This document shows, one piece after another, positions 1 through 64,000 of a DNA stretch of 64,000 bases. The stretch lies in the NCBI RefSeq assembly GCF_900604965.1, contig NZ_UWPD01000001.1, forward strand, positions 1,403,311 to 1,467,310. Direction: 5' to 3'. Under the pieces are notes generated by a model, which ran no database searches, was not told the origin of the DNA, and was given only the letters and a program-made list of their open reading frames with translations. How positions within the stretch are numbered: the stretch's first letter is position 1; each line of letters opens with the position of its first letter. This DNA comes from Gordonibacter sp. Marseille-P4307. Lineage in GTDB: Bacteria; Actinomycetota; Coriobacteriia; Coriobacteriales; Eggerthellaceae. A program made the position numbers and the translations under genes.

Positions 1-398
1 AAGCGCACCCTGTCGTATTTATCGGTCTGACCGTCTGAGATGTCGCATGTAAAGACAGGTGCAAGAATCTGTTCGAGGGACGGGGCGTCTTTTGATGTCG
101 CCTTTCCCTTTTCCAGATTGACGACGGATGGCATTGATCGCCATTCGCCGCCGAAGAGCCTCTTCCTGGTTTCGACATCGAAGTGCATCTGGACGTAGCC
201 GCTCATGTCGCTGCATGCTTCCCATATTCTTGCGAACGCGGCTTTTCTCTCGTTTCCGCTGATGGAGCTCATGAGAGAGGCTTTAAGTACGTCATGCTGC
301 TCAAGCTGCTCGCCGCGAGTGTTCATGATCTCGAAGTAACGGTTCAAGTCTGTTTCTGCAGTGTCGGGGATCGAACATCCGTGCCCTAATTCTTGCAT
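1..398 (-). pseudogene. GmrSD/DUF262-type restriction protein fragment, truncated at its 5' end
   Basis: Read on the minus strand, this open frame carries the hallmark DUF262 block TDLNRYFEIMNTRGEQLEQH followed by DVLKASLM, which in intact GmrS/DUF262 proteins lies about 200 residues from the start. Here only some 25 residues precede it (first ATG at 398), and the zinc-ribbon gene on the other strand occupies the space where the NTPase-like N-terminus should be. The frame runs off the window edge, so the 3' state is unknown. DUF262 proteins are type IV-like restriction factors against modified phage DNA. I infer an N-terminally truncated remnant, in keeping with the other broken restriction genes next door. 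Confidence 0.6.
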
Positions 399-496
399 AC
401 GCTCCACGACCAATCCTATGCCACAGCCATCAAATATCTTATACTGGTGACGGCCGATGAGCAGAGACGCATCTGCAGGGAGAAAGGTAAATAGCC

Positions 497-706
497 ATGA
501 GCAGGAAGATTCAGTGCCCCGAGTGCCGAAGCACGAATTTCGAAGCGGTTTCTTCCAGCAAGAAACCGTTGTCTCTTGGAAAGGGCATCGCTGGAGGAAT
601 TCTGCTGGGCCCAGTCGGCGCCGTCGGAGGAGCAATCATCGGGAATAAGGGGAAGACCACATTCGTTTGTCACGATTGCGGCAATACGTGGAAAATCAAG
701 CTCTAG
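497..706 (+). CDS. small zinc-ribbon protein with a glycine-rich membrane segment
   Basis: A 69-residue protein with two CxxC knuckles, CPEC near residue 8 and CHDC near residue 57, that would form one zinc ribbon. Between them lies a glycine-rich hydrophobic stretch (residues about 28-50, GIAGGILLGPVGAVGGAIIG) resembling a glycine-zipper hairpin in the membrane. An ATG after a purine-rich AGAAAGG stretch sets the start. Similar short proteins occur widely in Firmicutes and Actinobacteria without known function; the layout suggests a membrane-associated metal-binding protein. It sits alone between restriction-gene fragments and appears intact. Confidence 0.75.
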   Translation: MSRKIQCPECRSTNFEAVSSSKKPLSLGKGIAGGILLGPVGAVGGAIIGNKGKTTFVCHDCGNTWKIKL

Positions 707-802
707 CCATCGGGCATGAAGGCCCATGGGACAAATCTATCTTTTGAGCATTGATGATTGACGCTCTGATTGGATGACCCCGCCAGCAGCCTCCAAACAT
801 TT

Positions 803-925
803 TGTTGCAACAGGCCCTTCGAATCTGTCGGGCAGATGGATCAGCGCCTCATCGACAACGTCAACGCCGTCGTCGGCCAGCGCGACGCGCTCTACATCCT
901 GGGTGATTTCACCGCTCCAAAAACG
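803..925 (+). pseudogene. metallophosphoesterase gene fragment
   Basis: About 40 codons in the frame starting near 770 read CNRPFESVGQMDQRLIDNVN followed by AVVGQRDALYILGDF. This matches the N-terminal part of small calcineurin-like phosphoesterases, in which the LGDF block supplies metal-binding residues. The upstream SDxHFGH block is absent, and similarity stops after LGDF at about 920. The fragment cannot fold into an enzyme. It lies directly before the HsdR remnant, so the region appears to be a patchwork of deletion end points. Confidence 0.55.
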
Positions 926-1049
926 AAGCTCGAAAAGGCCATAGCATATCCTCTCCAGGCACGTTCATTTGATCCGAGGAAATTGCGACAAGAACTTCAG
1001 GGGAACGGAATGCTTCGAGAGCGACCGTGCTATCAAAAATTAATACTGG

Positions 1050-2113
1050 CCCGGCACCCCGCACCACGGAAAGGTCGTAGAGGACATCCTGCGCCGTTTC
1101 CCGGTGCTCTCCCACGGCAACAAGTTCCATGTAATCTTGGCGACGAGCTCCATCCCAGAGGCGATCGACTACTACCGAGCCTTCAAGGAACGCGCCCCGC
1201 AGATGAAGGTGACCGCCCTTTTCGACCCGAGCATCGATAACAACGCTGGCTCCACGGTGAAAGAAGATGTTCTGGTCGAGCCCGTAGAAGACTACAACAA
1301 GGCATACGGCCAGGAGTTCACTATCCCCACGTGGCCCGCCATGAAGAAGAACATCTCAGCGCGCCTGTCCCACAAAAAGCCCTACATCAACGTCGACTCC
1401 AACCGCGACTCCCGCATCGACTTGCCCATTGTGGTGGACCAGATGCTCACGGGCTTCGACTCCAAATGGCTCAACGCTCTCTACCTCGACAAGATCATCG
1501 ACTACGAGAGCATCATCCAGGCGTTCAGCCGCACGAACCGCTTGTTCGGCCCCGACAAGCCCTTCGGCACGATCCGCTATTACCGTCGTCCCTACACCAT
1601 GAAGGGCTATATCGAAGCGGCAGTGAAGCTGTATTAGGGAGATCGCCCGCTCGACATGTTCGTCCAGAAGCTCCCGGACAATATAGCTCTTATGGATGCA
1701 CGGCTGCAGAAGATACTCATGGCGTTCGAGGCCGCTGGCGTTGGCGACCTCTCGAAACTTCCCGCATCGCAAGAGGCCAGGCGCAAGTTCGCCAAGGAGT
1801 TCGTCGAGCTCAACGAGTTCCTCGAAGCCGCGAAGGTGCAGGGCTTCACATGGGAGCAGGACATTTATGAGTTTGAGGAGGAGCCGGAAGAAGGCGAGCT
1901 GAGCGGCAAGTCCTTCTTCGTTCAGCCCATCATCGACGAGCGAACCTATCTCGTCCTCGTGCAGCGCTATAAGGAGCTGTTCGCAGGAGGGGGCGACTCT
2001 GGCGATGCGCCCGAAGCGCCCTACGAGCTCGATGGTCATATAACCGAGAGTTTGTCTATCCGAGGGGGCGCATGTGACCATGCGTCCCCTCGTTTCATCT
2101 TGGGAACAGCGTA
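1050..2113 (+). pseudogene. hsdR: type I restriction enzyme R subunit (HsdR) remnant with in-frame stop
   Basis: The frame opens at about 1050 with KVVEDILRRFPVLSHGNKFH and continues through the helicase motif V/VI region (LPIVVDQMLTGFDSKWLNAL, then IIQAFSRTNRLF), typical of HsdR-like proteins. It is broken by TAG at 1635-1637, in the context AVKLY-stop-GDRPLDMFV. The same frame then continues for about 135 residues of HsdR C-terminal sequence until similarity fades near 2045. The N-terminal endonuclease domain and helicase motifs I-IV are missing, as are hsdM and hsdS. It is therefore non-functional as a restriction enzyme. Confidence 0.8.
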
Positions 2114-2258
2114 AGGCTTCCTATATCTTTAGAACCAAAGGATCGCGTCGAAAAGTTGTTACACCACGATTTTCGATGCGATCTGATTGGGTAAACCCAG
2201 CAGGAGCTGATATAGCTAAAATATGCGCCAAGGACTATCCTTTTGAAAGGCGGTTTTT

Positions 2259-3617
2259 ATGGAAACAGTTAGGCGTTCTGGCATTTGGTGCGGTCTTTTG
2301 GCTCTTGTAACCGCATTGTGCCTCTTGGTAGGGGGAGCGAACACGGCTGTGGCCGAGCCGGCTGAAGCGGGCCCCGTTCCAACGAGCATCCACGCATATT
2401 GTCCCGGAGGGTTCCTGCCGGGGGCGAATGGCAAGGCACCGATCTACGGTTCGGTGAGCGCAACTTGGTCTGGCGGCACCGAGGCCCGCTTGCCTGGGGC
2501 CACGGTTAGCCTGTATCCCCATCCCACGTCAAAAGAGGCCAGAGAGTCTGGCACTGCCACCCCCCTCTATCAAGCAACCACCGATAAGAACGGCGTGTAC
2601 CAGTTCACCGTGGATGCCTCTCCGAGTGGGGACTTGGATTTTGACATAATGATCGAGTATAAAGGCGTCAAAAGGGTGTATGGCAATGATGCAGATTCTG
2701 AAAGTGCCACATACGTCAAACGTCGAATAGTCGTTCGCCCCATTCTCACCACTGAGGCCAATTTTGACGAGTCGGGAACTATACAGGGGAAACTGGCTGA
2801 GCCCAAGGAGCTCGAGCTCAAGCGCGGCCAGCTAGTTGACTGGGACACGTACCTGTTGGGACGCGGCACAAACCTCGGGGGTAAGAAGGCACCCGGATTC
2901 GACGTAATGCCGATCGAGCGGTTGAAGGCTTATGACAAGCTATCGAGTGCCTTTACCGCCCACGGAACCAAGATAACTGCCGTCGATGAGAAGGGGAATT
3001 CGGTCGACCCGAGCCAAATCACCGCAAACCCTGGAACCTACACGGTCACCTACGAGATCGGCTTTGAGCTTCCCAAGACGGGCGATGAACCCATAAAGGA
3101 CTACCTCACGCCCCGTAGTGGTAAAGAGTACCCCGGAGAGTTTCCTGCAGAGGGTAACCGCATGGTGCTGGGCAGTGCCTCCCTCACGGCAAAGGTGCCC
3201 TATAAGCTTTCCTACGACGCCAACGGAGGGGAAGGCGCAACCCCCGACGAGGCATCGTTCATGAAGGGCGCTCCGGTTACTGTTGCGGGCCATGGCGAGC
3301 TGAACAAGGGCAAAGCAGAGTTTATCGGCTGGAACACGCAGGCCGACGGGAACGGCACGTCGTATGCCGCAGGCCAAGAAGTGACCTTCGACGCCGACAC
3401 CACGCTATACGCCCAGTGGAAAGAGGCGCCGGCAAGCGATTCTGCCGAGCCCGCCAAGACGATGACGGTCTACAAGCTGCCTCCTGCTGGCAAGCTGCCT
3501 GCTACTGGCAGCAATATCCCCTATCTGTTCGAGGCAGCTGCGTTCGCATTGCTCGTAGGCTCTGGCATTGCAGCCTTCAGCATGCTGGCTTGGCGTCGCC
3601 GGAATCGGCAATTATAG
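2259..3617 (+). CDS. sortase-anchored surface protein with Listeria-Bacteroides repeat
   Basis: 452 residues, translated from ATG after GAAAGG. It has an N-terminal signal peptide (hydrophobic residues 10-28, cleavage near AVAEP), a carboxypeptidase-regulatory-like segment around residues 65-130 (LPGATVSLYP, NGVYQFTVDA), and a Flg_new/InlB B-type repeat near residues 315-385 (LSYDANGGEGATPDEA, FIGWNTQADGNGTSYAAGQ). The C-terminus is a cell-wall sorting signal: LPATGS, a hydrophobic helix, then RRRNRQ. The protein should be exported by Sec and linked to peptidoglycan by a sortase. No sortase is encoded in the window. The ligand is unknown; adhesion is an inference. Confidence 0.85.
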   Translation: METVRRSGIWCGLLALVTALCLLVGGANTAVAEPAEAGPVPTSIHAYCPGGFLPGANGKAPIYGSVSATWSGGTEARLPGATVSLYPHPTSKEARESGTATPLYQATTDKNGVYQFTVDASPSGDLDFDIMIEYKGVKRVYGNDADSESATYVKRRIVVRPILTTEANFDESGTIQGKLAEPKELELKRGQLVDWDTYLLGRGTNLGGKKAPGFDVMPIERLKAYDKLSSAFTAHGTKITAVDEKGNSVDPSQITANPGTYTVTYEIGFELPKTGDEPIKDYLTPRSGKEYPGEFPAEGNRMVLGSASLTAKVPYKLSYDANGGEGATPDEASFMKGAPVTVAGHGELNKGKAEFIGWNTQADGNGTSYAAGQEVTFDADTTLYAQWKEAPASDSAEPAKTMTVYKLPPAGKLPATGSNIPYLFEAAAFALLVGSGIAAFSMLAWRRRNRQL

Positions 3618-3703
3618 GCCGACAATCGTAGGCGTCAAAGAAACTGCCGACTGAGTGCTGGAGTGGGCACAGGATTTCTTTCGACTGGCTCTCACCGTAT
3701 CTG

Positions 3704-3743
3704 AGCGGCGGCGGCTCCCACAGCGGGACCGCCGCCGCTTTTG
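3704..3743 (+). terminator. intrinsic terminator
   Basis: A perfect 11-bp GC-rich stem (AGCGGCGGCGG at 3704-3714 with CCGCCGCCGCT at 3729-3739) is followed by TTTTGCTT. It lies about 90 bases after the surface-protein stop and would end that transcript. Confidence 0.8.
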
Positions 3744-3877
3744 CTTACTGGTGCGCGACTGCATGGCTGATTTAAAGGCACGGCGCCGAAGAGCCTCATG
3801 GATAACGCTCATGAAAATGCTTGAATTCCCAGCTGTCGTGCTCTCGACACTGGGGATGCAGGTATCCCCCCGCCGCT

Positions 3878-4090
3878 CTATCGGAGACCTTTCTTCTGCT
3901 CGATAAGGTCAAGCAGCTGCTGGCGAGTGTGCACGCCCAATTTCCCATACACCTGACGTATATGGGTCTTTGCCGTGTTGAAGGAAATATTGAGCTTATC
4001 AGCCGTAATTTCTATCGTACGACCCTTGCCCAACAGTACCAGCACTTCGCTCTCGCGTTGCGAAAGGTCGAACACCGCTTGATAGGGTGC
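3878..4090 (-). pseudogene. LuxR-family regulator reduced to its C-terminal HTH
   Basis: On the minus strand, about 70 codons encode a complete LuxR/GerE helix-turn-helix: FDLSQRESEVLVLLGKGRT, then ADKLNISFNTAKTHIRQVYGK and GVHTRQQLLDLIEQ. Directly upstream in frame is TGA at about 4091-4093, so the HTH is not joined to a sensor domain. In Coriobacteriia, LuxR proteins with this HTH usually carry a long 12-helix membrane N-terminus, which is missing here. A GTG at 4075 could start a solo HTH protein, but no convincing ribosome binding site precedes it. I read it as the remnant of a regulator displaced by the divergent sensor operon. Confidence 0.65.
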
Positions 4091-4141
4091 TCAGGATATA
4101 CTGGATAACAGGGAATCGAGCGAGACAGAAAGGGAGCCTGG

Positions 4142-5902
4142 ATGGGCCGTGCAAGCGGAGCAGACCCACTCAAGGGGCGGATAGTGGCAGCTTGGGCTGT
4201 CTTCGCCCTCGTCCTTGGGGCCGCGCTCGCCATCGCGCAGCTGGTTTCGGAGACGGAAATCCGCTTTTTCGGTCTCCCAGGAAGCGGCCCGTCGAGCACG
4301 GCGGGACTTATGATCTTAGCGGTCTCGGGCTGCGTCGCCTGGGGGTTCTCCGTGCATCTGCGCTGCTCGGACATTGTCATTCGAGGCAATTTAAAGATCG
4401 TTGCCGCGCTTCTCGCCGCCTGGCTTTTGGATGTGCTGCTGAGATACCCCGTGAGAAGCGACCTTATTGCCTCGGTCATGTGGTACCTTTATTACGCGCC
4501 GATGATGTTCATCCCCACGTTTTTCCTGGCAAGTGCCTTTCGCGCCGCCGCCCTTGATCGGCATGCCGCATGGCGAAGGGTCGTCAATATTGCTTGGGTG
4601 GTTGACGCAGCGCTCTGCGTGCTCGTGTTGACGAACAACTATCACAACCTCGTGTTTGCGTTCGATTTGTCCGATCCGCATTGGAGCAGGGATTACACCT
4701 ATCAGGCGGGTTACTGGTGCGTGACCGCGTGGTCGCTTGTTCAGTATGCGGGCTTTTTCGCGGCGGCCTTCCCCGCTGCTCGGACCCAGCTGAAAAGCGT
4801 CTTTCTGCCGATGGCCATCATCCTTGGCGTGGGCGTGGCGTACTTCGCGATGTTTATCGCTCGCAAAGCAGGGCTTTTCTCGACGAACATTTCTCTTGTC
4901 TATAGTATTTTGGTCATTGTTGCGCTCGAATTATCGCTTGACCTGGGTATTCTTCCCTCATATGCCCGACATGACCAATTCTTCGCAAAACTCCCCTTCG
5001 ATTTGAAAATCCTCTCGCGCGATCGAGACGTCGTGTACCAAACCGATGTCGCAACCGAGATTCCCGATGCCGTGCGAATGACGCTCGGAGAAATCGAGAC
5101 CCCGCGCGACGGCATCGTGTCGTTTCGCACGTCTGCCGTTCCCTCGACGCTGTTCAAGGTGTACTCGGTGGCGGGCGGCGATGCGCTTTTGTCCGAGGAC
5201 ATGACGGCGCTCGACGAACGCAGGCGCCTGCTTTCCGAGCGTCAGGCGAAGCTGCGTCGCGCGAACGCCATGCTCAAGTGCGACCGGGAGCTCGCGGTGA
5301 CCCTCCATCGTCAGGAGGACGCCCGCGCGCTGTTCGCCGAGATCGAACGCGCGCTTGAAAGCAAGACGCAGCGCATAAGCGAGCTGCTCGACGATCTGCC
5401 GCAGGGAAGCGACCCCGCCTCCGCGGCCGCTCGTCGGGAGCGCCTCATGGAGGTGAAGCTGCTCGTCGCGTACTGCAAGCGCAAGGGCGGGCTTATCTTG
5501 GCGGAGAAAAGCGACCCCGACTTCAACCGCGAGCGGCTTGAGCTCGTCTTCAACGAGACGGCTGCCAACCTGCGCCCACTCGACATCGAGTGCGCGGCCC
5601 TTGTGGAGACGTCGAAGGTGCTCCCTGCGGCTACGGTGAACGTGCTCTACGACTGCCTTTACGACTTCGCGGCCGCGGCGTTTTCGGCGAGAAATCCCGT
5701 TCTCATGCTGTTCGTGAGCGACGGGAAGTCGGGCGAGGTGGAGATGCGCGCCGCGCTTGAATCGGACGGCACCGCGGGGCCAAGGTTTCAGGAATCGCTC
5801 GATGATCTGCGAAAATCGTTGATTGCACAACATGCGGCCTTCACGTTGGAAACGTCGAGGGACAGCGCGAGCCTCTCGGTCTCGCTCGGGGGGGAGAGGT
5901 GA
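4142..5902 (+). CDS. 7TM sensor protein with degenerate histidine-kinase domain
   Basis: 586 residues. The first 270 contain about seven to eight membrane helices, like the 7TM sensor region of some NarL-type kinases. A cytoplasmic part follows, with a coiled helical stretch (about 355-420) and the block RLMEVKLLVAYCKRKGGLIL, which resembles the region before the ATPase in LytS/NatK-like sensors. Where a kinase would show the N and G boxes, the sequence reads LYDCLYDFAAAAFSA with no Asn or glycine-rich lid, so ATP binding is unlikely. It ends five bases before the ATG of the true kinase at 5907, so the two are co-transcribed. I infer a receptor or pseudokinase partner of that kinase. Confidence 0.75.
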   Translation: MGRASGADPLKGRIVAAWAVFALVLGAALAIAQLVSETEIRFFGLPGSGPSSTAGLMILAVSGCVAWGFSVHLRCSDIVIRGNLKIVAALLAAWLLDVLLRYPVRSDLIASVMWYLYYAPMMFIPTFFLASAFRAAALDRHAAWRRVVNIAWVVDAALCVLVLTNNYHNLVFAFDLSDPHWSRDYTYQAGYWCVTAWSLVQYAGFFAAAFPAARTQLKSVFLPMAIILGVGVAYFAMFIARKAGLFSTNISLVYSILVIVALELSLDLGILPSYARHDQFFAKLPFDLKILSRDRDVVYQTDVATEIPDAVRMTLGEIETPRDGIVSFRTSAVPSTLFKVYSVAGGDALLSEDMTALDERRRLLSERQAKLRRANAMLKCDRELAVTLHRQEDARALFAEIERALESKTQRISELLDDLPQGSDPASAAARRERLMEVKLLVAYCKRKGGLILAEKSDPDFNRERLELVFNETAANLRPLDIECAALVETSKVLPAATVNVLYDCLYDFAAAAFSARNPVLMLFVSDGKSGEVEMRAALESDGTAGPRFQESLDDLRKSLIAQHAAFTLETSRDSASLSVSLGGER

Positions 5903-5906
5903 TCGC

Positions 5907-7370
5907 ATGGGATTTCTCTTTGAGCTGGATACCCCCGTGATCGTTGTGCTCGTGGTCTCGTTCTGCATCGCCGCGGGAGGGCAGCTGCTCCATGTGCTCT
6001 TCCTCTCGACGCATCGAGATGCGCGTCCCTTCTCGCTTGTCAAGCTCTACGAGGTGCTGCTTTTCGTGCATCTGCTGCTTGCGGCGGGCACGGCGAACAG
6101 CGTCCACAGCGGCTACGGTGTTGCGCTTTTCCGTCTGAAGGCGTTTTCGTTTCCCGTCGAGTCGCTTCTGTGGATAGACGCCGCGGCGGCGCTTTTGGGG
6201 CTTGCGCTGGCGATTGCGTACCGACGCCCCATCATGACGAGCGAGATTGCCCTCATGGCGCTTATCACCCCGCCGTCCATCGATATGCTGGGTCATCTGG
6301 TGCCGTATCTCTTCATTGGCGATGCGGCGTTCTTCGTTTTTCGCGTGGGAGCTGCGCTTACCCTCGATATGCGCGCCGGGCGGCGCTCCGTTTCGCGTTT
6401 ATCGATTATCGATTCCATTCGGGCGCTGCCCGAGGGCGTCATCTGCGCCGATGACGAGGGGCGCATCCTCTTCATGAACGAGTCGATGCGCTCGTGCCTG
6501 ACGGCGCTCGGTCTTGCGAGCGACCTTGCCGAGACGCGCGGGGTGTGGGAGGATCTCGAGGAAGTGGCGAACAAGGCGGAGGGGGGCGCGGACGCGGTCC
6601 TGCCCGAGGGCATTCGCCTCGAGATATCGTCCGACGAGACGAGGCTTTTCATGCGCGACCGGGTGCGGCTCGGCCACAAGGAGTACCGCCGAATGGTGGC
6701 CTTCGACGTGACCGAGGAGGAGTCCATCAACTCCGACATCGAGCGCATGAACCATTTTCTCGACGTGGCGAACACCGAGCTGGTCGCGGCCGTCGAGAAC
6801 GCGCGAGAGATCTCGCGCAACGAGGCGATCTTGCGCATGCGCTCGCGCGTGCACGACACCGTGGGCCAGCGCCTGTCGATCCTCCACCGCTATCTGGAAG
6901 ACGACGATCCCGACCCTGAGAAGCTCGCTCGCGTGGTCGAGCTCGCTCGCACGGTCGTTGAGGACCTCGCTGAGCCCGACGATATCGATGCCGAGGGCTC
7001 TCTTCGCGCGATAGAAAGCTCGTTTTCCCTCGTGGGCATTGCGATTTCAGTGGAAGGCGCGCTTCCCGAGCGACCTGAGGTCGCCATCGCCTTCGTTGAC
7101 GTCGTGCGCGAGGCCGCGACTAATGCCGCCAAACATGGGCAAGCGCACCGAGTCGATGTCTGTCTCGGCAAATCATCAGGTACCTATACGCTTTCTGTCC
7201 AAAACGACGGTGCCGCCGCGCGCGGCGAGGTGCACGAGGGCACGGGGCTCCTTTCGATGCGCCAGGCGCTCTCGCGCGTGGGAGGCACGCTTTCCATCGT
7301 ATCGACTTCTCCGTTCACTATCGAGGCCCAGGCGCCGTGCGTGCCGCTGCATGAAGGAGAGGACCAATGA
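5907..7370 (+). CDS. membrane histidine kinase, NarL/LuxR-partner type
   Basis: 487 residues; the start is ATG at 5907 behind GGGGGGAGAGGTG. About five to six membrane helices (residues 8-165) lead to a PAS-like segment (about 180-270, LPEGVICADDEGRILFMNES). The dimerisation helix has RSRVHDTVGQRLS with phospho-acceptor His316, followed by a GHKL ATPase with an N box (VREAATNAAKHG) and a lid (GTGLLSMRQAL). The HDxxGQxL pattern is typical of kinases pairing with NarL-type regulators. The stop overlaps the ATG of the response regulator (ATGA at 7367), so coupling is tight. The signal is unknown. The upstream pseudokinase probably modulates it. Confidence 0.88.
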   Translation: MGFLFELDTPVIVVLVVSFCIAAGGQLLHVLFLSTHRDARPFSLVKLYEVLLFVHLLLAAGTANSVHSGYGVALFRLKAFSFPVESLLWIDAAAALLGLALAIAYRRPIMTSEIALMALITPPSIDMLGHLVPYLFIGDAAFFVFRVGAALTLDMRAGRRSVSRLSIIDSIRALPEGVICADDEGRILFMNESMRSCLTALGLASDLAETRGVWEDLEEVANKAEGGADAVLPEGIRLEISSDETRLFMRDRVRLGHKEYRRMVAFDVTEEESINSDIERMNHFLDVANTELVAAVENAREISRNEAILRMRSRVHDTVGQRLSILHRYLEDDDPDPEKLARVVELARTVVEDLAEPDDIDAEGSLRAIESSFSLVGIAISVEGALPERPEVAIAFVDVVREAATNAAKHGQAHRVDVCLGKSSGTYTLSVQNDGAAARGEVHEGTGLLSMRQALSRVGGTLSIVSTSPFTIEAQAPCVPLHEGEDQ

Positions 7371-8002
7371 TCAAGATCGTCATCGTGGAAGACCAGACCA
7401 TGCTACGCGACTCGCTCGCCCAGACCATCGACGCGCAACCCGACATGGAGGTGGTGGCCTCCCTCGGCGACGCCGCATTCGCGCTTGGCAAAGTGGAGAA
7501 GACGGGCGCCACCTGCGCTCTTCTGGATGTGTGTACCGAAAACGACTCAAGCGGAATCGTCGCCGCGCGCCGCATAAAGGAATCCCACCCCGAGGTGCGC
7601 GTCGTCGTCATGACGGGCATGCCCGAAATCACCTTCATCGAGCAGGCCCGTGCCGCGCACGTCGACAGCTTCGTGTACAAAAACGTTGGCACGAACGACC
7701 TTCTGGGCATCATCCGCTCCACGATGGAGGGCTATTCCACCTTCCCGCGTGCCCAGCAGAGCATCTTCTCGGACGCGGCTGCGCTGACCGATGTGGAGAT
7801 CGATATCCTGCGCCTCGTGTGCGAGACCAAGATGCGCAAGGAAATCGCCCAGGAGCTCTTCCTGTCCGAGCGCACGGTTAAGCGCCACATCTCCGAGATT
7901 CTCGCGAAGACCGGCTACGACAACATCCTTCGCCTTGCGGTCCATGCGGTCTCAAGCGGGCTCATCGTCTCAAAATTGCGCGATGAGCAGGAGCCACGCT
8001 AA
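7367..8002 (+). CDS. NarL/LuxR-type response regulator
   Basis: 211 residues. The receiver domain (1-125) has the acidic pair Glu8/Asp9, phospho-acceptor Asp54 (LLDVC), and the conserved lysine in SFVYKNVG. The C-terminal LuxR helix-turn-helix (about 140-200) reads LTDVEIDILRLVCETKMRKE, followed by IAQELFLSERTVKRHISEIL. The start overlaps the kinase stop by four bases. It should be phosphorylated by the 5907-7370 kinase and bind DNA as a dimer. Targets are not evident; the downstream DUF4428 and lipoprotein genes are candidates because they are on the same strand. Confidence 0.9.
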   Translation: MIKIVIVEDQTMLRDSLAQTIDAQPDMEVVASLGDAAFALGKVEKTGATCALLDVCTENDSSGIVAARRIKESHPEVRVVVMTGMPEITFIEQARAAHVDSFVYKNVGTNDLLGIIRSTMEGYSTFPRAQQSIFSDAAALTDVEIDILRLVCETKMRKEIAQELFLSERTVKRHISEILAKTGYDNILRLAVHAVSSGLIVSKLRDEQEPR

Positions 8003-8149
8003 ATCGTACCCTTCCCTTCCCGCACGAAATGGCCACGCGGTCGCACGTTGCGTCGCGCTGCGGGCCATAGGGTCGTTGCCGCAACGCCCCCTTTCCCTCA
8101 CCATGAAGGCAACGAAAACTTCGTTGGATGCGCGGGAAGGAGTGCGGGT

Positions 8150-8884
8150 ATGGGATTGTTTGGAAAGATCTTCGAGAAGAAGAGCTGCGATATCTGCGGA
8201 GGGGAAATCGGCTTGCTCGGCAACAGGAAGCTCGAAGACGGCAACCTGTGCAAAGAGTGCTCCAAGAAGCTCTCCCCCTTCTTCAGCGAGCGCAGGCGCT
8301 CGACGGTCGAGCAGATTAGCGAGCAGCTCGCCTACCGCGAGGCGAACAAGGACCGCGTCGCGGGGTTCAACACGACGCGCACGCTCGGCGGCGATACTAA
8401 GGTGCTCCTCGACGAGGACGCGCAGTGCTTCATCGTCACCTCCTCGTCGCGTTGGCGCGCTGCGAACCCGGACGTGATGGAATTCTCCCAAGTCACCGGG
8501 TGCGATTCGGAGGTTCGCGAGGCCCGCACCGAAATCTATCGCGAGAACTCCGAAGGCTGCCGGGAAAGCTACGATCCGCCGCGCTACGACATTGACTACG
8601 ACGTGTACCTCACCATTCACGTGAACTCGCCTTATTTCGATGAGATCACCTTCAAGGTCAACGATGGCCGCATCGAGGAGCGCTACTCGGTGGAGTTCCG
8701 CGAGGCGGAGCGCCAGGCCAACGAGATCCGCGAGGCGCTCACGAGCCTGCGCGAGACGGTGCGCGAGAACGTTGCGGCGGCGAAGGCTCCGAAGGCAGCG
8801 GTGACCTGCCCGTTCTGCGGGGCCACCACAATACCGGACGCAAACGGGCGCTGCGAGTTCTGCGGCGGCGCGATTGGGCTTTAA
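8150..8884 (+). CDS. DUF4428-like zinc-ribbon protein
   Basis: 244 residues, starting at ATG 8150 with GGAAGGAG seven bases upstream. The N-terminus (MGLFGKIFEKKSCDICGGEI) begins a treble-clef/zinc-ribbon unit: CDIC near residues 13-16 and CKEC near 35-38. A central domain of about 130 residues binds no recognisable ligand. The C-terminus has a second ribbon, CPFC and CEFC (about residues 222-239). The order matches DUF4428 proteins, often linked to membrane or phage-tail-like processes but not characterised. It begins 148 bases after the response regulator and may read through from that operon. Confidence 0.7.
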   Translation: MGLFGKIFEKKSCDICGGEIGLLGNRKLEDGNLCKECSKKLSPFFSERRRSTVEQISEQLAYREANKDRVAGFNTTRTLGGDTKVLLDEDAQCFIVTSSSRWRAANPDVMEFSQVTGCDSEVREARTEIYRENSEGCRESYDPPRYDIDYDVYLTIHVNSPYFDEITFKVNDGRIEERYSVEFREAERQANEIREALTSLRETVRENVAAAKAPKAAVTCPFCGATTIPDANGRCEFCGGAIGL

Positions 8885-8974
8885 CGCTGCGGGCATCATC
8901 GTCGGGGTGGCAAGCTCCGGCGTGCACGATAGAGCGGCTGGAATGGGAAAGCTATTCGGAAAGGAAGTGCTACC

Positions 8975-9790
8975 ATGAAATCGAAGTTGAAGGCATTGGG
9001 AGTTGTCGCATTCGCTCTCGCGCTGTGCTTTGCGCTCGTCGGCTGCGGCGGAGGCGACAAGGCAGACCCCAAGAAGGCGGTCATCGGAACGTGGGAGCTC
9101 TCCGAGTTCACGGACGCCTCTGAAGACGACTTGGCCATGATGAAGGCGTTCGACCTCACCGTCGAGGCGACCTTTGCCGAGGACGGCACGTTCAAGCTCG
9201 GTATGTTCGGCGAGACGATGGACGGCACCTGGGATGCCAAGTCTGCCGACAAGGTGTCCCTGACGATCGAGGGCGACAGCGTCGATGCGACGATCAAGGA
9301 CGGCGTGCTCTCCATCGAGGTTGACGGCGAGGGCATGAAGTTCAAGAAGACGAGTGACGAGGTCAAGGACCTTCGCTCGAGCTCGACCAGCTCGAGCGGA
9401 ACCGCTGGCGACTCGAGCGCGACGGACGATCAGGCAATCAAGGCCATCGACAAGGAGATTTACAGCGACGACAACATCTCCGTGATGGTTGTCGACAAGA
9501 AGCAGGACTGGCTTGACTCTTGCGGTTACACCCTGGTCATCACGAATAAGAGCACCGACGCGGCGATTGACGTCAGCGGCTCTTACGGCACCTGGATGGT
9601 AAACGGTAAGATGGTCAGCCCCTCCATCTACGAGACGATCCAGCCGAACGCATACGCCGAGACGTTCATGACCTTCATGGACGACAGCATCAAGAGCATC
9701 GACGACCTTGTGAACGTGCAGGGCTCCTTCGAGGTCATGAACTCCAAGACCTACGACGAGATCGTGACGTTCCAGGTTACGATGCCGTAG
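8975..9790 (+). CDS. lipoprotein with C-terminal DUF5067/DUF4352-like domain
   Basis: 271 residues. A signal peptide with lipobox LVGC (Cys24) marks it for lipid anchoring. Residues about 35-130 form a beta-rich unit (GTWELSEFTD, TFAEDGTFKLG, DGTWDAKSADKVSLTIEGD) of the lipocalin-like DUF4923/DUF5640 style. A serine-rich linker (SSSTSSSGTAGDSS) follows. The last 120 residues (DDNISVMVVDKKQDWLDSCG, TLVITNKSTDAAIDVS) resemble immunoglobulin-like domains that sit beside exported proteins. AAGGAAG lies upstream of the ATG. Function is unknown. A strong terminator follows within 60 bases. Confidence 0.75.
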   Translation: MKSKLKALGVVAFALALCFALVGCGGGDKADPKKAVIGTWELSEFTDASEDDLAMMKAFDLTVEATFAEDGTFKLGMFGETMDGTWDAKSADKVSLTIEGDSVDATIKDGVLSIEVDGEGMKFKKTSDEVKDLRSSSTSSSGTAGDSSATDDQAIKAIDKEIYSDDNISVMVVDKKQDWLDSCGYTLVITNKSTDAAIDVSGSYGTWMVNGKMVSPSIYETIQPNAYAETFMTFMDDSIKSIDDLVNVQGSFEVMNSKTYDEIVTFQVTMP

Positions 9791-9845
9791 CGGAATAGCT
9801 CGATAGCGGCTCGCCTGCATCTGGTGCAGATGGGCTGACGCAAAA

Positions 9846-9880
9846 GGCGCCGCGTCCCGGTGAGGGACGCGGCGCCTTTG
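9846..9880 (+). terminator. intrinsic terminator
   Basis: A perfect 13-bp stem, GGCGCCGCGTCCC (9846-9858) with GGGACGCGGCGCC (9864-9876), loop GGTGA, then TTTGGGG. It closes the lipoprotein transcript. The right arm coincides with the left edge of the 199-base repeat shared with 18584-18782. Confidence 0.75.
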
Positions 9881-10067
9881 GGGCTTCGCGGGGATGGGCC
9901 CGGAGAGCCCGCGGCCGCATCTCGATCGGCTCGCCTGCTTGCCTAGGGCGAGCTAGGCAAAGGACAAACGGCCCGAAACGGAAGGGGCGGTCCGCCATCC
10001 GCTGCAAGTTGAAGCCCATTATCGCAGTTGAGACGGCTTCGAAGAGCACCTGTTTTCTTAACTGTTA
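9869..10067. repeat. 199-base copy of an IS-like element end
   Basis: This block aligns without gaps to 18584-18782, with only scattered substitutions, and both copies end at TTAACTGTTA. The second copy is the right half of a small element with inverted ends, so this one is a solitary right end, truncated on its left at the lipoprotein terminator. A minus-strand reading (AVSTAIMGFNLQRMADR) vaguely resembles the tail of IS transposases but has no supporting context. No coding function. Confidence 0.7.
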
Positions 10068-10080
10068 AAAAGAATATTTA

Positions 10081-10110
10081 TTGATTGCTTTATAGTCAAA
10101 TAACTATAAT
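10081..10110 (+). promoter_or_regulatory. promoter with overlapping dyad operator before the FecCD transporter
   Basis: TTGATT at 10081 and TATAAT at 10105-10110 form a plausible sigma-70-type promoter (18-base spacing). A perfect dyad TTATAGT-N6-ACTATAA (10090-10109) covers the spacer and overlaps the -10 box, as expected for a repressor site. The transporter gene starts at 10171. Confidence 0.5.
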
Positions 10111-10170
10111 TTCACGGTGAGTTTCAACCCATACGCAGGTAAAAACAAAACCGAAAGCTGGAGGGTAACG

Positions 10171-11310
10171 ATGAGCGAGAACATGCGATCAGCCAACATC
10201 GATCGAAGGAGTTTTCTGAGGATATCCGCAGTCGGAGCGGGGTCGCTCGCCGCATACTCCCTCTTCGGATGCTCGACAGGCAAGCAAGAAACCAATGGAA
10301 ATGAATCCGCAGCTCCCTCCGAAAAGGAGGAGTGGTCTTTCGTCGACCAGAACGGAAACGACGTCGCCGTGAAGGTGCCCTGCGAAAGGATGGTCGTTCT
10401 GCAGCATCACTCGCTCGACATTCTGTGTCAGCTGGGTGCCCAAGATCGCATCGTCGGTGTCGTTGACGGCTGGAAGAAGAATCTCGGAAGCTACATGACA
10501 GACGTCTTTCCCGGCATCGAGGGCATGCCCACCCCTGGCGGCCTGAAGGAATGGAACGTTGAGAACATCGCCGCGCTCACCCCTAACGTGGTCATCGCCG
10601 CCTCCCAAGCGCCTGAAGATGCCATCAAGCAGATTCGCGATCTCGGCATTCCCGTCGTGGTCGTCTCGTTGCGCGGAGAAGGAAAGCAGGAGGAGGCTCA
10701 GAATCCCCGACTCGCCAATGCGGATGCAGCATATACCGAGGGCTGCGAATGGGCCGTCTCAACGCTCGGAAAGCTTTCTGGCACGTCGGACAAGGCTGAG
10801 CTCCTTTGGAGATTCTGCACCGAGAGCCGCGACATCATCGAGAAGGCGGTCGGCGACCTGGCCGGCAACGAACGGCCTTCCGCAGCGGTTCTCGCCGATG
10901 GAATCGCATACGGAAACGACAAGTTCGTCGGATGCATGCTCGTTCGCGCAGGCGCTTCGAACGCAGTTGCTGCTGCAGGGGTCCAAGGCAACACCAAATA
11001 CAACGCGGAACTGGTCGCATCATGGTCGCCCGACATCATCATCACCCAGGACCGCTACGACGACTTCGCTTCGATCACTTCCGATCCGCAGTACGCCGCG
11101 CTTCCCGCCGTGAAGAACGGCAAGGTCTTCAACGCCCCGTATTGGACGAAGCCGTGGGGCAATCCCGACGCCGACTCCATCGCGTTGGGCGAGCTGTGGA
11201 TGGCTCACGTCCTGTACCCGAATCTCGTTTCCGCCGACCAGGTGAAGGAGCGCGCAGAGGACTTCTACGAGACCTTCTACGGGATTCCCTTCACCGGAAC
11301 CGTCGAGTAG
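10171..11310 (+). CDS. Tat-exported metal-complex/oxyanion substrate-binding lipoprotein (FecCD-type ABC system)
   Basis: 379 residues from ATG 10171, preceded by GGAGGGTAACG. The N-terminus has a twin-arginine motif (DRRSFLRISA) and a lipobox ending at Cys34 (SLFGC), so it is folded before export and lipid-anchored. The mature part is a TroA/BtuF-like binding protein (VVLQHHSLDILCQLGAQDRI, LTPNVVIAASQ, SWSPDIIITQDRYDDF). It heads an operon with a FecCD permease and FecE-like ATPase. These families carry ferric siderophores, cobamides, haem or, in MolABC-type systems, molybdate and tungstate. A nearby MoeA-like gene makes an oxyanion plausible, but the sequence does not settle the substrate. 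Confidence 0.85.
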   Translation: MSENMRSANIDRRSFLRISAVGAGSLAAYSLFGCSTGKQETNGNESAAPSEKEEWSFVDQNGNDVAVKVPCERMVVLQHHSLDILCQLGAQDRIVGVVDGWKKNLGSYMTDVFPGIEGMPTPGGLKEWNVENIAALTPNVVIAASQAPEDAIKQIRDLGIPVVVVSLRGEGKQEEAQNPRLANADAAYTEGCEWAVSTLGKLSGTSDKAELLWRFCTESRDIIEKAVGDLAGNERPSAAVLADGIAYGNDKFVGCMLVRAGASNAVAAAGVQGNTKYNAELVASWSPDIIITQDRYDDFASITSDPQYAALPAVKNGKVFNAPYWTKPWGNPDADSIALGELWMAHVLYPNLVSADQVKERAEDFYETFYGIPFTGTVE

Positions 11311-11354
11311 AGCGCTCGACGGTCCATAGAACCATGAAGGTAGGAAGCGAAACC

Positions 11355-12356
11355 ATGCTGTGGCGGACTGCGACGAGAATCGTCCTCGTCGCTCTCCCCA
11401 TCGCAGCCTTCTTCGTCTCCCTCTCCATCGGAGCCTACCAAGTCCCGCTTAGCGACGTGTGGTCAATCATGCTGAGAGCCGCATCGGGCACGCTGGCAGA
11501 CAAGAGCAACCTTGCCGCGAACGTGATCCTGCAGACGCGGCTCCCGCGCGTGATCGCGGCTTCGCTTGTCGGGGCGGGGCTCGCCGTAGCCGGAGCGGTG
11601 TTCCAGGGCATCTTCAAGAACCCGCTCGCATCCCCTTATACGCTCGGAGTGTCCAACGGGGCGGGATTCGGAGCGGGACTTGCGATCATTCTGTCACTGG
11701 GGGCTGCGTCCATCCAGCTTTTCGCCGTCTGTTTCGGACTCGCAGCCGTCGGACTCACGTTCCTCATCGCAGCGCGAGGACGGAAGGATACCGTCACGCT
11801 TGTCCTTGCCGGCATGCTGATCGGCTCGCTCTTCGCCTCGCTCGTCTCGCTTCTCAAGTTCGTCGCCGATCCGACCGAAAAACTGCCGCAGATCGTGTAC
11901 TGGATTATGGGAACGCTTTCAGGTGTGAGCATCGAGGAGATCGCGCGAATTCTCCCTCTCTTCATCGTCTGCATGACGCTCATCTTCCTGTTTCGATGGC
12001 GCATCAACGTGATGTCGATGGGCGACCAGGAAGCACGCTCTTTCGGCGTCGACGTGCAGTTCGATCGCACGATCGTCATCGGAGCGAGTTCCATGCTCAC
12101 CGCACTCGTCGTCTCCGTTTCGGGGATAATCGGCTGGGTGGGCATCGTCATCCCCCATCTTTCCCGCATGCTCGTCGGGCCCGATTTCCGACGGCTCATC
12201 CCCGCCTCGGCATCGCTTGGAATATGCTACCTGCTCGTCATCGACGATATCTGCCGCACATTGACCTCAACCGAGATACCCATCGGAGTGATCACGGGAA
12301 TCATCGGAGTCCCCATGTTCCTCTACTTCATCTACAAGAAGAAGGTGAACTGGTGA
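11355..12356 (+). CDS. FecCD-family ABC permease
   Basis: 333 residues with about nine to ten membrane helices and the family signatures RLPRVIAASLVGAGLAVAGA, FKNPLASPYTLGVSNGAGFG and a C-terminal GIVIPHLSRMLVGPDFRRLIP followed by EIPIGVITGIIGVPMFLYFI. I chose ATG 11355, which has AGGAAG at 11342-11347. An in-frame ATG at 11334 would add seven residues but has no ribosome binding site. TGA overlaps the ATPase ATG (ATGA at 12355-12358 region), showing translational coupling. It forms the homodimeric channel of the importer fed by the Tat-exported binding protein. Confidence 0.9.
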   Translation: MLWRTATRIVLVALPIAAFFVSLSIGAYQVPLSDVWSIMLRAASGTLADKSNLAANVILQTRLPRVIAASLVGAGLAVAGAVFQGIFKNPLASPYTLGVSNGAGFGAGLAIILSLGAASIQLFAVCFGLAAVGLTFLIAARGRKDTVTLVLAGMLIGSLFASLVSLLKFVADPTEKLPQIVYWIMGTLSGVSIEEIARILPLFIVCMTLIFLFRWRINVMSMGDQEARSFGVDVQFDRTIVIGASSMLTALVVSVSGIIGWVGIVIPHLSRMLVGPDFRRLIPASASLGICYLLVIDDICRTLTSTEIPIGVITGIIGVPMFLYFIYKKKVNW

Positions 12357-13138
12357 TGCTCCTCGAAGTCGAAAGCGCCGAGTTCTCCTATTCCGCAGGC
12401 GAACGGAAGATTCTCGACGGAGTGTCGTTCTCCTACGAGTCGCCTGATACGCTCTGCATCCTCGGAAGCAACGGGCAGGGAAAATCGACGCTCCTGCAGT
12501 GCCTTATCGGCGGTTTCAAGCTGTCTGCGGGAACCGTGCTGATCGACGGGATCCCTGTGGAGAACTGGAAGCCTCGAGAGCTCGCCCGGAAGATCGCCTA
12601 CATCCCCCAAACCCATGCGCCCAGCTTCGGGTACCCGGTTGTCGACGTGGTCACTATGGGATGCACGTCGCGCATGAAACGGCTGGCCAACCCCGGCAGA
12701 AGCGAACGCAGCCGAGCGATTGACCAGCTCGAATACCTGGGCATAGCCCATCTCTCCGATAAGCCCTACACCGACATATCGGGAGGCGAGCGCCAGCTTG
12801 TCATGATCGCATCGGCGCTCGCTCAGGCTCCTGAACTGCTCATCTTGGACGAACCGACCGCCCATCTGGACTTCGGAAACCAGTACAAGTTCCTTGAACT
12901 GGTAGAGCGCCTCCGCAGGCGCGGAATGGGGGTGCTCATGACGACCCACTTCCCCGACCACGCCCTTCTCCTGCAGGGAACGTGCGCGATTCTCTCTGAC
13001 GGAAAGATACAATCGCTCGATGCAGCGGAATCCATCATCACCGACGAGTCGATGGCCCGGCTCTACGGCATCGAGGTACATGTTGAAAGCATCGGAGAAC
13101 GCAAAGTCTGCGTTCCGGGGTCGCTTAACGGTCTATAA
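12356..13138 (+). CDS. FecE/BtuD-like ABC ATPase
   Basis: 260 residues with Walker A GSNGQGKST (37-45), the Q loop (IPQTHAP), signature ISGGERQLV (141-149), Walker B LLILDEP (161-167) and the switch histidine (MTTHFPDH). These place it in the siderophore/cobamide ATPase class. The ATG shares bases with the permease stop. It powers the importer formed with the two preceding genes. The protein is complete and no catalytic residue is missing. Confidence 0.92.
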   Translation: MLLEVESAEFSYSAGERKILDGVSFSYESPDTLCILGSNGQGKSTLLQCLIGGFKLSAGTVLIDGIPVENWKPRELARKIAYIPQTHAPSFGYPVVDVVTMGCTSRMKRLANPGRSERSRAIDQLEYLGIAHLSDKPYTDISGGERQLVMIASALAQAPELLILDEPTAHLDFGNQYKFLELVERLRRRGMGVLMTTHFPDHALLLQGTCAILSDGKIQSLDAAESIITDESMARLYGIEVHVESIGERKVCVPGSLNGL

Positions 13139-13393
13139 TCCGGTTCTGCCTCGTTCTGACTGAACGACCAATTCCCCGATACCTTCCCATTGCCGGGCGA
13201 TCGATGCGCGCTATCGATTTTCGCCATTGAGAGCCCCAAGGAAAATAATTGTCATTTCACCTGGGCGAACAAAGAAGAAAAACTATTTGATTCCGCCAGC
13301 TTCCAGCAATTATCCGAAGAAGATACCTTTCTTATCAGAAAAGGCGGTCTTATTGATGGGGATCGACCGCCGAAAGCGAAAAAAGGAGGGATC

Positions 13394-15076
13394 ATGGCGG
13401 AGAAGACCGAAATTCTCAACTCGATGGATGAGGGGAAGACGAAAAGCGCCCATTCCGGAGTATCTCGTCGCGAGGCGATCAAACTCGGCGGCGCGCTTGG
13501 CTTCGGAACGCTCGGCATCGGACTGTTCGGCTGCGGAACCGGCGGCTCGAAAAGCGAGTCCTGGGATGAAACCGTCGACGTCGTTGTAGTCGGGTCGGGC
13601 TCGGGCGCCTACACCGCTTTGCGCACCCAGCATGCAGGGCTTTCCACCATCGTCTTAGAGAAACGGGACACCTCTGGCGGAGCGACATCGATGTCGTCGT
13701 CTGTTGTCTGGGCACCCTGCAACGACCTCATGCTCGCCGAAGGGAAGAAAGACTCGAAGGAAGAGGCGCTTACGTACATCGAAGCGGGCACGGGCGACAC
13801 TTTCATGCCCGATCTTGCGGCCGCCTACGTCGATCATGTGAACGCTGCCGTCAAAAACTGCGCCGAACTCGCGGGCATCAAATGGAAGATTTGGCCTTCA
13901 AGCATCGATTACCTCAGCTTCCTCCCTGGAGGAAAGACCTACGGGCGCTCGCTGCTGCCCGACGCAGGAGAGGGAAAATCGAGCATCGGCGTGCTATCTG
14001 CCGGCATTCTTGCAGCCGCTGAAAGCGAAGGCGTCAAATTCATGAAGGGAACCCCTTGCACCGCCCTCGTTTCGCGTACTGCCGACGACGGCACCGTCGA
14101 GATCCTCGGCTGCGTAGCGAAAAAAGGCAGCAAGACCATCCGTATTCGCGCCAAGAAGGCCGTGGTGATGGCCACGGGTGGATTCGACTGGAATCAGCAG
14201 ATGATGAAATCCTATCTGCGAACCCCTGCTCAGCACAGCTGGGGATGTTCGACCGATACCGGCGACGGCCACAAGATGGCAATGCGCGTCGGAGCCGACA
14301 TGAACATGATGTCGGAAGGCTGGCTCTCCCCAGGCTATAAGAAGGAATTCGACGAATCGCGCGCAGCTGAAGCGAGCAACCTCTCGTCTCTGATCATGGA
14401 CGACGCGAAACGAGGAATCATCTTCGTGAACAAACACGGAAAGCGCTTCACGAACGAATGCGCCAATTACGACAGCGTCGGACGTTCGTTCTGCGCCATC
14501 GAAAATGACGGGGAGGAACGCGGATGGAAGAACCTTCCCGCATTCGCGATCATCGACCAGGCTGCGGCGGATAGCCATACGTTCAACAAGGGAGAACTCG
14601 GCAAGCCCGGAGAAAGCTTCACCCGCTTCGAAACGCTTGAAGAGCTCGCCGATGCATGCGGAATCGACAAGCAGTCCCTTCTCGCTGAAGTTTCCCGTTA
14701 CAACGAAAACGCCGAGATGGGATTGGATCCGGATTTCCAACGAGGTCAGGACTACTACGCTCAACAATCGACCTACTCGAGCAAGGGATTCGAAGGAGCT
14801 GCGCGAACGCTCGCTCCCCTGACGACGCCTCCGTTCTATGCGGCAGAAATCGTTCCCGTTCTGCTTGGCACCATGGGCGGAATAAAGGTCGATTCGTCTG
14901 CTCGCGCTCTCGACACCGACGGCAAGATCATCTCGCGCCTTTATGCCCAAGGAAACTGCGCTGGAGTCGGAGCGGGCGGGTCGATGTACGTCGGTGGCGG
15001 GGGAACGATAGGCCCCGCAATCGCGTTTGGAGAGATTGCCGCTTCCGATATCGAAACCCTCAGCGATTGGAAGTAG
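13394..15076 (+). CDS. Tat-exported FAD-dependent reductase/dehydrogenase (fumarate reductase flavoprotein family)
   Basis: 560 residues; ATG 13394 follows AAGGAGGG. A Tat signal (SRREAIKLGG, Arg25/Arg26) ends in a lipobox at Cys47, so it should be a lipoprotein outside the membrane. The FAD-binding Rossmann motif VDVVVVGSGSGAYTAL lies at 61-76, the second FAD segment (KKAVVMATGGFDWN) near 255, and a C-terminal GNCAGVGAGGSMYVGGGGTI near 525. It belongs to the FrdA/3-ketosteroid dehydrogenase/urocanate reductase superfamily, expanded in Eggerthellaceae for respiration on organic acceptors. Its acceptor cannot be told. The 255-base leader from 13139 holds no other gene and probably contains its promoter. 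Confidence 0.88.
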   Translation: MAEKTEILNSMDEGKTKSAHSGVSRREAIKLGGALGFGTLGIGLFGCGTGGSKSESWDETVDVVVVGSGSGAYTALRTQHAGLSTIVLEKRDTSGGATSMSSSVVWAPCNDLMLAEGKKDSKEEALTYIEAGTGDTFMPDLAAAYVDHVNAAVKNCAELAGIKWKIWPSSIDYLSFLPGGKTYGRSLLPDAGEGKSSIGVLSAGILAAAESEGVKFMKGTPCTALVSRTADDGTVEILGCVAKKGSKTIRIRAKKAVVMATGGFDWNQQMMKSYLRTPAQHSWGCSTDTGDGHKMAMRVGADMNMMSEGWLSPGYKKEFDESRAAEASNLSSLIMDDAKRGIIFVNKHGKRFTNECANYDSVGRSFCAIENDGEERGWKNLPAFAIIDQAAADSHTFNKGELGKPGESFTRFETLEELADACGIDKQSLLAEVSRYNENAEMGLDPDFQRGQDYYAQQSTYSSKGFEGAARTLAPLTTPPFYAAEIVPVLLGTMGGIKVDSSARALDTDGKIISRLYAQGNCAGVGAGGSMYVGGGGTIGPAIAFGEIAASDIETLSDWK

Positions 15077-15325
15077 CTCCGTAACCGAAAGGAGAGATTG
15101 CCGCCGAGCCGTCCTCGTTCCGCCCAGCCCTCTACAGTGGCGGGGCAAGGGCGGCTCGGATAGATATCGGAACTCGTTGGAATTTCATAGCACGAACTTC
15201 TGGAAAGAAACACCGATGCGCCTCGGTTGGGTACAATCGCCTTGAAACATCGTTGCGGACATGACGAGTTGCATTTCGCGGTTCTTCGAACCGACTCGCC
15301 CCCTTCTTCTAAAGGATCGGATTCT

Positions 15326-16687
15326 ATGCATGTTGACGACGACGCCTCCATCAATCGATCGGCTCACGGCAAAACCTCGGGCAACACCGAAAGGCTCTCG
15401 CATTGTCGGAACTGCGACGCCGTCGACGCGCTCATGCGCATGGCATGGAAGCATCCTGTTTGCCGAGATCACCTGGAAGATATGGTCGACCTCGGGGGAC
15501 TTGATCCCCAATCCGTCTGGGAGGAGCTGATCGCTCGGCGAAGATCCATCGCATACTTCAATCCGTTTGCGAACGCCGTTTTCAAAGAAGAAAGCAGAAG
15601 CTGGCACACCGTTCCGGAAAGCCTTCAACTCACCTTGCGGAACATCGCCGAGTTGACCCGAAGCGGCTCCGCGTTGGACGTTCTGGCCAGCGAGAGAGAA
15701 GGAAAAAGGTTCATCACTCAGCAATATCTCGAGGAAATGATCGCCAACCTGCGATTCGATGGATATCACGCCGAATACGAGAACATCCGCGCAGTGCTGT
15801 TAGAAGAACGTCCCCCTATCTCGACATCGGAAACGCTTGCGCTGAATTTCCATCGGATAATGATGGGCTTCTCGCGATTGGAGGATAGAAGCTTCGACGA
15901 AGATCTGCTGAGAGATTTCTATGAGAGGCTCACCAGGGTCGATCCCCTCAACGATCCGATCGATACCACCCCGGAATTCAAACCTTCGTCACCGCTCGGC
16001 CTCGATTTTGAGAAGCAGGGCATTGAGGAGATCAGGAAACGCGCTTTGGGCAGCGCGATTAAAACCGCAAACTGGCAGGAGATCGAGGAAACCCGCCACC
16101 CCATCATGGTTTCGATGCTCGTCAACTGCCAATTTTGGCATGTTCCGATCTTCGAAGGTTGCAACAACCTCATGGGTTGTTTGGCCAGCCGGTTTTTCTT
16201 ATACCGAGAGGGCTATCCCGTTTTCAGGTTTATCCCCAAAATCAGGATTCTTGAAAAATGGAAGCTTGGCCTGTACTCGGAGGAAGCAGAAACCACCTTC
16301 ATCGACGCATTGGAAACCGCATATAGGGATCTGGATTGGACGGTGTACTACGACACCTTTATGAAACTGATGCTCGAAGAAGCGAGGACGCTTGATCATG
16401 CGCTCTCGATCAGAAGCAATATCGACGAGCAGGCGATCGAAGGCATCAGGAGGGTTCCGTACCTCAACTACCGTCAAACCGAAGTAGTGAAGGAAGCGGT
16501 GCTGGTTCCCGAGCGTGAGTTCCTTATTGCCGAGCATCAAAGAAGGTACGAAGTGGTTTACTCGACCGCTCGCGCCGATCTGGAACATTTGGCGAACATC
16601 GGGCTTTTCACTCGAAGAATTAAAGGGGCGGCTTATTCGTATCGGGCAGAAGCCGACCTCAAGAGCATCTTGATCGCTCAGCCTTAA
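15326..16687 (+). CDS. Fic-fold protein with degenerate catalytic and inhibitory motifs
   Basis: 453 residues from ATG 15326 (AAAGGA upstream); a TTG at 15227 would add 33 residues. The C-terminal 70 residues (LNYRQTEVV, STARADLEHLANIGLF, GAAYSYR) match the winged helix-like tail of Fic proteins, and the centre has the Fic core. The catalytic HPFxDGNGR motif is replaced by HVPIFEGCNNLMG from His272, losing the Arg and two glycines. The inhibitory S/TxxxEG segment appears as NLRFDG. AMP transfer is therefore doubtful. It follows the flavoprotein gene on the same strand, 250 bases apart. I suggest a regulatory or binding role derived from Fic; this is inference. Confidence 0.65.
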   Translation: MHVDDDASINRSAHGKTSGNTERLSHCRNCDAVDALMRMAWKHPVCRDHLEDMVDLGGLDPQSVWEELIARRRSIAYFNPFANAVFKEESRSWHTVPESLQLTLRNIAELTRSGSALDVLASEREGKRFITQQYLEEMIANLRFDGYHAEYENIRAVLLEERPPISTSETLALNFHRIMMGFSRLEDRSFDEDLLRDFYERLTRVDPLNDPIDTTPEFKPSSPLGLDFEKQGIEEIRKRALGSAIKTANWQEIEETRHPIMVSMLVNCQFWHVPIFEGCNNLMGCLASRFFLYREGYPVFRFIPKIRILEKWKLGLYSEEAETTFIDALETAYRDLDWTVYYDTFMKLMLEEARTLDHALSIRSNIDEQAIEGIRRVPYLNYRQTEVVKEAVLVPEREFLIAEHQRRYEVVYSTARADLEHLANIGLFTRRIKGAAYSYRAEADLKSILIAQP

Positions 16688-16756
16688 TCGAAACGGAGAG
16701 AACCTCGCGCGATCAACGAGAACAAAGCACGGCAACGCGTCTCGAAAGCGTCGGCC

Positions 16757-18031
16757 TCAGATGGCTTTCGGCCTTATCTCGATCGTCACGATGTCCCCGA
16801 CCTCGGGTTCCGGCATCAGATTGCTCATGAGGAAGTACCCGTCCATGGAGTCGGCTTCCGCTGGATTCAGATGCGAGCTCGGTGCCGGATACGCTTCAAG
16901 CACGCCGTCGTCGCCCACTCCGAGTCGCACCTGGCGGACGCCGAAGAATTCCGATCCGGGCGCAACGACGCTCGGACGGTCCTCCCCCGACGCCTTCTCC
17001 CGCTTATGCGCGCGCTTTGCGCTGCCCCTTCTCGCCGGGAACGGCTCGGCAAGCCGGGCTGCCTGGAATCTCGGCTGCGTCGGCAGGCCCAGATACTTCC
17101 TGATAAGCGGGTAGATGTAGAAGTCAGCGGTAAAGGCCGCGCCGCCCGGAGGTCCCGAGATCCCCACTATCGGCGTCGATCCGACGAGCGCTCCCCAGCT
17201 GTGATGGCCAGGCCCATGGCTGGTCTGATGGTAGAGCACGCGGCCGACCTCTTCGAGCATTTCGACGTTCCAATCGTCAGAGCCTTTCGAGGATCCGGCG
17301 TTCAGCACGACGAAGTCGCAACGGCTTGCGGCATCCACCACCGCGCGCTTGATGGACTCCTTATCGTCCCGGACGATATCCCATACCACGGACTCGCCGC
17401 CCCAGCCTTCGATCTTCCCCGCAATCAGATAGCTGTTCGACTCGATGTTCTTTCCGATCGGAAGCTGACCGCCTGCAGGAAACAGTTCGTTCCCCGTGGG
17501 GATCACCGCGACGCGCGGTCGGCAGACCACGTCGACCTCGTCATGGTTGCCCATGGCAAGATAGGAGCAGAGAAGCGGGGAAAGCAGTTGGCCCTTCGAA
17601 ACCAGCAGCTCCCCTTCCTTCAGCTTGCTGCCGATCTCGGACGTTCCCGCATATTGCTCAGAAGGCAAGGAAACGAACTCGATTTTCGAGAGATCGTCCG
17701 ACAGCCTCACGTTCTCGATCACGATCGCGGTGTCGAATCCGTCGGGCATGGCGATGCCCGTGTTCGCGAACTCCCATTGAGTGCCGCGCCTCCATGTCGA
17801 GGTGTCCGGAGACCCGTCGGCAAAATCGGCCCAGCGGACTGCAACGGAATCCATCTTGCACGACCGGCTGTTTGGAAGATTCACCAGTGAGCGAACGTCG
17901 CATGAGGCGACCCTTCCCATCGCCTCCCGAAGAGGGATCCGCTCGGATCTCCGTGTGAAGCTCTCTGAGTCGAGCAGCAACCGGACCGCCTGGTCTCGGC
18001 TCACCTCAACATGATTGGAATGGTCTCTCAT
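16757..18031 (-). CDS. divergent MoeA-like molybdopterin-binding protein
   Basis: 424 residues; ATG at 18031 follows GGAAGGA. The domain order is that of MoeA: N-terminal domains with MDSVAVRWADF at 60 (family norm MDGYAVR), VAVIPTGNEL near 220, the MPT-binding MogA-like domain with NAGSSKGSDDW near 275, and GPGHHSWGALVGSTPIVGISG near 310. MoeA inserts molybdenum or tungsten into adenylylated molybdopterin. Substitutions at MDG and in the GGVSxGDxD-equivalent loop mark this as a specialised paralog, not the housekeeping enzyme. It is convergent with the Fic-like gene, in a cluster with a FecCD importer and a Tat oxidoreductase. Confidence 0.75.
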   Translation of the reverse strand: MRDHSNHVEVSRDQAVRLLLDSESFTRRSERIPLREAMGRVASCDVRSLVNLPNSRSCKMDSVAVRWADFADGSPDTSTWRRGTQWEFANTGIAMPDGFDTAIVIENVRLSDDLSKIEFVSLPSEQYAGTSEIGSKLKEGELLVSKGQLLSPLLCSYLAMGNHDEVDVVCRPRVAVIPTGNELFPAGGQLPIGKNIESNSYLIAGKIEGWGGESVVWDIVRDDKESIKRAVVDAASRCDFVVLNAGSSKGSDDWNVEMLEEVGRVLYHQTSHGPGHHSWGALVGSTPIVGISGPPGGAAFTADFYIYPLIRKYLGLPTQPRFQAARLAEPFPARRGSAKRAHKREKASGEDRPSVVAPGSEFFGVRQVRLGVGDDGVLEAYPAPSSHLNPAEADSMDGYFLMSNLMPEPEVGDIVTIEIRPKAI

Positions 18032-18367
18032 CGGTGATCCTTCCCGAATTTTCGAATATCGCCGCTCTAAATCAGACAAAACACGGTGCTTTAAGCATTC
18101 TTGAATAGGTATAACCTTTCGATACCATGCAGCGGCTTTCAGGTGACGTCTTCCCCCAAGGGAGAACAATTCTCGTCACTCGTAATATCAATAAGATGTT
18201 TTAATGCAAATGATCCGTCTTCCAAGACGAAAGAAAGCAGCCCCATGACACGCTACCGAATCCCCATTTCCATCTGGCTTGCCTTCAAAGCGGTCGCCAT
18301 CGGACACATCTATGCAGATATCTTAGTTACCTTTATGGTTTTGCAGTTATTTCACTTATGAAAATTC
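18032..18367. other. intergenic region upstream of the MoeA-like gene
   Basis: About 335 bases, AT-richer than its surroundings. It should hold the minus-strand promoter of the MoeA-like gene. An open frame at 18101-18361 on the plus strand has no ribosome binding site and no family resemblance. I see no other gene. Confidence 0.4.
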
Positions 18368-18782
18368 TAACAGTTAAGGAGACGGGTGCTTTCTAGCACG
18401 CTCCCTCGATGACACCTTCCGCTAGCCGCCATGATGGTTCCAGCCAGCAAGGAACGTGCCCGGGCGCCCGGGCGGATGGGACGATCGTCCATGACGCGGG
18501 CGAGCCCCGTCGCGAAGGCCTGCGGCCACGGCCCTGCACGTCGAGGCGATGGCCATGGCGAGCAACCTGCGCCCGCGGCCGAAGCGGCGCCTTTGGCGCT
18601 TCGCGGGGATGGGCCCGGAGAGCCTGCGGCCGCACCTCGATCGGCTCGCCTGCTTGCCTAGGGCGAGCCGGGCAGAGGGCAAACGGCCCGAAACTGAAGA
18701 GGCGGTCCGCCATCTGCTGCAAGTTGAAGCCCATTATCGCAGTTGAGACGGCTTCGAAGAGCACCTGTTTTCTTAACTGTTA
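18368..18782. mobile_element. 415-base mini-IS/MITE-like element with terminal inverted repeats
   Basis: The element begins TAACAGTTAAGGAGACGGGTGCTTTC at 18368 and ends with the near-complement of TAACAGTTAAGAAAACAGGTGCTCTTC at 18782, giving imperfect inverted ends of about 26 bases with a perfect outer 11. The interior is very GC-rich and encodes no intact transposase. The right 199 bases recur at 9869-10067. I found no clear target duplication. It is best described as a non-autonomous or internally deleted IS whose full-length relative is probably elsewhere in the genome. Confidence 0.7.
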
Positions 18783-18829
18783 GAGAATAAATTTAGTATG
18801 CGATGTTGTCGACCTGTAAATTGCCGAGA

Positions 18830-19087
18830 TTATTCCTGGAAGGCATGTCGTCTGCCGAATACTTCCTCGCAAGCTGGGCGCTGATACAGCGTGCATCCCC
18901 GCGATATCTCGTTTCCGTAGCGCACGGTGAACGAATCATCGGATAATTGATAGCTTAGATGCGTTCCGATTTCCGTATCATCGAGCTCCAGAAGCAATTG
19001 CCCTGTTCCATGCCAGAGGATCTCTTCGATTGCGTCCAATCCCACTTCGAACGTTCTTTTGATGATCTGCCTCGTCTCATTCGGCAT
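18830..19087 (-). CDS. small hypothetical protein
   Basis: 85 residues (MPNETRQIIKRTFEVGLDAI onward), starting at ATG 19087 after ATAAGGTG. It follows, 18 bases on, the 166-residue gene at 19106-19606 on the same strand, so the two are probably one operon or two parts of one gene. It has mixed alpha/beta composition and no signal peptide or membrane segment. I do not recognise a family. Its position between an IS remnant and a decayed polymerase suggests accessory origin. Confidence 0.5.
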   Translation of the reverse strand: MPNETRQIIKRTFEVGLDAIEEILWHGTGQLLLELDDTEIGTHLSYQLSDDSFTVRYGNEISRGCTLYQRPACEEVFGRRHAFQE

Positions 19088-19105
19088 CACCTTATGGGAC
19101 GCATC

Positions 19106-19606
19106 TTATGGGAACGCTTTGCAACGGTTATTGAGGACTTCCGAGCCAACGTATGACTCAAGCAGCTCGAAAGGGAGCTCATCGTTAATGGACGAGCACC
19201 AGCTGATGCCCTCTAGCATCAGCGGAGGCCAGCCAGCATCCCCTTCGGCGTAGAAGCTCGATGACCAACCATCTCTGTAGCAGCAGTATTGCGATCTCTT
19301 GCCCATTTCCTCATTGGTGAGCCCGCGCATCGACTCAATGTTCTTTGCAGAGAGCAGCCCTTCGATCCTTTCTATTTGTGCTTCGTTAAGCTCGTAGCCC
19401 CTGCAGGACTCATTCTCTTCTGCGCGTTTGAATATCTCGTAGGCCGCTGTACGCTCGTCTTTATTGTTACTGAAAAGCAGCTTGATGTAGTCGGTCTTGC
19501 CGAGTGTCTCCCAATAGCGCAGTATGCCTTCGTCAAGATCGCAGGCGATGTAATAGTTCACGACTCCTGAGGCACTGAATGTGAATCGGCGGGCGCAGTT
19601 CTTCAT
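19106..19606 (-). CDS. hypothetical protein
   Basis: 166 residues. I chose ATG 19606 because GGAGG stands ten bases upstream; an in-frame upstream start (19639) would add eleven residues. The sequence has recognisable coding character (IACDLDEGILRYWETLGKTD, YELNEAQIERIEGLLSAKNI, LPFELLESYVGSEVLN) but no motif I can assign. It is soluble and rich in acidic residues and aromatics. It precedes the 85-residue gene at 18830-19087. It may belong to immunity- or SMI1-like small proteins, but there is no direct evidence for this. Confidence 0.55.
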   Translation of the reverse strand: MKNCARRFTFSASGVVNYYIACDLDEGILRYWETLGKTDYIKLLFSNNKDERTAAYEIFKRAEENESCRGYELNEAQIERIEGLLSAKNIESMRGLTNEEMGKRSQYCCYRDGWSSSFYAEGDAGWPPLMLEGISWCSSINDELPFELLESYVGSEVLNNRCKAFP

Positions 19607-19804
19607 CTCTTGGACACCTCCAAACCTCTCGTGATCCACTGTAAAACAAGAGACCGGTGGTGGTTGACCTTTTATGGGACAGGCGAGATGAAAGCTGGGG
19701 CGTCAATGGCGCTTGATCGATAGATTCTCTCCGATATCCGGAAAAACACAGTCTGTTCGATTGATGGATCGCCCTCCAGGGTCCATTATTAAGAGTCCTA
19801 TTAA

Positions 19805-19818
19805 CGAACATATGTTCC
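19805..19818. promoter_or_regulatory. LexA/SOS box
   Basis: CGAACATATGTTCC contains the perfect palindrome GAACATATGTTC and fits the Gram-positive LexA consensus CGAACRNRYGTTYG. It lies 22 bases before the start of a Y-family polymerase remnant, the expected place for SOS control. Confidence 0.8.
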
Positions 19819-19839
19819 CATTGAATAAGGAGGTGCTCC

Positions 19840-20200
19840 GTGCGCGAGCGCGTGATCATGCACATAGACATGAACGCATTCTACGCGTCCGTCGCGCAGC
19901 ACCTCGACCCGCGCCATCCAAGTGCGGGCCACGAACCTCTCCTCGATGGACGACCCGCTGCAGTGCGATTTGTTCGGGGACGCCGAGGATACGCTCAAGG
20001 CCGAGAGGTTCAACCTTGCCATAGACGGCAAGATCTACGCCATCGACGACGTGCGGAGCATCCGCCGCTCATCTTCGCGCAAGGTCGGTGGAGACGGCAT
20101 CTGCTACACCATCCGCATCGGCGAGCGCATCATCCAGCTCTACTACGAGGATCCGCGCTGGTTCGTCGAGGAGTTACTAAGCGACGAGCTCGTCTCCTAG
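19840..20200 (+). pseudogene. Y-family DNA polymerase (DinB/UmuC-like) gutted remnant
   Basis: The first 22 codons (GTG 19840, AAGGAGGTG upstream) read VIMHIDMNAFYASVAQ, the polymerase IV/V N-terminus with its first catalytic Asp. At about 19904 the reading jumps frame to IQVRATNLSSMDDPLQCDLF, which belongs near the C-terminus, so about 1 kb of palm, fingers and thumb is deleted. After LAID a third piece (GKIYAIDDVRSIRRSSSRKV, then YTIRIGERIIQLYYEDPRWF) appears that is not polymerase; the same small domain may exist as a separate gene elsewhere. The SOS box and ribosome binding site survive. The protein cannot be active as a polymerase. Confidence 0.75.
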
Positions 20201-20548
20201 AAGCTCAGTTCCGTCCCACAGCGAGAGCGCCCCACCCTCCTCAGATTCCTGTAGGCGATCTTGTCTACGACGTCGGTGAAGCCCTGTCTCCGAATGCCTC
20301 CCTGTTCGTCAGCTGCACCCTTCGCACGCCTCTATCCAGACAACGCTCGCACCGAACCCGCGTTGCGCCGCAAGGCGTACATCTCCCCACGAAACCCGCA
20401 CAAGCGACCATACATCTACCTGCGTCGTGATGCAGGTTTCGCGAAGACACGCGCTTGACTCCTTGCGGCTCGCGCAGAACCCGTGCAGGTCGTCTGGTCA
20501 CAAGGCGGTGAGCAAAGGCCCATCGCAAAAGACCAAGGAGGCAAAATC
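20201..20548. other. intergenic region with no supported gene
   Basis: About 350 bases between the polymerase remnant and the next gene. Open frames in it lack ribosome binding sites and family resemblance. The last 20 bases hold the AAGGAGG of the 20549 gene. Confidence 0.4.
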
Positions 20549-21265
20549 ATGGGAAACAGGGCAGTCATCACAACGCCGGACAAGAATCTGGCGCTCTACC
20601 TTCACTGGAACGACGGGCGCGACACGGTGGAACCGCTGTTTAGGTACTGCGAGCTGCAAGGGTATCGTCTCCCGAGCTCCGACAGCTACGGCGGGGCGCG
20701 GATCGCTCAGGTGATGTGCAACTTCTTCGGCGGCTCGACGAGCGTGGGGATAGACCATTTCAAGAACCTCGGCGACCAGGGCGACAATGGCGTCTACGTC
20801 ATCGACGGATGGAAGATCGTAGGCCGCAAGGAGGTCTCATACGACGAGGACTGGAACGTCAACGGATGGCACAAAGATGCGGGCAGAGACGGTATCAGTG
20901 GCGGACATGAAAAGAGCGCTTTCGAGGAGAAGCTTCGAGAGATAGGCGGGCGCGTTATAGAGGAAACCAATATCCTCGGCATCGATGGAATGAAAAGCGT
21001 CCGGTACGAAGTGCCCAAAAAGGATAAGGCGGGGAATCCAACATCCGAAATGAGCACCATCTCCACACCCAAATCAGTCTATGACAAAAACGTCATTAGT
21101 GCTGAAGAGTACATGCGCCGTGGCCTCGAAGCCGCGAACAATGCGGCAACGGCCAATAATGGAAGTCTAAGCCGCAGCTGGAATGGCACAGACAACAACG
21201 GGATAAAATGGAAGGGGTACCTCGACGACAATGGAAATGTCAGCACTCTATACCCAACGATTTGA
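20549..21265 (+). CDS. hypothetical protein of mobile-element type
   Basis: 238 residues from ATG 20549 with AAGGAGG nine bases upstream. The first 60 residues (GNRAVITTPDKNLALYLHWN, RDTVEPLFRYCELQGYR) resemble a conserved protein I associate with integrative elements of Firmicutes and Coriobacteriia, often near Y-family polymerase genes. Its function is unknown. The C-terminal third is low-complexity and polar (AANNAATANNGSLSRSWNGT), ending in a short aromatic motif. There is no signal peptide. It lies downstream of an SOS box and may be induced by DNA damage by read-through from the decayed polymerase gene. Confidence 0.65.
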   Translation: MGNRAVITTPDKNLALYLHWNDGRDTVEPLFRYCELQGYRLPSSDSYGGARIAQVMCNFFGGSTSVGIDHFKNLGDQGDNGVYVIDGWKIVGRKEVSYDEDWNVNGWHKDAGRDGISGGHEKSAFEEKLREIGGRVIEETNILGIDGMKSVRYEVPKKDKAGNPTSEMSTISTPKSVYDKNVISAEEYMRRGLEAANNAATANNGSLSRSWNGTDNNGIKWKGYLDDNGNVSTLYPTI

Positions 21266-21275
21266 GGTGATTATC

Positions 21276-21627
21276 ATGGATATCTGCGTATTGAAAGAAA
21301 CAGACATCAGCGACCGTAAAGCCCAGTGGCCAGTTCTGTTTGCATTCGACAACGACAGCCCTGCCTTTGTTGAGCGAGCGCAGTCGTATGCGCGCGGTGA
21401 GGGCGTCTATAACGAGGACACCTCCACCAGCTTTTGGAACGAGCTAGACGATTAACGAGCATTTCGATGTCTCGTGCAGGTTCTGCGACAATCACTATGA
21501 TATGACTCATCAAGAGTTTTACGGCTTTTTCGAGCTCGCGTGCGGGCGCTATCTCGAAATGGATCCTAGCGCAGCCGATGATCTCAAAAAGGCCCTGGGC
21601 GATTACCGAGAGAAGTTCCTCTTGTAA
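21276..21627 (+). pseudogene. small hypothetical gene split by a probable frameshift
   Basis: The first part (21276-21455, MDICVLKETDISDRKAQWPV to STSFWNELDD-stop) is followed at once in another frame by EHFDVSCRFCDNHYDMTHQE to LGDYREKFLL-stop (21457-21627). The second part has good coding character but no start codon or ribosome binding site, so one longer protein of about 115 residues with a single-base indel near 21440-21456 is the simplest reading. The CRFCDNHYD segment could bind metal. It follows the 20549 gene by ten bases and would be in its operon. Confidence 0.5.
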
Positions 21628-21689
21628 AGCGACTGGGCTTTAATCTAACGCCTCCGCAGGCAATTCCTGTGGGGCTTTGTGTTTCTATG

Positions 21690-22070
21690 CTCTCAAAACA
21701 GGGGCGCGGGGGATCCCCCGCTGGGCGAACGCGGCAAGATGCTGGCTGAATCTGCTTTGTGGGCGAATGCAACACAAAGCAGGCTACTCGCTAAGTTCGC
21801 CGTATGCACAACAGGGCCGAAGGCAAGGAGCCTGGCAGTGAGATGCGCGAAAGCGCGTCTGACGCCACGGGCTACTTACTGGATTCGGCACCTAAGTTCC
21901 TTGCCGTAAGCCAGGAAGACTCCCCGCCTGCGGTTCGAGCCTGGGCAGTCTTCCTGGCGGTTGCCCCAGGGCGCAAGCGCCCCAGGGCATCCGTAGGTGA
22001 CCGCCTTCATGCCGCAAACACCCACCAGCTCCATGAGCTCTCCCGTTCGCCCTTCCCAGGGCGCTTTTCC
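21690..22070 (+). ncRNA. candidate structured RNA of unknown class, ending in a terminator
   Basis: This 380-base stretch has no convincing gene but is dense in perfect inverted repeats: CTGCTTTGTG/CACAAAGCAG (21752-21761, 21773-21782), GCCAGGAAGACT/AGTCTTCCTGGC (21910-21921, 21947-21958), GGCAAGGA/TCCTTGCC (21822-21829, 21898-21905), GGGCGC-AA-GCGCCC near 21970, and a GAAA-capped GCGC hairpin near 21848. CTAAGTTC occurs twice. It ends in CGCCCT-TCCC-AGGGCG plus TTTT at 22049-22068, a plus-strand terminator. GGGCGAAC at 21723 could also pair with GTTCGCCC at 22045. Known tmRNA and RNase P landmarks are absent. Confidence 0.4.
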
Positions 22071-22080
22071 TCAGGTGACA

Positions 22081-23058
22081 TTATTCGCTCACCATCCCAT
22101 GTTTCTTGAGATATGCGTCATATTCGCTGCCTTCAAGAACCTTGTCATAGGAGCCACTGACCACGTGAATCTTTGCGGTGTTGCTAACACCTGTTAGGAA
22201 ATCCCGGAAATCCGGATTGATGTTTGCAAGCCTGTCGACTGTAGACCAGTCGAGCGTTTCTCTTTGCTGCGCCTGGAACAGAATCTCACTCTGCGCGGCA
22301 TACTCGATATCGAGACGGATGACGCCGATACCGAACGCATTGGAAAGGCGCTGGAGATCCTCCAGGAAGTCCGAGTCGTTGGAAATGGATGAGGCCACGA
22401 GATAGCCCTCGTTTGCCCAACTGGAATTCGAGACGGCCTGGAAGAAGTATTCACGCAGCTTTCCGGTACTCAAGGACTTCTTAAGCTCGAACGAGAAGAT
22501 TCTGTAGGGATTCACGCGCAAGGTGTCCTGCAGTTGAATCGTGCTTTCCTCGTAGTCGTTGAATGGGAAATACGCCCCGACCATATCGGGATGAGTCCAT
22601 TTGTCGGAATTTTTGGATTTCTTGCTCGACACCTCGTGGTAGATGGTCTTTGCATAGCACCTGAAATGAGGATCGCTGCGCACGTATGTGGCGAGCAGAG
22701 GATGGAGGTCTCGCTCGCTCCAGCTTGATTTCGAGGCGCTGCGCGAAGGCTTGGCGTCGTCGACGTCGGTCTTCACATCGTCGCTTGCACCTTCAACCTC
22801 GCTCGCAGCGTACTGGAGCGCCTTAAGGCCGAAAAGCACTGGGTGCTTGCTCAGTTGAACGAATTCAGAGTCGGAGCTTTCCTTGATGTCCATGTAAAGC
22901 TGCGCCTGGATTGAGCGAGCCGGAGTTTTGCCTTTGGATCCAACCTTCTCGGCAAGACCAAGCTCGCTGGCTTGTTGCCAAATTTGATCGGCGCTCATGG
23001 GTTTTTTCTTGACGTCGAGAACCTCACGAGCCATATCCTTGAATGTATACCCGATCAT
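22081..23058 (-). CDS. HARE-HTH protein with restriction-endonuclease-like domain (COG2958 type)
   Basis: 325 residues. Residues 1-75 form a HARE-HTH (HB1/ASXL/restriction-endonuclease helix-turn-helix) domain: TFKDMAREVLDVKKKPMSAD, then IWQQASELGL and SIQAQLYMDI. After a polar linker, residues 120-300 look like a PD-(D/E)XK fold, with a plausible catalytic strand YRIFSFELKKSLS and the preceding acidic region PFNDYEESTI. HARE-HTH domains occur with chromatin- or DNA-modification systems and restriction enzymes, where they may recognise DNA or its modification. The gene overlaps by four bases the upstream RHH gene. I infer a nuclease-like effector; activity is not shown. Confidence 0.7.
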   Translation of the reverse strand: MIGYTFKDMAREVLDVKKKPMSADQIWQQASELGLAEKVGSKGKTPARSIQAQLYMDIKESSDSEFVQLSKHPVLFGLKALQYAASEVEGASDDVKTDVDDAKPSRSASKSSWSERDLHPLLATYVRSDPHFRCYAKTIYHEVSSKKSKNSDKWTHPDMVGAYFPFNDYEESTIQLQDTLRVNPYRIFSFELKKSLSTGKLREYFFQAVSNSSWANEGYLVASSISNDSDFLEDLQRLSNAFGIGVIRLDIEYAAQSEILFQAQQRETLDWSTVDRLANINPDFRDFLTGVSNTAKIHVVSGSYDKVLEGSEYDAYLKKHGMVSE

Positions 23059-23267
23059 TTTGCGCTCCTCTCGCTCGAGAGCTTCTCAACCAAGCACATA
23101 CGGATATATGCGGAAAAGCTGACGCCGCTCAGCTTTGCCTCTTCGGCTGCAGCGTCTCGGAGGTTATCGGGGATGCGAATCGTCGTCGAGTGCATATCAC
23201 CCTGTGAAAGATAGGTTTGAATCGCCGTTTTGTCGGCACCGTTTCCAATGAGTTCCCGATAGCTCAT
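23055..23267 (-). CDS. ribbon-helix-helix DNA-binding protein
   Basis: 70 residues; ATG at 23267. The C-terminal part has the RHH pattern STTIRIPDNLRDAAAEEAKL followed by GVSFSAYIRMCLVEKL, a beta strand for DNA contact and two helices for dimerisation. The stop overlaps the ATG of the HARE-HTH gene (23055-23058), so the two are translationally coupled. Small RHH proteins next to an effector are usually autorepressors, often antitoxins. The upstream 23268-23340 sequence is AT-rich and would hold the promoter and operator. Confidence 0.75.
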   Translation of the reverse strand: MSYRELIGNGADKTAIQTYLSQGDMHSTTIRIPDNLRDAAAEEAKLSGVSFSAYIRMCLVEKLSSERSAK

Positions 23268-23440
23268 CTTTTCGCCTTTCGCGATATGTCTCACAAATGA
23301 ATACATTTTATATCGTATCCAATGCACGCTATTCAGTGAATTGGCCGAAGGCTGTGCATCTCACCCAATGCGCAATAAGCATTCACGCCCCTATATTTCT
23401 AAGAATCCACCGCCCACCCTTGAGGGTTCTTCCCAATTTT

Positions 23441-23807
23441 TGAGGCTTCGCCAGTTTGTGTGGGTAGTTTTAGGTAGATTCCCAGATGACGCGGGGAATC
23501 TCGGCTAAGGTCTTTTCGCCGAAAAAAAAACCGCCGAGAGAAAGGCCCCGTCTACGACGTGCCGCCGCAGGCGCGCAGGTGGCGCGCGCTCGACTTCGGC
23601 GCCACGGAGGTCTTCCTTGAGTACAAGCTGCCCCGCGTCGAGGCCGTCAACAACAAGATCAAGCTCACGGTGCGCATGGGCTACGGCTTCCGCAACATCG
23701 ACAACCTCATCGAGCTCGTCATGCTGCGCTGCTCGAATCTGCCGATAAAGCTGCCTGAAAGGGCTTAGGCCACTTGAAATCTACCCACACAAACTGGCGA
23801 AGCCTCA
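23441..23807 (+). mobile_element. internally deleted ISL3-family element
   Basis: Perfect 27-base inverted ends (TGAGGCTTCGCCAGTTTGTG plus TGGGTAG at 23441-23467, complement at 23781-23807) bound 367 bases. Inside, the plus strand from about 23545 to 23768 encodes a transposase C-terminus: VPPQARRWRALDFGATEVFL, then EAVNNKIKLTVRMGYGFRNI and DNLIELVMLRCS, the ISL3-family tail. The N-terminal and DDE parts are gone, so it cannot move by itself but keeps both ends and could be mobilised in trans. No target duplication is visible. Confidence 0.8.
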
Positions 23808-23897
23808 CACTAAATTATAATTCGTAACACTTCCCAGTTGAAAATGAACTATTATAGAGGATAGGAAGTGCAAGTCCTTAAGAGGAAGGAAGTAGAC

Positions 23898-24302
23898 ATG
23901 GCTTGTTTTCTCGTACCCACAGGAGAGGCGATCGTTGCCAGCATAGTGAAGAACCGCGTCTCCGCAAGCGAGGAGCGCACCGAGCCGGAGGCTGCCGAGA
24001 CCGGCCTTACAGCAGACGGCAAGTTCACCTGGAAGAAGAAGCTCTCCTGGCTCACCACGATGCTCTGGGGCGGCGCCATCCTGCTCTGCCTTGAGCACAT
24101 CTGGCACGGCGAGGTCGTCTTCTACCCGCCGTTCCTCACCGCTATGGCAGATCCGGCTGACACCGCCGTCATGCTCTCGGAAATGGGCACCGTCGGCGTC
24201 GGCATGGCTGTCATGGTCACGCTCATATGGGTCGCCATGATCCTCATCGCAGACCATGCACCTGCCATCAAGCGCGCGCTCGTATCTGCAAAGGAGGCAT
24301 AG
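23898..24302 (+). CDS. small membrane protein
   Basis: 134 residues from ATG 23898 (AGGAAGGAAG upstream). A cytoplasmic acidic N-terminus of about 50 residues leads to two predicted membrane helices (WLTTMLWGGAILLCLEHIWH, and GTVGVGMAVMVTLIWVAMIL). The sequence begins MACFLVPTGEAIVASIV, a form I associate with hypothetical membrane proteins of Eggerthellaceae. It forms an operon with the next gene two bases on. No catalytic residues are visible. It was perhaps once linked to the decayed transporter downstream. Confidence 0.65.
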   Translation: MACFLVPTGEAIVASIVKNRVSASEERTEPEAAETGLTADGKFTWKKKLSWLTTMLWGGAILLCLEHIWHGEVVFYPPFLTAMADPADTAVMLSEMGTVGVGMAVMVTLIWVAMILIADHAPAIKRALVSAKEA

Positions 24303-24303
24303 C

Positions 24304-24609
24304 ATGACGCTCGTTATCACAGGCATCGCCGCCATCATCGCGACAATAGTCCTATACGCAAAGCCCGTGCTCGCGCAAAGGTTCCATATCGGCGTGCTCG
24401 CCCTCATGTATTGGGGCGCTTCCCTCATGTGGTGCGTGGACGGCTTCGCAACCCTTGCCGAGGGCGAGGGCTTCATCGAACTCTCCGACGCGGCAGCCAT
24501 GTCAGACGACGTGCTTCTCGGCGTGTGCGTAGTCGTTCTAGGTCTTGTTGTATGGGGCATCGTCTGCGCCGTCAAGAACCGCAAATCCAATACGGCTGCC
24601 GCAGCATAG
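24304..24609 (+). CDS. small membrane protein, partner of the previous gene
   Basis: 101 residues with three predicted membrane helices (MTLVITGIAAIIATIVLYAK, VLALMYWGASLMWCVDGF, VLLGVCVVVLGLVVWGIVCA). ATG 24304 lies two bases after the preceding stop, within AGGAGGCATAGCATG, so the upstream gene's end supplies the ribosome binding site. The two proteins probably form one membrane complex. The family is not characterised to my knowledge. Confidence 0.65.
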   Translation: MTLVITGIAAIIATIVLYAKPVLAQRFHIGVLALMYWGASLMWCVDGFATLAEGEGFIELSDAAAMSDDVLLGVCVVVLGLVVWGIVCAVKNRKSNTAAAA

Positions 24610-24634
24610 TGTTCGCGATCAAAAGGAGAAAACC

Positions 24635-24888
24635 ATGAAGTCAAGAGAATAGTCGTAGCCGCGCTTGCGCTCTGCCTCGCAGCCTGCGCACTTGCTGGCT
24701 GCTCGTCAAACGTCGAGCTCGCCATCTGCTATGCGTATTTCGACGGTGCAACCGTCTACCCAGATGCCTTCAAGGCCGTCGATCTCACGAAGAAATACGA
24801 CGAGATCTTCTCCATGATGCTGGGTGCGGACTACTACGAGAAGATGAAGTCGCTCGGCATGGACTTCATGAAGCTCTCCTTCAACTAA
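24635..24888 (+). pseudogene. lipoprotein/binding-protein remnant with N-terminal frameshift
   Basis: ATG 24635 (AAAGGAG upstream) meets TAG after five codons. One frame over, the sequence reads RIVVAALALCLAACALAGCS, a clear lipoprotein signal peptide, then about 60 residues (NVELAICYAYFDGATVYPDA, YDEIFSMMLGADYYEKMKSL) to TAA at 24886. A single-base indel thus separates the start from the body. The body is far shorter than a substrate-binding protein. With the permease fragment that follows it looks like the remains of an uptake operon. Confidence 0.6.
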
Positions 24889-24911
24889 GCAGTTCTTAGG
24901 GATGCGAAGGG

Positions 24912-25318
24912 ATGGAGACGAGGGACGGCCGCACGGCCCGAATGAACTCGGATGCGCAAAGCACCAGGGGCGCATATAAGGGATACGTGCGCCATAAGCT
25001 GCTTGTGATAGCGGTCCTCGTCTTCATAGTCTTCGCGCTGGCAGGCGCTTCGATAATGACGGGGCCTGCAGGCCTCGGGCTTGCAACGTCATTGCTGCAA
25101 TCTTCGGATAGGGCGACCAGTACAACGTGATCGTCGTATGGAACCTCCGCATGCCGCGCATCCTCACGACCATCATTGGCAGATGTCCCTGTCTCTGGCC
25201 GGATGTGCTTTCCAGTCCGTCTTACGGAACTCCCTCGCTTCGGCAAGCACGCTCGGCATATCGCAGGGTGCTGCCCTGGGCGCCTCCATCGCAATCATCG
25301 TCTTCGGGGTCGGCTGAT
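24912..25318 (+). pseudogene. FecCD-family permease remnant with frameshifts
   Basis: The first frame gives YKGYVRHKLLVIAVLVFIVF and GASIMTGPAGLG, the N-terminal helix and loop of a FecCD permease. The frame then shifts near 25090 to reach YNVIVWNLRMPRILTTIIG and again near 25185 to give SLAGCAFQSVLRNSLASAST then GISQGAALGASIAI before TGA at 25316. The remaining 200 residues are missing. It is not functional. With the lipoprotein remnant upstream it represents a lost third FecCD uptake system. Confidence 0.75.
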
Positions 25319-25392
25319 CGTCTGCCGCCTACGAAGGCATACCCTCGAGGCAGTCACGCCACATCTATGACTTAAAGAAGCTCAGCGGTGCG

Positions 25393-25650
25393 GTGGGCAT
25401 GGATGACGATTTGCTCAACCTGATGACTGTCGTCAGAGATCAGCGCGTCGGTGGCTTTCGCTGTCCTTCAGCTGACGCAAGCGTGAACATCCCAGCCGCG
25501 CTGCGCGAAATCGTTTCCACTGCCGCATACAAAGCAGACTATGAGCGCCTCACGATGCCGTTACTCTATGAGGAAATATCCTACGGTGACGCCATCGGCA
25601 TGCTTGAGCTGATAGCTCGGTCGCTCGAAAAGGACGAACGCTTCGCCTGA
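25393..25650 (+). CDS. hypothetical ORF, possibly a gene fragment
   Basis: Up to 85 codons reading MDDDLLNLMTVVRDQRVGGF, then SVNIPAALREIVSTAAYKAD and YGDAIGMLELIARSLEKDER. Composition and codon use look coding, and the frame is open upstream to about 25370. No ribosome binding site precedes the ATG. No family is recognised. It may be the 3' end of a deleted gene next to the decayed transporter. Confidence 0.35.
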   Translation: MGMDDDLLNLMTVVRDQRVGGFRCPSADASVNIPAALREIVSTAAYKADYERLTMPLLYEEISYGDAIGMLELIARSLEKDERFA

Positions 25651-26110
25651 TGGCGGCTTAGCGGTTGCATCCAATTGTCCTTTAGCGAGATTGCCAGTAA
25701 ACTTGCCAAAGGACACCCAGCAACCCAGCAAGTTCCTAGTCGCTTAGCATCTTCTTTACTGTCTTTCTTCGCTCGGCTTCTTCGAGGGCTTCGGCAGCCC
25801 TTAGCTGAACAATTTACCTGTTGGTTGTATTAAGTGTTGGCGTTGCCTCAGAGAAGGGTCCACATCTGCAAGAACGATATTATCTGCCTTGAAGCGCTGA
25901 TGCGAACTAGCGAAGCAGGCCGACATGTCCGAATCCGCAAGCATGCCGCCTGCACTCAGCAAGCGCACGCCAGTTATCATCAGCGCGCCTTCCCTCTTGG
26001 ACAAAAATTGAAACTCAATCCGGCTGAGTTTCGTTTGAGTTTCGGTTTTTGTCCCAGTAACGTGTCGCCATGTCCAAGCAGCAATACAATTTAGAGCAGT
26101 CTATACAGCA
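25651..26110. other. intergenic stretch with inverted repeat
   Basis: No supported gene. A minus-strand frame (25801-26004, ITGVRLLSAGGMLADSD) resembles the start of an amidohydrolase but soon loses that character. GGACAAAAATTGAAACTCAA (25999-26018) and TTTGAGTTTCGGTTTTTGTCC (26034-26054) form a long near-perfect hairpin of terminator or element-end type. Confidence 0.4.
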
Positions 26111-26159
26111 GGTGAAAAATGCGTTTTACTGAGTGGAAATAAGCTGATAGGGCTTTGAC

Positions 26160-26290
26160 CTGCATTTTTGAATGCCGCATAGTGCCGCTGAGCTTCGTTT
26201 CGTACGAGGGTCACGGCAAAGCCACCAGCGACGGCGGTGAGTAAATACGGTAACTGAGCCTACGTTCCCGCGTTGGAACGGAGGCTTTTT
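26160..26290 (+). promoter_or_regulatory. possible structured leader (riboswitch-like) ending in an intrinsic terminator
   Basis: The plus strand reads GGGTCACGGCAAAGCCACC then a GGCGGTGAGTAAATACGGTA stretch, followed by a strong terminator: GCCTACGTTCC (26258-26268) with GGAACGGAGGC (26275-26285) and a T tract. This layout of conserved-looking loop bases plus terminator resembles metabolite-sensing leaders, but I cannot assign a class. No plus-strand gene follows, so if it is a riboswitch it is orphaned. Confidence 0.3.
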
Positions 26291-26350
26291 CTTTGCCTTT
26301 TTACTCCCTTTCACCTGCGATTTTTATGCCCCCACAGAAAAAGAAAGACG

Positions 26351-26391
26351 AAAAAACGGTATAGCCGTATTTCACGACTATACCGTTTTTT
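26351..26391. terminator. bidirectional intrinsic terminator
   Basis: AAAAAACGGTATAG (26351-26364) pairs perfectly with CTATACCGTTTTTT (26378-26391). On the minus strand it ends the surface-protein gene that stops at 26428; on the plus strand it would catch any transcript leaving 26290. Confidence 0.85.
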
Positions 26392-26427
26392 TCGGGATTA
26401 CAAACTCCCTAAGTTGTACTGTCTAGC

Positions 26428-29166
26428 CTATTGGTCGCTATTTTTCCTAAGCCTCAGTGCTAGTGCTGAAAGCGCAGATCCTATTAGCGCCATAACACAT
26501 ACATAGAATGAGGTACTCATTGCATCGCCAGTTTCTGGTACAACAATTGCAGGAGAATTTATCCTCTTATTTCCTGTATTTTCATTTACAGAACCTGGCG
26601 TTACTGTTCCTGGGTTCTTTGGATCTTTCGGGTTGTCCGCTTCCGCGAAGGTCCAGGAGCCCGTGATGGTCGCGTTCCCGTCGCCCATGGTGCCGTTGTT
26701 CGGGTCGGTCCAGCCGCTGAAGGTCCACGTGCCCTTCTTGCCGTCCTTCTCGCCTTCTACGGTGTCGCCCGCCTTGTAGGTGGCGTCCACGTCGTAGTGG
26801 TCGCCCTTGTAGTAGCTGCCTGTATCCTTCGGCGCGTCCTTCCCGGCCGGCGCGTCAGCGCCCCAGTCGTAGCTCACTCCGTACTTCGGAGCTTCCGCGA
26901 AGGTCCAGGAGCCCGTGATGGTCGCGTTCCCGTCGCCCATGGTGCCGTTGTTCGGGTCGGTCCAGCCGCTGAAGGTCCACGTGCCCTTCTTGCCGTCCTT
27001 CTCGCCTTCTACGGTGTCGCCCGCCTTGTAGGTGGCGTCCACGTCGTAGTGGTCGCCCTTGTAGTAGCTGCCTGTATCCTTCGGCGCGTCCTTCCCGGCC
27101 GGCGCGTCAGCGCCCCAGTCGTAGGTTACACTATACGACGGGCTATCTTTCCAAATGGCTTTGACTTGCGTATCTTTGTCAACCGTAATTTCAGTGCCTG
27201 GCGCTAATTTTTCGCCATTCACTTCCCAGGTGTCAAATTCCTGATTTTCCGGAGCGATGAAAGCATTGTCAGAAAGCTTATATTTCACTCCCTTGTTCAG
27301 TTCCTTGCCGTTCGTAACTCCGGTACCGCCATTAGCATCATAGGTTACCTTGGCCGTTTCCAATTTCTTACTTGCTTGATTGGATGTGAGAGGATCGCTG
27401 TCTCCCTCAAGACCGCCTTTGTCTTTAGCGGTGGCGGTGATAGTGTCGCCGACGGCTAAATCTTTAATCTGCAGGGTTACTACCCCAGTATCCGCATCAA
27501 CGGTCGCACCATCCGATGTCCACGCGGTCTTACCTGTGGTAGCGTCTACGGTTCGCGTTGCGGTGACAGTTTTCTCCGCGCCCGATTCGTCCTTATACGT
27601 AATCGTGTAGGACGCCAAATCGGTATCATCACCGGGATCTTTGTAAGCTGGCGGGGTAATAGTTACTTCACCCTTATCCGTATCTACCGCAATCGCCGGA
27701 GATTTAGGTGCAATATTCTTCACCAGATCTTTGGCAGGGAATTTAGTGACTTGGGATTCATCTATCACTTGATAGGTTCCATCCTGATTTTTGCCGGGGA
27801 CGAACACTCCACCATTGTTCCAATCCCAGGTACCCTCTACGTTAGATGGATTTATAATCCTTGCATTTCCCTCTTTGTCAAATTCGATAAGGGCAAGTGT
27901 ACCTTCCCAATCCCCAGTTCCATCGGGGAGTTTAGATACGCCATGTACCGTATTGGCATCTCGAATAGCTTTATCAATGGCTTGTTTATCCGCATCCGTT
28001 AATTTGTGAGGATCTCTCACGGCGACTTTGTCGGGGGTTGTTACTACCGGCTCAGACTTCGCGCAAGAACGGAATTTATGTGGCTCTTTGACAATGATAC
28101 CGAACTTTTTTCCGAGTTTTAAATCATCATCATTGATTGGGAAAGTAACTTTTGTTCCGTCAACGGATACTGCTTGAGACATCTCTCGCGATGTCGATTT
28201 GTCCACTATACATTTTCCACCTTCACAGAAACTATTGTCCTCGTTATCCGTAAAATTGTTGACAAAATAAAACTTCGTACCTGCGGCAATCTCTTTATCA
28301 AACGTAACGATAATCTGTCCATCTGTTACCTGGACTTTTTGTATTGTCGGAGCAGCAGATGTTTCCGTTACCGTTTTGATTTTTAGGTCCGGAGCTTCAA
28401 TTTTCCCGGAGGTTGATCCATCGGTATAGGTCACTTCATAGTAGGCATGATCCGTGCCATCGATAGAGAATTTAACACTCTTAAAGTCGCTCGCAATGCT
28501 CGGATTGGCGTTCTTCAGCATTTCAATAGCTTCTGCTTGCTCATCGTTATTTATCTGGTTGGAGCTCGTTTGTTCAATCCAGATTTCGTCGGCGGGCATC
28601 TTCAATTTGTCTTTATTCTCGGAGGCTTTTGATGGCTGAGCATTTGCGGTCACCACATCAGAGGTAGCGCCATCCAAAGTTTGATAGGCAGTGACGGTAT
28701 CGCCTGCCGCAACAGTAACGCCGCCAGGTAGATTTACCGTCCAACTAGTTCCACTTTTAGGGGTAACGGAAGCAGTGGCTTTTACGTTACCGTTCTTATC
28801 TTTTAGGGTCACATATACAGTCGATCTTACAGTATCTTTGCCAACTCTTTTTCGTTGTACATTAGCGCCAGAAATAGTTGTGGCATCGTAAAAGACTTTG
28901 CCAATGGTCGGTGCCGGTAAAGTTGATTGACGCACGGGTTGATCAATAATCTCCGGCCCGATCTCTAGCCCATCACCCTGTTCCTCGTTGGATTTGATAC
29001 TTGATGGTTCTTCCTTTACAGGAGTGACAATTTGATTTTCAGACTGAGATTTGTCTTGCGAGTTTTCGGCATACGCAATTGGTGTCCATGACATAAACGA
29101 AATCATCAGGGACATTAATACAAGCGAAAAACCTCTGATAACATTTTTATGCTTTTTTGTTTTCAT
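26428..29166 (-). CDS. large sortase-anchored surface protein with SHIRT-like tandem repeats
   Basis: 912 residues from ATG 29166. A signal peptide (cleavage near AYAEN) leads to several beta-sandwich domains (IGKVFYDATTISGANVQRKR; TIQKVQVTDGQIIVTFDKEI; an Ig-like block YTITYKDESGAEKTVTATRT). A Flg_new repeat near residue 640 (VTYDANGGTGVTNGKELNKG) and two 84-residue repeats beginning YDWGADAPAGKDAPKDTGSY follow. The C-terminus has VPETGD, a hydrophobic helix and LRLRKNSDQ, a variant sorting signal. The 5' two-thirds are visibly AT-richer than the window, while the repeats are GC-rich, so the gene looks mosaic and horizontally acquired. No strong ribosome binding site is seen. Confidence 0.8.
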   Translation of the reverse strand: MKTKKHKNVIRGFSLVLMSLMISFMSWTPIAYAENSQDKSQSENQIVTPVKEEPSSIKSNEEQGDGLEIGPEIIDQPVRQSTLPAPTIGKVFYDATTISGANVQRKRVGKDTVRSTVYVTLKDKNGNVKATASVTPKSGTSWTVNLPGGVTVAAGDTVTAYQTLDGATSDVVTANAQPSKASENKDKLKMPADEIWIEQTSSNQINNDEQAEAIEMLKNANPSIASDFKSVKFSIDGTDHAYYEVTYTDGSTSGKIEAPDLKIKTVTETSAAPTIQKVQVTDGQIIVTFDKEIAAGTKFYFVNNFTDNEDNSFCEGGKCIVDKSTSREMSQAVSVDGTKVTFPINDDDLKLGKKFGIIVKEPHKFRSCAKSEPVVTTPDKVAVRDPHKLTDADKQAIDKAIRDANTVHGVSKLPDGTGDWEGTLALIEFDKEGNARIINPSNVEGTWDWNNGGVFVPGKNQDGTYQVIDESQVTKFPAKDLVKNIAPKSPAIAVDTDKGEVTITPPAYKDPGDDTDLASYTITYKDESGAEKTVTATRTVDATTGKTAWTSDGATVDADTGVVTLQIKDLAVGDTITATAKDKGGLEGDSDPLTSNQASKKLETAKVTYDANGGTGVTNGKELNKGVKYKLSDNAFIAPENQEFDTWEVNGEKLAPGTEITVDKDTQVKAIWKDSPSYSVTYDWGADAPAGKDAPKDTGSYYKGDHYDVDATYKAGDTVEGEKDGKKGTWTFSGWTDPNNGTMGDGNATITGSWTFAEAPKYGVSYDWGADAPAGKDAPKDTGSYYKGDHYDVDATYKAGDTVEGEKDGKKGTWTFSGWTDPNNGTMGDGNATITGSWTFAEADNPKDPKNPGTVTPGSVNENTGNKRINSPAIVVPETGDAMSTSFYVCVMALIGSALSALALRLRKNSDQ
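26639..27124. repeat. two identical 234-base tandem blocks, period 252
   Basis: 26639-26872 and 26891-27124 are identical base for base and encode the paired 84-residue repeats of the surface protein. Absolute identity at silent sites points to recent duplication or gene conversion. The copy number is likely to vary between strains and to be collapsed in short-read assemblies. Confidence 0.9.
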
Positions 29167-29181
29167 AATTACTTTACCCAA

Positions 29182-29518
29182 CTACGGTATAGCGTTGGAT
29201 TTTCCTTTCTCTGACGTTTCCTCTCAGTTTGATTAGCTCCAAATAATTTTTTACAAAGTATTGTAGATTTGTTTTCACCTTTGAGTATTATTTACGCCTT
29301 TCATTACAAATGAATACGTCATACAACTCTAATGAAGGATAACTATACGCTCGCTACATCTCAATCGTGGACTCATTTTTATTTTTTATCAAAAGAGGAC
29401 ACTTGATCCTTTGCCATTTTGGCTCTTATTGCCATTTGGGACTGCGGCGGTTTTTCTGGATTATCCAACATTGCCTTTAAACCTTGGATGCTTTTGGTAG
29501 CAAACCAAGGCTTCGTCG
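29182..29518. other. AT-rich upstream region of the surface protein
   Basis: About 335 AT-rich bases with no gene. The minus-strand promoter of the 26428-29166 gene should lie here; several TATAAT-like hexamers are present and I cannot choose between them. Confidence 0.4.
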
Positions 29519-29746
29519 ATGCTGGCGTGGACTCAGATAACCCAAATCGCTCTTAAGACGAACATCACGATACCGTCTCAGGTACTCATCAAGCATACAG
29601 ACGAACTTATCAAGACCAATACCACCCCAGTTTTCCCAGAAGAGAAACTCTCCCTTGAGCCCGCCAAAGAAACCTTCAGCGCGAAAGAGATTCCCGCCGA
29701 CAAGAAGCGCGAGCTTATCAACGCGTTGCTTGATTTCGCCCGCTAG
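29519..29746 (+). CDS. hypothetical ORF, probable 3' fragment
   Basis: 75 codons: QVLIKHTDELIKTNTTPVFP, then EKLSLEPAKETFSAKEIPAD and KKRELINALLDFAR. The helical ending has coding character. There is no convincing ribosome binding site at the ATG, and it directly precedes the ImmA/IrrE remnant. In mobile elements a helix-turn-helix repressor gene commonly precedes ImmA, so this could be its tail; that is inference. An antisense frame over the same bases looks less natural. Confidence 0.35.
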   Translation: MLAWTQITQIALKTNITIPSQVLIKHTDELIKTNTTPVFPEEKLSLEPAKETFSAKEIPADKKRELINALLDFAR

Positions 29747-29770
29747 AGAAGGGACTGCATGCGATGGCAT

Positions 29771-30300
29771 TTGACGTCGGCCCGCTACGAGGAGATCCGC
29801 TCCACCGTGGCTGACCTCATCGAGGATTGGGGGCATCGACGTCTATCCCTTTTCTGTCTGGGAGCTCGTACGCCGCATGGGCATCCGCACCATTCGCTAC
29901 TCTGAGCCACCTTAATGGCTGCGTGTCGAGGTTGAGCTTTACTGGCCCGACGCCATCACCATCTACCCGCCCGGCTTCAACCCCGCCGGGACCGCCATTT
30001 TCTACAACGACCGCCAGGACCGGGAACACATCCGCTTCACCGTCGCGCACGAGCTCGCGCACCTTGTCCTTATACGCCCGGACACCGGCGAGGACATATA
30101 CAAGCACGAGACGGACATCTTCGCCAACTACCCTCTCGCCCCTCAGCCCCACTTGTGCTGCGAGACTCGAGGCTCGATGTCGAAGCCATCCACGACGACT
30201 TCCAGGTGAACTACAGCTGCGCGCGCTCCATCAAGGACAGGACGGTGAAATGCCGCGACTACGGCTCAAGGACCCTTACCGAATACGAGACGCGCATTCT
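29771..30300 (+). pseudogene. ImmA/IrrE-family metallopeptidase remnant
   Basis: Pieces of an ImmA/IrrE protease are spread over frames: TSARYEEIRSTVADLIEDWG; after one extra G, IDVYPFSVWELVRRMGIRTI; an in-frame TAA near 29912; then YWPDAITIYPPGFNPAGTAI and REHIRFTVAHELAHLVLIRP with the zinc motif HELAH at 30048-30062; then a further shift. ImmA cleaves phage or ICE repressors in response to DNA damage. At least two frameshifts and one stop make this copy dead. It fits the mobile-element character of 18-31 kb. Confidence 0.8.
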
Positions 30301-30665
30301 TGCCTCTTGTTCCGTGAGGGGGAGGTGGTTGCGTTGTCTGTGCTTAGAGCAAGATAGCCACCGGGATTGCCGTCCCCCACGGCTCCTTCTTTCTGAGATG
30401 AAGGACTAGGCTCCACAGTGATCGCGGAGCGCATTATCGCTGGCCAGAATGGATAGCAATCTGTGAGAAGAACCACATCATAAGGTTTTACCCTGCTGCT
30501 GACAGCCTCCGAGAAAGGGACGATCTCCTCTGGGACCTCGCGGGAAGGGAGGATCTTAGGGATTCGGTAGTATCCGGCTAAATCGGCGCCATCAAGCATG
30601 AACTCGTTGAAGACGTCGACGCCGCCCTTTCTAGGCGTTTTCCGCGCCTCAACATTCACAGTCAT
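30276..30665 (-). pseudogene. DUF4417-like gene fragment
   Basis: The first 65 residues of this minus-strand frame (GVDVFNEFMLDGADLAGYYR, IPKILPSREVPEEIVPFSEA) match the start of DUF4417 proteins, plasmid/phage-linked and of unknown function, which are normally about 200-250 residues. After VKPYDVVLLTDCYPFW the similarity ends, and the remaining residues overlap the ImmA remnant antisense. The start codon at 30665 is an ATG with AGGAGG-like GGGAGAAT upstream on that strand. I read it as a 3'-truncated copy. Confidence 0.4.
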
Positions 30666-30918
30666 AGGATTCTCCCGACCGTTCGATCAAGGAATATACA
30701 TCGAGGGTCTGGCTGGCATAATGGCTGTGTTCCTAGGGCGGCATTATGCCTGTCCAGGCCATGCGCGCGATTGGCTGCTCCAACAGCTGCTACGCGCGCA
30801 CGCCGCTTTTAGGGAAAAGCCTTGGAAACGACCTCGAGCTGGGATTCGCTTGGCATGCATGGGTGATATGCGCTCGTCAGGGCGCACAGGCGGCGGACAT
30901 GCCGGCCGGCGGGTGAGA

Positions 30919-30948
30919 GAAAAAAGGGAGGGCCCTTGGGGCCCTCCC
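30919..30948 (-). terminator. intrinsic terminator of the giant adhesin
   Basis: GGGAGGGCCC-TTG-GGGCCCTCCC (30926-30948), a perfect 10-bp stem. On the minus strand it is followed by TTTTTTCTC, about 55 bases after the adhesin stop at 31001. Confidence 0.85.
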
Positions 30949-31000
30949 GGTCCTGCTTCTCTGTGGCGCTCGAGCCGTGTGGCGCTTGGGTGCCTTGAGC

Positions 31001-34000
31001 CTATCTGATGCGGTTTGAGCTGAGGCGACGCCCCAGGAAGAGCGCACCCAGCGCGGCGGTGAGCGCCAATCCTGCCAGACCATAGGTGCTGGTGGTATCG
31101 CCCGCCTTGGGGATGAGCGACCTCCCAGGCTTCTTGGGCTGCTCGGGCGTGCCGGGCTCAGAAGGCTTACCCGGCTTGGTATTGGTGATGGTAAAGCCCG
31201 CCTCCTGGTTGCCGGTGATAGTGGATTCGTACCCTTCGACGGCGATTTCGTCCACCGTATAGACCACGGGGTTTCCGTTCTCATCGAGCACCGGGAGCTG
31301 CTCGAAGCTTCCCGTCCATCCGTGCCCGGCATCCAAAACCAACGTCTTATCCGTGGGTTGACCATTGCGGATTAGGGTGACGGTGATAGAGGAGGGGCGC
31401 TCTGCAGGAATGTCGTTTTGCCACTGCTTGGTGACGGCGATGGTGGTCGTCTCGACCTTCTTGTTCTTCACCAGCAGCGGACTTTCGAAGCTCCCCGTGC
31501 CCTCGGCGTCGTCGGGCGCCCTCGTCACCTTGACGTCGCTGCCGGTCACCTCAAGCTGCAGCGGGTCCTTGAGCTTGAGGTACCCATCGGGAGCCGTCGT
31601 TTCAGTTACGGTGGTGGTGCCCTTGGCAAGTTTGATTACATAGAGCACGCCGTCGGCATTGCTCAACGAGGTGACGGTTTGGTTGGCGTCGTCGGTGTAC
31701 TGGAAGACGGCCCCTGCGAGCGGGTTGCCCTGCTCATCGACCTTCTTGATGACGGCGTAGGGATAATCCTGAATGGTGGCGAAAGCGGTGTATTCCTGTG
31801 TCTTCAGTTCCGCATGACCGCTGGCGCCGGGCTTCTCCTGCTGGGCACTGAGCTCGACGTGGTTGTTAATTACATCGGCGGTCAAATCGACCGGTTTGAG
31901 GATGGTCGCATACTCGAATCGGTAGGCATAGGGCAGCGTACCCTCGGGCGTCTCGGGCAGCGTGAAGGTGATGGCGTGCTCGCGCACGTCATAGCGAAGC
32001 CCAACCTCGCCGTCTTGCGGGGTACCGGTCACCACGGTAACCGGGGCATAGTTTTCATACTCGCCACTTGCGGCCAGCTGGTTGGATCGCTGAATGGTGA
32101 AATTCTCCAAGACGGCGTTTCCCTTTTCGTCAATGGGAATGCCGATGTTCTTGTCCAGCGTGTCCTTAAGCACCACATCGTGAAGTGCGATGTCGAACGG
32201 CTTGTAATCGAAGCTCCACGCAAGGCGGTCTCCCACCACCTTTGGCGTTTGCTTAGAAAGCATGGTGGAGGTGACCGAGGCAGAGCCTGTTGCCGAGGCG
32301 AGCTTTTGGTCGCCTGCGGTAAGGGTTACGTTGTTTTTGAAGGTAACCTCCTCGCCCTGAGGCGTGCTCTTCATGAGCTTCTCAAAGACGTCTTCCGACA
32401 CTTTGGCGCGCATGACAATGAAGTAGGGCGTTCCGTCGTACTGATTGAACGTCCAGGTCATGTTCGCTTTGTCGAACGTAAGTTTGGCCTGGTCAGGCGT
32501 CAGCTTCTTGACAGCTTTTCCTGGAGGCATGAACGAGGCAAACGGCGCGCTGCCCGGGATAACGACACCGCCGTAGTCGATGAAGCCAGGCGTGCCCGGA
32601 TCGGCCTGATAGAGGTAGTAGTCAGGCCCGCCATCCACGACAGGCAGCAGTGTGAGGCCGTCTTGCAGGGAGTCTTGAATCGTGAGCTTGGTGAAGTCGC
32701 CCGCAGGCTTGGTTCCCCCAAGCTGGGTGAGGTAATCGCTCAGGTTGAGCCCCTGTGGGTTCACGTCGATGCGAAAGAGGATGGTGCGATCCTTGTGGTT
32801 GAAGGTCTTGGTGGGGTCCACCTCAGGTATCCCGGTGATGAAATCCCGCCACGAGCTCTTCCAGCCGTTCTTGCTGACATCGTCCATCTTGTCAAGGTTG
32901 GCGTCATATTCCATGGCGAACTTGTCGAGGAGATTGCCCGGCAGTTCGTATCTATCGACAGCGGAGAGAATCTTGAGGGTCGCGCCGCTGCCCACGGCGA
33001 GTACGGCGGTGTTCTTATACCTGAGTTCAAAGGACCCATTCAGCGTCTTTTGCAGATGCTCGATGATGTTTTGTGCCCGCGTGTTGAGGGTAAAGGTGTA
33101 CTTCTTGATGTGAGAGAATCCGCTGATTTTGACGATTTCACCCACCTTGGTGCCGCTGGCATTCACGATGGGAAGCACCGATTCGGCAAGCTGTGCGCCC
33201 GGCTGGCCTTCTGTGGTGTCCTCGTCCTTGTAGCTCAGCGAGCCTGGCACATACGCCTGATTGAAGTTGAAGAAGGTCTCGTTTCGCTCGCCTGCAATCA
33301 GCTTTTGCAGCAGGTCCTGATCAAATGAGCCCTGCACCTGGAGGGCGTTCTTCTCTGCATTGAAGGCGTCTTCGCTTCCATAATAGAAGCATTCATAGAC
33401 AAAGCGCTCGTCAGACGGAAAGACGTTGGTGAAGTCCACCGTCACCGACCACGGCAGCAACCCTTGGTTTAGCACCGTGGATTTATAGCTTTTCATGGCG
33501 TGCTTTTCGATGGTTGCCAGACCGCTGTAAACGGGCGGGTTCTTGGGATACACCACATCGGCGCAGGTGTGTATCTCGGCATCATTCTTGAGCGGTCCGA
33601 TTTCAGTGTTTGCATCATATATTTGCTTGACGGTGATGCGGTACTGGCCACTGAGACTCTTGATGAAAAACCAACGGTTCTCGATGGGCTTGTACTCATC
33701 GTTTGCTTGCATTGGCTTGGTGGGCTCATGCCACCCGGCGCCGAGCTCGTACAGTTCTGCGTTGTAGGCAGATAAGTCCGGACACGTCTTGTCTTTCCCC
33801 TGCGGGAAGGTGGGAAATGACGTGGTTTCAGCGGGCGCCTGTACATCGGTGACCTGCGTCCAGCTGCCGTCTTCCCCGGTCATGCTGTGCTCATAGGTGA
33901 CGTCCACGCGCTTGGGCGCAGCCTGGCTGTCAAGCGACCCACTGAGGATGTCCCCGACCCAAGCCGGCCCGTAGCTCTCATATGGGGTACCGGCAACGAT

Positions 34001-35113
34001 GGTCCAGATGACCTCGCGCTCACCGGTGTTCTTGTTGACGTCAATCTTCTGAAGGTTTTTCTTGAGTTCGAGCGGGTGGTGTACGACAACCGTGGTCTTG
34101 TGCCGCTTTTCTTCGGCATTTGGAATCTTGAGCATGGCCTCGTTGGTCACCGAGGCAGTGGTTGCAGGGTCGGGCACCTTGGTTTGAAAGCTGATCTTGG
34201 CGGTTGAACCTTGGAAGTCATTGGGGAAGACATATGTCACGGTCTTGGTCGCTGCGTCATAGACCAAGGCATCATCAATGGCCTGGCCATTCACGGTAAA
34301 GCTTCCCGCAACGTATTCACCAACAGCCGAGAGGTCGTCGGTAAACGTCTCTCCGCCAAGGTTGGCGGCTCCGGCGCTGGACGTCTTTTTCACAGTGCTT
34401 GTCCAGGTGATGGACTCTTTGGTGGATGCATCGTCCAAGGCGCCCATTTTAGTGAGGGTGTACTGAATCTTCTCTTCTACAGCGGGGAAATGGTAGGTCT
34501 TATCGAGCACTTTGACGAACCGGTTGTTGCCGCCGGGCGTTTGCGAGGATTGTTCGGAAGCTTGGTAATGGCCGGTAAAGTGGACCGTGAGGTCCCTTCT
34601 GCCATCGCTTTCGAACTCAAACTGCCTGTTGGGGTCATGGAAGGTCATGCGAGCTGTGACAGGGCCGTTTCCATCCTGCCTGAGTGTGATGGTGCCAACC
34701 TGCTTGCCATCATCGGGGCTGCCTGGCGCCTGCAGATAGACAGGAACGGAGTTGCCGGACGCATCGGTCGCTTTAAAGTTCTCGCCCAAGCTGAATTCTG
34801 CGTAATCGCCATCGTTGACCTGCTGGGATGCATCGGTGATGCCTCCTGCCGCAGGCGTCCCAATCATAGTATCTTTGATAATGGGAAAGCTGAAAGTGAC
34901 GTTTACATCAAAGGGCTGTTTGGGGTCCACGGTGTCAGTAACCGGCTGACCGTTTTGCGAGACCACACCCTTCAGCGTGGGGCTGATAAGTGCCGTTCTA
35001 TCTTCGGAGTCGGCAGCGCGTGCGTAGTTTGGTAGCACGATGGTCGCTGCGCTCACGAGCATTGCCATCATCACCACCATGGCAAGTATTGAGATGCGAC
35101 GTTTGAGTTCCAT
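31001..35113 (-). CDS. giant sortase-anchored adhesin with Cna-B/SpaA domains
   Basis: 1370 residues; ATG 35113 behind AAAGGAG (an upstream ATG at 35164 lacks a site). A signal peptide ends near ARAAD. The first 1100 residues are repeating beta-sandwich domains like the isopeptide-forming fibrillar and agglutinin-like adhesins of Gram-positives (for example VTFSFPIIKDTMIG, ITWTSTVKKTSSAG, REVIWTIVAGTPYESYGPAW). A SpaA-type prealbumin domain follows (AVIKKVDEQGNPLAGAVFQY), then a Cna-B domain (IAVTKQWQNDIPAERPSSIT). A proline-rich wall spanner ends in LIPKAGD, a hydrophobic helix and RRLSSNRIR. Lys/Asn/Glu cross-links would stiffen it. The motif departs from LPXTG. Confidence 0.85.
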   Translation of the reverse strand: MELKRRISILAMVVMMAMLVSAATIVLPNYARAADSEDRTALISPTLKGVVSQNGQPVTDTVDPKQPFDVNVTFSFPIIKDTMIGTPAAGGITDASQQVNDGDYAEFSLGENFKATDASGNSVPVYLQAPGSPDDGKQVGTITLRQDGNGPVTARMTFHDPNRQFEFESDGRRDLTVHFTGHYQASEQSSQTPGGNNRFVKVLDKTYHFPAVEEKIQYTLTKMGALDDASTKESITWTSTVKKTSSAGAANLGGETFTDDLSAVGEYVAGSFTVNGQAIDDALVYDAATKTVTYVFPNDFQGSTAKISFQTKVPDPATTASVTNEAMLKIPNAEEKRHKTTVVVHHPLELKKNLQKIDVNKNTGEREVIWTIVAGTPYESYGPAWVGDILSGSLDSQAAPKRVDVTYEHSMTGEDGSWTQVTDVQAPAETTSFPTFPQGKDKTCPDLSAYNAELYELGAGWHEPTKPMQANDEYKPIENRWFFIKSLSGQYRITVKQIYDANTEIGPLKNDAEIHTCADVVYPKNPPVYSGLATIEKHAMKSYKSTVLNQGLLPWSVTVDFTNVFPSDERFVYECFYYGSEDAFNAEKNALQVQGSFDQDLLQKLIAGERNETFFNFNQAYVPGSLSYKDEDTTEGQPGAQLAESVLPIVNASGTKVGEIVKISGFSHIKKYTFTLNTRAQNIIEHLQKTLNGSFELRYKNTAVLAVGSGATLKILSAVDRYELPGNLLDKFAMEYDANLDKMDDVSKNGWKSSWRDFITGIPEVDPTKTFNHKDRTILFRIDVNPQGLNLSDYLTQLGGTKPAGDFTKLTIQDSLQDGLTLLPVVDGGPDYYLYQADPGTPGFIDYGGVVIPGSAPFASFMPPGKAVKKLTPDQAKLTFDKANMTWTFNQYDGTPYFIVMRAKVSEDVFEKLMKSTPQGEEVTFKNNVTLTAGDQKLASATGSASVTSTMLSKQTPKVVGDRLAWSFDYKPFDIALHDVVLKDTLDKNIGIPIDEKGNAVLENFTIQRSNQLAASGEYENYAPVTVVTGTPQDGEVGLRYDVREHAITFTLPETPEGTLPYAYRFEYATILKPVDLTADVINNHVELSAQQEKPGASGHAELKTQEYTAFATIQDYPYAVIKKVDEQGNPLAGAVFQYTDDANQTVTSLSNADGVLYVIKLAKGTTTVTETTAPDGYLKLKDPLQLEVTGSDVKVTRAPDDAEGTGSFESPLLVKNKKVETTTIAVTKQWQNDIPAERPSSITVTLIRNGQPTDKTLVLDAGHGWTGSFEQLPVLDENGNPVVYTVDEIAVEGYESTITGNQEAGFTITNTKPGKPSEPGTPEQPKKPGRSLIPKAGDTTSTYGLAGLALTAALGALFLGRRLSSNRIR

Positions 35114-35438
35114 GACAGCTCCTTTGCAGGCAAATGATAGGCACACTGAAAAATATTGTAACAAAAATCGTATCTCTCGGCTCTTAAATGGGGGATGAGT
35201 CCCTGGCGCTTCAGCTTCTCGGGCTTCCGAGACCAGGGTTGGATGTGCAACGTCCCGCTTTACGCCATCGGCAGCCTCGACACATGACGCAGGAGGCGTT
35301 TTGCGACAACGGACTCAAGCTTCCATGCAACCTGAAGGCGATCTTGGACTGATGGGTGCCGTGTCGAATGATGGTCGAAGCGATTCCCACATCAGATAGG
35401 TATAATGGTCTGAGATTACCCTCTTGGGAAGGATGGAT

Positions 35439-36647
35439 ATGCGCCGCTCCGACGGTCTCATCGCGAATCTGGAATATGCTGAGTCCCTGATGATGGGCTA
35501 CTCGCAGTGCATCCGGAAGATTAAAGAGCGCAAGTACGTCCCTATTTGGGAAAAACTGCCGGAGCTTCCAACGCGTCCCGATCCCGTGAGCGCTGCGGAA
35601 GCATCGCTCGATTCGGATTTCCTGTCCGATGTTGAACATGCGTTCGCACTCTTCTCCCAAACAGAATGCACGATTGAAAGCATGGCTCGATCGGAGCTCG
35701 AGTATGGCATTGCGGGCCTCGTCTATAAGGAGCTCGAGCAAAAGTGCTCCGATGCAATAGACAAAGCGAACCACTCCGGCTACTTCAAAATGATATTCCA
35801 CGAACGAGAAGCCGAGCGATTCAAGGCTCAATTGGATGCGTTGAACAGATCGTTCAATCGGAGATCCGGAATTTTTGGATTGAACCGCTTCAACCTTCCC
35901 CTTGAGGGACGGTACTCTTGGACGATCGCCACACCATCTACGGACCAAAGCGGTGCCGCCGAACCCCGATTCGTCCTTTCGATCGACGACGACTTGCTGC
36001 AAGAGCAATGCGATAGATACGTTGCCCTTAAAACTAAAAAGGCGAAGGAGCACAACGAAAAAAACTTGGCTGAGTATCGGAAAAGATACGCCGATACCGA
36101 GAAACGCAGAAAGGATTATAGGGATCACAACGAAAAAGCCGAACGGAACAACCAAGAGACCCGCCGAATAGTGAGCGAGCAGGTCGGCGAGATGCACAGG
36201 ATATACGAAACGTATCTGAGCAGCGTAGACCCCTGGTATCCGCGCAATTATTGCAGCCTCGAAGCAGTAGGGGCGTTCATTAGAATAGCCTGCGATCGAT
36301 CCTCTATCGACCTGGACGGTTGTATCGACCGTTATGAAGAAGAGTTGCGCCACAGGGAGACCATGCAGGCACTCAACGCCATGGGAAACAAGATCGACCG
36401 GTTGACTAACGAAGTCGCTGCAACTCGCCAAGCCGTCATGTCCATGGAAATGAAGCTCGATTGTATTCGCAGTAGCATCATGAACATCGAATCGAGTGCG
36501 CGGGAGTCCGTCAAGCTTTCGAGCATGCAGCTTCATCGGGCAGAGGAAGCTCTCCAGCTGCAGCAAGCGGGTAATGTTTTGCTGTGCGACATCGCCGATG
36601 TGCAGTGGATCAACACGTTCTTGATGAATAGAGGACCGGTTTGGTAG
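35439..36647 (+). CDS. coiled-coil protein of unknown function beside a NERD nuclease
   Basis: 402 residues. I take ATG 35439, with GGGAAGG at 35426-35432; ATG 35433 has no room for a site. A -10 TATAAT lies at 35401. It is soluble and strongly helical. Residues about 205-260 (ALKTKKAKEHNEKNLAEYRK, TEKRRKDYRDHNEKAERNNQ) and 310-385 form long coiled coils; the middle has a short conserved-looking cysteine segment (DPWYPRNYCSLEAVGAFIRI). No enzyme motif is recognised. It is followed on the same strand, 224 bases on, by the zinc-ribbon/NERD protein, and I infer that they work together, perhaps in defence. Confidence 0.6.
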   Translation: MRRSDGLIANLEYAESLMMGYSQCIRKIKERKYVPIWEKLPELPTRPDPVSAAEASLDSDFLSDVEHAFALFSQTECTIESMARSELEYGIAGLVYKELEQKCSDAIDKANHSGYFKMIFHEREAERFKAQLDALNRSFNRRSGIFGLNRFNLPLEGRYSWTIATPSTDQSGAAEPRFVLSIDDDLLQEQCDRYVALKTKKAKEHNEKNLAEYRKRYADTEKRRKDYRDHNEKAERNNQETRRIVSEQVGEMHRIYETYLSSVDPWYPRNYCSLEAVGAFIRIACDRSSIDLDGCIDRYEEELRHRETMQALNAMGNKIDRLTNEVAATRQAVMSMEMKLDCIRSSIMNIESSARESVKLSSMQLHRAEEALQLQQAGNVLLCDIADVQWINTFLMNRGPVW

Positions 36648-36871
36648 AGATTCCAAATAGGCATCCCGTTCGGCCTCCAAAGCTTCAAGATGGCCAAGCT
36701 TGCGTTCCTCCCCTTTGGTGCTACAGTCGCATAGCAAGAACCGCGTTTGCGGCATAAAATCATAGAACATGATGAAGGCTCCGGCGTTACCCGCCGACCT
36801 TCATTGTCGCATGGTCTCGCAGCGGGTATCGGCAATCCGGTCTGCCAACAGTTCTCCACGCAAGGGGCAAC

Positions 36872-38116
36872 ATGGGATCCAAAATAAAAAAGCAGCCTCA
36901 AGGACGACGCAGAAGACGAAACGTGCCCGATGTCATCATTCCGGAGCGCTGTGACGATGAGTGCCTTTCGCAAACTGCTCTGTGCCCCTGTTGCAGAGAG
37001 AGGGTGCCCGTGCGCGACATTGCCGGCACCTACCTGGATAGAAAATGCCCGAGCTGCGGCGGTGCGCTCACTGAGGATGTATACGATTCCGCCGCACAAG
37101 ACGCCCTCGTCAACCTGCATGCCGCCGAAGAAGCTCTGAGGGACTGCGAAGGCAGGGTCAAGGATTTCGAGGAAAAGATCTCTCGGTATCGACATTTCTG
37201 GCAGTTCGCTTTTCGGTTAATCGCAAGGAAAAGGCTCAGACAGGCTGAACATGAGATCGCCACGAAAAGACTGCACGTATCAGAGGCGGCAAAGGTTACT
37301 TCGGCGCTCGCCTATGGACGCTATTACTGCGGCGAGTGGTTTCTTCGAACGCACATTTCATTATGCAGCGAGGACGATCGCCATACCGAGCCGTACAGAA
37401 TCCAACCGAGGTACAGCCTTGATGGGGACGGTGTGCGTTTCTACCTCAAACAGATTAAACGCAGTAGCGACAGCAGGGGCATTCTGGGCGAGTTCGAGGC
37501 GTTCGAATTCTTCCGCAAGCAGGTTGTCGATCCTGCGTCCCCTCTTTTCGGAGCACAGTTACTGCCGAACCTTTACGTTCCCAACACGGGCCATGATTCC
37601 AACCATTCCAATAGCCCATGGACACAGATAGATCTGGCTATCGCTACGAAGTCGTGCGTATTTGTGGTGGAAGTGAAAAGACGATATGCCGACATCTATG
37701 CAGCAGAGCCCTATGAAGAGCTGTTGATTGGCGGACGGGATGCTGATGGAAATGAATCGCTGAACCGTTCGGTCGATGAACTTTCACAAAACTCCAGACA
37801 TGCGGTGGAATTCTCCAAAGCATGCCCAACATACGATTTCGATCGAGTGTACGAGCTGCTCCTTCTCGTGGGAACTCGAAGCTTCACCTCGGAAGGGTCG
37901 AGTTTCGTGGACAACGTTTATATTGGCGGGCTTGCAGGCGGAGGGGCCCAGCTGCTTGATGCAATGCTGGAGGCTTGCTCCTCCGAGCACGAGACGCTAT
38001 CCGACGATGAGCTGAAAACTCTTGGAGATAACCTTGTCAATCGGTATGGCGATCTGCGTCAAAAGTTGCGCGCCATGCATGTCAGATGGATTGAATCCCA
38101 ACAATGCCGCCATTGA
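36872..38116 (+). CDS. zinc-ribbon, coiled-coil and NERD nuclease-like protein
   Basis: 414 residues from ATG 36872 (AAGGGG upstream). The N-terminus is basic (GRRRRRN) and has a zinc ribbon, CPCC near 38 and CPSC near 59. A coiled coil spans about 75-140 (AAEEALRDCEGRVKDFEEKI). Residues 195-300 form a NERD (nuclease-related) domain of PD-(D/E)XK type: GILGEFEAFEFFRKQVV, QLLPNLYVPNT, then TQIDLAIATKSCVFVVEVKR, with the catalytic Asp in QIDL and the Glu-x-Lys in VEVK. NERD proteins occur alone or with helicase or topoisomerase domains. The catalytic residues are intact, so DNA or RNA cleavage is possible. Partnership with the 35439 gene is inferred. Confidence 0.75.
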   Translation: MGSKIKKQPQGRRRRRNVPDVIIPERCDDECLSQTALCPCCRERVPVRDIAGTYLDRKCPSCGGALTEDVYDSAAQDALVNLHAAEEALRDCEGRVKDFEEKISRYRHFWQFAFRLIARKRLRQAEHEIATKRLHVSEAAKVTSALAYGRYYCGEWFLRTHISLCSEDDRHTEPYRIQPRYSLDGDGVRFYLKQIKRSSDSRGILGEFEAFEFFRKQVVDPASPLFGAQLLPNLYVPNTGHDSNHSNSPWTQIDLAIATKSCVFVVEVKRRYADIYAAEPYEELLIGGRDADGNESLNRSVDELSQNSRHAVEFSKACPTYDFDRVYELLLLVGTRSFTSEGSSFVDNVYIGGLAGGGAQLLDAMLEACSSEHETLSDDELKTLGDNLVNRYGDLRQKLRAMHVRWIESQQCRH

Positions 38117-38286
38117 CGGCATTGGATGAAAGCCTAATGGGCTGCGCGTCGCTGCGTATGCAAATGCGTGGTTTAGGTGAATGGCGGTATCGCGTTGGCG
38201 ACTATCGAATGCTCTGCACCATATTCGACGAACGACTGGTTATCGAAGTCTTTGCCATTGGGCACAGAAGAAGCGTTTGCGGTTAA
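38104..38286 (+). pseudogene. RelE/ParE-type toxin fragment
   Basis: 60 codons ending with the RelE/ParE C-terminal signature: MGCASLRMQMRGLGEWRYRV, then GDYRMLCTIFDERLVIEVFA and IGHRRSV. Full toxins have 85-95 residues; the first 25-30 (helix 1 and the first strand) are replaced by the end of the NERD gene, which it overlaps by 13 bases in another frame. It may be translated by coupling but is probably inactive without its N-terminus. No antitoxin gene adjoins it. Confidence 0.6.
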
Positions 38287-38614
38287 TAATCCACTACCTT
38301 ACCTTAAGGTAAATCAAGCACGTACACGGGGCAAGGAGAAGGAAAGGTACGGGATCGCCGAGGTGCTTCACGTTATCGTCGAAGGCGAAGTTAAAACTAG
38401 ATAGTATATAGTGTTGGTAGTATATTGTTAGGAGAGGAAAGGCGGGAACGAAGTGGAAGATAAGAATCGAGCTAACGTTTCGGACGGTAGTGACGTACCT
38501 GGTTATCCGGAAACGCTAGCTCGTTGAGAGATGGAAGTCCGTTCTGACGGGCGGACTCCCCTTCCGCGAAGTCTACCGCCTCGAACGCGTACCGTCCAGC
38601 GACAGGAGAGAGCC
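38287..38614. other. intergenic region with a long hairpin
   Basis: No gene is supported. CGAGCTAACGTTTCGGA (38468-38484) and TCCGGAAACGCTAGCTCG (38506-38523) make a near-perfect 17-bp hairpin without a T tract, so it is more likely an element end, attachment-like site or processing signal than a simple terminator. AT-rich sequence at 38400-38435 may hold the promoter of the 38615 gene. Confidence 0.45.
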
Positions 38615-38797
38615 ATGACATTGAGCGATGCGCAGAAAAGAGCGAACAACAAGTACCGGCGCGAGAAGGTAAAGCAGGTCGGCATCAGCTTCTTCCCGAC
38701 TGAGGCGGAGCTGTACGACCACCTGAAGGCCCAGCCCAACATGTCGGGGTACGTGAAGGGCCTTATCCGGGCCGACATGGAGTCAAAGCACATGTGA
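38615..38797 (+). CDS. small RHH-like protein of mobile elements
   Basis: 60 residues: MTLSDAQKRANNKYRREKVK, then QVGISFFPTEAELYDHLKAQ and MSGYVKGLIRADMESKHM. ATG 38615 follows AGGAGAG. The pattern of a basic N-terminus, an exposed strand (KQVGISFF) and two helices is common in plasmid- and ICE-borne ribbon-helix-helix proteins of anaerobes. It probably binds DNA as a dimer. No toxin partner is next to it, unless the RelE fragment upstream once was. Confidence 0.7.
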   Translation: MTLSDAQKRANNKYRREKVKQVGISFFPTEAELYDHLKAQPNMSGYVKGLIRADMESKHM

Positions 38798-38896
38798 CCT
38801 CCTTCCGATCCAGGATGGATCTGCTTCGCCCCGAATTTTCTAGCCGTTATTGCGGCGTGAATGTGTTGGAACCCAGACGCCCCGCTCAGGGGTTAT

Positions 38897-39254
38897 CTAG
38901 CAGATCTCATCTCCTGCAGGGATGCAGTCGTCTACCATAACCAGGTTCAAGCGCTCTCCCCCATCGTCGAGCTCCTTGACGGCGGAAAGAATCATGCCGT
39001 GAGACTCCAGCCCCATCATCTTTCGGGGAGGCAGGTTGAGAATGGCCAGGACGGTCTTGCCGACCAGGTCCTCGGGCTCGTAGTAGGCATGGATGCCGGA
39101 CAGGATCTGTCGGGGCTTGCCGCTTCCATCATCCAAATCGAAGCGCAGCAGTTTCTTCGATTTCGGCACCGCCGCCCGAGCCTGCGCAGGAGGCAAGCCC
39201 TGGCCAAAGCGCAACCGCGCACAGAGCGGATGCCATCAGCTTGAACTTCTTCAT
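38897..39254 (-). pseudogene. chimera of a lipoprotein leader and a MetRS-type tRNA-binding domain
   Basis: From ATG 39254 (minus) the frame gives MKKFKLMASALCAVALWPGL then ASC, a lipoprotein signal, ending in TGA after 41 codons. In a different frame, from about 39175, comes an almost complete OB-fold tRNA-binding domain: PKSKKLLRFDLDDGSGKPRQ, ILSGIHAYYEPEDLVGKT, NLPPRKMMGLESHGMILSA, then MVDDCIPAGDEIC and stop at 38897. This domain is normally the C-terminus of MetRS or a free Trbp111-like protein, and its first strand is missing here. Neither part makes a sensible product. A deletion fused two unrelated genes. Confidence 0.6.
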
Positions 39255-39432
39255 TCCGACCACCTTCTTCTCATAGGGCTTTAAAGCAACCGACAAAACG
39301 CCCCGCAGGCCATCCCCGCAAAGACTGCCTTCCTACGAACTAATGGAATTCTCCGAAGGAGGGGTGAAAGAAGAAAGAGTAAAACGACTCCTATTTACTC
39401 GGTTATTTTGGATTCATCCAAACGGATGCGCG
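39255..39432. other. short intergenic region with no feature
   Basis: About 180 bases, partly AT-rich, downstream of the methyltransferase and upstream of the chimeric pseudogene on the minus strand. No terminator of good quality or gene is visible. Confidence 0.35.
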
Positions 39433-40032
39433 CTACGGCCTGCATACGGTGTAGCAGATCGCAACGCGCGCCGAGTACACGCGGGATTCCTCGACCGTCC
39501 AACCGCGCTCCTCGAGGAACCGCCGGTACTCTTCAGCCGTCCAGTGATGCGTCGGCCTCACGCCCAGCAAACCGAGCACCCTGATCCACGCGCTTCTACC
39601 CGAAGCGCTTTCGCGGCTTACGAAATTAGGGGCGATCAGCAGGCCCCCTTTTCTCACCACGCGCCTGATCTCCGAAAGCGCCTCGTCCGGCTCAGGCATG
39701 ATATGGAGCGCGTTCGCGATGATCACCGCATCGAAGGAACCGTCTTCGTACGGAAGGTCGGTCGCATCAGCCACCGCAAACGAAAGGTTTTCGGGAATAT
39801 CTCCTTGGTTCGCAACGCGCACCATGCCATCGGAATAATCGGTTGCGACGACCGAGTGAGCGCAGGGAGCGATCGCCTTGGCCAGCTGTCCGGGTCCGCA
39901 GGCCAATTCAAGCACGTCCTTCCCCGTTACGCGCTGCGCGATACGCTGAGCGATATCCAGGTTCGCCTCCCGATCGGCCCTCATCGAGCGCGCGTAGAAT
40001 GGGGCGAAACGATCCCAGGTGCTTTTATTCAT
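39433..40032 (-). CDS. class I SAM-dependent methyltransferase
   Basis: 199 residues from ATG 40032 (GGAAGGAACC upstream). Motif I VLELACGPGQLAKAI at about 47-61 binds SAM, followed by motif II VVATDYSDGM, motif III VADATDLPYEDGSFDAVII and post-motif LSEIRRVVRKGGLLIAPNFV. This is the UbiE/Methyltransf_11 pattern. The acceptor is unknown; the short C-terminal part (TAEEYRRFLEERGWTVEESR) is typical of small-molecule enzymes. It lies 200 bases downstream of the second FecCD transporter operon on the same strand, with which it may or may not be co-expressed. Confidence 0.8.
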   Translation of the reverse strand: MNKSTWDRFAPFYARSMRADREANLDIAQRIAQRVTGKDVLELACGPGQLAKAIAPCAHSVVATDYSDGMVRVANQGDIPENLSFAVADATDLPYEDGSFDAVIIANALHIMPEPDEALSEIRRVVRKGGLLIAPNFVSRESASGRSAWIRVLGLLGVRPTHHWTAEEYRRFLEERGWTVEESRVYSARVAICYTVCRP

Positions 40033-40234
40033 GCAGGTTCCTTCCAATCGACCCGATCGAAAGCGCGAACGGGGCGGTATCATGAGTACCCGAGGGCAAA
40101 AACAGCCGCATCTTTCATGCCAGCGGAGGCGAAGCGCGTTCACAGCAGGCGCTCGAAGGCATGAAACCATTCCATGAAAGTAAGCATAAACTAATTTCTT
40201 TCGATATTACCGCAAGAAAACTTTTCACGCCGCA

Positions 40235-41005
40235 TCAAGCGCAAGGCACGGCCACGCTGGCGCCATCGATATCGACTATCCTGAACCGCATGCCGTACGT
40301 TTCGGACACGGCCTCGTCGGTCATGGCATCCCGCCCACCTTGAGTTACCACGCGCCCGTCGCGAATCAGCATGAACCGATCGCAGAACCTCAAAGCGAGG
40401 TTGATGTCGTGCAGAACCAGCACGGTTGCAAACCGCTCGCTGCGCGTCACCGAGCGAATCGCGGTCATCACTTCGATCTGGTTCTTCGGATCCAGCGCAC
40501 TGGTGGGCTCGTCCAGTATCAGAACCTGCGGTTCTTGCGCAAGGGCACGCGCGACCAGCACCTTCTGCCGTTCTCCGCCCGAAAGCTCGTCGCAGAACCG
40601 ATCTGCGAAATCCTCGAGGCGAAGCATCGAGAGGCATCGGGCCACCGCTTTTCTGTCGCGCTCGGCAACGTTCCAGGTTATGTGGGGTCTTCGACCCAAA
40701 AGCACCTGATCGTACACTTTCAAATACGGTACGGTCTGCTGCTGCGTTACGTAGGCAACCCTGCGCGCCGCTTTACGGCGCGTCATGGCAAGCAGGTTCT
40801 CCCCCGAAACCGACACCCGCCCCGTCTTCGGCTTGGAGATGCCCGCCAGCAGATCGAGCAGCGTCGACTTCCCCGCCCCGTTGTTCCCCAGCACCGCCAG
40901 CATCGATCCGGCGCAGACATCCAGGTTGAAGGAATCGAACACGTTATGGGAAACGCCGCGGTAGGCATACGACAACCCCGTCGCCTGCAAGGTAGCGTCG
41001 CTCAT
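40235..41005 (-). CDS. FecE-like ABC ATPase (second FecCD system)
   Basis: 256 residues with Walker A GNNGAGKST (about 38-46), Q-loop YVTQQQTVPY, signature LSGGERQKVLVARALAQEP, Walker B VLILDEPTSALDP and switch His in VLHDINLALR. ATG 41005 overlaps the permease TGA (ATGA). It is the energy unit of the importer made by the genes at 41002-42084 and the divergent binding protein at 42767. No missing residues. Confidence 0.92.
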   Translation of the reverse strand: MSDATLQATGLSYAYRGVSHNVFDSFNLDVCAGSMLAVLGNNGAGKSTLLDLLAGISKPKTGRVSVSGENLLAMTRRKAARRVAYVTQQQTVPYLKVYDQVLLGRRPHITWNVAERDRKAVARCLSMLRLEDFADRFCDELSGGERQKVLVARALAQEPQVLILDEPTSALDPKNQIEVMTAIRSVTRSERFATVLVLHDINLALRFCDRFMLIRDGRVVTQGGRDAMTDEAVSETYGMRFRIVDIDGASVAVPCA

Positions 41006-42084
41006 CGGCGGTACCCCCGATACAGAAGGTAGAGGAACAGAGGCGCGCCCAGAAACGAGGTGATAGCGCCGATCGGAAGGATGACGGGGGAAATGGCCAT
41101 CCGAGCCGCCAAATCGGACAAAAGCATGATCAGCGCACCGAGAACCAACGAGGCCGGAAGCAGATACCGGTAGTCGTTTCCCACCACCCGTCGCGCGATA
41201 TGCGGGGCGATGAGGCCGATGAAGTTGATGAGCCCGACGAACGCCACCATAGCCGCAGCCATCAGCGAGGCGACTGCGACTCCCGCTATGCGCGTGCGCT
41301 TCACATCGACGCCGAGGCTCCCGGCGGCCCGCCCTCCGCTTTGCAGCGCATTGTAGTTCCAGCGATTCGCAAAGAAATACACGCTGCAACCGGCGCCGAT
41401 AAGCGCCATGAACCCGATTTGGGACCAGGTTGCCCTTCCCAGATCGCCGAATTGCCAGAACAGAACCCTGGTAAGCTCGACATCGTTCGCGAAGTACTGG
41501 ATGATGGTGGAGGCCCCGGCCCACAGGGCCGACAGCGCGACGCCAACCAAGACGATGCTTTCCGGGCGCATCGAACCCAGCTTCGAGAACAGCAGCACCA
41601 CCGCGCTCGACGTCATCGCGCCCACAAACGCGAACAGGGCGGTCGTGCCCGCTCCAACGTTCGCGCTCGACCCGGCAAGCGCCGGTACGACCACCAATAG
41701 AGCAAGCGTGGCCCCGAAGGCCGCCCCCTGGGAGATCCCCACCGTGGAAGACGAGGCCAGCGGGTTTTCCAAAACGCTTTGCAGCGCAGCGCCCGCCAAA
41801 GCCAGGCCGGCTCCGGCGACCACGGCGCACACCACGCGCGGCAGGCGGATTGACTGAACCGCTGCGACATCTTGAGGGGCACCGAGACCGAACAGGGCCG
41901 AAACGCTTGCGGGCACGTCGATGCACGACGCACCGCATGAGAGGCTGAAAGCCGCAATGCACATCATGGCAAGCGTCAACGCACCGACCACGGCGATGCT
42001 TTTTCGCTCCGAACGCCTTGCGGCCCCATCGACGCTCCGTTCGCGCTCGGACAACGCGATGGTCCGATCGGCCGAAGAGCCCAC
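41002..42084 (-). CDS. FecCD-family ABC permease (second system)
   Basis: 360 residues; GTG 42084 follows immediately on the TAG of the FmdE gene, so translation is coupled. About ten membrane helices and the family signatures RLPRVVCAVVAGAGLALAGA, LENPLASSSTVGISQGAAFG and GLINFIGLIAPHIARRVVG. A hydrophilic N-terminus of about 28 residues precedes the first helix. It forms the transport channel with the ATPase that overlaps its stop. The substrate is discussed under the FmdE and binding-protein genes. Confidence 0.9.
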   Translation of the reverse strand: MGSSADRTIALSERERSVDGAARRSERKSIAVVGALTLAMMCIAAFSLSCGASCIDVPASVSALFGLGAPQDVAAVQSIRLPRVVCAVVAGAGLALAGAALQSVLENPLASSSTVGISQGAAFGATLALLVVVPALAGSSANVGAGTTALFAFVGAMTSSAVVLLFSKLGSMRPESIVLVGVALSALWAGASTIIQYFANDVELTRVLFWQFGDLGRATWSQIGFMALIGAGCSVYFFANRWNYNALQSGGRAAGSLGVDVKRTRIAGVAVASLMAAAMVAFVGLINFIGLIAPHIARRVVGNDYRYLLPASLVLGALIMLLSDLAARMAISPVILPIGAITSFLGAPLFLYLLYRGYRR

Positions 42085-42630
42085 CTAAAAGCCCTCGCGT
42101 TCGTAGGCGTCGTAGCAGTCTGCGCATACCGGCTTGCCGTTCTGGATGCGCAAGGCGTATTCCGCCGTAACCTCGCCGCACACGGCGCAGCGTTCCGATT
42201 TGAAGAGACGCGCGCGCTCGGGAAGCCCGTACGGCGGGACTTTGACGTCGAACAGCTGATCGTAAGGGGTTGAGATCAGGTATTCCTGGAAAGCCGCGCG
42301 ATCGAGGTTCGATCCGCAGCCGGGTTTCAGGCACAACCTTACTCCCCGTCCGTTCTCGCGCGTGAAAAACGAGAACGCCATCTTCCCACGCAAGCGCGGG
42401 ATGAGGTTGCCCTTTCCGTAGGTACAGCTGAGAAGCGCCTGCACCGCGTCGACCCCGCACGCGTCGTTCTCTACGATGCATACCAGCTCCTCGTCGACCG
42501 ACGATGCGCCGTCAGCCGAAAGCCCCAGCTCTTCGATAGCCCCCTCGCACGCTTTGAACCCCATCGCAAGACCGGGGCACTTGTGTCCGTGAAACTGCGC
42601 GGCCTTCTCCCAAAGATCCAATGAAAGCAT
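42085..42630 (-). CDS. FmdE-family protein with C-terminal zinc finger
   Basis: 181 residues. The FmdE domain spans residues 8-130 (AAQFHGHKCPGLAMGFKACE, VCIVENDACGVDAVQALLSC, YGKGNLIPRLRGKMAFSFF), with the conserved HGHxCPG motif and a second cysteine cluster that bind metal. The C-terminus is a treble-clef finger, CAVCGEVTAEYALRIQNGKP then VCADCYD. FmdE was named for the molybdenum formylmethanofuran dehydrogenase operon and is common in non-methanogens beside FecCD-type transporters. It starts the permease-ATPase operon and may be a metal or oxyanion chaperone. The role is inferred from neighbours. Confidence 0.85.
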   Translation of the reverse strand: MLSLDLWEKAAQFHGHKCPGLAMGFKACEGAIEELGLSADGASSVDEELVCIVENDACGVDAVQALLSCTYGKGNLIPRLRGKMAFSFFTRENGRGVRLCLKPGCGSNLDRAAFQEYLISTPYDQLFDVKVPPYGLPERARLFKSERCAVCGEVTAEYALRIQNGKPVCADCYDAYEREGF

Positions 42631-42705
42631 CGTTCGTCCTTCCGCCCGATTATTGCGAATTCACGCCTTCCCACGTGCGATTCGAGTCTTACTATAACGC
42701 TAGAA

Positions 42706-42732
42706 GTATTACGATTCTAGTATTCGTAATAC
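42706..42732. promoter_or_regulatory. NikR-like palindromic operator between divergent transport genes
   Basis: GTATTACGA-N9-TCGTAATAC, a perfect dyad of 27 bases in the 136-base gap between the FmdE operon and the binding-protein gene. The first half is itself nested in TAGAA-N9-TTCTA. Its architecture resembles nickel-regulator NikR sites (GTRTKAC-type half-sites about 13-16 bases apart). A -10-like TATAAC lies at 42693. It could control both directions at once. Confidence 0.6.
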
Positions 42733-42766
42733 CAACGGTAAGAAACCCGAAAGGAAAGGAGAACGC

Positions 42767-43927
42767 ATGGTATCGCGTGCAGCGGCACCGCATCGTGCAA
42801 ACAAAACCAGAGTGGCCGCAACGGCCATCGTAACGGCAATCGTTGCGCTGGCAATAACACTGGGCGGCCTCGTCGGATGTTCGGCGCCCCAAACGCAGGA
42901 GGCGGCGGAAACCGCATCGGCCACGACCGTCGTCATCGACCGGCTGGGACGCGCCGTCGAGGTGCCCGGCGATGTCGAACGGGTGGTGGCCGTGGGATGC
43001 TCCCTTCGGCCCATCTGCTATCTGCAGGCGGTCGATAAGGTGGTAGGTGTCGAGAAAGCCGAGCATGAGGATATCGTCAGCTGCGCATACCGCCACGTGA
43101 ACCATGAAGCGTTCTCGCGGCTCCCCATCATCGGCGAGGGCGGATCGAAGGGCGTGACCCCCAATGCAGAGGCCATTATCTCCGTATCGCCCCAGGTTGT
43201 CGTTGCGGCTAATCTGAAAGCCGACGAAGCGGACGCGCTCCAGGAGAAAACCGGCGTCCCCGTTGTGTGCATCGACGTACCCGAAACCGTGTTCGGGAAA
43301 GAATTTGCCGACAACCTGGCTTTTCTGGGCAAAGTTCTTGGAAAGCAAGAACGCGCGGCCGAAGTGACGACCTACCTCGAGGGTATCGAGCAAGACCTCT
43401 CCGATCGCGCGGGACGGTCGTCTGCATATGGAAATGTCACTGGCTATGCTGCGGGCATCTCGTACCGAGGCGGGCACGGCTTCGACGGTACCGAGGCAAA
43501 CTTCGCGCCGTTCAACGCCTGCGGCGTGACCAACATCGCCGACGGCAAGAAGGCATCGGGGGCCTTCACCATCGATTTGGAGGCGGTATCGGCGGCTCAG
43601 CCGAACTTCGTGTTCGTCGAGTGCGGAAACCTTGATCTGGTGAAAAGCGACTACGAGGCGAACCCGCATTACTTCGCCGCACTCGATGCCGTTCGGGACG
43701 GTCGCGTCGCCACGCTCATCTCCTACCGGTTCTACGCAACCAACATCGAAATGGCGCTGGCGAACTGCTACCAGGTAGGGTCAACCGTGTATCCCGACAC
43801 GTTCTCCGACGTCGATCCCACCGAAAAGCTCGATGAGATAAGCGGTTTCTTCCTCGGCGCTCCGCTCTCGGGCGATCTGGCCGAACAGGGGTACACGTTC
43901 AAGAGGGTCGATCTTTCCAACCTCTAG
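42767..43927 (+). CDS. metal-complex substrate-binding lipoprotein (second FecCD system)
   Basis: 386 residues from ATG 42767 (GGAAAGGAG upstream). An N-terminal membrane segment ends in lipobox LVGC at about Cys40. The mature part is a BtuF/FepB-like protein: VVIDRLGRAVEVPGDVERVV, VDKVVGVEKAEHED, ISVSPQVVVAANLKADEADA. It lacks the Tat motif seen in the first system. It is divergent from FmdE-permease-ATPase across a palindromic operator. Related systems carry ferric chelates, haem, cobamides, nickel or oxyanions. The NikR-like site favours nickel and FmdE favours molybdenum or tungsten; both remain inference. Confidence 0.85.
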   Translation: MVSRAAAPHRANKTRVAATAIVTAIVALAITLGGLVGCSAPQTQEAAETASATTVVIDRLGRAVEVPGDVERVVAVGCSLRPICYLQAVDKVVGVEKAEHEDIVSCAYRHVNHEAFSRLPIIGEGGSKGVTPNAEAIISVSPQVVVAANLKADEADALQEKTGVPVVCIDVPETVFGKEFADNLAFLGKVLGKQERAAEVTTYLEGIEQDLSDRAGRSSAYGNVTGYAAGISYRGGHGFDGTEANFAPFNACGVTNIADGKKASGAFTIDLEAVSAAQPNFVFVECGNLDLVKSDYEANPHYFAALDAVRDGRVATLISYRFYATNIEMALANCYQVGSTVYPDTFSDVDPTEKLDEISGFFLGAPLSGDLAEQGYTFKRVDLSNL

Positions 43928-44060
43928 AAAAGAAAGCCCATCGCATGCGCGGGCGCTCCTTCCAAGCCCCCCTCGCAGCAGGAGAGCCCGCCTCAACCCC
44001 ATTCTCAAGTTGTTAAGAATATGTGAGGGCCATTGAACCGCATCGTCTCTCGATGCAAGA
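43928..44060. other. intergenic region between the binding protein and zinT
   Basis: About 130 bases downstream of the binding-protein gene, with GC-rich then AT-rich halves and no gene. The following bases hold the zinT promoter. Confidence 0.4.
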
Positions 44061-44088
44061 TTGCCATCGAAAGTTAGCCATATATAAT
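44061..44088 (+). promoter_or_regulatory. promoter of the zinT-znu operon
   Basis: TTGCCA (44061-44066) and TATAAT (44083-44088) are 16 bases apart, 33 bases before the zinT ATG. A zinc repressor site would be expected to overlap it, but I see no dyad I would call a Zur box. Confidence 0.6.
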
Positions 44089-44120
44089 TTTGGCGTTAAC
44101 GACGGTGTAAGGAGCACAGA

Positions 44121-44780
44121 ATGAAGATGAAGGCATTGAACAAGGCCTGCTGCGCGACGGCGGCCCTGGGCATCGCACTTGCGCTGACCGGATGCGCGGG
44201 CCAGGCCGAGAAGGGACAGGCTGAGAACACGTCGCAGGGTACGACGGCTTCGCAGCCCGCCGCCAAAGAAGAGTCCTCCTCCAAGATCACCCTTGCCGGG
44301 TGGGAGGGCACCTGGAACGACTTCAGCTCCTATCTCAACAAAGACGAAGTCGCCGACGCCTACGACGAGGCCGCCAAGAACAGCAAGACCACGGCCGCCG
44401 AAGTGAAGGCAGAGCTCGAGGAAAGGCGCTTCTGCGACTTCCACGGCTTGAAGATCGAGGGCGACACCGTGACCTTCCTTAACGGGTTCGAGTCCGAGGG
44501 CGGCACCGAGGTCACCAAGGCGACGTACGAGTGCGTCGATTCCAAGAAGGTCATGCATGGCGGACACGAGCTCGAGTGGGACGTCTTCAAAGCCAAGGAG
44601 CCGAACGCGAAGTACCCCGTCCTCCTTATGATGCCCGTTCACGGCGAGGAAGAGCTCACCCACTTCCACATGCGCTACGGTAACAGCGTCGATGAGCTGA
44701 TGAGCAAGGAAACCTGGTTCCCGACCTTCGTAGCCCCCAGCTCCACGATCGATCAGATCAAGGACGAGATCAAGGAATAA
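44121..44780 (+). CDS. zinT: ZinT-family zinc-binding lipoprotein
   Basis: 219 residues; ATG 44121 with AAGGAG upstream. Signal peptide with lipobox LTGC (Cys25), then a low-complexity linker. The ZinT (YodA) lipocalin-like domain starts with WEGTWNDFSSYL at 61 and ends with HFHMRYGNSVDELM, where His181 and His183 are the metal ligands; a third histidine lies in MMPVHGEEE. In Gram-negatives ZinT passes zinc to ZnuA in the periplasm; here it would be surface-tethered. It precedes the ZnuA-like gene, with a GC hairpin (44793-44816) between them that may tune expression. The gene is intact. Confidence 0.88.
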   Translation: MKMKALNKACCATAALGIALALTGCAGQAEKGQAENTSQGTTASQPAAKEESSSKITLAGWEGTWNDFSSYLNKDEVADAYDEAAKNSKTTAAEVKAELEERRFCDFHGLKIEGDTVTFLNGFESEGGTEVTKATYECVDSKKVMHGGHELEWDVFKAKEPNAKYPVLLMMPVHGEEELTHFHMRYGNSVDELMSKETWFPTFVAPSSTIDQIKDEIKE

Positions 44781-44792
44781 AACGCAGCGATC

Positions 44793-44816
44793 GAGGGGCG
44801 CCGAGAGGCGCCCCTC
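44793..44816 (+). promoter_or_regulatory. intergenic hairpin between zinT and the znuA-like gene
   Basis: GAGGGGCGCC-GAGA-GGCGCCCCTC, a perfect 10-bp stem with a GNRA tetraloop but no T tract. It is more likely an mRNA-stabilising or attenuating element than a full terminator. Confidence 0.5.
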
Positions 44817-44841
44817 CCCTTCTAGGAGAGCGCAACATACC

Positions 44842-46164
44842 ATGAATCATACGCGCAGAGAATTCTTGCAGGTCTGCGGTTGTCTGGGAGCGGGTCTGGC
44901 CGGCGCCGCCCTGCTTCCCTCCTGCACGGGCGCCAAAGGCGGCGCCCGAACCAAGCCCGTGGTCTACGCCTCGTTCTACCCCGTGTTCGATCTGGTGCGC
45001 GAGGTGGCGGGAGATGCGGTGGAGCTGCATTCCTTCATGCCCACGAACAAAGACCCTCATGTCTGGGAGCCCACCCCCAAAAACCTCAAGGATCTTTCCC
45101 AAGCCGACTTGCTGGTGGTAAACGGCGCCAACATGGAGCACTGGATCGATCAGGTGCGCGACAACCTTCCCAACCTTCCCGTGCTCACGCTTTCAGACAG
45201 CGTCGATCTCATCACCTACCGAGGCGCGGCCGCTATGGGAGAGTTCCAGTACATCGCGAGCCTCGAAGTGGGACCGGGCACCTACGGCTTCGAATTCGGA
45301 CATACGCACCAAGACATCATGCGCGTGGCCTTCTTCAGGGGCGACTCGAGTGCGTCTGCAGCCGAGCTGGCAAGACGCGGGCGGGCCATTATGAGCGAGA
45401 AGGGCCGAACGATCGCGCAGCACGACACCATCCAGGTGGAGGATGGCAAGGTCTACGCTTTGGAGATGGGTCATGAAAGCGGATACATTGGGTTCACGCT
45501 GCCCGAAGGCGACGACTGGATCCTTCTTTCGGATCGCGCAAGCGCAAACCTGCTTTCCTATCGGCTGGTAACACGCGAGAACGGCGACGAGATCCCCGCA
45601 AGACAGCTTATGGAGGGGTCGTCGTCAGGCACCGACAAGGTAACCTACGACCCGCATTCCTGGCTGTCGCTTGCGAATGCGAAACGCTACTGCAACGCCA
45701 TCCACGACCGTCTCTGCGAATCCTGGCCTGATCGGAAATCCGATTTTTATCAGCGCAAGGTGAACGTGGTAGCGCGCATCACCGAACTGGACGCATCGTT
45801 TCAAGAGAAATTCAAGGATCTCGACCGCCGCGAGTTCGTGGTCACCCACAACGCCTACGCTTATCTCTGCCGCGATCTGAACATCAAGCACTTCCCCCTG
45901 CAGGGCCTTACCTCAACCGAATCGCCCGCACTGAAGACCGTGCGCAAAGCCGTCGATTTCTGCAAAGAGCACCGGACCACCACGGTGTTCTACGAGCTGG
46001 GCTCCAATCCCAAGGATGCGGAGACCGTAGCAAACGAGATAGGCGGGAAGGCCGTGCCGCTCGCGTCGATGGAATACGTCGGCGAAGAGCAGGGCGCCCA
46101 GATGAACGGCTATGTCGAGATAATGCGCACCAACATAGAAGCCATATACCAGTCCCTGCTCTAG
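44842..46164 (+). CDS. znuA: ZnuA-like zinc-binding lipoprotein with an inserted domain
   Basis: 440 residues, against about 300 for ZnuA. A Tat-like lipoprotein signal (TRREFLQVCG, Cys28) leads to lobe one with VVYASFYPVFDLVREVAGD and ligand His73 (DPHVWEPTP). At 128-265, where ZnuA has its His-rich loop, there is about 135 residues of extra beta-rich sequence with its own histidines (FEFGHTHQDIMRVAFF, QHDTIQVEDGKVYALEMGHE, YIGFTLPEGDDWILL). The family resumes with YDPHSWLSLANAKRY, VVTHNAYAYLCRDL and QGLTSTESPA. It feeds the ATPase and permease directly downstream. The insert's function is unknown; metal sensing or docking with ZinT is inferred. Confidence 0.85.
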   Translation: MNHTRREFLQVCGCLGAGLAGAALLPSCTGAKGGARTKPVVYASFYPVFDLVREVAGDAVELHSFMPTNKDPHVWEPTPKNLKDLSQADLLVVNGANMEHWIDQVRDNLPNLPVLTLSDSVDLITYRGAAAMGEFQYIASLEVGPGTYGFEFGHTHQDIMRVAFFRGDSSASAAELARRGRAIMSEKGRTIAQHDTIQVEDGKVYALEMGHESGYIGFTLPEGDDWILLSDRASANLLSYRLVTRENGDEIPARQLMEGSSSGTDKVTYDPHSWLSLANAKRYCNAIHDRLCESWPDRKSDFYQRKVNVVARITELDASFQEKFKDLDRREFVVTHNAYAYLCRDLNIKHFPLQGLTSTESPALKTVRKAVDFCKEHRTTTVFYELGSNPKDAETVANEIGGKAVPLASMEYVGEEQGAQMNGYVEIMRTNIEAIYQSLL

Positions 46165-46214
46165 TGCCGAATCCGGCGCATGGCGGGGCGATGAACCACC
46201 GCGAAAGGAACCGC

Positions 46215-46889
46215 ATGGATGCCATCAAGGTGTCCGGGCTCTGCTTCGGCTACACGACGCAGCCCGTTCTCAAAGACCTGAGCTTTACCGTTGGCGAGGG
46301 CACGTTTTGCTGCCTTACCGGAGAAAACGGCTCGGGTAAATCGACGCTCATGAAACTTGTTCTGGGAGAGCTCAAGCCCGATTCGGGCACGGTGGAGCTT
46401 TTCGGGAAGAGTCCCAAAACCTACAGCGACCTTACCTGGATCGGGTACGTCCCCCAAGCAAACGTCCTGGGAGCCGTCGCCTTCCCCACCACCTGCAGAG
46501 AAATCGTAGTGCAGGGACTGTACCGTCAGTTCGGGTTCGTGCGCATACCGCGGGCGCGCCATTACGCCGCCGCGGACGCGGCGCTTGAGAGCATGGGGTT
46601 GTCCGCCTATGCGCGCACGCCCTTCAACCAGCTCTCGGGCGGATTGCAACAGCGCGTCATGATCTGCCGCGCCCTGGTGAACGATCCGAAGCTTTTAGTG
46701 CTCGACGAGCCCACCGCAGGTGTGGACAGCGAAAGCAAGCTGAAGTTCTTCGAGCTTCTGGCGAACATCAAAGAGCAGCGCGCCATCACCTGCCTCATCA
46801 TCTCCCATGAGTTCCAGCTTGTGCGCGACCACGTTTCGCTGGACGCAAGCTATCAAATCGTAGACGGAAGGATGGTCGAGCATGCTTGA
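46215..46889 (+). CDS. znuC: zinc ABC transporter ATPase (ZnuC-like)
   Basis: 224 residues. ATG 46215 (GAAAGGAACC upstream) is preferred; in-frame upstream ATGs lack sites. Walker A GENGSGKST (about 36-44), Q loop YVPQANVLG, signature LSGGLQQRVMICRALV, Walker B LLVLDEPTAGVD and switch His in IISHEFQLV. It overlaps the permease start by eight bases. It belongs with the ZnuA-like gene and ZnuB-like permease to a manganese/zinc-class importer; ZinT upstream supports zinc. Confidence 0.9.
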   Translation: MDAIKVSGLCFGYTTQPVLKDLSFTVGEGTFCCLTGENGSGKSTLMKLVLGELKPDSGTVELFGKSPKTYSDLTWIGYVPQANVLGAVAFPTTCREIVVQGLYRQFGFVRIPRARHYAAADAALESMGLSAYARTPFNQLSGGLQQRVMICRALVNDPKLLVLDEPTAGVDSESKLKFFELLANIKEQRAITCLIISHEFQLVRDHVSLDASYQIVDGRMVEHA

Positions 46890-47709
46890 GTTCGAGTTCA
46901 TGCGACGGACCCTTATGGCGGGAATCATGTTCGCCGTCGCCCTGCCCCTTATCGGCATCGTGATGATCAACCGCAAAACGTCTATGGTGAGCGACGCTCT
47001 TTCCCATGTTTCGCTTACCGGTGTCGGGTTGGGTCTCATCTTCGGTTTCAACCCCGTATGGGGAGCCGTAGCCAGCTGCATCGTCGCGGGCTTTTCCATC
47101 GAGGCGATTCGTTCCCGCCTGCCCCAGTTCGGCGACATGGCCGTCGCCATCATCATGAGCGCGGGTTTGGGCCTTGCGGTTATCCTGGCCGATCTGGCGC
47201 CCGGCGGAAACACTTTCGAGTCGTACCTGTTCGGGTCGATCTCATCGGTGACCGCGGAAGATCTTATCGGAACCACGGTGGCGACGCTGTTCACGATCGC
47301 CCTGAGCGTCGTTTTGTACGCCGGGCTTTCCGATATCGCCATCGATCGCACGCTCGCCCGCATCGCGGGCGTCGATGAACGCATAGTGGACGGCCTGTTC
47401 ACCGCCCTTTCCGCCATCATGATCGGCCTTGCCTGCAAGGTGGTCGGCGCTTTGCTGGTGGTCTCTTTGGTTACGCTGCCGGTGGCCACGGCGCTTATCC
47501 TGTGCCGCAGCTACCGACAGACCTGCATCGCGTCGGTGGTGCTGGGGATCGTCTATACTATGTCGGGACTTGTGTTCTCGTACCAGTACGACGTTCGTCC
47601 CGGAGGATCGATCGTCATGGCCGCCATTGTCGGCATCCTGATCTTCCTGGCTGTCAAGCAGGTAAGAAAACGAGTGAAGCCATCTCGGAAAAACGAGATG
47701 CGAATGTGA
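46882..47709 (+). CDS. znuB: zinc ABC transporter permease (ZnuB-like)
   Basis: 275 residues with about eight membrane helices and family landmarks MRRTLMAGIMFAVALPLIGI, MVSDALSHVSLTGVGLGLIF and CKVVGALLVVSLVTLPVATA. The start overlaps the ATPase gene, showing coupling. The C-terminal tail is basic (KQVRKRVKPSRKNEMRM). It makes the channel of the zinc importer. The next gene, an exporter-type ATPase, begins 50 bases downstream and could be read through. Confidence 0.9.
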   Translation: MLEFEFMRRTLMAGIMFAVALPLIGIVMINRKTSMVSDALSHVSLTGVGLGLIFGFNPVWGAVASCIVAGFSIEAIRSRLPQFGDMAVAIIMSAGLGLAVILADLAPGGNTFESYLFGSISSVTAEDLIGTTVATLFTIALSVVLYAGLSDIAIDRTLARIAGVDERIVDGLFTALSAIMIGLACKVVGALLVVSLVTLPVATALILCRSYRQTCIASVVLGIVYTMSGLVFSYQYDVRPGGSIVMAAIVGILIFLAVKQVRKRVKPSRKNEMRM

Positions 47710-47759
47710 GAAATACAGCCGCCGGAAAGGCCGTCGAGCACCCCGTCGATGGAGGTCCC

Positions 47760-48473
47760 ATGATCGAAAGCGAACCGTACCTCGAAGTATCTTGCCTGAA
47801 GAAGCACTACGGCGAGGAGGGATCCCGCGTAGATGTGCTGAAGGGAATCGACTTAACCGTCGATCGCGGTGAGATATGCGTTTTACTGGGACCTTCGGGG
47901 TCGGGCAAGTCGACGTTTCTGAACATCATCGGGGGCCTTGAGCACGCCGACAGCGGTACCGTTCGGGTTGACGGCTGCGAGCTCACCGAAAGGAGCGATG
48001 CGCAACTGGGAGAGTACCGCCGCTCCCAGCTTGGTTTCGTCTTCCAGTTCTACAACCTTCTCGGCGATCTGACGGTTCGCGAGAACATCGAGGTCGGAGC
48101 GCATATCTCTGAAAACCCCCTGGATGTCGATGAGCTCATGGAGTCTCTGGGGTTATGGGAGCACCGTTTCAAGTTTCCCTCGCAGATATCGGGAGGCCAG
48201 CAACAGCGCTGCGCCATCGGCCGCGCTTTGGTGAAGAATCCGGGGTTGCTGCTATGCGATGAACCCACGGGGGCCCTTGACTATAAAACTTCAAAAGAGA
48301 TCCTCTGCCTTATGGAGCGCGTCAACCGGCAATACGGATGCACCGTTGTCATCGTGACCCACAACGCCTCCATCAAGCATATGGCCCATCGCATCCTGCG
48401 CCTGCGGGACGGCAGGCTCGTATCTAACGAGAAAAACGCCTCCCCGATTGCCGCAAGCGAACTAAGCTGGTAA
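47760..48473 (+). CDS. LolD/MacB-type ABC ATPase
   Basis: 237 residues; ATG 47760 with GGAGG just upstream. Walker A GPSGSGKST (about 44-52), Q-loop FVFQFYNLLGDLTVRENIEV, signature ISGGQQQRCAIGRALV, Walker B LLLCDEPTGALD and His switch VTHNASIKHM define the LolD/FtsE/MacB class, which drives mechanotransmission and not uptake. Four bases later begins the FtsX-like partner, so the two form one unit. Its position directly after a zinc importer may be accidental. Confidence 0.9.
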   Translation: MIESEPYLEVSCLKKHYGEEGSRVDVLKGIDLTVDRGEICVLLGPSGSGKSTFLNIIGGLEHADSGTVRVDGCELTERSDAQLGEYRRSQLGFVFQFYNLLGDLTVRENIEVGAHISENPLDVDELMESLGLWEHRFKFPSQISGGQQQRCAIGRALVKNPGLLLCDEPTGALDYKTSKEILCLMERVNRQYGCTVVIVTHNASIKHMAHRILRLRDGRLVSNEKNASPIAASELSW

Positions 48474-48477
48474 GAAG

Positions 48478-50964
48478 ATGAGAACCCTATCTCCGCTGAA
48501 CAGGCGGCTCCCCCGCGAATTCAGAAGGAATCCGGGAAAGTGGCTCGGAATCACGCTGCTGCTGACGCTGAGCATTTCGATGGTCTCTGGATTCCTTATG
48601 GCCAGTTCATCCATGTCCCGTATAGTGAGCGCCGTAGACAGCGACTATAACCTGGAAGACGGTCGCTTTACCTCGAATTTCGAACTGAACGACAACGTTA
48701 TAGGAAGAATCGAGTCCCTCGGTGTCGCAGTGCATGACAATTTCAGCTATGACATCCCTCTGACCGTAGCCGATGGCGGAGCCGTCATGACGGCACGCGT
48801 GTACCTCAATCGGCAAGGATTCGATCTCCCGGCGTACTTCGAGGGCAAAGCTCCCGATGCTCCCAACGAGATTGCTTTTGATCGAGTATTCTGCCGAAAC
48901 AACGGTCTGGCGGTAGGCGATGTCGTCACGGTGGGTGGAAACAGGTTCGTACTGTCGGGCATCATGTCGCTTTCCGACTACCAGGCTCTGTTCGAGAAGA
49001 ACACCGACTTCGTATTCAATGCGCAAACCTTCACTGTGGCCCAGGTATCGGAATCCGGCTTCTCCACGTTTAAGCCCGATACCTGTACGTACACCTACTC
49101 GTTTACGGCCGACGACCGAACGTTGGACGATGGCGCTCGGGCGTCTCTCGAACGGGATATTCTCGATACGCTGCAAGACGAGAACGTCTCCCTTGCCGAC
49201 TTTGTGGACAAAGACGCCAACAACGGCATCGGGTATGCCGAAGACGACCTGGAAGGCGACCGGGTCATGTGGGTGGTTATGCAGTACATACTCATAGCCA
49301 TTCTCGCCTTCGTGTTTGCGGTTCTGACCTCATCCATCGTAGAAGAGGAGAGCGCCGTTATCGGGACGCTTATGGCCCTGGGATACCGAAAAAGCGAAAT
49401 CATCAGACACTACCTGGCTCTTCCGCTTATCTCGGGAGCTGTCGGCGCGGTGGTGGGCAACACCTTGGGCTATGTCTTCCTCATCGAGAAGATGTCCGAT
49501 CTGTATTACAACAGCTACAGCCTGCCCCCCTATCAAACAATCTGGGATTGGGGCGTGTTCGCGCAGTCCACCCTACTGCCCCTGTGCCTTTTGGCCGCGA
49601 TCAACTTCGCCGGCCTTGCGCTCAAGCTGCGCTGCACGCCCCTGCAGTTCCTGCATCGGGAAACCAGCAGGCGCAATCGCGGCGGAGGACGCAAGCTGCC
49701 CGAAGCCCTTTCGTTTTCCATTCGCTTCAGACTTCGCATACTGGGTCGCAACGCATCTCATTTCGTCACGCTTTTTGCGGGGATCCTATTCGCATCACTG
49801 CTTCTTCTGTTCGGATTCTGCATGCTGCCCACCATCGACCGCTATGCCGACTCGCTGGCTGAAAACCTGGTATCGGAACACACGTACACGCTGAAAGCCC
49901 CTGTAGAACTGAGGGGAACCGCAGAGCAGCGCGAAGCACACGCGGCCGCTTTGAAGCTGGCCGATACCGTGGATATGTCGTCGTTCAAATTCGATGACAC
50001 CGATCCGAACGATGCCGACCTGGGAGGACTCTCTTTGCAAGAGTTCTTCGATTTGACGCAGAAGGCATCCCATATCGACAAGGATGCCTATGCGGTGAAC
50101 ACCCGAGAAAACAGCGAGGAGGCCATAGCCCAGGCTGAAAAGTTCTCATCGGCGCGCCTCGAATTCAATCGAGGCGGCGGTGCAGGATGGGAAAGCGTCG
50201 TTCTCTACGGCATTCAAAGAGATTCGCACTATTACAACGGCCTGGAGTTTTCAAACGATACGGCAACCATAGGCTACGGGCTCGCTTCGAAGTTCAACCT
50301 TGACGTCGGGGATGTCGTCTCGCTGTACGATAAATACACGGATACAACCTACGATCTTGCTATCGGATCGGTTTGGGGAAGCGATGGAGACACGAACGTC
50401 TACCTTCCCCTCGAGACGATGAATAAGCTTTTGGGGAATGACGATCGTTACTTCACGGGATACTTCTCAGATACGGAGCTCGATATCGACAATCACTACA
50501 TGGGCAGCGACATCACGCCCAGCCAGATGGATAAGATCGGCGCGCAGATGCGGGATTCCATGGGAGATATGGTGTACGTGATGGTGGGCGCGTCTCTAGC
50601 CATCTACATCGTGCTTATGTACCTGTTGACTAAAACCGTCATAGAACGTAACGCGCGCTCCATTTCCCATATGAAGGTATTCGGCTACACCGATCGCGAA
50701 ATCAACGGGCTCTACGTGCGCACCATCACCGAGGCGGTAGCGATATCGCTGGTAGCGGCTGTGCCCATTGTGACAGAGCTTATAGTGCTGTTGATCAAGC
50801 TGGTGTTCATGCACTACAACGGCAACTTCGTGATCAGCCTACCCCTCGATCGGGTGGCCATCGAGTTGGCGTTGGGGGGCGCATGCTACGGTGCGGTTGC
50901 CTACCTGCATGTTCGCCGCATCAGGAAGGTTCCGCTTGCCTTGGCGATGAAAACCCAGGAGTAA
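48478..50964 (+). CDS. FtsX/MacB-like ABC permease
   Basis: 828 residues. A first helix (KWLGITLLLTLSISMVSGFL) and a large extracellular domain (about 50-255) are followed by three helices of an FtsX core (ILIAILAFVFAVLTSSIVEE; LPLISGAVGAVVGNTLGYVF). A second helix near 425 and extracellular domain (about 450-690), and a second FtsX core (YVMVGASLAIYIVLMYLLTK, EAVAISLVAAVPIVTELIVL) complete it. The duplicated FtsX layout is that of Gram-positive exporters for peptides, lipids or bacitracin-like drugs. It pairs with the ATPase four bases upstream. The substrate is unknown. Confidence 0.88.
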   Translation: MRTLSPLNRRLPREFRRNPGKWLGITLLLTLSISMVSGFLMASSSMSRIVSAVDSDYNLEDGRFTSNFELNDNVIGRIESLGVAVHDNFSYDIPLTVADGGAVMTARVYLNRQGFDLPAYFEGKAPDAPNEIAFDRVFCRNNGLAVGDVVTVGGNRFVLSGIMSLSDYQALFEKNTDFVFNAQTFTVAQVSESGFSTFKPDTCTYTYSFTADDRTLDDGARASLERDILDTLQDENVSLADFVDKDANNGIGYAEDDLEGDRVMWVVMQYILIAILAFVFAVLTSSIVEEESAVIGTLMALGYRKSEIIRHYLALPLISGAVGAVVGNTLGYVFLIEKMSDLYYNSYSLPPYQTIWDWGVFAQSTLLPLCLLAAINFAGLALKLRCTPLQFLHRETSRRNRGGGRKLPEALSFSIRFRLRILGRNASHFVTLFAGILFASLLLLFGFCMLPTIDRYADSLAENLVSEHTYTLKAPVELRGTAEQREAHAAALKLADTVDMSSFKFDDTDPNDADLGGLSLQEFFDLTQKASHIDKDAYAVNTRENSEEAIAQAEKFSSARLEFNRGGGAGWESVVLYGIQRDSHYYNGLEFSNDTATIGYGLASKFNLDVGDVVSLYDKYTDTTYDLAIGSVWGSDGDTNVYLPLETMNKLLGNDDRYFTGYFSDTELDIDNHYMGSDITPSQMDKIGAQMRDSMGDMVYVMVGASLAIYIVLMYLLTKTVIERNARSISHMKVFGYTDREINGLYVRTITEAVAISLVAAVPIVTELIVLLIKLVFMHYNGNFVISLPLDRVAIELALGGACYGAVAYLHVRRIRKVPLALAMKTQE

Positions 50965-50974
50965 GGCGGCTTTT

Positions 50975-51649
50975 CTAGCGAACGAAGCGCACGACCTCGT
51001 CAAGCGGACGGCGGCGCTGCTGTGGTTCGAAATGGCTTGCATCATGCCGCCCGAACTGCACGATGAGCGTCGGCGCGTACTCGCTTGGGTCCATAAGACC
51101 GCGACGTGCCAGCAGATCGGCAAGGGCGGCTACGTCGAAGCCCTCCACAGGCGTGGAATCGATACCCAGAAGCGCCGCGCTGGTCAGCAGGTTTCCCAGC
51201 ACGATATAGGCTTGGCGAGACGTCCATTCCAGCAGCTTTCCTTCGTCGCCCTCCATGGAAAGGTCGTTGCGCTGAAAGGCGGCAAGGAAACTGCGACGCT
51301 GATCGAAAGCCTCTCCTTCTGCACCCTGGACGTCGCGCAGGGTGCGTTCGACGAATTCGGAATCGGCCGACGCCCCTTTGCGCGACAGGATCACCATCGT
51401 CCTATCGGCGTTTTTCTTCGCACCCCACGCAAGGTCGAGAAGTTCGCTTTTAACCGTCTCGTCCTCGATAACGAGGAACTTCCACGGTTCGAGCCCAAAC
51501 GAGCTGGGAGAGCGACGTGCAACCTCCAACAATGTTGCGAAATCCTCGTCGGAGACGCGCCCGTTGGGGTCGTAGCGCTTGCAGGTGTAACGTGTGGCAT
51601 ACGTTTGGAATACAAGATCCCGAAGCTCTTCGTGGGTTAACTCGGCCAT
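50975..51649 (-). CDS. NAD(P)H-dependent nitroreductase family protein
   Basis: 224 residues from ATG 51649 (AAAGGTG upstream). FMN-contact motifs of the NfsB/YdgI-type nitroreductases are visible: YATRYTCKRYDPNGRVSDED, RRSPSSFGLEPWKFLVIED, then AYIVLGNLLTSAALLGIDST and the C-terminal APTLIVQFGRHD. Such enzymes reduce nitroaromatics, quinones or related electrophiles with FMN. It is convergent with the FtsX gene (ten bases apart). A perfect terminator separates it from the surface gene upstream, so it must have its own promoter within 51650-51750. Confidence 0.85.
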   Translation of the reverse strand: MAELTHEELRDLVFQTYATRYTCKRYDPNGRVSDEDFATLLEVARRSPSSFGLEPWKFLVIEDETVKSELLDLAWGAKKNADRTMVILSRKGASADSEFVERTLRDVQGAEGEAFDQRRSFLAAFQRNDLSMEGDEGKLLEWTSRQAYIVLGNLLTSAALLGIDSTPVEGFDVAALADLLARRGLMDPSEYAPTLIVQFGRHDASHFEPQQRRRPLDEVVRFVR

Positions 51650-51754
51650 AGGACAACACCTTTCTGTATTGGGGGCGCAAACGGAGTTTTCCTCCGTTCC
51701 TGCGCCGTGCCCCGAACTTAGTCGTTTTCCGAGGGCGAGGCAAGCGCATTCAAA

Positions 51755-51787
51755 AAAATCCCCGTCTCGAAACGAGACGGGGATTTT
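51755..51787. terminator. bidirectional intrinsic terminator
   Basis: A perfect stem AATCCCCGTCTCG-AAA-CGAGACGGGGATT flanked by an A run and TTTT. On the minus strand it ends the beta-helix surface gene (stop at 51815). Confidence 0.85.
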
Positions 51788-51814
51788 CACGTTGCAAAAC
51801 CGCGCCGAAGCTCT

Positions 51815-53914
51815 TTAGGCGGATTCGCGCAGGCGAAACGCGAGTGCGGCGCCCGAGATGGACAGCACAGCCAGTATCGCCATTACGGCAACGGAGCAAT
51901 CATCCCCCGTAACGGGCATCGCAGTCTTAATGGGCATCGAAGGCATCACATGGATCGCCGCGTTTTCGGACTGGGAGGGAGCCGGAGCGGGTTTATCGGG
52001 CTCCACCTTCTGGAACTGGGCATACAGCTTCAAATCGGAGACGATATCTTTCACCTCGGCACCGGGTTCGTACGAAGTGCCGTTTCCATCGGGACTGGTG
52101 TTCCAGCCCGTCAGCTTCAGGTTCTCGGGCACCTTGCCCTTGATTGCCTCGGCATCCCACAACGTTGCGCTCTGCCCGGGCTTAAGGTAGCTTCCCTCCA
52201 TCATCGAGTTCTTGTCGTCATCGAGGTTCAGGTTGTACCCGACGGTCAAAAGCTGCCGCAGATAACGGAACGCTACTCCCGGCTTCGCGGAAGACTCCAA
52301 GGTATCGGAAGAGCTGCTCATGAAATACTCTTCCTGACCGGCTTTCGGGTGGGAATACCGAGGGAAGGTGACGAGGGAATCGTCGTTGAAAATGGCGCCG
52401 CCTTCGGCAACGTAGTAACGTCCCGTACCCTGGGAGGGGTGGCTAGCCGTCAAGCCCGGCTCGATCGCAAGCGGCAAAACGAGTTCGATGCAGTTGCTCC
52501 CTTCGGAATAAAACACACCGGATTCGATGCTGTCGAGGTTTCCCTTTTTCGAAGTGGAGCTGCAGGATACAGCGGCCGTTTTTCCCACAAACACGCCATC
52601 GGCGATCTTGTCGATGCTGCCCGAATTGTAAAGACCGCGCTTGGCACCCTCGAACGTACCGCCGGTTATATCGCCCATCTTGCCAATCCACGCAGGAAGA
52701 CTGGATTCATCGTTCTCGTTATACAAACCGTCGCTAGAAACGCCCTTGAATGTTCCGGACTTGATGTGGTTGATGGTTCCCAAATTGTATATACCGCACG
52801 ACGCTCCCTCGACCGAAGCATTCGAGATGCTTCCGATTTCGGCGTTTCCGCAATTGCGGATACCGGTGTCGGTAATGCCCTTGAACGAGCCGCCGGTAAT
52901 TTCGTTAACCTTCGCGACTCCCGAAGCGCCCACTAACAGCATGGCGTTGTAACCGGAAAACGTGCCGCCCGTTATCTTTTCCACCACCACGGGATCCGAG
53001 CTGTTGCGTGCGTACAAAACAAGTCCCGAAAAGTACGGAGCGCCGTTCGAACTCGCAGACACCTCCTTGGGTTCTGAATTCCCTTCGAACATACCTCCGG
53101 ATATAAGCCCGACCGAGGCCCCGGATTCCATCTGAAGCCCTCCGAAGCGGGCCGCTTTGAACTGACCGCCCGAAACCTCGTCTATGCGGGCGTTGTACTC
53201 CAGCAAGAAAGCCGGTTGGGATTGGCGCGACTCAACGTTGTTCGCGAACGTGCCACCTCGCACCTGTTTGACGACGGTCCCCTTGCCACCAACAGAAAAC
53301 CCGCCGTACAAAGCGCGGTACTGCCCGCCCGATATCTCGTCTACCGAAGCGCCCATGGTAACCTTGACGGCCCAATCGGGGGCACCGCTTATGACATCGG
53401 GGCAATCGATAGTCCCTCCGTAAAACGACGCCTTGGACTGGTTGCCCGCCACCTCCACCATTGCGGATATCGAGCTGTTCTCGAAAAAGATATGCGCTCC
53501 GTCCTTGAACGCGAACGACCCCTGAGTGACCTTGACGCCGACGTTTTTGATGTCGAGGGTATGGCTCGAATCCCCCGAACCCAAGGTAAGAGAGCCTCCA
53601 TCCGTCACGTTAAGATAAGCGTGCTTCGGATGAAGGTTCTTCAGGGTTCCTCCCCCTTGCGCAGCCACCAGCGTCACGCTTTTTCTGAACGAAGCATCCG
53701 AAGCGCAACCCACTTCTCCGTTGACAACCAAGGTGTCCCCATCCTGTGCGGCATCCGCAGCGGCACCAAGGGTGGGATAGGCAACCCCCGTTCTCTGGAT
53801 GGATACCGTTCCCTGCTGGGCATCGCCCGCCGTGCCCGGATCCGCCATCGCATTTGGAAGCCCGATGCCGAGCGCCAGCACGACGCCCATGAAAGCGGCC
53901 AGCTTTCCCTTCAT
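51815..53914 (-). CDS. sortase-anchored beta-helix surface protein, probably phase-variable
   Basis: 699 residues. Signal peptide (cleavage near NAMAD), then residues 45-470 with a repeated strand-turn unit ending in SGGxF or TGGxF (DEISGGQYRALYGGFSVGGK, GLISGGMFEGN, EKITGGTFSGYN, NEITGGSFKG), the sign of a right-handed parallel beta-helix of pectin-lyase type. A Flg_new repeat near 600 (LTGWNTSPDGNGTSYEPGAE) precedes MPVTGDD, a hydrophobic helix and FRLRESA, a variant sorting signal. The start is ATG 53914 after AAAAAAGGGGTG. Its promoter about 100 bases upstream has a run of ten G between -35 and -10. The ligand is unknown. Confidence 0.85.
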   Translation of the reverse strand: MKGKLAAFMGVVLALGIGLPNAMADPGTAGDAQQGTVSIQRTGVAYPTLGAAADAAQDGDTLVVNGEVGCASDASFRKSVTLVAAQGGGTLKNLHPKHAYLNVTDGGSLTLGSGDSSHTLDIKNVGVKVTQGSFAFKDGAHIFFENSSISAMVEVAGNQSKASFYGGTIDCPDVISGAPDWAVKVTMGASVDEISGGQYRALYGGFSVGGKGTVVKQVRGGTFANNVESRQSQPAFLLEYNARIDEVSGGQFKAARFGGLQMESGASVGLISGGMFEGNSEPKEVSASSNGAPYFSGLVLYARNSSDPVVVEKITGGTFSGYNAMLLVGASGVAKVNEITGGSFKGITDTGIRNCGNAEIGSISNASVEGASCGIYNLGTINHIKSGTFKGVSSDGLYNENDESSLPAWIGKMGDITGGTFEGAKRGLYNSGSIDKIADGVFVGKTAAVSCSSTSKKGNLDSIESGVFYSEGSNCIELVLPLAIEPGLTASHPSQGTGRYYVAEGGAIFNDDSLVTFPRYSHPKAGQEEYFMSSSSDTLESSAKPGVAFRYLRQLLTVGYNLNLDDDKNSMMEGSYLKPGQSATLWDAEAIKGKVPENLKLTGWNTSPDGNGTSYEPGAEVKDIVSDLKLYAQFQKVEPDKPAPAPSQSENAAIHVMPSMPIKTAMPVTGDDCSVAVMAILAVLSISGAALAFRLRESA

Positions 53915-54012
53915 AACACCCCTTTTTTCCGACTGTTACCCGGGTTGCGCTCGGTAGGTTGAATCCGTAGTTCATACCAACTTCACCTGGTAAAATTGAT
54001 ATTCGCGCATTG

Positions 54013-54040
54013 ATTATACCCCCCCCCCGAAAAAGATCAA
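54013..54040 (-). promoter_or_regulatory. promoter with a G10 tract in the spacer
   Basis: On the minus strand: TTGATC (54035-54040), a 16-base spacer TTTTTC plus ten G (54019-54028), then TATAAT (54013-54018), leaving a leader of about 90 bases to the ATG at 53914. A homopolymer exactly between the two boxes changes length by slippage and alters spacing, the known mechanism in Bordetella fim and Neisseria porA/opc promoters. Confidence 0.75.
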
Positions 54041-54235
54041 GGAGTTTTCAAGGAGCCGTGGGCTACCGAAGCCAGCACAGGCCGCATCGCTGGAAAGACC
54101 GGGGATTCTTTACCGTTCCTTGACGAACTCATGACGTCGCTTTTACCCGCGCTTTGCGCTTCCTTTTCATGCAGGCGGTTCAATTCTTCGCAGGGCGAAA
54201 ACAGCCAAAAAGGGAACCGAGCGGAAAGGAATCGA

Positions 54236-55072
54236 ATGAAACGAGTAGGAATAGCGAAGACGCTGATCGGCCTTGCGGCCGCATCCGCATTGGCGTTCGG
54301 TCTGGCAAGCTGCGGCACGTCGGATTCGGCTTCGGGGGTGTCCGGAACCGTCTCGACCAATGGATCCACCTCGATGGAGAAGGTGATCGGCTCTTTATCG
54401 GAAGCCTTCATGGCCGATAACCCCTCCGTGAAGATCACCTACGATGCAACCGGATCGGGTACGGGCATCGAATCCGTCTCGCAGGGAAGTTGTGACATCG
54501 GCCTGTCTTCGCGCGCGCTTAAAGACAAGGAGACGGGGCTTCGGCCCATCACGATCGCGCTCGACGGAATCGCCATCGTGGTGAACCAAAGCTGCGGCGT
54601 GAGAAGCCTCACCCTTCAGCAGGTAACCGACATATTCACCGGAAAGATCCGGAATTGGTCGGAAGTAGGTGGTAAAGATCTCGAGATAGCCTGCATCGGA
54701 CGCGAGAGCGGATCGGGAACGCGCGATGGGTTCGAGTCCGTCACCAAAACCTCCGATCAGTGCGTTTTGACCCAAGAGCTCACCTCTACCGGCGCGGTGA
54801 TGACCGCGGTTGCCAGCTCCCCCAACGCGATCGGATACGCCTCGCTCTCGTCGGTCGAAGGCCAGAAGGGCATCTATTCCCTGGACGTGGATGGCGTAGC
54901 CTGCAGCGAGAAGACCGTCCTCGACGGCACCTATCCCATCCAGCGGCCCTTGAACCTCATCGTACCCGAAGACTCGAAGCTCTCCGACGAGGCCCAGGCC
55001 TTCGTGGACTTCGCCATCAGCCCCGCAGCTGCCGACCTCATCAGAACAGCGGGAGCCGTCCCCCTTGCATAG
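54236..55072 (+). CDS. pstS: phosphate-binding lipoprotein PstS
   Basis: 278 residues; ATG 54236 with GAAAGGAATC upstream. Lipobox LASC (Cys26). The phosphate-binding loops are present: TNGSTSMEKVIGSLSEAFMA, then ATGSGTGIESVSQGSCDIGL, SSRALKDKE and IGRESGSGTRDGFESV. This is the PstS class of about 280 residues. It heads pstSCAB on the same strand. PhoU and a PhoR/PhoB pair are not in the window. The region 53975-54235 upstream is shared with the divergent phase-variable promoter. Confidence 0.93.
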   Translation: MKRVGIAKTLIGLAAASALAFGLASCGTSDSASGVSGTVSTNGSTSMEKVIGSLSEAFMADNPSVKITYDATGSGTGIESVSQGSCDIGLSSRALKDKETGLRPITIALDGIAIVVNQSCGVRSLTLQQVTDIFTGKIRNWSEVGGKDLEIACIGRESGSGTRDGFESVTKTSDQCVLTQELTSTGAVMTAVASSPNAIGYASLSSVEGQKGIYSLDVDGVACSEKTVLDGTYPIQRPLNLIVPEDSKLSDEAQAFVDFAISPAAADLIRTAGAVPLA

Positions 55073-55157
55073 GCGCGATGCTCATCGCCCCGATGCGGAA
55101 ATGCCATCCGGGGGCGCGACCTTCGCGCCCCTATCCATCGATCGAAAGAACCTCGCG

Positions 55158-56024
55158 ATGAAAAAGAAAAGCTCGTCTATCGAAGCGCTGTTTCACGGAG
55201 TATTCCTGCTCTCGGGCTTGCTGTCGGTATTTTTCGTACTGGGAATCACCGTCTACCTCGTTGTTTCGGGGACGCCCGCGATTGCGCGCATCGGTCTGTC
55301 CGAATTCCTTCTGGGGCAGACGTGGAATCCCGGCAGGGAGCAGTTCGGCATCCTGCCGTTCATCCTCACAAGTGTCTACGGAACCTTGGGGGCGCTTGCG
55401 TTGGGGTTTCCCTTGGGTATCATGACCGCGCTCTATTTGTCGAAATTCGCCCATAGAAAGGCAAGCCGCGTCATTCGATCGGCCGTCGAGCTTCTTGCGG
55501 GCATTCCGTCGGTGGTCTACGGATTGGTGGGAATGATCGCGCTGGTTCCCGCGATCCAGAATGCCTTTGGCCTCTCGTCGGGTGCAACCCTTCTTGCGGC
55601 CATCGTGGTGCTTGCCGTCATGATCCTTCCCTACATCGTCAGCGTTTCGACCACTGCGCTTGACGCGGTGCCCAAAGAATACGAAGAGGGCTCGTTCGCC
55701 CTGGGCGCAACCGATGCCGAAACCTACTTCGGGATTTCGGTCCATGCCGCGAGAAGCGGCATCGCGACATCGGTGGTTCAAGGCGTGGGACGCGCGTTGG
55801 GAGAGGCCATGGCCATCATCATGGTCGCGGGGAACGTGGCCAACATGCCCGCCCTCTTCGACCCGGTGAGGTTTCTCACCACCGCGATCGTAAGCGAGAT
55901 GTCCTACGCCTCCTACGGAAGCCTCCACCGCGACGCGTTGTTCTCCATAGGGCTGGTGCTGTTTATCTTCATCGTCGCGGTCAACGTTGCGTTGAACCTC
56001 GTCGTTCGCAGGAAGTCCGCATGA
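55158..56024 (+). CDS. pstC: phosphate ABC permease PstC
   Basis: 288 residues with six membrane helices and the binding-protein-dependent permease loop (ALDAVPKEYEEGSFALGATD, GVGRALGEAMAIIMVAGN). The ATG at 55158 follows GAAAGAACC. It overlaps pstA by four bases (ATGA at 56021). It pairs with PstA as the channel of the high-affinity phosphate importer. Confidence 0.93.
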   Translation: MKKKSSSIEALFHGVFLLSGLLSVFFVLGITVYLVVSGTPAIARIGLSEFLLGQTWNPGREQFGILPFILTSVYGTLGALALGFPLGIMTALYLSKFAHRKASRVIRSAVELLAGIPSVVYGLVGMIALVPAIQNAFGLSSGATLLAAIVVLAVMILPYIVSVSTTALDAVPKEYEEGSFALGATDAETYFGISVHAARSGIATSVVQGVGRALGEAMAIIMVAGNVANMPALFDPVRFLTTAIVSEMSYASYGSLHRDALFSIGLVLFIFIVAVNVALNLVVRRKSA

Positions 56025-56881
56025 TGGAGGCGAGGGTACGCAGATTCAGGAGGATAAGATCCTCTTTGCTCAAACTGCTGGTCCGCCTGAGCGGTGCGAC
56101 GGTATGCCTCGCCTTAGCGGCTCTCATCGGATACATCCTGGCAAACGGAGCGGCCGGCATCACCGCGGAGTTTCTCACCACGCAGACCAGCTACGTCCAT
56201 GACACGATCGGAATCCTTCCCAACATACTCAACACGCTCTACATCGTGCTCGTCGCCATGGTGATCGCGATTCCCTTCGGAACCTGCGCGGCGGTCTACC
56301 TTAACGAGTACGCCTCCAACAAGCGGGTCGTGCGCGCCATCGGTTTTGCCGTCGAAACCCTTACCGGAATCCCCTCGGTCATCTTCGGTTTGGTTGGCAT
56401 GCTGTTCTTTATCCAGATCATGGGGCTTCAAGCGGGCATCCTTGCCGGCGGTCTCACCTTGGTGGTCATGGTTTTGCCCACCATCATCAGCAACACGCTT
56501 GAGAGCCTGAAAACGGTGCCCGACGCCTACCGCGAGGGATCGCTTGCCTTGGGTGGCGGAAAATGGCACATGATTCGCACCGTGGTGCTGCCCAACGCCA
56601 TCGACGGCATCGCAACCGGATGCATTCTGGCCATCGGCAGGATCGTGGGAGAATCGGCCGCTTTGCTCTACACCGCAGGGTTCGGGCTGATACTGAACAG
56701 CTTCATGACCGCGCTGTCGTCGTCAAGCGCGACGCTCACGGTGGCGCTCTACGTCTATGCAACCGAGCGAGGCGAGCTGTCCGTCGCCTTCTCGCTTGCA
56801 ACGATTCTCTTGATTCTCACGCTGCTCCTGAATATCGCCGCAACGCTTTGCGCGCGAAAACTCGGTACGAAAGAAGGCTGA
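56021..56881 (+). CDS. pstA: phosphate ABC permease PstA
   Basis: 286 residues, six membrane helices, with the PstA signatures [20 protein letters not shown] and [20 protein letters not shown] then [17 protein letters not shown]. It starts inside the last codons of pstC and ends one base before the pstB ATG, so the three are translationally coupled. Complete and typical in length. Confidence 0.93.
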
Positions 56882-56882
56882 T

Positions 56883-57638
56883 ATGGATGCGTTCCAGATA
56901 AACGGATTGAACCTGTGGTACGGCGGAAACCAGCATGCGCTCAAAGACGTGTGCATCGACGTGCCCGCACACGAGGTGACCGCCCTCATCGGGCCGAGCG
57001 GATGCGGCAAGTCCACCTTCTTAAGGACGCTCAACCGCATGCAGGATCTGATCGAGGGTGTGCGCATCGAAGGAGAGATCCTGTTCAGAGGTGAAAACAT
57101 ATACGCGCCCAAAACCGATGTGAACGAACTGCGCAAGCGCGTGGGCATGGTGTTCCAGAAAGCGAACCCCTTCCCCATGAGCATCTACGACAACATCGCA
57201 TACGGACCGCGCATCCACGGGGTGCGCGCGCGGCGGGATCTTGACGACATCGTGGAGAGATCGCTGAGGGCCGCCGCGCTGTGGGACGAGGTGAAGGATC
57301 GGCTGAGCAAAAACGCACTCGGGCTTTCCGGAGGGCAGCAGCAGCGCCTGTGCATCGCCCGCGCCTTGGCGGTCGAACCCGAGGTGCTGCTGCTTGACGA
57401 ATCGACCAGCGCGCTGGACCCCATTTCCACCGAGCAGATAGAAAACCTGGTCGGAACCCTGAAAGCCCGCTATACCGTGGTTATGGTAACCCACAACATG
57501 CAGCAGGCCGTCAGGGTGTCCGACAACGCCGCCTTCTTCCTTCTGGGCGAGCTGGTCGAATTCGATCGGACTGACGCGCTGTTCAACCACCCGAAAGACC
57601 AGCGCACCCTCGACTACGTTTCGGGACGCTTCGGTTGA
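56883..57638 (+). CDS. pstB: phosphate ABC ATPase PstB
   Basis: 251 residues: Walker [10 protein letters not shown], PstB-specific Q loop region [20 protein letters not shown], signature [20 protein letters not shown], Walker [13 protein letters not shown] and [13 protein letters not shown]. This variant has DEST in Walker B in place of the usual DEPT. It ends convergently two bases from the stop of the histidine-triad gene. Confidence 0.93.
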
Positions 57639-57639
57639 T

Positions 57640-59400
57640 CTAACGTGCGGACCCCGCGGCGGGATCCGGATTTTCGGCAGGCGCCGAGGGAGAGCCCTCT
57701 ACAGCCTTGCCGGAATCGGAGGCTTCGGGTACCTCGGGTGCCGCAGGGTTCCCGACGCGGTCGGCCGCCTCGGGAACCGATGCCTCCTTCTCGATGATCT
57801 GATCGTCGGTCATGCCGGCAGAGCCGCCCGCGTTAGCGGAGTCCTCCACCTTCACGCCCGGATAGCGACTGCTGGGATCTTTGAAGACGATCTCGGTTTT
57901 TCCGTTGCTGTAGTACAGAACCCAGCACTTGGCCTCTTTCACGATGCGCACGACGGTCTTGACCTCGTCATCGGCTCGGTCATCGCCCGAGTTTCCGTGT
58001 TCCCCCTGATTCCCGTTGTCCGATCCGCTCGCGTTTCCCACTTCGGCATCGCTGCCCCATCCGTTCTTGCCCTTGGGCCGGGACTCGGGATGCAGCACGA
58101 GGTACTTCAGCGTGGCCACCACCTGACGGGCCGTATAGCCGTGGAAGTAACCGGGATCCTCGGAAAGCCAGATGATGGTGTCGATCGAAACGTAATGGTA
58201 ATGGTCGTGATGGGGGATGATGAAGCGCTGGCGCTCGTGGTCGAACCCGGTGGTGTGGGTGACGTTTCCGTAGGTGATGTACTCAAGCGGGACGATCAGC
58301 TTTGCCTCCACCTCGTCATAGGTGAAGCGCTCGTCCTCTTTGATCGAGCCGGAGCCCCTGTTCTCATCGTACTCGACGATCTTGATATCGGGGTACAGCT
58401 CGCTCGGATCGGTATGCGTTACCTCTTCGGTGCCATCCGCGCGGTGGATGTGCCAATGGTCATCGTGATGCTCGATCTTCACCACGCGCTTGGGATCGTT
58501 GGGATCCTGCTTGATAGGCTTTACCGGCTTGGCCGGTTTGGTTCCGGCGTTGCCGCCCGCATGATTGCCCTTGTACTCCCCTATCTTGATGTGCGGAAAT
58601 GCCGAGGAGGGGTTGTCGTACGTGATGAATTCGCGGTTGTCTGCGGTGTAGGCATGGTAGTGGTCGCCGTGCTTCAGGATCTTCACGATGGGCTGCTTTG
58701 CCAAATCGGCAAGGGAAACCACCTGGACGAAGGGAAGCTGGGGGCCGCCCGGCACGGGCGCCGGCTCCACATGCGGGATTCCGGGAACCGCGCTTGATCC
58801 CCCGCTGCCTGCACTGCCGCCCGGGCCGTAACCCGCTCGGTGCCACGAGCCGCCCGACGCGCCTCCGTGGCCGCCGTGACTGCCGGTATACGTGCCGATC
58901 GAGATGCCGGGGTACAGCGCGCTGGGATCTTCGTACGTGATGAACTCGCGCCCGTCCGCGGTGTAGATGTGGTAGTGGTCGCCGTGCTTCAGGATGCGCA
59001 CGACCCCGTTGCTGGCGATGGACTTCAGCTGGCTGACGGATACGACGTTTGCGGTCGATCCCAGGTTAGCGGCACTGCCCGCCTTGCTGGGATCGGTGTA
59101 GGTGATGATCTCCCGGCCGTCTTTGGTGAACACGTGCCAATGATCTCCGTGCTTGACGATCTTGACGATTTCGTCAGAAGACACCTCAGCATCGAGCAGA
59201 ACCTCGGTGGTCTCGTCCGTCTTGTACGTCGGGGCAGAATGCGCACCGGGCGCCTCGTCCCCGGCTGAGGCCGCCAGCACCTGCTGGGCGCTGCGGGATG
59301 CCTCGTCGCCCGTAAGCGCGCCGGTAGCCGCGAGAGCGCCCGTGGTCACCGAGACCGTCAGAATTGCAACGGCTCCGAGGGCCGCCTTCGTTCTCTTCAT
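57640..59400 (-). CDS. histidine-triad (Pht-like) exported zinc-binding protein
   Basis: 586 residues from ATG 59400 (AAGGAG upstream). A signal peptide is followed by repeated HxxHxH triads: HGDHWHVFTKDGREIITY, HGDHYHIYTADGREFITY, HGDHYHAYTADNREFITY, HDDHWHIHRADGTEEV and HHDHYHYVSID. Glycine-rich spacers lie between them and an acidic, Ser/Pro-rich C-terminus without a sorting motif ends it. Streptococcal Pht proteins use such triads to bind zinc and hand it to AdcAII. Here the gene follows the zinc permease by 11 bases in the same operon, so it should scavenge zinc for that importer. The triads occur as part of near-identical 20-residue units. Confidence 0.85.
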   Translation of the reverse strand: MKRTKAALGAVAILTVSVTTGALAATGALTGDEASRSAQQVLAASAGDEAPGAHSAPTYKTDETTEVLLDAEVSSDEIVKIVKHGDHWHVFTKDGREIITYTDPSKAGSAANLGSTANVVSVSQLKSIASNGVVRILKHGDHYHIYTADGREFITYEDPSALYPGISIGTYTGSHGGHGGASGGSWHRAGYGPGGSAGSGGSSAVPGIPHVEPAPVPGGPQLPFVQVVSLADLAKQPIVKILKHGDHYHAYTADNREFITYDNPSSAFPHIKIGEYKGNHAGGNAGTKPAKPVKPIKQDPNDPKRVVKIEHHDDHWHIHRADGTEEVTHTDPSELYPDIKIVEYDENRGSGSIKEDERFTYDEVEAKLIVPLEYITYGNVTHTTGFDHERQRFIIPHHDHYHYVSIDTIIWLSEDPGYFHGYTARQVVATLKYLVLHPESRPKGKNGWGSDAEVGNASGSDNGNQGEHGNSGDDRADDEVKTVVRIVKEAKCWVLYYSNGKTEIVFKDPSSRYPGVKVEDSANAGGSAGMTDDQIIEKEASVPEAADRVGNPAAPEVPEASDSGKAVEGSPSAPAENPDPAAGSAR

Positions 59401-59410
59401 AGAAAGCTCC

Positions 59411-60202
59411 TTACTTTCGTTTTGCGAACAAAGCCACAAGAAGACTGATTACCGATATGAGGACGATCACAGAGCCGGGTCGAAGATTTCCGTAATACGA
59501 GACGATGAGCCCCGCGTACACGAATGCGACCGACAATGCGACCGACAGGGCCAACGTGCCCCGATAGGTACGGGCGAACTGCATCGCGCAGATCGCCGGG
59601 ATAACGAGAATGGACGAAACGATGAGCGAGCCGATGGTTTTGGCCGCAATCGACACCGAAAGGGCAACGATCAGCGCGAACGCGAAGTTTAAAGCGCGCT
59701 GATCGATACCGAGAAGGCGCGCGGAGCCCGCATCGAACACGCTGAGGTACAGCCTGCGGTACAGCACCCGGTAAACAGCCAGCACAACCGCCGCCACAAC
59801 CAAAACCAGGCAGAACTCCAGGTCGCTGATGGTAACGATGGAGCCGAATAGGTAGCCGGCGATGGCGTTTCCCCCTCCGGCGAAGCTGCTGAAGATACCG
59901 GCAAGCCCGATAGAGGCCGCCAGCACGACGACCGTCGATATCTCCTGATACGACCGCAGCCGAGACCTGACGGCTTCCACGCACAGAGCCGCCGCAACGC
60001 ACGCAGCCACCGAGCCGAGAAGCGGGTTGAATCCAAAGCACAAACCCGCCGCCACGCCCGCAAGCGACGAATGCGACAGCGTGTCGCCCATCATCGAAAG
60101 GCGCTTGAGCACGATGGGAAGCCCGATGAGCGGCAAGACCACCGCCAGCACGGTTCCGACGACGAAGGCGCGCTGCATGAAGTCGTAATCGAAGGGGTTC
60201 AT
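59411..60202 (-). CDS. zinc ABC transporter permease (second system)
   Basis: 263 residues from ATG 60202, overlapping the ATPase stop by four bases. About eight to nine membrane helices with ZnuB/AdcB landmarks FVVGTVLAVVLPLIGLPIVL, MMGDTLSHSSLAGVAAGLCF and KTIGSLIVSSILVIPAICAM. It forms the channel of the second zinc system, between the ATPase and the histidine-triad gene. Confidence 0.9.
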   Translation of the reverse strand: MNPFDYDFMQRAFVVGTVLAVVLPLIGLPIVLKRLSMMGDTLSHSSLAGVAAGLCFGFNPLLGSVAACVAAALCVEAVRSRLRSYQEISTVVVLAASIGLAGIFSSFAGGGNAIAGYLFGSIVTISDLEFCLVLVVAAVVLAVYRVLYRRLYLSVFDAGSARLLGIDQRALNFAFALIVALSVSIAAKTIGSLIVSSILVIPAICAMQFARTYRGTLALSVALSVAFVYAGLIVSYYGNLRPGSVIVLISVISLLVALFAKRK

Positions 60203-60864
60203 AGATCCGCTCCCACCTTCGAAAGATCCAGCTCGCTTGCGCGTCCATCCGACAGATGCAGCGCGCGATCGATGAACGGGACGGCTTCGGACAGATGGTG
60301 CGTGATCATCACCACGGTCCGCCCTTCGTCGCACAGCCTGCGCAGGATGCCGTACAGTTCGGCTGAAAACGACCGGTCGATCCCCGTTGTGGGTTCGTCC
60401 AAAAGAATCAGGCGGGCGTTCTTGATCAGCGCAGCAAGGATGCCCACGCGCTGCAGCTGCCCGCCCGACAGCTCCCTCAAAGCGCGCCCGCGCTGGCCCT
60501 CGAGGCCGACGAGCGCCAGCAGATCGCCGATGCTCGCCTTCGACTTCAGATGAGCGCAATGGACAGACACAAGCTCTTCGATGGTGGTCGGAAAGCCACG
60601 GTATCCGCGCACCGCGTCCTGAGAGACGTAGGCGATGTCGGCGTGATGGTCGTCCCGTTCGATGGAATCGCCGAACAACCTGATGGTTCCCGCGTTAGGG
60701 GTAAGGTTCCCTAAAACCAGGTTCATCAGCGTGGATTTTCCGACTCCGTTGTCTCCGACGATGGCTGCGAACTCCCCTTCGGCGATCGAGAGGGAAACCG
60801 ATTCGAGCATCGGCTCGTCGTCGTAGGAAAACCTCAGGCCGACCGTTTCCAGCGCGCTACTCAC
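60199..60864 (-). CDS. zinc ABC transporter ATPase (second system)
   Basis: 221 residues: Walker A GDNGVGKST (about 36-44), Q loop YVSQDAVRGYRG, signature LSGGQLQRVGILAALI, Walker B LILLDEPTTGID and switch His VMITHHLSEA. The start overlaps the end of the binding-protein gene by eight bases. The Q loop residue is present and the protein seems fully active. It serves the permease that overlaps its stop. Confidence 0.9.
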   Translation of the reverse strand: MSSALETVGLRFSYDDEPMLESVSLSIAEGEFAAIVGDNGVGKSTLMNLVLGNLTPNAGTIRLFGDSIERDDHHADIAYVSQDAVRGYRGFPTTIEELVSVHCAHLKSKASIGDLLALVGLEGQRGRALRELSGGQLQRVGILAALIKNARLILLDEPTTGIDRSFSAELYGILRRLCDEGRTVVMITHHLSEAVPFIDRALHLSDGRASELDLSKVGADL

Positions 60865-61804
60865 CGAACGATTCCATCAGGTTGGTGAGATTGCGCTCCA
60901 TTAGGCCCAGGTAACCCAGTGCCGCCTCTTCGTCGGTCAGGCGCTCCATGGTGTAGAGCGTCGAAGTCCGAGTCCCGGTGCTGCGAGCTAGCGTCTCGGC
61001 CACTTTGGGCGTGGCCGTTCCCTCGAAGAAGATGGTGCTGATACCGTGCTGCTTAACGAAGTCGGAAATAGTGGCCAGCTGACTGGCGGACGGCTCGTCT
61101 TCGGGTGAGATGCCAGTCACCGCAACCTGCTTCAAGCCGTAGTCGTCGGCCAGATAGTTGAAGGCCGCGTGCGAGGCGACGAAATAGCGCTTTTCGGCGG
61201 AAACGGACGAAAGCTCGGATTCGAACCGCTCGTCAAGCACCTTGAACTCGGCCTGGGCGGCCTCGAGATTACCCCGGTAGTATGCGGCGTTGGCAGGGTC
61301 CATCGCGCTTACCTTCTCGCAGATGGACTTCAGCTCCACCTGAGCGTTCTTAACGCTGAGCCAGGTATGGGGATTCACGGCAGCGTGGTCGGCGCCCGCG
61401 GCCTCTTTGCTCTGGAGCAGCGTGAGGCCCTGCGACAGATCGAGGAACTTGCCCTGGTCGCCCACGGCATCGCGCAGATCGTCGATGAAGCCCTCCATGC
61501 CGGCCCCGTTGAACACGATAAGATCGGCCTTCGAGATCTCGGCGCGATCGCTTGTCTGCAGCTCGAAATCGTGGGGCTCCTGATTGCCCTTGATAATGGT
61601 TCTGACTTCCATCTTGTCGCCGACGATGCGCGACGTGAGGTCGGTCACCGGGAAAAACGTCGTGTACACGACGGGCTTTGCGGCGCTACCCTGGCCGCTC
61701 CCCATATCTCCCGATGTCCCCGCCTTGGCGCACCCCGCAAGCGAGAACGCGAACACGAAGGCCGCCAGAGCGGCGACCGTCGGCTTGAACAGCTTGTTTC
61801 GCAC
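60857..61804 (-). CDS. ZnuA/AdcA-like zinc-binding lipoprotein (second system)
   Basis: 315 residues; GTG 61804 behind TAGGAGAA. Lipobox LAGC (Cys25). Zinc ligands in the usual order: EPHDFELQTSDR near residue 78, AAVNPHTWLSVKNAQVELKS near 145, YFVASHAAFNYLADDYGL near 205 and EDEPSASQ, with an acidic residue late. The His-rich loop is short, in contrast to the inserted copy at 44842. It is the first gene of the operon with ATPase, permease and histidine-triad protein. The gene upstream is not close enough to share transcription. Confidence 0.9.
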   Translation of the reverse strand: MRNKLFKPTVAALAAFVFAFSLAGCAKAGTSGDMGSGQGSAAKPVVYTTFFPVTDLTSRIVGDKMEVRTIIKGNQEPHDFELQTSDRAEISKADLIVFNGAGMEGFIDDLRDAVGDQGKFLDLSQGLTLLQSKEAAGADHAAVNPHTWLSVKNAQVELKSICEKVSAMDPANAAYYRGNLEAAQAEFKVLDERFESELSSVSAEKRYFVASHAAFNYLADDYGLKQVAVTGISPEDEPSASQLATISDFVKQHGISTIFFEGTATPKVAETLARSTGTRTSTLYTMERLTDEEAALGYLGLMERNLTNLMESFGE

Positions 61805-61916
61805 GGTTTTCTCCTAACAGATACGTGGCTCAAAATGAATTTGAACGCTCTTTTCATATTTGTCAGAAGACACTAACACCAATCGGCGGGTTCGTCACCC
61901 CTCGATTGAAGCTAAA

Positions 61917-62510
61917 TTATGCGAAAAACCCAAGAACCTCTTCGACCGACACCACGCGCGTGTCGAAGCAGCGCGTGAAGTACGCAAGGCCCGCCTGCTG
62001 ATCGCCCACCAGAAACGTCGCCGTGGCCTCGGCGGCAACGATGGTGCGGTACCCCCGGAAGTACGCGCCCGCAAGCGTGTGCATCACGCAGATATTGGTG
62101 TCGCACCCCGCAACAACCAGCGTATCGACGCCCAGCTCGCGCAATGTCAGATCGAGATCCGTCTGGAAGAAGGCGTCGTAGCGCCGCTTAGGCACGATGT
62201 AGTCGCCATCCCGCACCCCGAATGCATCAAGGGGCTTCGCTGCCTCCGAACCGGCAACTCCGTGGTCGCCCCACAGCTCCAACTCGCGATCGATTCCCGG
62301 AAGATGGGCATCGCAGGCGAACACGACCGGGACGCCTTTCGAACGCGCCGCCTCGACGATGCCGACGCAGCACGCGGCCATATCCTCCAAAACCGGCAGG
62401 GTGCCCTCCGAGCCGCCCAGCACATCGACCACGATGACCGCCGTTTTACCTAGATCGACCCCCGACTCTTGCTGCCATGCCGTATCCATGGGCTTGGGTA
62501 CGTACGCCAT
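61917..62510 (-). CDS. isochorismatase/nicotinamidase-family hydrolase
   Basis: 197 residues. The catalytic triad of the family is visible: Asp29 in VIVVDV, Lys108 in VPKRRYDAF and Cys141 in GCDTNICVMHT, with the cis-peptide region VVAGCDTN. Members hydrolyse nicotinamide, isochorismate or carbamoyl compounds; the short length and VPKRRYDAFFQTDLD segment are closest to the generic cysteine-hydrolase branch, so the substrate is open. ATG at 62510. It stands alone between the zinc operon and the DUF554 gene. Confidence 0.85.
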   Translation of the reverse strand: MAYVPKPMDTAWQQESGVDLGKTAVIVVDVLGGSEGTLPVLEDMAACCVGIVEAARSKGVPVVFACDAHLPGIDRELELWGDHGVAGSEAAKPLDAFGVRDGDYIVPKRRYDAFFQTDLDLTLRELGVDTLVVAGCDTNICVMHTLAGAYFRGYRTIVAAEATATFLVGDQQAGLAYFTRCFDTRVVSVEEVLGFFA

Positions 62511-62598
62511 GTGTCCTCAACTCCCCTTCCTACAAAAACCCTCGGTTCTCGAACTCTATCGGTGTGTCCTCCTGCGTGCGAATCGAAGCGCCGATCCC

Positions 62599-63324
62599 TC
62601 ACAGCGCGACGGGCAACAGCGCGGCAAGCGGAGCCAGTATCAGCGCCGGAAGCATGTTCAGCACCTTGATCTTATCGCCCCACACCAGGTTCACGCCCAC
62701 GCAGAATATGAGGATGGAGCCGACGAGGCCGAGATTCGCCAGTGCGGCTTGCGTCGCGAACGGACCCGCCGCCAAGGCCGCAATGGTAACTCCTCCCTGC
62801 ACGACGCCCACCGAAACCGCCGAGAACACGCATCCCCGACCCAGCGAGCAAGCCATCGCCATGACGATGACGAAGTCGAGCACCGCCTTGGTAGCGAGAA
62901 TGGACAGATCGCCGAACAGCGCATCGCTCACCGCTCCGATGACCGCCATCGCCCCGACCGCCACCGTCATGGACGCGGTCGCGAACCCCTCGACGAAGCG
63001 CTGTTCCTTTGCATTGCCGCTCTTGTCCTTCAGCCATTCTCCGAAGCGCGCGACCAACCCGTCGAGATTCGCCAGCTCTCCCAGAAACGCCCCGGCCACC
63101 ACGCATCCCACCACCAGCATAGCACGACCCGAAACCAGAAAGCCGCCTTGAATCGACAGCATGCCCGCCAGCGCCCCTGAGCATCCGATGAACATGACCG
63201 CCACTCCGTTTGCCGACAAAAGCGAAGCTCTCATCTGCGCAGACATGCGATCCCCCACAGCTACGCCCAGCGCGCCGCCGAGGATGATCGCAACCACGTT
63301 GACAACCGTTCCCAATCCGGGCAT
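62599..63324 (-). CDS. DUF554 (YqgA-like) membrane protein
   Basis: 241 residues with about seven membrane helices: GTVVNVVAIILGGALGVAVG, SANGVAVMFIGCSGALAGML, MLVVGCVVAGAFLGELANLD, ASMTVAVGAMAVIGAVSD, then further helices. This matches DUF554/YqgA, predicted transporters of unknown substrate and usual length 230-245. ATG 63324 with AAAGGAG upstream. No link to neighbours is evident. Confidence 0.85.
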   Translation of the reverse strand: MPGLGTVVNVVAIILGGALGVAVGDRMSAQMRASLLSANGVAVMFIGCSGALAGMLSIQGGFLVSGRAMLVVGCVVAGAFLGELANLDGLVARFGEWLKDKSGNAKEQRFVEGFATASMTVAVGAMAVIGAVSDALFGDLSILATKAVLDFVIVMAMACSLGRGCVFSAVSVGVVQGGVTIAALAAGPFATQAALANLGLVGSILIFCVGVNLVWGDKIKVLNMLPALILAPLAALLPVAL

Positions 63325-63341
63325 GGGATCTCCTTTCGAAT

Positions 63342-63791
63342 ATGCAGCCAGGCCAGTATAAACGTGAAAAAGAGGACGATCCCGGGAAAAGGGGCCAGCT
63401 GCCTTCAGGCGCTTTGCGGTTGCGGCCCAAGTGCGCTATCACGGGAAGCGACTACAAGCGCGCCGTATCCGACCTCAAGCACTACATCGAACGCGGATAT
63501 ACCTACGTCGGAAACCTCACCCAGAGGATAAGGGTGAGAACAGGTTGGGATCCCCGCGCAGCCTATCGCATTCTGCGCGAAAGCTCTCCCGCGCCCTACA
63601 GCGCCTACCTCGACGGGGGTTCTTGGAAGGTTCTGTGCTCGTCGATGGAGCGCTTCGTGAAATCGGATGGTTCGACCATGGAAACCAGGCCCATCAAAGG
63701 CACCCGAAAACGGGGGGCTACACCTGAAGAGGATGTCGCCGATGTCCTGAGTGCGCTCTACCACCCGTTTAAGTTTATCGACGCGATCTGA
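63342..63791 (+). pseudogene. aminodeoxychorismate/anthranilate synthase component I fragment
   Basis: The frame carries an internal segment of PabB/TrpE: GSDYKRAVSDLKHYIERGYT, YVGNLTQRIRVRTGWDPRAA, RESSPAPYSAYLDGGSWKVL, SMERFVKSDG and METRPIKGTRKRGATPEED, the chorismate-binding domain up to the PIKGT motif. The N-terminal domain and the last 150 residues with the remaining active site are missing; the ending FKFIDAI is unrelated. It is a remnant of about 110 family residues and cannot be active. Confidence 0.8.
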
Positions 63792-63808
63792 TTACCCGTC
63801 AGGGACCC

Positions 63809-64000
63809 TTAAGCCATGCGCCACGTCGAAACGAGTTCGGCGGCGGCGCGGGCGGGATCGTCCGCAGCGCACACGGCGGACACCACGAAAAACCCTGCCG
63901 CGCCCGTATCTCTGAGAGCCGCGAGGTCGTCTCGTTTCACGCCCCCACCGACCACGATGGGAACCGGACTGGCCAAAACCAGCGCTTCTATCTCCGACAG
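63809..64000 (-). CDS. thiE: thiamine-phosphate synthase ThiE, C-terminal part (runs off window)
   Basis: 63 C-terminal residues: LSEIEALVLASPVPIVVGGG, VKRDDLAALRDTGAAGFFVV, SAVCAADDPARAAAELVSTW and stop at 63809. The VPIVxxGGV loop and GAxGxxVVSAV segment belong to the phosphate-binding end of the ThiE TIM barrel, which joins HMP-PP and THZ-P to make thiamine phosphate. The N-terminal part lies beyond the window, so completeness cannot be judged. Confidence 0.75.
   Translation of the reverse strand: MSEIEALVLASPVPIVVGGGVKRDDLAALRDTGAAGFFVVSAVCAADDPARAAAELVSTWRMA

Follow-up and report, generated by a model that had tools for sequence, protein, structure and literature searches.

The window analysed here, a stretch of 64 kb read at its full length, carries on its minus strand a gene for a putative surface protein. 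To the left of this gene lies a nitroreductase gene and to its right the divergent pst phosphate operon. The features of the locus are collected in Table 1.

Table 1. Surface gene, predicted promoter elements and accessory segment, in window coordinates
Feature	Position	Strand	Remarks
-35 hexamer TTGATC	54035..54040	minus	4/6 match to TTGACA
G10 tract (C10 on plus)	54019..54028	minus	abuts the -10 hexamer on its 5' side
-10 hexamer TATAAT	54013..54018	minus	6/6 match
Leader, 98 bp from -10 to ATG	53915..54012	minus	purine-rich ribosome-binding site AAAAAAGGGG directly before ATG
Gene for a secreted surface protein of 699 aa, probably beta-helical, anchored at the C-terminus by a sortase-type MPVTGD motif	51815..53914	minus	sequence, Pfam, structure model, Foldseek
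Hairpin and T tail resembling a terminator, on the 3' side of the surface gene	51760..51777	minus	scan; within chance expectation
Segment without counterpart in G003 (gene, promoter and tract)	51666..54107		comparison with G003

The surface gene and its predicted promoter

The product of the gene is predicted to be surface-exposed on the basis of its signal peptide and of its C-terminus, where the MPVTGD anchor is followed by a hydrophobic stretch and by RLRES. A preliminary description of this DNA had called it a beta-helix sortase substrate. The signal peptide and the anchor agree with a sortase substrate, but the beta-helix is probable only: a Pfam search of the protein gave no match, the predicted structure is of low confidence (mean pLDDT 43) and has numerous short strands, and Foldseek run with this model returned mostly beta-helix proteins at non-significant scores (best E 0.09).

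The surface gene proves to be accessory when compared with the nearest sequenced relative, G003, whose PstS is 87% identical. G003 retains both flanks but has about 590 bp of unrelated sequence between them, and it lacks gene and tract alike. Upstream of pstS, the shared sequence ends at 54108, about 80 bp short of the tract, and hence the tract goes with the surface gene, not with pstS. The sole clear homologue of the protein in the same genus, in G002, is partial and 30% identical; it was rejected as a relative with a promoter tract, its G9 (G002:C19:109717, L071) sitting within the coding region. No relatives of the protein were found among 85k named species genomes, the promoter flank of the gene was absent from viral contigs, and a search of a phage collection gave no match. 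Elsewhere in the window, at 57640-60559, a gene for a streptococcal histidine-triad-like protein (histidine-triad match under the Pfam cut-off) adjoins a metal ABC transporter permease gene and is conserved in G003.

On the minus strand, the promoter reads CTCC-TTGATC-TTTTTC-GGGGGGGGGG-TATAAT-CAATGCGCG. TTTTTC and the ten Gs make up a 16-nt spacer between TTGATC and TATAAT, which one more G would bring to 17; these elements lie exactly where the preliminary description had placed them. Transcription of the surface gene is predicted to start near 54005. In a promoter scan of 51600-54300, the TATAAT/TTGATC pair is the sole sigma70-like site, with 10 of 12 matches, one such site being expected there by chance. 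A homopolymer of at least about 8 bases is located between -35 and -10, as in promoters of the porA/tp0126 type. Since a spacing of 16 is near the optimum of 16-18 nt, changes of a single base should matter.

It had also been stated that no other homopolymer of the window is as long, and this holds: an A9 run comes next, followed by runs of 7. The A9 run (23522-23530) is in an apparently intergenic stretch. The G10 tract is also the only G/C run of at least 10 in the 1.81 Mb genome (two contigs); one other G9, at G000:C2:1383673, occurs in a stretch without convincing promoter or gene. About three G/C runs of such length are expected in the genome (simple Markov estimate with the base composition of the window), so that the presence of a G10 is unremarkable and its placement in a promoter is what counts. 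The number of ten Gs is the assembled value from one strain and might be fixed or miscounted.

Recurrence of the layout in other genomes

A G8 immediately followed by TATAAT occurs in one of 138 genomes of the family, the present one. The strict pattern TTGA-N4-12-G7-N0-8-TATAAT, with at least seven Gs, has three matches in 398 genomes of Coriobacteriia vs. one for the reversed pattern. The match in G048 (TTGACA-G17-TAAACTATAAT) precedes a CWB2-domain secreted protein and that in G017 a BspA-type leucine-rich surface protein. With the more general pattern TTGA..G9+..TANNNT, 103 matches were found in 64 of the 398 genomes (16%), against 13 matches for the reversed pattern. Elsewhere in the phylum, matches are present in 11 of 358 genomes, a smaller share than in the class (Fisher p 6e-10). 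When the tract consists of Cs, there are 35 matches in the class and 14 for the reversed control. There are thus many such promoters in Coriobacteriia, and the site at 54013-54040 is no isolated case.

Among the class sites that were parsed (n = 93, a few counted twice through overlapping stretches), the -35/-10 spacing is 15-20 in 80 and is most commonly 19, not 17. The first G follows the -35 hexamer at a distance that peaks sharply at 8-9, in this survey as well as in the survey of named genomes described below, which is expected if spacing matters; at sites where the -10 hexamer abuts the tract, the peak is at 9.

Downstream ORFs of at least 80 codons starting at most 300 bp from the site are present for 88 of the 93. 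Signal-peptide-like N-termini are found in 63 of these 88 with a simple rule and in 45 with a strict one, against 43 and 28 of 122 ORFs of the genus and 26 and 10 of 110 neighbouring ORFs, the rule being a home-made heuristic with a high background (24-35%). The Pfam families of the downstream proteins include InlB/Listeria-Bacteroides repeats, S-layer homology domains, choline-binding repeats, BspA leucine-rich repeats, ricin-type lectin domains, beta-helices and LPXTG anchors. One of these proteins (G100, L261), with a beta-helix, InlB-type repeats and LPPTG, has an overall plan like that of the surface protein of the window.

Several other arrangements were observed during the survey. One 46 kb contig, G079:C70 (L249-L254), carries six promoters with G10 or G11 tracts, several of them near-identical, each followed by a large secreted protein; judged from its sequence, it resembles a battery of surface proteins that can be switched. 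A further candidate for a promoter tract within the genus is a G14 of G003, located between TTGCAT and TAAACG (C1:1030582, L067) and followed by an ORF whose N-terminus is like that of a secreted protein. Two further tracts of G003, a G11 (C1:372572, L058) and a G10 (C1:1921651, L073), are found at two long secreted ORFs, within the signal-peptide core or shortly ahead of it. Computed changes of either tract by one or two bases cut the product to about 15-55 codons; on this computation, the two tracts are the equivalent, within coding sequence, of the proposed promoter switch.

Named genomes were scanned with TTGACA-N5-12-G10+-TATNNT. Among the matches listed, most are from gut Bacilli, Clostridia and Saccharibacteria, others being from Streptobacillus and spirochaetes; one species of Coriobacteriia, Enorma phocaeensis, is represented. 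Secreted-looking genes lie downstream in 55 of 68 cases among the matches listed, vs. 126 of 429 for the neighbouring genes that served as the comparison set (Fisher p 7e-16). This result suggests a general promoter design of surface genes, repeatedly evolved, of which the site in the window would be one member. We lean toward the broader view that TTGACA-N8/9-G(n)-TATNNT, in which the Gs are on the sense strand and directly adjoin the -10 hexamer, has arisen repeatedly and convergently in gut bacteria (among them Coriobacteriia, Bacilli, Clostridia and Saccharibacteria) as a promoter through which surface and secreted proteins undergo phase variation.

This recurring design is of more interest than the single site in the window. 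If it is what it seems, stochastic surface variation would be widespread and largely uncatalogued among commensals; in those of the gut, surface switching is mostly discussed as DNA inversions. A slippage promoter of Coriobacteriia that recurs in dozens of genera and can be recognised from sequence alone would allow one to predict which surface proteins differ between the cells of one clone. Such predictions would bear on phage susceptibility, immune recognition, and the comparison of strains.

Tract length and the proposed switch

Tract lengths can be compared between related species, as assembled homopolymers. The promoters of G104 and G105 have G10 and G11, respectively, with otherwise two substitutions in about 320 bp, and those of G117 and G118 also differ by one G (G10 vs. 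G9). In one genus, four species share an orthologous promoter, TTGACG-Cn-GGAAGTTTTATACT or a variant of it, with C18 in G093, C11 in G095, C13 in G094, and C12 in G033. These C-run promoters (L293-L296), which show the strongest length polymorphism found, precede a short ORF whose N-terminus is hydrophobic. On these alignments, the tract is the part that changes between close relatives. A C-tract pair of G104 and G105 was left out of the comparison, the search motif having matched elsewhere. The tract promoter L134 of Enorma phocaeensis was considered as a second allele of L111 and rejected: the two are identical over 1430 bp and probably come from one assembly, so that the pair is uninformative.

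MutS1 was not detected in any of 21 genomes (the present one and 20 relatives), with a positive result in 11 of 14 genomes of the control set. The main mismatch-repair brake on slippage therefore seems to be missing, although this is compatible with other repair. Loss of mutS increases slippage in the opc tract (PMC3447861).

The preliminary description had proposed that the promoter is phase-variable. This proposal is supported by a recurrence of the layout above that of the reversed control, by the association with secreted genes, by the tract-length differences between orthologues, and by the undetectable MutS. From these sequence data, we consider with good confidence that 54013-54040 is a phase-variable promoter of the surface gene. 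RNA polymerase with the housekeeping sigma factor would use TTGATC and TATAAT, with the G10 tract as most of the spacer. Slipped-strand mispairing at replication would add or remove Gs, probably uncorrected given that MutS is undetectable. The spacing would be 16 with G10, the assembled state, and 17 with G11, the expected optimum, whereas G9, G12, and G13 (15, 18, and 19, respectively) are expected to be weaker. A changed distance between -35 and -10 would change the binding of the polymerase, and cells within one clone would thereby have a higher or a lower output of the surface protein. We infer that the promoter is used, that its length varies at 54019-54028 and that expression is affected; the benefit could be, for instance, escape from phage or from host antibodies.

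A variant that overlaps with this reading, and that we hold to be rather unlikely, keeps phase variation without the spacing effect; the tract would act through a regulator bound upstream or through an effect of the G run on DNA opening. There are precedents, since in Bordetella fim the C-stretch separates the activator site from -10 (PMC1891110) and Treponema tprL does not use a spacing mechanism (PMC7864442). The imperfect -35 hexamer and the prevalence of a spacing of 19 rather than 17 in the class point in the same direction. However, a recognisable -35 is located at 16 nt, and the sharpness of the 8-9 distance in both surveys argues for an effect of spacing.

Still less probable is an ordinary promoter, with a G run in its spacer by chance and a length either stable on relevant time scales or of little effect. 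Such an explanation draws on the three or so runs of this length expected per genome, on the many sequences that spacers accept, on the one promoter-like site expected by chance in the scanned interval, and on the fact that the tract is known from one strain of the species. Against it speak the roughly eightfold excess of class matches over the reversed-pattern control, the enrichment of secreted proteins among downstream genes and the different tract lengths of relatives. Finally, that the tract is outside the surface-gene promoter and has another role, such as divergent control of pstS or as the remnant of a gene-bearing insertion, would fit an intergenic stretch between divergent genes and a surface gene that is accessory relative to G003, but is very improbable given where the shared pstS upstream sequence ends and a TATAAT that directly follows the tract and is oriented toward the surface gene.

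Relation to known phase-variable promoters

The preferred reading, a promoter switched by the length of its spacer, can be set beside several described systems. The preliminary description had likened the layout to those of Bordetella fim and of Neisseria porA and opc. The likeness to porA, with its tract in the spacer, stands. In contrast, the C run of opc encompasses the -35 hexamer (PMC7864442), and the C-tract of fim is between the activator-binding region and -10 (PMC1891110). Both share with the site in the window a promoter tract, a surface structure, and phase variation, the last as proposed for the window, but the position of the tract, and hence the layout, is different. Promoters of the fim type have an activator box upstream in place of a -35; at the site in the window, a 4/6 -35 hexamer is present.

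In Coriobacteriia, prophage recombinases and diversity-generating retroelements (PMC8778435) as well as large capsule inversions (PMC13174815) have been described. No published case of homopolymer phase variation in this class was found in the open-access literature searched, in agreement with what had been stated before. Within Actinomycetota, HPT_37 of Cutibacterium acnes is a C-run of 5 or 7 between -10 and -35, with expression that differs by strain (PMC4746626); this tract is also in the spacer, but the run is shorter and its variation is slow and between clades rather than a demonstrated switching. In Gardnerella, variable homopolymer tracts precede genes for surface proteins, LPXTG and InlB-repeat types among them, and one tested tract showed mixtures of 9 and 10 bases among colonies (PMC11287997). 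The likeness to the site in the window is one of phylum and of a tract upstream of surface genes.

In porA of Neisseria meningitidis and fetA of N. gonorrhoeae, a homopolymer between -35 and -10 alters the spacing and the transcription of a surface-protein gene (PMC5320596, PMC7864442). The site in the window likewise has a spacer homopolymer and a surface-protein gene. The differences are that gonococcal porA has mixed T/G runs and fetA a C run, and that these systems are Gram-negative and experimentally established. In tp0126 of Treponema pallidum, the -35/-10 spacer contains a poly-G, and transcription peaks at a spacing of 17 nt (PMC7864442). There too, a poly-G spacer precedes a surface-protein gene, and the optimum of 17 nt, measured in tp0126, is predicted here. 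Length-dependent activity and in vivo variation were measured for tp0126, which belongs to another phylum and encodes an unrelated protein. Hence, in a class from which it is unreported as far as we found, the mechanism proposed for the window would be of a known kind, that of Neisseria porA and Treponema tp0126.
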